IMG/VR virus record: IMGVR_UViG_3300003650_000049
Span: 1 to 22,104 of that record
Length of the DNA stretch: 22,104 nt
Reading direction: 5' to 3' (one strand)
From: a virus
Below the pieces are notes generated by a model. That model saw nothing but the letters and a program-made list of their open reading frames with translations, did no database searches and had not been told where the DNA came from. Below are positions 1-22,104 of this stretch, in pieces; the stretch's first letter is position 1, and each line of letters opens with the position of its first letter. The position numbers and the translations under genes were made by a program.

Positions 1-103
1 AACAACCAGTGGCTTTAACACCTATTCTGATTCCAACACCCTGGCCCCGTCTGGTAATGCTCTCATTGATTTGTTTCGCTGCATTTTCGGTCAATGTAAT
101 CAT
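1..103 (-). CDS. IscA/HesB-type iron-sulphur cluster A-type carrier (partial, N-terminus only)
   Basis: Only the first 34 codons lie in the window; the gene runs off the left edge. The N-terminus begins MITLTENAAKQINE and reaches GIRIGVKATGC. This matches the start of A-type iron-sulphur carriers (IscA/SufA/ErpA/HesB family), in which a short helix is followed by a beta strand and the first of three cluster-binding cysteines in a T-x-G-C context; here that is Cys34. Such proteins receive and deliver Fe-S clusters to apo-proteins in the cytoplasm. The ATG is preceded by a GGAG Shine-Dalgarno site about 7 bases upstream. The other two cysteines (C-x-C near the C-terminus) are outside the window, so activity cannot be judged. 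The plus-strand frame over this region has no recognisable product. Confidence 0.75.
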   Translation of the reverse strand, partial: MITLTENAAKQINESITRRGQGVGIRIGVKATGC

Positions 104-156
104 ATTAAACTCCGTTAACATTTACAACACTAAAAGTATTATTGTTTCACTATTAC

Positions 157-1359
157 TTATGGTCGGTTATGATCGGCCACGTTGTAACCAATACGGCCAC
201 GTTTAACTGGACGTCGTAATACTGCACCTGTTGTACTTGCTGATGAGCCAGTTATTACACCACCTACTACTGATGCTGCTGTAACTGTACCAATGGCACT
301 TGTTGCTGGACCGATTGTTACACTGCCAACAACTGATGCTGCTGTTACTGTATCAAAACTTCTTATTCCGCCAATCTTCATTTCACCACTGTACATACTT
401 TTTGCAAAACGAGTTGCTACATCTGAATTTAATTCTGTAATTGGATGACAGATAGAACCCCGCGTTTCGAAAGTATAATGGAATTGAGTATAATCATAAT
501 GTGAGAATATTTTAACGTTAGGGTCAAAAAATGGGTTATTTCCTTTACAATTCTGAAGATCGTTAATTAAAGCTCTTAGCATCTCTGTAGATAATTTAAA
601 AATTTCATCTATATCTTTTGGAAAATAAGTCCGATTATCTAAATGCATGATATAACTTTTATTGTACACCTGATTATTAAAAGGAGGAACCCACCCATTG
701 GAATAATTAATGTCAGATAAATGTTCCTTACCTTCGGCGGATCTAAGCCAAGGTAATATAATACATGGAATTTTTAATACGTGTGCTAAATGTGCCATTC
801 CACCTTCGTATCCAATCATACATTCACAATGGTTGTTTAACAAAAATATTTTGTCATCTAATAGCATGTTTGAATCTAATGTTAAAACATCATATCCTGC
901 TAATTTTATTTGAGCAAATAATTTTGCATATTGATCTATTCCATAATGACGATTTCTAGGAAATCTAAAATTTGCCGATTCTTTTTCAAATTCATCTGAA
1001 AAAAATACCGAATCGGGATCCAGATTACGGTAACAGGCAATACCTATATATTTTTTCTTTTTTTCTGCGGTAGGATATTTATTGCCTTTATAATTAATAC
1101 TATCTACATTAAAATAAGGGGCAAAAAATTTATCAGAATCTGTAATACTATTTTCAAAATAATCCCAATCGTTGTGAGTGTTATCTCTAATAATTTTTAT
1201 CTGCGCAATTGACAATGTGTTTATTAAAACGTCAATAGTGTTATGTAAAGTATGATTTCCATGAAACTCTATTGCTTGTCCGCTATGAATAAGCATAGAC
1301 AAATGCCCTAATATTGTACCAAGTCCACGATTAATATTTGTTCTAATTATTATAGGCAT
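157..1359 (-). CDS. Glycosyltransferase, GT-B fold / family 9 (heptosyltransferase)-like, with repetitive tail
   Basis: A 400-residue protein. Residues about 104-203 look like the C-terminal Rossmann domain of a GT-B glycosyltransferase of the GT9 type. There is a strand starting IGIACYR, then a helix-strand unit ending in GYDVLTLDS, then EGGMAHLAHVLKIPCIIL (about 185-202), which resembles the G-x-x-H-x-A nucleotide-sugar site. The role would be transfer of a sugar to a virion protein, DNA or host surface glycan; the acceptor cannot be told. The C-terminal 65 residues are low-complexity, rich in Ala, Gly, Val, Thr and Ser. They contain TVTAASVVG twice (residues 337-345 and 358-366) and end in a basic patch. 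Such a tail is not typical of GT9 and may be a separate module. The ATG at 1359 lacks a strong Shine-Dalgarno site. Confidence 0.55.
   Translation of the reverse strand: MPIIIRTNINRGLGTILGHLSMLIHSGQAIEFHGNHTLHNTIDVLINTLSIAQIKIIRDNTHNDWDYFENSITDSDKFFAPYFNVDSINYKGNKYPTAEKKKKYIGIACYRNLDPDSVFFSDEFEKESANFRFPRNRHYGIDQYAKLFAQIKLAGYDVLTLDSNMLLDDKIFLLNNHCECMIGYEGGMAHLAHVLKIPCIILPWLRSAEGKEHLSDINYSNGWVPPFNNQVYNKSYIMHLDNRTYFPKDIDEIFKLSTEMLRALINDLQNCKGNNPFFDPNVKIFSHYDYTQFHYTFETRGSICHPITELNSDVATRFAKSMYSGEMKIGGIRSFDTVTAASVVGSVTIGPATSAIGTVTAASVVGGVITGSSASTTGAVLRRPVKRGRIGYNVADHNRP
262..351 (-). repeat. Short coding repeat in the glycosyltransferase tail
   Basis: Two copies of a 27-base unit encoding TVTAASVVG lie 63 bases apart in the same frame, separated by a related Val/Gly/Thr/Ala-rich segment. 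They look like a degenerate 21-residue tandem duplication in the protein tail. The repeat is visible directly in the nucleotide sequence; its function is unknown. Confidence 0.6.
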
Positions 1360-1390
1360 TGATCTTCATTTATTTCTATCAGATCAATGA

Positions 1391-1582
1391 TTAATACCCC
1401 ACTGACTGTGGGCCAAAATTCTTTGTTTCTTTTATCCAACCAATTAGACAATCTTGGCCGTAATCTGTTTTGAATTTGTTAACAGCAATAAATTCATTTT
1501 CTGCATCCACCCGAATTTTAAACTGTTTAACTTCGCCAGTGCTGCGGTCTGTTGTTTTTATAAAAGCTTCCCAGGTTTTCAT
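1391..1582 (-). CDS. Small conserved phage protein, function unknown
   Basis: A 63-residue protein starting MKTWEAFIKTTDRSTGE. It resembles small uncharacterised proteins common in T4-like environmental phages, where a short beta-hairpin (the F-x-I-R-V-x-A-E-N-E region) is followed by an alpha helix. No catalytic motif is seen. The start is well supported: an AGGAG Shine-Dalgarno site lies 5 bases upstream, and a consensus sigma-70 promoter with an overlapping palindrome lies just beyond it. The gene can therefore be expressed on its own, separately from the structural-type genes upstream. The downstream glycosyltransferase begins 32 bases after its stop and is probably co-transcribed. Confidence 0.6.
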   Translation of the reverse strand: MKTWEAFIKTTDRSTGEVKQFKIRVDAENEFIAVNKFKTDYGQDCLIGWIKETKNFGPQSVGY

Positions 1583-1591
1583 TTAGTCTCC

Positions 1592-1610
1592 TACAGTATA
1601 TTATACTGTA
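1592..1610. promoter_or_regulatory. Palindromic operator candidate overlapping the -10 box
   Basis: An inverted repeat with two perfect 8-base arms, TACAGTAT and ATACTGTA, is separated by 3 bases. It covers the whole -10 element and the expected start site of the promoter at 1600-1628. That geometry suits a dimeric repressor blocking RNA polymerase. The regulator is unknown. Confidence 0.5.
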
Positions 1611-1628
1611 TTTAACACCGGGTGTCAA
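1600..1628 (-). promoter_or_regulatory. Consensus sigma-70 promoter before the 1582 gene
   Basis: On the minus strand a perfect -35 box TTGACA (1623-1628) and a perfect -10 box TATAAT (1600-1605) are separated by 17 bases. Transcription would start about 10 bases before the Shine-Dalgarno site of the 1582 gene. The -10 lies inside a palindrome (1592-1610). Confidence 0.85.
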
Positions 1629-1632
1629 CCAA

Positions 1633-1983
1633 TTATTGCATGCGACGCATTGCAGATTTGGCAGATTTAGATACCACTTGCTGTGCTTGCGGAACACTCA
1701 TGTTTGATGGCCCAATGTCGGCACCACGAAAACTGATCATTCCAGATTCCTGATCAATTGGCTCTAATAGAGCATCCAATGGAGGGCTATTTAGGATTTG
1801 ACCAATATTTTGATCGGTAATATTAATTCCAATACTCTTAGCTAACTGTATAAAAGCCTGTTGACTTATTTGTTTAGTAGAGTTAGAATTTTCGGCGCGG
1901 CCGGCAAGGAAATTGATGAGACCCATTAGTTTGTTTGGGTCTGCACCACCGTCGGGCTGCTCCTCTACTTCATCAATTCGCAT
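1633..1983 (-). CDS. Conserved phage protein, function unknown (structural neighbourhood)
   Basis: A 116-residue soluble protein without signal or membrane segments. The middle part (about residues 15-75) is helical, with INFLAGRAEN and QAFIQLAKSIGINITDQNIGQIL. It ends in a basic Lys/Arg tail (SAKSAMRRMQ). Its ATG overlaps the stop of the preceding gene by one base (TAATG), which is typical of translational coupling, so it is probably made with the 304-residue protein encoded upstream and may act with it. No domain is recognised. Its downstream end is followed by the independent promoter at 1600-1628. Confidence 0.55.
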   Translation of the reverse strand: MRIDEVEEQPDGGADPNKLMGLINFLAGRAENSNSTKQISQQAFIQLAKSIGINITDQNIGQILNSPPLDALLEPIDQESGMISFRGADIGPSNMSVPQAQQVVSKSAKSAMRRMQ

Positions 1984-2897
1984 TATCTACGACCGCGGCC
2001 CAGTGCTGCTCTTGGAGCAGGTGGAATTTCTTCGTCGCCCATTGGAGGAGCAATGTTTCCCATTTGTCCAAGTGCACCGCTCTCATCACCCATTGGGTCA
2101 ACCCCGCCGGCTGCTGGGTCGCCCATGCCACCTAAGTCGTTTGCCGGTGCAACAGATTGACCTGTTACCACACCAAGTGCTTGTTCCATTTGTTGCTTTG
2201 AACTTTGCAGATTTTGAACTAGTCCAGTTAATGCAGCGCCAGCATCAGCATTGAATTGTTGTGATTGTTCTGGACCAACTTGATTCTTGATTGAGTCTAC
2301 TAATGCCGGTAGTTCTTTGAACTGCAAGCTAGTGGTGTCTTCAATCATCTTTTGCATCTTGTCTACCATGTCTTGTGCAGCCAATACTACTTGCGCTTGT
2401 TGCACTTCGCTCTCTTTAAGCATGCGATATGCACGGCGCAGACTTTCTGTGGTCTTAGCCAATGCAGCAGCAGACACTAATTTTTGTTCGTCTGGGTTAA
2501 GGTTTTGTCCCTTAGCCGCTTTTTCTAAAGCTAGTTTAATCTTAGGATCTTTTTGTGCAGCAATCTCGGCAGCCGCATCTGTTGGTGGAGTAATAGCTCC
2601 TGGGACTGCTGCTGCGGTAGGTGCAGCACCAGGTGCTGGTGCTACTGCGAATTCGTTAAGTCTAGTAACTAGAGCTTGCTCTACCATTACTAGCTTGAGA
2701 TAAGCTGGATTTTTCTCACTGTGATGGGAAGCAGGTTGGCGACGAGATTCACCTAGCACACCCCGTACTCGGGTGAGCATTTTACGGGCTTGTGGGCCAG
2801 TTAGTTTATGGAAGCTCATGTGCGAGCCAAAATAGCTCTCGAATACACGAGACATTTGTTTACTTGGCTTAGGTGCCGCTAATTCATGCAGTTTCAT
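1983..2897 (-). CDS. Conserved phage protein, coiled-coil, Ala/Gly/Pro-rich; candidate virion or scaffold component
   Basis: A 304-residue protein. Residues about 85-110 form an Ala/Pro-rich linker. Residues about 150-245 contain a long, Gln- and Glu-rich helical region (YRMLKESEVQQAQVVLAAQ, then DMVDKMQKMIED, then SIKNQVGPEQSQQF) likely to form coiled coils. The last 55 residues are a Gly/Met/Pro/Asp-rich disordered tail ending in GRGRR. The composition is typical of phage scaffolding or accessory head/tail proteins, but no specific family is certain. The ATG overlaps the previous gene by 14 bases. A CTAAATA box lies at 2921-2927, which suggests late expression. Confidence 0.55.
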   Translation of the reverse strand: MKLHELAAPKPSKQMSRVFESYFGSHMSFHKLTGPQARKMLTRVRGVLGESRRQPASHHSEKNPAYLKLVMVEQALVTRLNEFAVAPAPGAAPTAAAVPGAITPPTDAAAEIAAQKDPKIKLALEKAAKGQNLNPDEQKLVSAAALAKTTESLRRAYRMLKESEVQQAQVVLAAQDMVDKMQKMIEDTTSLQFKELPALVDSIKNQVGPEQSQQFNADAGAALTGLVQNLQSSKQQMEQALGVVTGQSVAPANDLGGMGDPAAGGVDPMGDESGALGQMGNIAPPMGDEEIPPAPRAALGRGRR

Positions 2898-3348
2898 TTT
2901 GGAATCCTCTTAGTTGTAGATATTTAGCCGAGTTTAGACATTTTTCTAATTCGTTATTTAACAAAGCAAACTGCTCTATCTTTGGTTGTAGCTTGGTTAA
3001 AACCACCTCTACAAAGTCGCTGTTAGTGCTGCGGTCTGCTTGTGCTTTACTGACTTGAATGTCAGAACTCATTTCTTGCTTTTTACGATCTAAATTTTTA
3101 ATGTAAATTGCAAGATTTATTTGATTGTATTTATCTGCCACACACCACGAAATTGCAATGCGTTTGTTGCCAAAGGCTGCAATAAGATCATTATTGATTG
3201 TGCGGACTTCATATTGATGTTTATTTGGAATTAATTGATATTTTCCAAATGCAATATAACTGTCGTTTTGATCTTTTAAAATCGTTGAATCGAGATTGCG
3301 TTTAAATTCGCGGGCAGCAAATCGATCTAATTTTTGTTCTTTATTCAT
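2884..3348 (-). CDS. Conserved phage protein, function unknown
   Basis: A 154-residue protein starting MNKEQKLDRFAAREF. The frame is open 11 codons further upstream, but the start at 3348 is chosen because its ATG overlaps the previous stop as ATGA. The N-terminal two thirds look alpha/beta: YIAFGKYQLIPNKHQYEVR, then IAAFGNKRIAISWCVADKY, followed by a long helix with KNLDRKKQEMSSDIQVSKA. The C-terminus is helical. It resembles uncharacterised proteins next to structural genes in environmental T4-like phages. No enzymatic motif is visible. Confidence 0.55.
   Translation of the reverse strand: MNKEQKLDRFAAREFKRNLDSTILKDQNDSYIAFGKYQLIPNKHQYEVRTINNDLIAAFGNKRIAISWCVADKYNQINLAIYIKNLDRKKQEMSSDIQVSKAQADRSTNSDFVEVVLTKLQPKIEQFALLNNELEKCLNSAKYLQLRGFQNETA
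2921..2927 (-). promoter_or_regulatory. T4-late-promoter-like CTAAATA box
   Basis: The minus strand reads GGCTAAATATC, close to the T4 late -10 consensus TATAAATA recognised by phage sigma gp55. It lies 24-30 bases before the ATG at 2897, but inside the 3' end of the preceding gene. No -35 is needed for T4 late promoters. The assignment rests on similarity and spacing only. Confidence 0.35.
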
Positions 3349-3779
3349 TTTATTTCTAGTGTATTTATTGTAGAGAACCAAATGTTCTGATCTGGTCCAT
3401 TGGTTACTAAATGAGCCGGGAGTCCTTTTGGTTCGCCCAAGTCGATTATCATTGGAATTCCATCACATTCATTGGCCAACCCATCGAGATTATTGATATC
3501 GCTATTTATACTGTATACTCCGGGAGTTTCTACTTCAAACACAAATTGCCAGCGTGAAGCTATCTGTGCAGGCGCCACAATTACCAATGGTTGCGCCCTT
3601 AGACTAATCATTTGCATAATAGTTTCGAAGTTACGCTGTTGATTTCTAGAACGGTTCCAGTCGTTTATATTTTGTATAACGCTGCCGGCTTGATCTGTGT
3701 ATGGCACATTGGCGGTGCGAAAATGTGCGGTGGTACCAGTTTGCCTGCAATCAAAAAGAGTTCTACATAGTATTTGCAT
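3345..3779 (-). CDS. Conserved phage protein, function unknown (structural neighbourhood)
   Basis: A 144-residue protein starting MQILCRTLFDCRQTGTTAHF. An in-frame ATG exists at 3842, but the transcription terminator of the previous gene lies between the two, so 3779 is preferred. Recognisable segments are R-S-R-N-Q-Q-R-N-F-E-T (a basic/polar helix) and a beta-rich second half (WQFVFEVETPGVYSINSD). The beta-sandwich feel and the location suggest a small virion protein, which is inference only. Its stop overlaps the next ATG (ATGA). A TTAAATA box (3787-3793) 7 bases before the ATG may be a late promoter. Confidence 0.55.
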   Translation of the reverse strand: MQILCRTLFDCRQTGTTAHFRTANVPYTDQAGSVIQNINDWNRSRNQQRNFETIMQMISLRAQPLVIVAPAQIASRWQFVFEVETPGVYSINSDINNLDGLANECDGIPMIIDLGEPKGLPAHLVTNGPDQNIWFSTINTLEIK

Positions 3780-3800
3780 TAGCAGGTATTTAAGGACAAA

Positions 3801-3827
3801 GAAAAACCCTGGAATAAATCCAGGGTT
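3801..3827 (-). terminator. Rho-independent terminator after the 3850-4236 gene
   Basis: On the minus strand a perfect 9-base-pair stem (AACCCTGGA/TCCAGGGTT) with a 5-base loop is followed by a run of T. It sits 23 bases after the stop codon at 3850 and before the start chosen for the next gene. Confidence 0.85.
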
Positions 3828-3849
3828 ATTCGTTACAATCAATAATTGA

Positions 3850-4236
3850 TTATGAAGCTGCTAGTTTGAATCCGACGCCAGTAGCAGAGGCAATCGTGAA
3901 ACCAGGGAAGGTAACATCAGCTGCTGTCAAGAATGCAGCAGCGTCTTCGAATGCACCAGTTGGGAACACACCAAAGCTAATCTTAGTATCGTCAACTTGG
4001 TACATTGCAACAGTAGAAGTTTGTTGAACTCCTTGAATTACAGCTGAAACGTAACCATTAACACCTTGCTCAGCAGCAAGCGAACCGCTAGCGACTACCT
4101 GGAAGAAGTCCAGCTTTGGGCCGGCCAGGTTAACTGGGGTGCCAGAACTGTCGCTAGTAGGATCTACCGGACCGTCCAATACGTCGATTGCGAATACTGG
4201 TTGTGCATCGCCAGTTGCTTTTAGATAATATGCCAT
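3850..4236 (-). CDS. Conserved phage structural-like protein
   Basis: A 128-residue protein starting MAYYLKATGDAQPVFAIDVL. It is rich in Ala, Gly, Val and Thr, acidic, and predicted to be largely beta. It resembles small abundant proteins of unknown function in marine T4-like phages. It is a single-gene transcription unit. A CTAAATA late-like box (4278-4285) and an AAAGGA Shine-Dalgarno site 9 bases before the ATG lie upstream, and a strong terminator (3801-3827) lies downstream. This isolated, well-terminated arrangement is what would be expected of a highly expressed virion protein. No family name can be given. Confidence 0.6.
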   Translation of the reverse strand: MAYYLKATGDAQPVFAIDVLDGPVDPTSDSSGTPVNLAGPKLDFFQVVASGSLAAEQGVNGYVSAVIQGVQQTSTVAMYQVDDTKISFGVFPTGAFEDAAAFLTAADVTFPGFTIASATGVGFKLAAS

Positions 4237-4277
4237 TTTAAATTTCCTTTAAGTTATTGGGAACTCTGTCCCTGCAC

Positions 4278-4285
4278 TTATTTAG
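4278..4285 (-). promoter_or_regulatory. T4-late-promoter-like CTAAATAA box
   Basis: CTAAATAA on the minus strand lies 42-49 bases before the ATG at 4236, in the 68-base gap after the previous gene. It is the clearest late-promoter candidate because it is intergenic and precedes a single-gene unit with its own terminator. Confidence 0.45.
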
Positions 4286-4304
4286 TTATTTGTTAAAAAA
4301 ACTA

Positions 4305-6203
4305 CTATTTAGGATTATTTTGAGCACGATTTCTAGCGGTAAAATCAAAGCGATTCACCGCTTTAGCGTATCCAGCAGGGGTGGCCATTACCCATCCTTC
4401 ATGTCCGGGATCCTTCAAATCCAATTGCTTTAAGATATCAAGTTTTAAATCGTGTAATAAGATAAACAAAGTAAATGCCACAGCAAGGCCTTCTTGGTTG
4501 CTAGATGGACTATTTAGGTATTCGATAATATTAGTGAATTTGCGGGGGCTAACCTTGGTCTGCAACCAATCCCCAAACTCTGCTAACAAGTTGTCAAAGT
4601 GTCCGGACCCAATTCTGTAGTTTATGTAATCAATGCATAGTTTGGCCAAATCTGTGATTTGCATGGCACGAAGTTCAGCAGGATTAAACAGCGTGTCAAT
4701 GAGTGCACCTTTGCTACGCAATATGCCTTTGATTTGTTTAATCAATGCAGCATTTGGTTCCATTGATTTGCCTGCAATGGGTTCAATCAATAACAAACCG
4801 GGCACATCATTAAATGATACTCTGCTCAGTGGTTGTCGTGGCTCACCTTGATCAGCATACATTGAGTGCATAGCTATACCAATTTTGTTGTTGCCGATTC
4901 GTCGTCCAAGTGCAGACTTAGCTGGAATACGATATTGCACAGTATTTGGTTTAAACACATAATTGCCTTGTTCAAGTGGAGGTGTGTCCATATACAACAA
5001 GTCGCCCTTAACATAGCCGCGGAAGTTAGTAGGAGTTGCTGCTTCTAATATAGGAAATAGTGTGGCATACAATTGGATCAATTCATCTCGTGGCCCAGCA
5101 CGAGTACGCTGTATATCGCCCATCATTTGCGGGCTTGTCGCAAGTCCATCGTAGCCCTTAGCTTCAAATCCCGAACCATCAGTTAATACAAACTCACTAG
5201 TAGCAGGTTTACGCCCAAATATCAATGCTGGCTTGCCATCCCACTTAACTGTAGTGGTATTGGGTTGTTGCGTAGCAGCGTCAACAATAGCAAGTGCGTC
5301 TGCCACTCCACTGCTTCCTCTGCGAAATACAAGGTCTTCTAAGTGTTCAATACCTTTTGCTCTACCACCTACTCCAGCAACCTCGGCTTCATAAAGTTGA
5401 TATTGGTTTGTTTTCTCGTTGTCAATTAATGGCATCATGCCTTGATTAACGATGCGGTCCCGCAGGTTGGCCAGGAAGTTTACATCCGAATTTTCCTTGA
5501 CAAGGTCCGGCGGTTGCAATCCTTCTCTATTAAGATACTCTTGAAAATCTGCTAATTTAGCGTCGCGGTTTTTATCTTTTGCTAATGCAGCATAAATGCT
5601 TTCTACATTTTTAAGATTTGCTCGTGTAGCATTTTTGCCCAATAGAATTTGAGCCACATAGTCTGGATCTTCGCCACCTTGTACAAGTTGATTAGTAGTG
5701 CGACTAAACATACCATTTGCACCAACTCTAAGTCCTGCTTGTTTTGCAATACTTGACATCAATACATTGCGGTGCATTCCTCTGTAAGTTGAGTCTTCTG
5801 CACCGCCGTAGTAGAACTGTCCCCAGTCTAAGTTAGGAAAAAACATAAAGTCTGATTGCACATAGCCATTTTCCGGTCTACCACCTATTGGAGTGCGTAG
5901 ATGCACCTCGCCTTTTTTTACAACCCAGTTCTTGGGGTCTTCGCCGTGGCTTTTTGCCCATTGAACTAACTTTGCTGCTAGCTGTTCTTTGCTAATCTCG
6001 CTCGCATCAACTGCAAGATCCAGATCACCGCTTGTGGGTGTGCGGCCAGTGCTGCCCAACCAACGCTCGCGAGGGAATTCTAGTCCTGTTAATTGCTCTA
6101 TCCACAGCACGGTGGCAGCGACATCGCTTTGGTTAATGCGAATAGTCAGTGGTCGACCGTCGGCGTCTTTGAATACATTGCCGCCTTCTACTAATAATCT
6201 CAT
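4305..6203 (-). CDS. Two-domain protein: Pol-beta-type nucleotidyltransferase fused to a KxDG ligase-like domain
   Basis: A 632-residue protein. Residues about 48-120 carry a Pol-beta superfamily nucleotidyltransferase signature: GS at 50-51, Asp60 and Asp62 in SGDLDLAVD, and a third acidic strand QSDFMFF with Asp118. Residues about 285-615 resemble a phage-specific relative of the covalent nucleotidyltransferase (DNA/RNA ligase and capping) superfamily. That part has VKWDGKPA with Lys320 as candidate nucleotidylated lysine, GYVKGDLLYM (about 396-405), FKPNTVQYRIP, and EGWVMATPAGYAK (602-614) resembling ligase motifs IV and V. The spacing between motifs I and IV (about 280 residues) is much longer than in classical ligases. 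Substrate and pathway are unknown; repair or modification of nucleic acid ends is one possibility. The ATG overlaps the preceding stop as ATGA. It sits among structural-type genes, so a packaging or virion role is not excluded. Confidence 0.6.
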   Translation of the reverse strand: MRLLVEGGNVFKDADGRPLTIRINQSDVAATVLWIEQLTGLEFPRERWLGSTGRTPTSGDLDLAVDASEISKEQLAAKLVQWAKSHGEDPKNWVVKKGEVHLRTPIGGRPENGYVQSDFMFFPNLDWGQFYYGGAEDSTYRGMHRNVLMSSIAKQAGLRVGANGMFSRTTNQLVQGGEDPDYVAQILLGKNATRANLKNVESIYAALAKDKNRDAKLADFQEYLNREGLQPPDLVKENSDVNFLANLRDRIVNQGMMPLIDNEKTNQYQLYEAEVAGVGGRAKGIEHLEDLVFRRGSSGVADALAIVDAATQQPNTTTVKWDGKPALIFGRKPATSEFVLTDGSGFEAKGYDGLATSPQMMGDIQRTRAGPRDELIQLYATLFPILEAATPTNFRGYVKGDLLYMDTPPLEQGNYVFKPNTVQYRIPAKSALGRRIGNNKIGIAMHSMYADQGEPRQPLSRVSFNDVPGLLLIEPIAGKSMEPNAALIKQIKGILRSKGALIDTLFNPAELRAMQITDLAKLCIDYINYRIGSGHFDNLLAEFGDWLQTKVSPRKFTNIIEYLNSPSSNQEGLAVAFTLFILLHDLKLDILKQLDLKDPGHEGWVMATPAGYAKAVNRFDFTARNRAQNNPK

Positions 6204-7516
6204 ATTTTTCCCATGTGTTTTTGTAGATGTGCATCAAACTCAGCTAGCATGCTAGCTACAACCGGATCAGTTGGACTCATCCGTTGTTTTTTTCGTTGCA
6301 GGCGGCTTCTAGCTGCTGGTGATCTTAATGTGGTATTAGTCTTACCATAGCCACTCGGCCCTGCATAATTAGGTGTAGTTGCCGGTTGCTTCTTGGCATA
6401 TTTTTCCATGCCTGGTAATTTCATTACATTGTCAGCATCGAAGCCTGCTGGTTTACCTGTTGCAGATTGTGCCCTTGCCCTCTGTGCAGTCGATGGTGCG
6501 TTACGTTTTGCCGTTGGTATAACATCATCAAGGGCAGACGGTGGCCAGGACCTTGCTGGTGCTGCTGGTGCTGCTGGTGCAACTGTTCTCGCTTGCATTG
6601 CTCTCCGCCTAGCTAATATTTTAGCTGCTGCTACCTGGGCTGCTGTTGGACCAGTTGGCACAGTTGCTGGTACTGCTGGTACTGCTGGCACAGTTGCTGG
6701 CACAGTTGGTGGTACAGTTGGTGGTACAGTTGGCACAGTTGCTGGCACAGTTGCTGGCACAGTTGCTGGCACAGTTGGCACAGTTGGTGGCACAGTTGGC
6801 ACAGTTGGTGGTACAGTTGGTGGTACAGTTGGTGGCACAGTTGGTGGTACAGTTGGTGGTACAGTTGGTGTCCTTGCTGCCCTGCGAGCCGCCCACTTCC
6901 GTCTTGCCTCTGCGTTCCGCCAGGCTTGACTATTTATAGGAGGATAGAACTGCATTAAACTCATGGCCTGATATGCATGTCTAACTAACTCTTCCCATTC
7001 TGGCACGCCTTCTCTTACTTTGACACCCATTACATTTGTTATATCTTGTTTGATTAAATTTACTAGCTTGTTAGCTTGTGTTCGTATATCTGGTGCAGCA
7101 TCTACTAGTGAAGGCAACTCGTCGATATTTTTCTTAAGTTTGCCTCGCATGATTGTATTACGAACTGCTTTATCCAATAATCTACTTAACTCAATGTCGC
7201 GCTGCGGGTGTCCGGCTAGAGCTTGTAACGCTTCGTCCCATTTTTCTGCTTCTTGTTTGGCTAGCTGTCTGATCAGTGGTTCGTTCATTTTTGCAGCTTG
7301 CTCTGCACTAGTACCACGCATTGAAGGAGTTGTTAATCCTAAATGACTAGGAAGTCCAGCTTTAGCTAATATTTGACCACCGAGATTTTTGGCTACTGCA
7401 CCGGCAGTACGGTAGATATTGCCTGGCATCCGGGCAGCTCCCCTTGCAAAAGTTTTTATACCGCTAACTACGCTTTCATTTGTGGGTTGTCGACGATGTA
7501 TTTCATAAATCTTCAT
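6200..7516 (-). CDS. Basic, Pro-rich phage protein with a long Thr-Val-Pro repeat
   Basis: A 438-residue protein starting MKIYEIHRRQ. Residues 1-60 are basic and Gly/Ala-rich. Residues 75-200 are helical (LIRQLAKQEAEKWDEALQAL and neighbours). Residues about 216-290 are an almost uninterrupted array of T-V-P-P, T-V-P-A and T-V-P units. The rest is Ala/Arg/Pro-rich and basic, with NYAGPSGYGKTNT near 388-400. No enzymatic domain is recognised. The layout of a helical head, extended Pro-rich spacer and basic tail suits a virion or DNA-associated structural protein, which is inference. The ATG has a good Shine-Dalgarno site (AGGAG, 5 bases upstream) and overlaps the preceding gene by 14 bases. Its stop overlaps the next start as ATGA. 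Confidence 0.6.
   Translation of the reverse strand: MKIYEIHRRQPTNESVVSGIKTFARGAARMPGNIYRTAGAVAKNLGGQILAKAGLPSHLGLTTPSMRGTSAEQAAKMNEPLIRQLAKQEAEKWDEALQALAGHPQRDIELSRLLDKAVRNTIMRGKLKKNIDELPSLVDAAPDIRTQANKLVNLIKQDITNVMGVKVREGVPEWEELVRHAYQAMSLMQFYPPINSQAWRNAEARRKWAARRAARTPTVPPTVPPTVPPTVPPTVPPTVPTVPPTVPTVPATVPATVPATVPTVPPTVPPTVPATVPAVPAVPATVPTGPTAAQVAAAKILARRRAMQARTVAPAAPAAPARSWPPSALDDVIPTAKRNAPSTAQRARAQSATGKPAGFDADNVMKLPGMEKYAKKQPATTPNYAGPSGYGKTNTTLRSPAARSRLQRKKQRMSPTDPVVASMLAEFDAHLQKHMGKI
6647..6871 (-). repeat. 12/9-base tandem repeat coding for Thr-Val-Pro units
   Basis: About 225 bases built from 12-base units (T-V-P-P or T-V-P-A) mixed with 9-base units (T-V-P). All units are multiples of three, so copy number can change without breaking the frame. 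Near-identical codon use between units points to recent expansion. Confidence 0.9.
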
Positions 7517-7751
7517 GAGTTCTCCTAACTGATCGTGAAAACTTACCAGTATCTTTTGTGCGAATAGCGTTGAGCAGTTTACGGGTTAGGTTTTCCGCCT
7601 GTAAGGGCTCGTATTCTTGCTCAATTTGTTCTAGTAATCTAATGGCATTGGCTATGACATTAGCAGCACGGTTTTCCAGGACCAAACGGCGATCACGCTC
7701 AATATACATAGAGTCTAGTTCTTCTAATATACTACGGGTGCGTTTTTGCAT
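7503..7751 (-). CDS. Small conserved helical phage protein
   Basis: An 82-residue protein starting MQKRTRSILEELDSMYIERD, almost entirely alpha-helical and charged, with a heptad-like pattern (ANVIANAIRLLEQIEQEYEPL). It resembles short uncharacterised proteins at the same place in environmental T4-like phages. It is followed, with a 14-base overlap, by the Pro-rich protein, so the two are translated from one message. A TAAATAAATA stretch at 7771-7780 is a weak late-promoter candidate. No function can be assigned. Confidence 0.6.
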   Translation of the reverse strand: MQKRTRSILEELDSMYIERDRRLVLENRAANVIANAIRLLEQIEQEYEPLQAENLTRKLLNAIRTKDTGKFSRSVRRTHEDL

Positions 7752-7804
7752 TATCTCAGAACCTTTGGCTTATTTATTTAAAATTACAAACTAAACTAGA
7801 TAGT

Positions 7805-9244
7805 TTAACTTGTTTTAATTTTGTTTAACAAGTCTTTGAGCTTGACACTTTGCAATTCTGCTGTTATTTTAGGTGCTTGTTCCCATGCCGGGACTCCTGT
7901 TCCTCTTTCCCATTTATTAGATGATACACTGGCTTCAGCAGGACCAGCCGGGCTAACTGAACTCTTGGCTTTAATTGTGTCCATAATGTTAGGCTTTGCG
8001 AATCTGTTGTCCTCGTTTCCGCCCTCATCAGTAATGCGCATTGTTTCAATGTTATACTCCAAATCAATTTTTTGACCAACTCCGGTCGAGCTTCGTGACT
8101 TCATACACTGTATTTGATACTTGCCGCGTTCTTTCATTGCTCGACTTGTAAAAATACCAAATACATTGTCCGCAGTGTTAATTTTAGAGATGCCACCCGA
8201 AATGTGACTGTGGTCGAACTCAATTTCTTCTACGGCTGACCGATTTAATTGGCTCGCTGTGACCATCAGAATATCTAATTCTTTGGCCAAATTTCGTAGT
8301 TCTTCAGACACATATTTGTCCTTAACAAACAAATCATTTGGACTAACTTTTGCGCTAACTGGCATTAATAAATCTAAGTAGTCGACCATTATAAAGTCAA
8401 CTTTCTTGCTGGTCTTTATTTGATATTCTTTTAAAAATGCACGAATGTCATTTATATTACTTTGCGCCGGCATTGATTTTACTTGATAACTGCCCGATTT
8501 TCTGCCCATTACTTTTACTTTAAGTGCAGCCGTTTCTTTGTCTTTGCGAATTTCTTTAGTGCCCATAGCTGCTAACATAGCCGCTGTACGCAAGCCAGTT
8601 AATCCTTCAGACAATTCCAAGGTAATGTAAACACCGTTCAAACCCATTTGCACCCAGTTCAATGCAATATTCATCATAACCAAACTTTTTCCAGACCCCG
8701 AGCCACCCGCAAAGATGTTTAACTCCGATTTTGAAAATCCACCGTAAAGTAGTCTGTCTAATTGCGGCCAGCCTGTTGAAACTTGCCCACCAGAGTCAAA
8801 GTATTTTGTAAACATAGCCTCAGGATCATACCAAAAGTCCAGACCCAAATCCTTGGTTAAACCAATCTGCACCGCATCCTTAATCAGTTTTTCAACTTGT
8901 TCAAACTCACCATTTTCCAGCAAGTCAACTGATTTTAAAATAGCTCGCTCAAGTTCCTGTCGCTTAGTAAAGGTCTCAAATTCTGACATAAACCAGTCAT
9001 AGTGGCCTTCGTTTAAGTCCGGTACCGGCTGTAATTTGATACCAGTTGTAGCGGCGATTTGCACACGATCCGGTATAGTCTTGTGTTTGTCGCTGTGTTC
9101 TTTAATAAACGCGGCTGCCGGCCTAAGACTGCGGTCAAAATTTTCTGGATTATAAATGTTGACAACACGCACATAACTAGATGCGTCTTCGAGCATCATT
9201 TCAAGAAATAACTGTTGGACCTGAATTCCGTATTCTTTTAGCAA
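7805..9244 (-). CDS. 41: Replicative DNA helicase, T4 gp41 / DnaB-like
   Basis: A 479-residue hexameric 5'-3' helicase that unwinds DNA at the phage fork and pairs with the primase. The N-terminal helical domain (about 1-150) is followed by a RecA-type ATPase core. Walker A is AGGSGSGKS (179-187), Walker B is FIMVDYLDLL (284-293), and TASQLNR (329-335) is the DnaB H3-like motif. Residues 410-479 form a low-complexity linker and a short helical tail (LKDLLNKIKTS). The first codon is TTG: an in-frame stop lies four codons upstream, no ATG is available until residue 16, and AAGGA lies 9 bases before the TTG. The N-terminal residues KEYGIQVQQLFLEMM look like the family, favouring TTG over the ATG at 9199. 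The gene overlaps the primase by 44 bases. Confidence 0.85.
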   Translation of the reverse strand: MLKEYGIQVQQLFLEMMLEDASSYVRVVNIYNPENFDRSLRPAAAFIKEHSDKHKTIPDRVQIAATTGIKLQPVPDLNEGHYDWFMSEFETFTKRQELERAILKSVDLLENGEFEQVEKLIKDAVQIGLTKDLGLDFWYDPEAMFTKYFDSGGQVSTGWPQLDRLLYGGFSKSELNIFAGGSGSGKSLVMMNIALNWVQMGLNGVYITLELSEGLTGLRTAAMLAAMGTKEIRKDKETAALKVKVMGRKSGSYQVKSMPAQSNINDIRAFLKEYQIKTSKKVDFIMVDYLDLLMPVSAKVSPNDLFVKDKYVSEELRNLAKELDILMVTASQLNRSAVEEIEFDHSHISGGISKINTADNVFGIFTSRAMKERGKYQIQCMKSRSSTGVGQKIDLEYNIETMRITDEGGNEDNRFAKPNIMDTIKAKSSVSPAGPAEASVSSNKWERGTGVPAWEQAPKITAELQSVKLKDLLNKIKTS

Positions 9245-10214
9245 GTCTTCTTTTCCTTAATTCTATTTTGATTTTACTAGTTTCTCGTGCTTGCATTATA
9301 GTTAGCAGAGCACCAAGTTTCCCAAACTTTATTACTGCATCATTTACATCCTTACAACCCCTGGGCCAGTTAGGTATACTCACGGCCCATCCTAGTGCAA
9401 CTGCACGATCTATTAATTCAATGCCTGCTTGATCCTGATCAGGAACTACCGTTACTTCTTTACCTAGACTGCGAATCAATCTTGCCTGCAAATCACTTAC
9501 TGTATTGTGCATTACAGCAAGACCACCAATACTCAATGCATCAAATATGCCCTCTACTACAATAGTATGCTGCCAGTTTTGATGTTGCCAGTCTGTGCCA
9601 AATACATAGCCCGGTTGACTGTTGTTAATATACTTAGGCAACCTACCATCGAGAAACCTGCAGGTATAACCTATTACTCTATCTTCGTGAGTAAAAGGTA
9701 TGATTACATGCGGTCGTGTCCAATGAATACCGTCGTCTTCTGTTTGTATCATTACCGGATAATCTGCGGGAACATGTCGTTGTCTTACATATTGCCAGTA
9801 TCTGTTTTTTGTTCCATCCTCGTTGTACTTGGGTATAGCCGACAATAATTCAGCAAACGGCGGCAAGTCTTGTTCTTCAAATTTAATATCTGCTAATTTA
9901 TTAAATACTCGCTGTCGATCGTCCAGTAATCCGGACATGCTACGATGACGCATACTCTCGAGATTTAACTGATCAATTTCTATTTCTGGAACATGTAATA
10001 AAGTTAAAAACTTACGAGCTTTAAAGCTCAGTGGGCGACCTAAAATAAAGCTAGCGGTAAATTTGCAATTAAAACAATGCCATCCCCATCCTTGCTCGGT
10101 TTGTTTCAGACCACCGCGCTGTCGTTTATCATCACAACACGGTGCGTTTGTTGTGATCCAGCCCGACGGAGTTTTCTTCCTCTTAGAGGGCAGATAATTC
10201 AGTATGTCCAGCAT
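9201..10214 (-). CDS. 61: DNA primase, T4 gp61-like
   Basis: A 337-residue primase that makes RNA primers for lagging-strand synthesis with the gp41 helicase encoded next. The N-terminus (KKTPSGWITTNAPCC) and WHCFNC (45-50) form a zinc-binding module, with Cys26/Cys27, Cys47 and Cys50 as likely ligands. The TOPRIM domain has IVVEGIFDALSI (Glu221) and VVPDQDQAG (Asp259, Asp261). The C-terminus is basic. The ATG at 10214 has no Shine-Dalgarno site; a sigma-70-like -10 box ends 6 bases before it, so the message from that promoter should be leaderless. The 44-base overlap with the helicase start couples the two genes and makes this a primosome operon. Confidence 0.85.
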   Translation of the reverse strand: MLDILNYLPSKRKKTPSGWITTNAPCCDDKRQRGGLKQTEQGWGWHCFNCKFTASFILGRPLSFKARKFLTLLHVPEIEIDQLNLESMRHRSMSGLLDDRQRVFNKLADIKFEEQDLPPFAELLSAIPKYNEDGTKNRYWQYVRQRHVPADYPVMIQTEDDGIHWTRPHVIIPFTHEDRVIGYTCRFLDGRLPKYINNSQPGYVFGTDWQHQNWQHTIVVEGIFDALSIGGLAVMHNTVSDLQARLIRSLGKEVTVVPDQDQAGIELIDRAVALGWAVSIPNWPRGCKDVNDAVIKFGKLGALLTIMQARETSKIKIELRKRRLAKRIRNSGPTVIS

Positions 10215-10220
10215 TAGTAT

Positions 10221-10249
10221 AGTATAACATAATTGTCACACTCTATCAA
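10221..10249 (-). promoter_or_regulatory. Sigma-70 promoter of the primase-helicase operon, leaderless type
   Basis: -35 TTGATA (10244-10249), a 17-base spacer and -10 TATACT (10221-10226) on the minus strand. The ATG of the primase follows after exactly 6 bases, so transcription should begin at or within a base or two of the start codon. Confidence 0.65.
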
Positions 10250-11322
10250 CGGTATTGGAGGTTAAGAATGTAACCATTGTTGATGAATACTATTGCATTA
10301 TTACCACTTTGATATTGAATTGGGAAATAGCCAGCACCGCCTGAGATCACTACAATTGGCCCAATTTGTCCGTTGTCCACTGATAAACACTCTGCAGTTG
10401 CTCCTGCACCATTACCGAATATTCGGACATTAGGAGGAGCAACATAACCGGTGCCCTGATTGGTAACTTGAATACTTTCAACAGCACCATCAACACTAAC
10501 TGTGGCCGATGCTGTTGCACCCCAGCCAAGGCTATTGTCAATTGCCATTCTCAGCAATGGGTAATACCCTTCAATGTTCCAGTAATGTATGCCTGACTTG
10601 TTACGATAAGTTTCATTTTCAGTTACATCGGCCCAAACAGATTCATAGTCGTTTGCTGCTTGAAATTTAATTGTCCCTGTAAAATGATCTAAATCAAATT
10701 TTACAGTTGTTTGCCGCTGTCCGTTTGTGGGAATATGGCTTGAGTAAAACTCAGTTGACTGTCTAGTATTAACAGGTTTTGGTTGTGATGCCCAGTCTGG
10801 CCATTGTGCTGGTCCTGGATTTATTGGTTGTTTTGTGCCGTAAATGGTAGGAATAGTAAGCTCGTAACTGGGAATAAATTGCGGTAAAACTGAATCTACT
10901 ATATCACAATATGCTCTAGCACCGGAGTTTGCATCAACAAATGCTGCTTGCACATAGTCGCCTTGTGTGCGTTGGATGCTGTAACTAGCCGGTTGTGCTG
11001 TGATGTTAATTATATCCATATTATTGAGCACTACTTTGACTCGCCCGGTTGCGGCGCTCAGTATGGTCATGTGCTTGTCAATTAGCACTTGATTTCCGGC
11101 TTGATTAATCACGCGGAAAGTAAAACTAGAGCCGGTGATGTTTACAGGCTTTTCTTCCTGGTTTATGAATTCGAATAATAGGACATTGTCCACCCCTTTG
11201 TTTATTGTAAGTTGTTTTGCGTACATTGGATTATACCTATAAGTGAAGTGCTCGCCGTCACCTGTATTGACTAGTAAAACTTTTGTTGTTTGCTGAAAAA
11301 GATAGGCTGTGGTAGAATACAT
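10246..11322 (-). CDS. Tail/fibre or baseplate-type structural protein
   Basis: A 358-residue, beta-rich protein without enzymatic motifs. Residues about 38-115 (VLLFEFINQEEKPVNITGSS, then a second strand set ending in RVKVVLNNMDI) resemble the immunoglobulin-like N-terminal domain of BppU-type baseplate upper proteins. Residues about 280-335 contain G-T-G-Y-x-x-P-P-x-V and G-G-A-G-Y, a repeat style common in phage tail fibres and adhesins. A role in the tail or in receptor contact is therefore likely. A CTAAATA box lies 7 bases before the ATG and no Shine-Dalgarno site is present. Its stop overlaps the -35 region of the primase promoter. Confidence 0.55.
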   Translation of the reverse strand: MYSTTAYLFQQTTKVLLVNTGDGEHFTYRYNPMYAKQLTINKGVDNVLLFEFINQEEKPVNITGSSFTFRVINQAGNQVLIDKHMTILSAATGRVKVVLNNMDIINITAQPASYSIQRTQGDYVQAAFVDANSGARAYCDIVDSVLPQFIPSYELTIPTIYGTKQPINPGPAQWPDWASQPKPVNTRQSTEFYSSHIPTNGQRQTTVKFDLDHFTGTIKFQAANDYESVWADVTENETYRNKSGIHYWNIEGYYPLLRMAIDNSLGWGATASATVSVDGAVESIQVTNQGTGYVAPPNVRIFGNGAGATAECLSVDNGQIGPIVVISGGAGYFPIQYQSGNNAIVFINNGYILNLQYR

Positions 11323-11328
11323 ATGAAC

Positions 11329-11335
11329 TATTTAG
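11329..11335 (-). promoter_or_regulatory. T4-late-promoter-like CTAAATA box before the tail-like gene
   Basis: AACTAAATAGTT on the minus strand, with the box ending 6 bases before the ATG at 11322. It fits a late promoter whose transcript would start at the ATG. It overlaps one arm of no other element but lies beside the hairpin at 11339-11367. Confidence 0.4.
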
Positions 11336-11338
11336 TTA

Positions 11339-11367
11339 AAAACGGTTGTGCTTTTTTAAACCGTTTT
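11339..11367. other. Inverted repeat in the divergent intergenic region
   Basis: Perfect 9-base arms AAAACGGTT and AACCGTTTT flank an 11-base T-rich loop between the divergently transcribed genes at 11322 and 11390. It precedes both genes, so it is more likely an operator or a leader hairpin than a terminator. Confidence 0.5.
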
Positions 11368-11389
11368 ATTATAACCATAAGTAAATCTG

Positions 11390-11767
11390 ATGGCTAATGA
11401 TATATTTCAAAAACTGGCGGAAAAATATCCGTTCATAACACTTTGCAGGTATGCAAACGAAGAATATGTTGGTATTGTGCAAAACAAGGATGATGCTGTT
11501 ACTACAATATACGATTTTGCCCTAGTGCAATCGCTAGAAGATAAAATGTTATTCTTAGAACTAGCCAATACCTGGTGGTGGGAGAGCAATAGAAGCGTTC
11601 CTATTAATATCTTTCTCAAAGAAGAGTGGCAACCGTTCCGTTCTACACTTATAACATTTTCCAACAAAGACTTTGAAATTTTACATGGACCAGCATGTAG
11701 TTTAATGGATATTGCCCGCAGAAAGAGCAAGCGAAAGAGCATCACTTTGGTCAGGCGACTTGAGTAG
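11390..11767 (+). CDS. Conserved phage protein, function unknown (only plus-strand gene)
   Basis: A 125-residue protein starting MANDIFQKLAEKYPFITLCR. It is alpha/beta, with two strands around EEYVGIVQN and TTIYDFALVQ, the aromatic segment ANTWWWESNRSVPINIFL (about 59-76) and a strongly basic C-terminus (RRKSKRKSITLVRRLE). It resembles uncharacterised proteins found in many marine T4-like phages. The basic tail suggests nucleic-acid binding, which is inference. It is the only gene opposed to its neighbours and converges on the DnaE-like gene, whose stop is 4 bases away. No Shine-Dalgarno site is evident, and the promoter is uncertain (a TTATAA-like -10 near 11368-11373). Confidence 0.65.
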   Translation: MANDIFQKLAEKYPFITLCRYANEEYVGIVQNKDDAVTTIYDFALVQSLEDKMLFLELANTWWWESNRSVPINIFLKEEWQPFRSTLITFSNKDFEILHGPACSLMDIARRKSKRKSITLVRRLE

Positions 11768-11771
11768 CTAC

Positions 11772-12332
11772 CTAGGTCAGTAAGTTCATATGAAGAGCCA
11801 CTAATACCGCGTAGGAAATTGAGTGAGATTTTTTAAATGTGTACCCCTTGCTGTCATCCCCGTTCCACACTTCAGCGAACACTTCGCCCCAGGGTTTATT
11901 TTGTAAATGCGCTTTTCCCGGGCGAATTATAGAAATAAACGCGGCCATCCTCGGTATAGAATCTGGTTTCATACTCTTGAGCAAATCCGTATAATTTCCA
12001 ATGTGAACCAGTTGCGATGCCCACTTACTATCAGTCCATAGCCTGTCCCAAGGCGGGGGTGTGGCAAGCATTTGTTCGTAGTGTTCTGGGCTCTGAATCA
12101 ACTTATACACATGCATGTTAAGAAAGTCTAGTTTAAAATAGCCACGTTCTTCTGCTGTTTCATAATCAATTGCAGCACACCCGTTTACGATATCTCTTGG
12201 AATTTTTGTTACATAAACACCGCTATTGTGCTTCTTAACTTTCCCGTTGTCAACTTGCCGTGCGGGCACATGCTTGATCAAGTTTAGCACTGTATTTCTA
12301 TCGGCAAAATCTAGGTCAATATCTGCACTCAT
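11772..12332 (-). CDS. Miniature DnaE (DNA polymerase III alpha)-like protein
   Basis: A 186-residue protein that keeps, in order, several core motifs of the bacterial C-family polymerase subunit DnaE. These are DIDLDF at residues 4-9 (the palm D-x-D-x-D-F motif), KKHNSGVYV (DnaE H-A-x-G-V-like), ERGYFKLDFLNM (DnaE G-L-x-K-F-D-F-L-G-L, the third catalytic Asp), SIIRPGKA (DnaE A-L-x-R-P-G-P) and KKSHSISYAVL near the C-terminus (DnaE N-K-S-H-A-x-A-Y-A). DnaE uses roughly 350 residues for this span inside a protein of about 1,150, so this is a drastic reduction. PHP, thumb, beta-binding and OB domains are absent. Whether it polymerises is unknown. The ATG overlaps the previous stop (ATGA). It ends in a tail-to-tail arrangement with the plus-strand gene. 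Confidence 0.6.
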   Translation of the reverse strand: MSADIDLDFADRNTVLNLIKHVPARQVDNGKVKKHNSGVYVTKIPRDIVNGCAAIDYETAEERGYFKLDFLNMHVYKLIQSPEHYEQMLATPPPWDRLWTDSKWASQLVHIGNYTDLLKSMKPDSIPRMAAFISIIRPGKAHLQNKPWGEVFAEVWNGDDSKGYTFKKSHSISYAVLVALHMNLLT

Positions 12333-12691
12333 ACTTTAGTCAATATTGCAATCATTCGCACTTGTTCTTCAGCAAGGCGTAATGCTTCTACAGCGTCGGC
12401 TAAAGTTTGATTGGTTTTTGCTCGCTCACACCAGTTTGATTCTTCAACAATGCGATTGTGAACCCAATCTATTGCTGCTTGACTTCTGCCATCTAGTTCT
12501 ATTATAGGTTGACCAGAACCAGTGAGCATTAGTTGCCACATATTACCATCAAACACTTCCAGACACTGGTTATTGCTGTTATACCGCACCCGACCGGCGT
12601 CTTGAGAGGCAGATGACGATATATATGGCCAGGCACCGACCCCGGTGTTGATTATTGTGATTCCGGGGCCACTTGTTATACTTTTTATCAT
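12329..12691 (-). CDS. Conserved phage protein, function unknown
   Basis: A 120-residue protein starting MIKSITSGPGITIINTG. The first half is Gly/Ser/Asn-rich with short beta segments (SQDAGRVRYNSNNQCLEVFDGNMWQ), a pattern seen in many phage tail-associated small proteins, where a G-x-x-R-Y/F-N-x-x-x-x-x-x-E-V-x-D/N-G-x-x-W motif recurs. The second half is helical and charged (LADAVEALRLAEEQVRMIA). The function is not known. A sigma-70 promoter whose -10 ends 6 bases before the ATG should give a leaderless message. The stop overlaps the start of the DnaE-like gene, so both come from one two-gene operon. Confidence 0.6.
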   Translation of the reverse strand: MIKSITSGPGITIINTGVGAWPYISSSASQDAGRVRYNSNNQCLEVFDGNMWQLMLTGSGQPIIELDGRSQAAIDWVHNRIVEESNWCERAKTNQTLADAVEALRLAEEQVRMIAILTKV

Positions 12692-12697
12692 AGTGCT

Positions 12698-12725
12698 ATT
12701 ATACTGGTTATTACAATGAAGTCAA
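12698..12725 (-). promoter_or_regulatory. Sigma-70 promoter, leaderless type, before the 12691 gene
   Basis: -35 TTGACT (12720-12725), a 16-base spacer and a perfect -10 TATAAT (12698-12703). Only 6 bases separate the -10 from the ATG at 12691, leaving no room for a Shine-Dalgarno site. Confidence 0.75.
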
Positions 12726-12733
12726 CTTTTCCA

Positions 12734-13408
12734 TTACCAACCAGCTTGGGTTAAAATGTCCTTGGCATACGCATGATCCGCAGGATAGTCTTTAAACTTC
12801 TTCTGCCATATATCCGAATCAATGTACGGCCATACCATACCTATTTGTTCCGCAGATAACTCGCTTAAAAACTTTTGACCACTTTCTGAGAGATAAATTA
12901 CCCATGGACTAATACGCCCTGCTGCTACAGCACATACCATGCCGTTTGTGTTGCCATAACGCAAACAATCATGCGGGGGATTGCTTGTTTTTTCCGACCA
13001 GTCAATACCAAACTCTATTGTTCTTGCCAGCGCATCTGCAATGTTTTCAAGTGGTAGGTATTGAATTAGGTATTCGGTATACAGCCTATCGCTTGCCCAA
13101 TTATCGATTTTCTTGTTGTTCTTTAACAGCCACTCTAAAAACTGTTTTGGGTTTACAGTTCTAGTGTTTACACAATACCTGCCAAACTTTACAAATGCTC
13201 TATAGTAAGGGCTGGTGCAAAAGTCATCATAAGTTTTGAGTTTAGCTGATCCTTGTGTCATTTCATAAAAACGAATGTATGCGTGGAGCCCAAGTTGCAC
13301 TCCGCGTTCACTTTGATCTTGGTGTCGCTTTTTTTGCTCACAAACATGTACCGAAAGGCTGTTTTCTTTTACAAAGTCTCTTTTACAATATTGACACTTG
13401 TAAGTCAT
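12734..13408 (-). CDS. C2HC zinc-finger phage protein
   Basis: A 224-residue protein. The first 25 residues form a zinc finger of C2HC type: Cys5-x2-Cys8-x12-His21-x-Cys23 in MTYKCQYCKRDFVKENSLSVHVC. This is followed by a basic segment (EQKKRHQDQ) and a mainly helical domain containing YDDFCTSPYYRAFVKFGRYC and, near the end, ISPWVIYLSESGQKFL. It resembles an uncharacterised family widespread in T4-like environmental phages. The finger and basic patch suggest nucleic-acid binding or a regulatory role, which is inference. The ATG overlaps the previous stop (ATGA), and the gene ends a coupled series 14086-13851-13408. Confidence 0.65.
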   Translation of the reverse strand: MTYKCQYCKRDFVKENSLSVHVCEQKKRHQDQSERGVQLGLHAYIRFYEMTQGSAKLKTYDDFCTSPYYRAFVKFGRYCVNTRTVNPKQFLEWLLKNNKKIDNWASDRLYTEYLIQYLPLENIADALARTIEFGIDWSEKTSNPPHDCLRYGNTNGMVCAVAAGRISPWVIYLSESGQKFLSELSAEQIGMVWPYIDSDIWQKKFKDYPADHAYAKDILTQAGW

Positions 13409-13851
13409 TTTGTATCGTCGCCGCGATCTTTAAAGTATTGTTTAATTTCTTTGTCTGATACAATCTGCATCATTACTTCAATCTCGTCATCTTTGTATGT
13501 TGGATACATTTCTTGCAGTTGTTTTCTTTTAGCACTTGCTCCGGGGGCTTTCTTTTTTGGAGCAATCCAGTTGTGTCTAGGTGTGCCGATATCCGGACTA
13601 ACTGATGTTGCCATTAACCATTGCAGTTTAGGATGTTTAGACATGCTAAAGAAGTGTTTGTTAAGTCGTTCATTGGTGGCAATCACATAAAACTCTTGCA
13701 ATTCCCTGCTACCTTCAACTGCTGATCCCCAGCGTATCATGAGATAGTTTGAAAACTTTTTCTTCTCTTCGGGTGTGAGATCGTCGTAGAATGATCTGAC
13801 CTTGAGGTCAAACATTTTCATCTCGTGCCCGATTGATAATTTTTCAGTCAT
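13405..13851 (-). CDS. 62: Probable clamp-loader small subunit, T4 gp62-like
   Basis: A 148-residue protein. The pattern FSNYLMIRWGSAVEGSRELQ, then NERLNKHF, then LQWLMATSVSPDIGTPRHNW, then KKK, and finally a short helical end with EIEVMMQIVSDKEIKQYF matches the usual arrangement of gp62 proteins in T4-like phages. In those, a Y-x-I-N-R-x-L-S-like segment is followed by a helix with M/L-N, a P-x-x-x-R-F/H-x-W-like segment and a C-terminal helix resembling LLS-x-x-x-L-x-x-I. gp62 forms the clamp loader with gp44 and places the gp45 clamp on DNA. The match is by pattern, not strong identity. gp44 and gp45 are not in the window. The ATG overlaps the previous gene by 8 bases and the stop overlaps the next gene (ATGA). 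Confidence 0.5.
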   Translation of the reverse strand: MTEKLSIGHEMKMFDLKVRSFYDDLTPEEKKKFSNYLMIRWGSAVEGSRELQEFYVIATNERLNKHFFSMSKHPKLQWLMATSVSPDIGTPRHNWIAPKKKAPGASAKRKQLQEMYPTYKDDEIEVMMQIVSDKEIKQYFKDRGDDTK

Positions 13852-14086
13852 TTATTTTAGTTAGTTTATACAGCATTATAGCATTAGTAAGAACATCTTG
13901 TAAAGAGGGATTTGTTTTTGCTGCATGTCGAATTTCAAACCATAGCTTGTCTTCTTGGAAATTATTAGGAATTGCATCCCACCCGATGGCTTTGCGTGTG
14001 CTCGGAGCGGCCCCAAATTCTCTTGAGTAGGTAACACCGTTAGCCCTTTCGTAGATGTAAGTTGTGCCAGGCGTAAGATTGCCCAT
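13844..14086 (-). CDS. Small conserved phage protein, function unknown
   Basis: An 80-residue protein starting MGNLTPGTTYIYERANGVTY. The N-terminal half is a likely beta-hairpin, and the segment YSREFGAAPSTRKAIGWD is followed by two helices (EDKLWFEIRHAAKTNPSLQ and DVLTNAIMLYKLTK). I recognise the type from many environmental T4-like phages, where it is uncharacterised. An AAGGA/AGG-rich sequence 5-12 bases upstream serves as the ribosome-binding site. It overlaps the probable gp62 gene by 8 bases, so the two are translated together. Confidence 0.65.
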   Translation of the reverse strand: MGNLTPGTTYIYERANGVTYSREFGAAPSTRKAIGWDAIPNNFQEDKLWFEIRHAAKTNPSLQDVLTNAIMLYKLTKIND

Positions 14087-14101
14087 AACCTAATCCTTTG
14101 T

Positions 14102-14602
14102 CTACCAACTTTTCTCGTAGTCTACAATCTCACAGTTCCGTGAAATGTCCTTGACAAAATATATACAGTCAGGGTCCAGACCATCAGTAATCGGCACAGC
14201 AAGTAATTGCCCGTTTTTAAGCTTTGGAGCATACCAACTTACCTCGTGATACACATCAAGTATTTCAATGTCTAAGAAGCTCGGGCGGAAACTAGTTAAC
14301 GGATTAAACTGAAATACTTTAAACCCTCGATCATTAATGGAAGTCAATGGCAATACTTCCAAATCTCCTACATCAGGTTCACCGATCAACACTTGCCAAT
14401 CCATGGGCATACGAATCGTATTCTTGCCTATTCGTAGCACAAGAGCCGGAGCGTTAAAACTCTCTAAAAAGATAAGTGGTATAAAGTGATAGTCTGGATC
14501 ATTTGGGTTAGAGTTATCTAATATGGAAAATCGCATATCGTCGATCTCTTCTGGTAGATGGTCGAGATCATATGAGGCGTTTTCGAGCGTGAGGATTTTC
14601 AT
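14102..14602 (-). CDS. Conserved phage protein, function unknown
   Basis: A 166-residue protein starting MKILTLENASYDLDHLPEEI. The frame is open further upstream (to 14728), but the ATG at 14602 is chosen. It overlaps the preceding stop as ATGA, it lies exactly 6 bases after a consensus -10 box, and the upstream part is the out-of-frame methyltransferase end. The protein is acidic and beta-rich: IPLIFLESFNAPALVLRIG, TIRMPMDWQVLIGEPDVGDL, then FKVFQFNPLTSFRPSFLDIE. There is a conserved-looking N-A-S-Y-D-L-D-H-L-P near the N-terminus. I do not recognise the fold or function. It heads the coupled cluster that contains the probable gp62. Confidence 0.6.
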   Translation of the reverse strand: MKILTLENASYDLDHLPEEIDDMRFSILDNSNPNDPDYHFIPLIFLESFNAPALVLRIGKNTIRMPMDWQVLIGEPDVGDLEVLPLTSINDRGFKVFQFNPLTSFRPSFLDIEILDVYHEVSWYAPKLKNGQLLAVPITDGLDPDCIYFVKDISRNCEIVDYEKSW

Positions 14603-15201
14603 TCTGTTATTATACAATATTTTTTCTTGCGTGTCAACACCACGCCACAATCTAATGTCCGATGCATTATTTCCCAATTGTTGGCTAACAAAAATATCAC
14701 AGCTGGTCCACACTTGCCAATCCAGCAATCATTGTGGCAATATGTATCGTCAAACGCCACAACTGCTTTGGCAGTTAAATTAGGATATAACAACATTAAC
14801 TGTTTTAGGTGTTCAATTTGACACTGTTGATTAGACATTGTTACGCCACGCCCGGCATACTCAGCTTTTTGCTGGTTAATGTTAGCCTGGAATAAGTTCA
14901 CATCCCATATATAGTCAAAATTATCCAGATACAACACATCAATATCTGTATGTGTCATTGCAAAATTACCTGCCCACTCAATGCCGTTGGACACAACGAA
15001 TTCTGTATTAGGACATTCCGATTTTAATCTGTCACGAGCATCAGTTAAAACGTCTACCGTTATTAACGTTGTGCTGTGTGAGGCCGCTAGTTTATCTAAG
15101 CATGCGGTGCTGCCCTCCCACCGATCCGATCCAATCTCAACAAACTTACCAGTAGTTTTTTCCGGCAAATAATCGCTAATGTGCTGATATATTTTTCCCA
15201 T
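14599..15201 (-). CDS. Class I SAM-dependent methyltransferase-like protein
   Basis: A 200-residue protein with a Rossmann-type methyltransferase layout. The first strand and glycine-containing loop are FVEIGSDRWEGSTACL (about residues 20-35; motif I, S-adenosylmethionine binding), followed by a second strand ending in TLITVDVLTD (acidic residue for ribose binding). The later strand DVLYLDNFDYIW is where family members of the methyltransferase-24/cephalosporin-hydroxylase type carry an L-D-G/N segment, and AVVAFDDTY is a further acidic strand. The substrate is unknown; sugar or small-molecule methylation is usual for this group. It starts 4 bases after the UvsW stop and ends with a 4-base overlap, so it is transcribed with uvsW. 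Confidence 0.6.
   Translation of the reverse strand: MGKIYQHISDYLPEKTTGKFVEIGSDRWEGSTACLDKLAASHSTTLITVDVLTDARDRLKSECPNTEFVVSNGIEWAGNFAMTHTDIDVLYLDNFDYIWDVNLFQANINQQKAEYAGRGVTMSNQQCQIEHLKQLMLLYPNLTAKAVVAFDDTYCHNDCWIGKCGPAVIFLLANNWEIMHRTLDCGVVLTRKKKYCIITE
14609..14637 (-). promoter_or_regulatory. Consensus sigma-70 promoter, leaderless type, before the 14602 gene
   Basis: A perfect TTGACA (14632-14637), a 17-base spacer and a perfect TATAAT (14609-14614), lying within the last codons of the methyltransferase gene. The ATG at 14602 follows after 6 bases. Confidence 0.85.
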
Positions 15202-15205
15202 TATG

Positions 15206-16318
15206 TTATTTCTTGTAATCTAATTTAGTAATAGTGTGTTCATATCTAGCATCATTGTAGAATTGTTTTCTCTTGGTCAAATGTCGTTTTGAATACTTAC
15301 ACGATGAAGTTATGTCCCATATTTCAACATGACTTTTGTCCTCACCTTTGCGTAAGCCGCGGCCAATACTTTGAATAGTCCTAACAAAGGATTTTCCGGG
15401 TTCAAGCAATACGATATTGTATAAATTAACAATGTTTATGCCAATGGACGCAATTCCGTAAGTGGCTATTATAATTTTGTTACTGTCTGCTGTAACTGAT
15501 TCATATTCGACCTTTCGAACTTTGGTCTTGGTGTCTCCGGACAAAAACACCACCTCAGGTGCGTCTGGAACAGATTCATACATAATGTCCAGCATGGATT
15601 TTATAATAGTTCCTGCTTCAATTCGATCAACTAAAATAAGTGTATTTCCCGATTGAACAATACTAATAATTTTGGTCGCTATATACTGCAATCGTTCTGT
15701 GTTTGTTGTTAAAAAGCGTAACTCACTTTGGTAGTCTGCAAATTCCGAGTGATCTCTTAGTTGCATAATGTTTATATGACACTGTGCCAGTACACCAGCA
15801 TCTTGTAAAGACTTTGCATCCACTGTGCCAACTACATCACCGATGCTAACTTGAAGAGCCTTTGCTGACAGTTCTTCTTTTGGTAATGTTCCGGTCATTG
15901 CCCATCTAATTGGCACTGTCGCCATTTCGGCGGTGAGCATTGACTGAAGGGCAGTAGCCTTGATACCGTGTGCCTCGTCGACTATTACGCAAACAACACC
16001 TTCAAGAAAATCCGCAATAGTAATCTCAGCCTCACCAGCCTTTGATTTTTTCAACAAGCTGTGCAGACTCTGCCATGTGCAAATAGTGTGAGTTTTTCCA
16101 AGTTCTTTCTTGCCCCCGTAATATACCCCAACATCGAGTCCCAGATTAATATAGTCTGCTTCGGTTTGTAAAATTAAACTTTGATTGGGGACGATTACAA
16201 TCGACCGCCCGTATTTTTCAACAGAATAACTCAGTGCTGCGGAAACAATCGTCTTACCACTGCCAGTTGCAGAAATTACAATTGATTGGGGATTTTGTAA
16301 AAGGGCATTTATTAACAC
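15206..16318 (-). CDS. uvsW: UvsW-like superfamily 2 helicase, C-terminal portion (frame broken upstream)
   Basis: The 370-residue open frame carries the complete superfamily 2 helicase core: Walker A ATGSGKT (17-23), DEAH (114-117), TGT (142-144) and motif VI QSIGRGLR (316-323). In T4, UvsW unwinds branched recombination intermediates and R-loops and switches origin-dependent to recombination-dependent replication. The listed GTG start is only the first possible start codon. The same frame is open up to 16549 and encodes DIPEIIAILDDDGYDI and RDYQLVLINALL, which belong to the gene. The true N-terminus lies in another frame (16467-16616). Together they indicate one uvsW gene interrupted by a frame change near 16500. 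If real, only a core without the N-terminal domain could be made, perhaps inefficiently. Confidence 0.8.
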   Translation of the reverse strand: MLINALLQNPQSIVISATGSGKTIVSAALSYSVEKYGRSIVIVPNQSLILQTEADYINLGLDVGVYYGGKKELGKTHTICTWQSLHSLLKKSKAGEAEITIADFLEGVVCVIVDEAHGIKATALQSMLTAEMATVPIRWAMTGTLPKEELSAKALQVSIGDVVGTVDAKSLQDAGVLAQCHINIMQLRDHSEFADYQSELRFLTTNTERLQYIATKIISIVQSGNTLILVDRIEAGTIIKSMLDIMYESVPDAPEVVFLSGDTKTKVRKVEYESVTADSNKIIIATYGIASIGINIVNLYNIVLLEPGKSFVRTIQSIGRGLRKGEDKSHVEIWDITSSCKYSKRHLTKRKQFYNDARYEHTITKLDYKK

Positions 16319-16466
16319 TAGCTGATAATCGCGTAGCAGTATAGGTTGGCCTTCATCGTTGTGACCTTTGGGCCATGTTTTGTGTGCAAAAGTTTGTTCT
16401 GTTATTTCATCAAATGTAAAAGTTGTCGTATAGGTACGTTGGTCATCAAGTCCAATATCATATCCA

Positions 16467-16616
16467 TCATCGTCTAGTATGGCTATAATTTCCGGGATAT
16501 CTGGCGCCGGGAATGTCGTACTTAAAGCGGTTGGACAACTTTTTCCGCATCAGCAAATCGAGCCCCAAGAGTCGGCAATTTACTTCGTCCTTAATTTCTA
16601 TTACGCATTTTTTCAT
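16467..16616 (-). pseudogene. uvsW: UvsW N-terminal fragment, out of frame with the helicase core
   Basis: Starting at the ATG at 16616, 49 codons are read before a stop. The first 38 residues (MKKCVIEIKDEVNCRLLGLD and on through KYDIPGA) look like the start of a UvsW N-terminal DNA-binding domain. The next 11 residues are nonsense because the homologous sequence continues in the +1 frame (DIPEIIAILDDDG). A segment expected between the two parts, containing the W-D-G motif of T4 UvsW (GNWDGRIRLL), is missing. This suggests an out-of-frame deletion at about 16500, between short repeats GACATTCCCGG and GATATCCCGG. An assembly or sequencing error cannot be excluded. Confidence 0.65.
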
Positions 16617-16624
16617 AGTATAGT

Positions 16625-16653
16625 ATAATACACTATTTAAACGTAAAAGTCAA
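16625..16653 (-). promoter_or_regulatory. Sigma-70 promoter of uvsW, nearly leaderless
   Basis: -35 TTGACT (16648-16653), a 17-base spacer and -10 TATTAT (16625-16630). The ATG at 16616 follows after 8 bases. The first bases of the -35 box are part of the T-run of the preceding terminator. Confidence 0.7.
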
Positions 16654-16683
16654 AAAGACAGACACCGTTTTAAGAGTGTCTGT
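16651..16683 (-). terminator. Rho-independent terminator between the AAA+ ATPase and uvsW
   Basis: An 8-base-pair stem (ACAGACAC/GTGTCTGT) with a 10-base loop followed by CTTTTT on the minus strand. It is the last of three successive hairpins after the ATPase stop codon at 16738. Confidence 0.75.
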
Positions 16684-16687
16684 TAAA

Positions 16688-16734
16688 ACTCTGAGCCGGA
16701 GCCAACCAATGCCCAGAGTATCTGCTTTCGCAGA
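16688..16734 (-). other. Two further hairpins in the AAA+ ATPase 3' region
   Basis: Directly after the ATPase stop, the minus strand has TCTGC-GAAA-GCAGA (16721-16734), a 5-pair stem with a GNRA tetraloop. It is followed by a 6-pair stem ACTCTG/CAGAGT (16688-16719) enclosing a G/C-rich 20-base loop and ending in TTTT. They may stabilise the 3' end or act as extra weak terminators. Confidence 0.5.
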
Positions 16735-16737
16735 ATA

Positions 16738-17748
16738 TTATTTTAATAAAGACGTTTCAGCATACCGTTTCCATTTATCCGGAAACGATTTACGCAGGTC
16801 GGCCGCCTTAAGAACCGTGCGCAAAGAAATCTCCCGCAACCGATTCTGATTTACCTCGATAAACTCGATTAACTCGTCTACTGTGGCACGGTCGAACTCG
16901 TAGTCGTCAAGCATACCATCATATGATAGTTGCTTAATACGCAACATCTTGTCTCGCGTAGAGTCAATGGTTAAGTCAACAAAGTGGCAGCGTGATTGCA
17001 GTGCATCCAGGTGATCCTTGAGCTTGCCCCTAACATTTGAGAACTTAATGTTTGAAATAAAGATTACACTGCCTTTGAAGTCAAAACTATCTGGTATGCC
17101 TTCGCGGCGCAGAGCACTGGATTCGGCTAACCAGGAAATCTTGCGCTTTTTGCCGGAATCCAGGGCACCTTTTAGCAAGTTCAACGACTGGTCGTCGAGC
17201 AAGATGCTGTCGCAGTCATCAAACACAAGAACACAGTTTGGATCACTAAACTTATACAGAGTTTGATACAAGCCAATTGGAGTAGCAGCACCTTTTACAA
17301 CTTCTGCGCGGAGTCGCTTGCCTGCAAGCTTGTCAAATAAACATGCTTTGTCGATTTCTGTCTCAACACCAAAGCTCTTGCCAACACCCGGAGGTCCTGA
17401 CACAATCATTGCACGGATATCGCCGCTAATGGCTGCTTTGGTCATTTCACTTAGAATATCAAACCGCTCGCGAATCCGATCCATGGCTTGTTCATCTGTT
17501 TCGGCTACGACTTTGGGTGTTTCAACAGTAGCAGTGGAGTCTTGCGTCATTCCGTTAGTATACGCGATGTCAGCAGGATTGTCAACTGCAATACGGATGT
17601 TGTTGGGGCATCCAGGAAATGCGCCGTTGTTTTTAACAGTTACATAACCGCCTTTTGCGCCGGTTTGAAATCCTGCTACCAATACAAAAGTTTGATTGGA
17701 TACTTGCTTGTTGCGATACTTACCGCTGATAATACAGATTGCACTCAT
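16738..17748 (-). CDS. AAA+ ATPase, phage type
   Basis: A 336-residue protein. The N-terminal 75 residues (MSAICIISGKYRNKQVSNQT onward) are a small beta-rich region, followed by an Asp/Glu/Thr-rich linker. The AAA+ core has Walker A GPPGVGKS (118-125), Walker B VLVFDDCD (173-180), a sensor-1 segment FISN (230-233) and an arginine-finger-like SR (252-253). The C-terminal helical part ends in RKSFPDKWKRYAETS. The ATP-driven function is unknown. It is not an evident gp44 clamp loader, because the zinc region and the usual S-R-C spacing of gp44 are not clear, although SRC does occur at 252-254. It has its own consensus promoter (17798-17826), an AGGAG Shine-Dalgarno site 7 bases before the ATG, and a terminator, so it is a single-gene unit. 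Confidence 0.75.
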   Translation of the reverse strand: MSAICIISGKYRNKQVSNQTFVLVAGFQTGAKGGYVTVKNNGAFPGCPNNIRIAVDNPADIAYTNGMTQDSTATVETPKVVAETDEQAMDRIRERFDILSEMTKAAISGDIRAMIVSGPPGVGKSFGVETEIDKACLFDKLAGKRLRAEVVKGAATPIGLYQTLYKFSDPNCVLVFDDCDSILLDDQSLNLLKGALDSGKKRKISWLAESSALRREGIPDSFDFKGSVIFISNIKFSNVRGKLKDHLDALQSRCHFVDLTIDSTRDKMLRIKQLSYDGMLDDYEFDRATVDELIEFIEVNQNRLREISLRTVLKAADLRKSFPDKWKRYAETSLLK

Positions 17749-17786
17749 TAGTTGGCTCCTTTGAAATGCGGGTTAATGTTTGTTTG

Positions 17787-17840
17787 TTTAAGTATTAATT
17801 ATAGCAAATTGTGATTTACTTGTCAAGCAAATAAGTGTTG
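17787..17840. repeat. Promoter-containing direct repeat, copy 1
   Basis: Shares ACAACACTTATTTG before the -35 and TATAATTAATACTTAAAC around and after the -10 (minus strand) with the copy at 18084-18139; the 17-base spacers differ. This copy partly codes for the end of the 17823-18068 gene. Confidence 0.8.
17798..17826 (-). promoter_or_regulatory. Consensus sigma-70 promoter of the AAA+ ATPase
   Basis: A perfect TTGACA (17821-17826), a 17-base spacer and a perfect TATAAT (17798-17803). The -35 overlaps the stop codon of the upstream small gene. It lies in one copy of a repeated promoter block. Confidence 0.9.
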
Positions 17841-18068
17841 TATTTGTGCAACATTGTGCATCTCAACATCCCGCTCGACAGTACCGCTATGCATCTCGTA
17901 GTTGCCGTGGCATGCAGTGTGATAAAATTCTTGGTCCACGCGGATATCAACGTAGCCAGTGTCGTTGCCGCGATGATCGCTAACGTGGCATATGAGTTTA
18001 CCAGTGCAAACCTTACCGTTAAACTCTTTCCAGCTTACGGAGGAATCATTGGGAATTTGTGTATGCAT
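17823..18068 (-). CDS. Small orphan phage protein, His/Cys-containing
   Basis: An 81-residue protein starting MHTQIPNDSSVSWKEFNGKV. It is probably all-beta in the middle (KLICHVSDHRGNDTGYVDIRV) and ends with VERDVEMHNVAQIQHLFA. It has seven histidines and three cysteines, which could bind a metal, but no defined motif is present and I do not recognise it. It is a single-gene unit with its own sigma-70 promoter and an AAGGA Shine-Dalgarno site 6 bases before the ATG. It lies between two copies of a promoter-bearing repeat, so recombination between them would delete it cleanly, as expected of an exchangeable early gene. Confidence 0.6.
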   Translation of the reverse strand: MHTQIPNDSSVSWKEFNGKVCTGKLICHVSDHRGNDTGYVDIRVDQEFYHTACHGNYEMHSGTVERDVEMHNVAQIQHLFA

Positions 18069-18083
18069 TTCAAGTCCTTTTGC

Positions 18084-18139
18084 TGTTTAAGTATTAATTA
18101 TACTGCATTTCGGATAAACCGTCAATCAAATAAGTGTTG
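18084..18139. repeat. Promoter-containing direct repeat, copy 2
   Basis: Second copy of the block at 17787-17840. It has the same 14 bases before the -35 and the same 17-18 bases from the -10 onwards, with a different spacer. This copy is non-coding. Confidence 0.8.
18097..18125 (-). promoter_or_regulatory. Sigma-70 promoter of the 18068 gene
   Basis: -35 TTGACG (18120-18125), a 17-base spacer and a perfect -10 TATAAT (18097-18102), giving a leader of about 25 bases with an AAGGA ribosome-binding site. Confidence 0.85.
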
Positions 18140-18153
18140 TTTTTTAGCAACTA

Positions 18154-18579
18154 CTAAAGTATTACATCACGGGCGTTATGCAACTGCTCTGCAGGCACAT
18201 TGTGATCTGCATATCCTTCTTTAATCATTTCAAAGTAACTGTCACTTGGCAGATTGCTACTGTGTCCAGGTTGCATAAAGTAAGTCACAGCCATTACCAC
18301 ACGGTTTTGATATAGTACTTTTTTATTACAACGGTTGTAGTAGTTCGGGAACCCTTCTAACATGTCCAGGGTTTCGAGACATTGCGGGGTTATTGTCCAC
18401 AGTACGCCGTCGACATAACTATCTTCGCACTTAGTAACATCAGCATGGGTAGCAAACCGAAATACGTGGTCTAGCAATATTGCACGGCCCTTGACAACAG
18501 AATCAGGACAACACTCAGCCATTTGAACACGGTTAGTATTCATGCCATACCCAAAATATAAGATTGCGTTTTCATCCAT
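18154..18579 (-). CDS. Gamma-glutamylcyclotransferase / AIG2-like protein
   Basis: A 141-residue protein of the GGCT-like (AIG2) fold. The N-terminal ILYFGYGMNTNR (residues 6-17) is the Y-G-x-N/S substrate loop. VDGVLWTITPQCLETLD leads to LEGFPNYYNR, in which Glu75 matches the family's catalytic glutamate and F-P-x-Y-Y the usual following motif. Members cyclise gamma-glutamyl groups of dipeptides or glutathione derivatives to 5-oxoproline. In phages the substrate is unknown. The ATG directly follows a promoter (-10 box 6 bases away), so the message should be leaderless. It ends 28 bases before the next -35 box. Confidence 0.75.
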   Translation of the reverse strand: MDENAILYFGYGMNTNRVQMAECCPDSVVKGRAILLDHVFRFATHADVTKCEDSYVDGVLWTITPQCLETLDMLEGFPNYYNRCNKKVLYQNRVVMAVTYFMQPGHSSNLPSDSYFEMIKEGYADHNVPAEQLHNARDVIL

Positions 18580-18585
18580 ATGTTT

Positions 18586-18614
18586 ATTATAACAGATATT
18601 GAAATAACGGTCAA
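18586..18614 (-). promoter_or_regulatory. Sigma-70 promoter, leaderless type, before the cyclotransferase-like gene
   Basis: -35 TTGACC (18609-18614), a 17-base spacer and a perfect -10 TATAAT (18586-18591). The ATG at 18579 follows after 6 bases. Confidence 0.8.
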
Positions 18615-18638
18615 GTAAACAAAGTTAAACTCAAAGTG

Positions 18639-19394
18639 TTACGATTTACGTTCAATGTCTTCTTCGTTACATCTTGCGCCGTATTGTATTTCCACCACTC
18701 TACAAGGTGTATCGTACGGATTAATAAGTTGGTGCCATTCGTTGACAGGAATACTAATCTCATCGTGTTGTGATAGTTCTTTAGCCGGCAATAGATAACC
18801 ATTGGGCATCATGCTGTTAACACAACACCGACCCTCTTCTACAATCCAATATTCACTGCGCTGTTTGTGCCGTTGCATACTCAATGCTTGCTCCGGATTA
18901 ACAGTAAGTTCCTTAACCTTCATGCCCGGCACTTCATGCAGCACACGATAGTATCCCCATATTCGTTCTGTCTTGGGCGCTTTCCATTCAGTTAAAATCC
19001 AGCTGCTGGAGTTCTTTTTATCATGTCCCCCGACGCCAAACGCAAACTCCACGTCGTCAAATACTATTTCTGGAATGTTGTCTATAGAGCGGTCGCCACC
19101 GTTCGCAAATACAATAGAATCGTGTGGATATTGAGCACGGACTATTCGAATTGCATTACATGCTGAATCATCGCTGTCATCAAATGCAATTACCTGGTCA
19201 ACAGATCTTAGGTTTTCTAGGATACATTTACGTTCTGCAAATGGCAGAAATGCCCGACCCTTCTTACGAACAAGCCAGGCATCTGAATTAAGTGCAATAA
19301 TTAGATTATCACCTAATTGCCGTGCAGCGTTTATGTAGCTGATATGTCCAGAATGGCAAGGATCGAATCCTCCGGAAATGATTACTGTTTTCAT
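18639..19394 (-). CDS. Cytidylyltransferase-like nucleotidyltransferase fused to a cupin domain
   Basis: A 251-residue two-domain protein. Residues 1-140 form a HIGH-superfamily nucleotidyltransferase: IISGGFDPCHSGHISYI with H14-S-G-H17, then NSDAWLVRKKGRAFLPFAERKCIL, as in RfaE/HldE C-terminal and glycerol-3-phosphate cytidylyltransferases. These activate a sugar or polyol phosphate with a nucleotide. Residues about 145-245 form a cupin resembling the phosphomannose-isomerase domain of ManC: LSMQRHKQRSEYWIVEEGRC (171-190) with metal-ligand-like His, then SIPVNEWHQLINP. A combined role in making a nucleotide-activated sugar for glycan or virion decoration is plausible. The usual H-W of the cupin motif is Y-W here. 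No Shine-Dalgarno site is clear; it follows the UvsY gene by 18 bases. Confidence 0.75.
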   Translation of the reverse strand: MKTVIISGGFDPCHSGHISYINAARQLGDNLIIALNSDAWLVRKKGRAFLPFAERKCILENLRSVDQVIAFDDSDDSACNAIRIVRAQYPHDSIVFANGGDRSIDNIPEIVFDDVEFAFGVGGHDKKNSSSWILTEWKAPKTERIWGYYRVLHEVPGMKVKELTVNPEQALSMQRHKQRSEYWIVEEGRCCVNSMMPNGYLLPAKELSQHDEISIPVNEWHQLINPYDTPCRVVEIQYGARCNEEDIERKS

Positions 19395-19412
19395 GTTGGT
19401 TATTTTTACTGT

Positions 19413-19865
19413 TTATACGGTAAAATCTTCCATTCCGGCGCATTTAAGTCTCACACAATGACCCAACATAAATGACTTCGACTCTAACCCCTTCATTACG
19501 CCAAGAAATCGATTTCGTAACAATGCAACTTCATTTATTAATGTTTCCATGTCAATGACGTCGTCAATTCCATCAACGTATTTTTCGGCGTCCCTGCTTG
19601 TTAATGCGCGAGCATATCCTTCGAGAAATTTCTTAAAATGTTTGGTACGAAGTTTCCGTAATTGTATGTTGAGATAATTAAGTACTGCTTCGACCTCCTG
19701 TAATTGATTAAAACAGTGCTCGGTAATACCCGGTAGAGCTGTAATATTTTTTTCCACTACACCACTAATCTTACAATACTTTTTGGCGGTGTCCATCTCA
19801 TTTTCGTAGTAAGTTACAAAATCTGGGATGGCGTCAAGACTGGCTACAATTTTACTATACCACAT
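19413..19865 (-). CDS. uvsY: UvsY-like recombination mediator
   Basis: A 150-residue, mostly helical, charged protein. In T4, UvsY loads UvsX onto single-stranded DNA covered by gp32. The middle and C-terminal parts carry the pattern I know from UvsY of environmental T4-like phages: ALPGITEHCFNQLQEVEAVL, then NIQLRKLRTKHFKKFLEGY, ARALTSRDAEKYVDGIDDVI, then LRNRFLGVMKGLESKSF. It is slightly longer than T4 UvsY (137 residues). The location, two genes after uvsX and three after gp32, supports the call. The ATG has no Shine-Dalgarno site; a TAGAAT sequence touches the ATG but is too close to be its promoter. Confidence 0.75.
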   Translation of the reverse strand: MWYSKIVASLDAIPDFVTYYENEMDTAKKYCKISGVVEKNITALPGITEHCFNQLQEVEAVLNYLNIQLRKLRTKHFKKFLEGYARALTSRDAEKYVDGIDDVIDMETLINEVALLRNRFLGVMKGLESKSFMLGHCVRLKCAGMEDFTV

Positions 19866-19901
19866 ATTCTAACTCATGTTGTAAACAACGACAATCACCA
19901 A

Positions 19902-20171
19902 TTAATTTTCCCACTCTTCGTCTTCGTTGTAATCTGAGTCGACATCCTCTGTCTCCTCTTCATCATCATCAATGTGATCGTCTTTACCAAGATATAAAGC
20001 TAACGCACTTTTAATGTCACTATCACCCTTAAAGGCAGCACGAATATCTTCCACATTCGAATCGTTATCCATTAAAATTTGAATTACGGTTACTGCTGCC
20101 TCGGAACGATCCACGGTGTTTACATATCGTTTAAGTTCGCCCCATATTTCTGCTGCTATTGTTTCGTTCAT
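19902..20171 (-). CDS. Small acidic phage protein between uvsX and uvsY
   Basis: An 89-residue protein. Residues 1-65 are helical (MNETIAAEIWGELKRYVNTV, then AVTVIQILMDND, then VEDIRAAF and SALALYLGKDD). The last 25 residues are almost all Asp and Glu (DDDEEETEDVDSDYNEDEEW). Such acidic tails often bind basic partners or mimic DNA, as with the gp32 C-terminus. An interaction with UvsX or UvsY is possible but not shown. It is coupled to uvsX by an ATGA overlap. I recognise similar short acidic proteins beside uvsX in other T4-like phages, without a known function. Confidence 0.6.
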   Translation of the reverse strand: MNETIAAEIWGELKRYVNTVDRSEAAVTVIQILMDNDSNVEDIRAAFKGDSDIKSALALYLGKDDHIDDDEEETEDVDSDYNEDEEWEN

Positions 20172-21223
20172 TCTGCATCCTCCTCTACAATACTAGCTAC
20201 CGGCTTATGATTTTCAAAATCTCCCATAACTGTGTCAAGACAACCGTCATCGTTCTTTTCCCAGGCCTTGCGGAACTTCTTAATAATCTCACCTTCGCTG
20301 GTGGTAAACACCAAGCTATTACCTTCACGTTTAAGTAGACCTTTTTTCTCAATTAAGTCAGTTAATCCAGAATAAAGACTCATACCAGTCAAATATGGAA
20401 TCTTAACTTGCATCCCCTCAAACGGTTTTGCATAGCGTGTTTTCATTACTTTACAACCAGCACGGATGCCCGTTACATCGGTTATCTTATTACCATCTTC
20501 ATCTTCTTTAAGCTTCATCTTTTTCATTGCAACAACAATAGAAGATGCATAAATGAAACCTTGCCCACCGGAGATTTTGTCATCGGGATCAAACATATCT
20601 TGACTTGCGTATGTGTGATTAGTACAGACTAACCCTACATTGTAACTGCCAAACATATTAACCGTATTACGAACAAGTGATGTTAGTGCTTTTGGTTTTC
20701 GACCCATGTCGCCCTTCATCTCGCCCGCATTAAATTGATTAACATCGGTTGGGGTTAACAACATACCCAACGAGTCGATTACCCACAGAACTTTCATGCG
20801 ATCTTCTACGGGAAGCTCCTTGTAGTCTGCCATAAATGTAGAAATAGCTTTAGCAACATCGTCGATCATGCTCATGTTAAGTTTAAGTAACTTTTCGGGG
20901 CTGGTGTCTACCCCTAGTGCATGCAGCCATGATTCATCTAGTGCATTCTCTGTATCAATTAGAATAACATAGATACCTTGTTCTTGTGCATTTTTTACAA
21001 TGTTACCAGCACAAATAAAACTTTTACCGGCACCGGATTCACCTGCAAATACAGTGACTTTACCTAACGGAATGCCATTGGTAAATGACCCACTGATAAG
21101 ATAGTTTAAAGCATAGTTACCAGTTGATATCCAATCTGTTGGGTCGTGAAATCCAATGCTCAAGCCCTGTATACTCTTTGTTATGTCTTTTCTAAATTTG
21201 CTTATATCAAATGGTTTTGCCAT
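20168..21223 (-). CDS. uvsX: RecA-like recombinase UvsX
   Basis: A 351-residue RecA/Rad51-type strand-exchange protein that forms filaments on single-stranded DNA and drives recombination-dependent replication and repair. Walker A is GESGAGKS (61-68). The second acidic motif LIDTENALDESW and the Walker B region VLWVIDSLGMLL follow, then GEMKGDMGRKPKAL and CTNHTYASQDMFDPDDKISGG (loop L2 region). The C-terminus is acidic (EEDAE), as usual. No strong promoter or Shine-Dalgarno site is visible before the ATG at 21223. The terminator after gp32 lies 41 bases upstream, so expression needs read-through or a phage-specific promoter in the short A-rich gap. Confidence 0.9.
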   Translation of the reverse strand: MAKPFDISKFRKDITKSIQGLSIGFHDPTDWISTGNYALNYLISGSFTNGIPLGKVTVFAGESGAGKSFICAGNIVKNAQEQGIYVILIDTENALDESWLHALGVDTSPEKLLKLNMSMIDDVAKAISTFMADYKELPVEDRMKVLWVIDSLGMLLTPTDVNQFNAGEMKGDMGRKPKALTSLVRNTVNMFGSYNVGLVCTNHTYASQDMFDPDDKISGGQGFIYASSIVVAMKKMKLKEDEDGNKITDVTGIRAGCKVMKTRYAKPFEGMQVKIPYLTGMSLYSGLTDLIEKKGLLKREGNSLVFTTSEGEIIKKFRKAWEKNDDGCLDTVMGDFENHKPVASIVEEDAE

Positions 21224-21263
21224 GATTTTTTCTTTTTAAATGTAATTGTCTTCTTGCGGCCAT

Positions 21264-21297
21264 AATAAAAAAGTATGGAAGCTTCCTCCCATACTTA
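21264..21297 (-). terminator. Strong rho-independent terminator between gp32 and uvsX
   Basis: On the minus strand, an 11-base-pair stem (one G-T pair) with an outer AAGTATGG/CCATACTT, a GAAG loop and a following run of six T. It lies 8 bases after the gp32 stop codon. Confidence 0.9.
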
Positions 21298-21304
21298 ATT
21301 TACA

Positions 21305-22104
21305 TTACTGCTTGTTCTGACGGGCCCGGATCATAGCCAAGATGTCTTGAGCATTGCTACTCGCTGCTGGCTTTGTAACATCTGCTGGTGCGCCATGTGG
21401 TTTTCCAGTTAAACCAGTACTAGTAGCCAGTGCAGGGCGTTGTTCCACTGCTGTATCGTCGGCAGTATCAGGACCCAGCCGCTCGGGTGCATTAACACCA
21501 GCTGGTCTAAAGTATTTACCCCATCGCTCGGTGTCGTATGGATGACCATCAACACTTGCTTCGAACATCTCTTTAATGACCTTAAGAGCAGCTTCATCTG
21601 GCTTCTTGGGCAAGAATGAGCTCAAGTCGAACAACCCGTGTGCCTCAATACTTGCTTGTTCAGCTTCGGTCAATGCTGATTCTTTACGAGCCCACTTAGA
21701 AGTGTTGTAATCAGCAAAGCCACCTTTTTGTGTCTTGGAGATACGGAAATCCAGACCACGCAAGTAGTCTGTTGGCATTTCTTCCAACTCTGGATCCATC
21801 AACGCACTTTTGATCAAGGTGAACAACTGTGGTCCAATGATGAACTTGCGAATAGGATTCTCTGGCGGCTTGTCGTCTGCAAGAGTGTTCTCGCGCACAA
21901 AACCTTGGAACAAGTAACTGCGCTTTTTCCAATACTTGCGACCCATTTCTTCAAGGCTCTTGTCCTTGAACCAATTGCGCACTTCTGCCAATACCGGGCA
22001 AGGATCTCCCCACATCTCAACACATGGCACTTGCACGGTGATTTGTTTAGAATCCATTTCGCCTTTGATCCCATTGAAAGGTAGCCGAATCATTGCGCGT
22101 TCGA
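21305..22104 (-). CDS. 32: Single-stranded DNA-binding protein, T4 gp32-like (N-terminus outside window)
   Basis: At least 266 residues; the frame is open to the right edge, so the ATG at 22093 is internal. The core reads KRLPFNG-like RLPFNGIKGEMDSKQITVQV, then VPCVEMWGDPCPVL, then SLEEMGRKYWKKRSYLFQGF, then PENPIRKFIIGPQLFTLI and KTQKGGFADYNTSKW. This is the typical gp32 OB-fold of environmental T4-like phages. Two cysteines (C-x8-C) lie at the place of the T4 zinc-binding loop, although a full zinc set is not evident. The C-terminal 75 residues are low-complexity, and the end (NAQDILAMIRARQNKQ) lacks the strongly acidic tail of T4 gp32. gp32 coats single-stranded DNA and contacts UvsX, UvsY and the primosome encoded nearby. 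Confidence 0.85.
   Translation of the reverse strand, partial: ERAMIRLPFNGIKGEMDSKQITVQVPCVEMWGDPCPVLAEVRNWFKDKSLEEMGRKYWKKRSYLFQGFVRENTLADDKPPENPIRKFIIGPQLFTLIKSALMDPELEEMPTDYLRGLDFRISKTQKGGFADYNTSKWARKESALTEAEQASIEAHGLFDLSSFLPKKPDEAALKVIKEMFEASVDGHPYDTERWGKYFRPAGVNAPERLGPDTADDTAVEQRPALATSTGLTGKPHGAPADVTKPAASSNAQDILAMIRARQNKQ

Follow-up and report, generated by a model that had tools for sequence, protein, structure and literature searches.

PeSLs (promoter-early stem-loops) are composite promoter-terminator motifs, and excised circles that result from recombination between their copies have been reported. The cassettes that carry them in T4-type phages were reportedly described by Arbiol et al. 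in 2010 and by Comeau et al. in 2014 (Genome Biol Evol). In one study, gene shuffling between related T4-like phages is attributed to these cassettes (PMC4503421). A second related system comes from archaeal viruses, in which a conserved regulatory sequence precedes early anti-defence genes (PMC11065993). As at the locus described here, numerous small early genes that are unrelated to each other share one strong promoter sequence, by which they can be traced; the viruses and promoters are archaeal, however, and the abstract of that work makes no point of recombination between copies.

The locus studied here lies in a virus record of 22,104 bases, hereafter the window, i.e. the whole stretch of DNA that was analysed. 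It has several features in common with the PeSL cassettes: a T4-type phage genome, strong sigma-70-like promoters repeated between the small genes of a variable region, and gain, loss and exchange of genes with breakpoints at the motif. Unlike PeSLs, the window copies are devoid of a terminator stem-loop, which only ~9 % of related promoters have; in some promoters a dyad at a preferred upstream distance replaces the terminator, and the genome is of the jumbo type. Since the terminator that defines PeSLs is absent from the window copies and accompanies 8.6 % of the promoters in relatives, the system was not classed as a PeSL member. The arrangement works like the known PeSL cassettes, but with copies that have no terminator. 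We consider it highly probable that two units of a row of promoter-bounded cassettes are present in the window, that the row belongs to the variable region of a T4-related phage of large size, and that its units are exchanged by promoter-promoter recombination.

Two promoter blocks and an 81-residue gene

The window encodes genes of T4 type, i.e. a UvsX-like recombinase (PHROG 97; 20168-21223), a primase, a helicase and others, which place it among T4-type genomes. Its UvsX shares approximately 64-65 % identity with the UvsX proteins of GAP32, CBB, XaC1 and Atu_ph07, its AAA protein is approximately 43 % identical to that of PA5oct, and its nearest isolates are large phages. Judged by its sequence, the window is part of a large T4-related phage of the jumbo type.

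Two copies of a 68-nt block, each consisting of a dyad, a predicted sigma-70 promoter and the start of a leader, were found on the minus strand. Copy 2 (18084..18151; TTGACG-N17-TATAAT) is the putative promoter of an 81-aa gene, and copy 1 (17785..17852; TTGACA-N17-TATAAT) that of the AAA-ATPase gene, with scores of 11/12 and 12/12, respectively, against TTGACA-N17-TATAAT. The copies are 76 % identical (~52/68) at a spacing of 299 nt, as compared with 40/68 for the best pair of 68-mers at most 1 kb apart when the window was shuffled 30 times (first-order). The first-pass annotation had placed the repeat at 17787-17840 and 18084-18139, about 297 bases apart; the repeat itself is real, but both copies extend further and their spacing is slightly larger. 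It had also located the copies on both sides of the 81-aa gene, which applies to copy 2, preceding the gene, but not to copy 1, which overlaps the last ~10 codons at its 3' end; the TGA stop of the gene (17823-17825) falls within the -35 hexamer of this copy. Its observation that the spacers have diverged between identical outer and -10 parts was borne out: both copies share the core TTGAC(A/G)-N17-TATAATTAATACTTAAAC, with exact matches to ACAACACTTATTTG at 17828-17841 and 18127-18140, and to TATAATTAATACTTAAAC (18 nt, from the -10 box onward) at 17786-17803 and 18085-18102. There is no further copy of TATAATTAATACTTAAAC in the window, which is a genome fragment and to which this in-genome copy count refers. 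At up to three mismatches, 0.05 matches to TATAATTAATACTTAAAC would be expected by chance, and none of 100 shuffles contained two.

The 81-aa gene (17823..18068, minus strand), the cargo of the cassette, has a ribosome site (AAAGGA), and its frame looks coding, with a codon score of 0.12, where the genes of the window reach 0.19 +/- 0.08 and pieces read off frame -0.48. It is an orphan: relatives of its protein were found neither in Pfam, PHROGs, PADLOC, phages, IMG/VR, the fetched loci or the cassette proteins, nor among solved structures (best E 0.81), and the structure prediction for it is of low reliability (mean pLDDT 41). A role in host takeover, which the first-pass annotation assigned to such small genes, is conjectural. 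Downstream of the cassettes, the conserved AAA-ATPase gene (16738..17748, minus strand; PHROG 1250) forms a fixed anchor, and the preceding cassette is a gamma-glutamyl cyclotransferase-like gene (18154..18579, minus strand). The predicted promoter of the latter (18586..18614, minus strand; TTGACC-N17-TATAAT) has a different leader and is not a block copy. Another perfect 12/12 sigma-70 promoter lies at 14609-14637 on the minus strand, towards the 3' end of frame 14599-15201, and is devoid of the block flanks.

Recurrence of the block and turnover of the bounded genes

The first-pass annotation had proposed a search for further copies and a comparison of the genes between them, and both supported its reading of the block as a cassette system in which a gene is swapped and the promoter kept. 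At up to two mismatches, TATAATTAATACTTAAAC occurred in 9 of 18 related contigs, with up to seven copies in one 59-kb contig, and its reversed control pattern in none of the 18. The extended block TTGAC-N18-TATAATTAAYACTTAAACA matched 109 stretches in IMG/VR, where the exact extended pattern of the window block including its upstream part had no match. Using the shorter pattern TTGAC-N18-TATAATTAA, matches were obtained in all 12 long contigs, nearly all of them on a single strand per contig, and none with the reversed control. A 340-kb relative harboured 35 TTGAC-N18-TATAAT sites, exclusively on one strand and in many cases clustered a few hundred bases apart. Two further relatives of 320-330 kb (G028 and G029; L249 and L250) possess 35-38 such promoters with a leader of their own, TATAATACTTGTATAGTAATTAAAAAGGAG, and yet another gene after the cyclotransferase-like gene. 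Homogenisation of the blocks within one genome by frequent recombination was also considered and not seen, the leader likeness within contigs (0.477) being too close to that between contigs (0.461).

The gene at the AAA locus is not fixed across relatives. Among those picked by the AAA gene alone (L003-L082), the gene preceding it differs and the promoter is almost always kept; TTGAC-N18-TATAAT was present at most 120 nt upstream of the AAA gene in 75 of 84 distinct upstream regions, and approximately 22 distinct, unrelated promoter-bounded cassettes precede the AAA gene across relatives. The interval that separates the AAA gene from the cyclotransferase-like gene is occupied by the 81-aa gene in the window and by other genes in L015, L027 and L124. 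In L061 and L072, paired blocks approximately 280-290 bp apart enclose another small gene, and L047 has shared cassettes in a different order. The searches brought up no relative of the exact 81-aa gene, and thus no instance in which this very unit had been gained or lost.

All fetched loci together contained 679 distinct promoters and 371 bracketed genes, i.e. genes with a promoter on either side and less than 900 bp from one promoter to the other, belonging to 104 families. A unit was present or absent between the same neighbours in 31 cases across contigs, 11 sets of cassette replacements and 22 pairs occurring in both orders were found, and rows comprised up to 11 units; because related and near-duplicate contigs as well as the loci picked by the promoter pattern (L104-L183) were included, these counts measure diversity rather than independent events. 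In 51 of the 371 cassettes the stop of the preceding gene lies in the TTGAC of the next promoter, and in 46 at the TAA of TTGACCAATAA.

Position of the breakpoints

When junctions with the same preceding but a different following gene were compared, identity was 0.48-0.66 on the left and remained high through the -35 box into the first spacer half (0.73, background 0.35); it dropped to 0.55 in the second (background 0.39) and equalled the background after the -10 box. The pattern was reversed for the same following and a different preceding gene. In these alignments, similarity switches within the promoter. Individual loci give further examples: L183 has a 211-bp promoter-gene unit without counterpart in L202, both neighbours align, and the joint lies in the promoter. 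Considering that units are gained, lost and reordered with joints inside the promoter, the promoters act as points at which small genes are exchanged.

An event of this kind was also found in isolated phages. In GAP32 (JN882285, 11183-11603, L253), the annotated promoters at 11183 and 11575 both sit in perfect 50-bp repeats and flank GAP32_018, while CBB (KU574722, 8945, L254) possesses both neighbour genes and one promoter copy, with GAP32_018 precisely missing. The difference amounts to a 392-bp unit between nearly identical flanks, and matches what recombination between the two promoters would be predicted to produce; gain and loss both fit. GAP32 and CBB thereby bring the mechanism within test in isolated phages. 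Their repeated TTGACA-N17-TATAAT promoters and the bracketed small gene are common to the window, whereas the promoter flanks (GTTAGAGTACTTTATAAT) differ and the copies are fewer (10-14 per genome).

Each unit consists of a strong sigma-70-type promoter, a standard leader, a ribosome site and one small gene, the end of which abuts or overlaps the next promoter. Sharing a common sequence and the same orientation, successive promoters would allow homologous recombination between copies, either of one genome or of co-infecting phages. Whole units would be deleted, added or swapped in this way, and one working promoter would stay before the next gene, here the AAA-ATPase gene. The promoters are probably active early with the host RNA polymerase, the exchange may be performed by the phage's own recombination, UvsX being encoded in the window, and selection on the small genes may favour it. 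This suggests how large phages could trade single small genes with their expression intact, and would make the block a simple marker with which hundreds of short unknown phage genes, probably strongly expressed and often exchanged, could be listed.

The main alternative is that the blocks are merely convergent or conserved early promoters, and that the genes turn over by other means, such as illegitimate recombination, without guidance by promoter similarity. Unrelated junctions are indeed also alike in the leader and -10 flanks (background 0.55 and 0.49 just past the -10 box), the similarity within contigs barely exceeds that between contigs, and in the replacement that distinguishes L179 from L143 one joint lies in the promoter and the other, on the left, inside a gene. 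However, the concentration of breakpoints in the promoter, including that of L183 and L202, argues against turnover independent of the promoters, as does the single unit by which GAP32 and CBB differ, since its position between perfect repeats, of which one is left, is the signature of repeat recombination. We therefore regard this alternative as improbable.

The upstream dyad and other features

The sequence ACAACACTTATTTG includes the right half of a TGTTG-N8-CAACA dyad. In copy 1, a gap of 9 nt separates the dyad TGTTGCACAAATACAACA (17836..17853, minus strand) from the -35 box downstream of it, and copy 2 has a shortened form, GTTGCTAAAAAACAAC (18136..18151, minus strand), upstream of its -35 box. 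Dyads were present in the 60 nt preceding the promoter in 59 of 677 cases as compared with 71 of 13,580 random windows. The distance to the -35 box in 45 distinct dyad-promoter pairs was exactly 9 nt in 17 and 19-20 nt, i.e. one helical turn further, in five; since the dyad pattern is found on both strands, an opposite-side control of this spacing is void. The dyad TGTTGYAAAAATACAACA recurs before promoters in L205, L142, L149, L162, L168 and L196, mostly 9 nt and sometimes 19-20 nt from the -35 box.

A role of the repeat as a terminator-promoter composite, i.e. a classical PeSL in which the outer conserved part terminates the preceding gene, has some backing in the relatives, where intrinsic terminators were detected at most 80 nt upstream of 58 of 674 promoters (8.6 %; e.g. 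in L072) and in 48 of 3395 random windows (1.4 %). None was detected at either window copy, however, and shuffled sequences fold as well as the RNA of the dyad regions (z 0.70 and -0.44), which makes this explanation very improbable for the window. The missing U-tract downstream of the dyad, the folding at the level of shuffles, a sixth pair that is often C-A and the position of the copy 1 dyad within the 81-aa coding sequence together render a protein-binding site on the DNA more likely than a terminator. The outer conserved part, which forms one half of a dyad that recurs before promoters with a preferred spacing, is plausible as an operator or activator site, as far as can be judged from the sequence. 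It is tempting to speculate that the block is a dedicated exchange site, the upstream dyad TGTTGYAAAAATACAACA of which binds a phage or host regulator and brings captured small genes under common control. If true, which we consider possible but rather doubtful, the blocks would be a plug-in regulon for fast-changing genes.

A single promoter that was recently duplicated in tandem, without functional consequence, would agree with the presence of just two copies in the 22-kb window, but the probability of this explanation is negligible, given that the same blocks precede unrelated genes in many contigs, that the consensus parts are kept despite the divergence of the spacers, and that the extended-block matches in IMG/VR contradict it.

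Two other features of the window were recorded. The region 18639-19394 on the minus strand encodes a protein that joins a cytidylyltransferase-like domain with a mannose-6-phosphate isomerase/cupin domain, and an array of 9- and 12-nt repeats occupies positions 6653-6877 within the reading frame 6200-7516.
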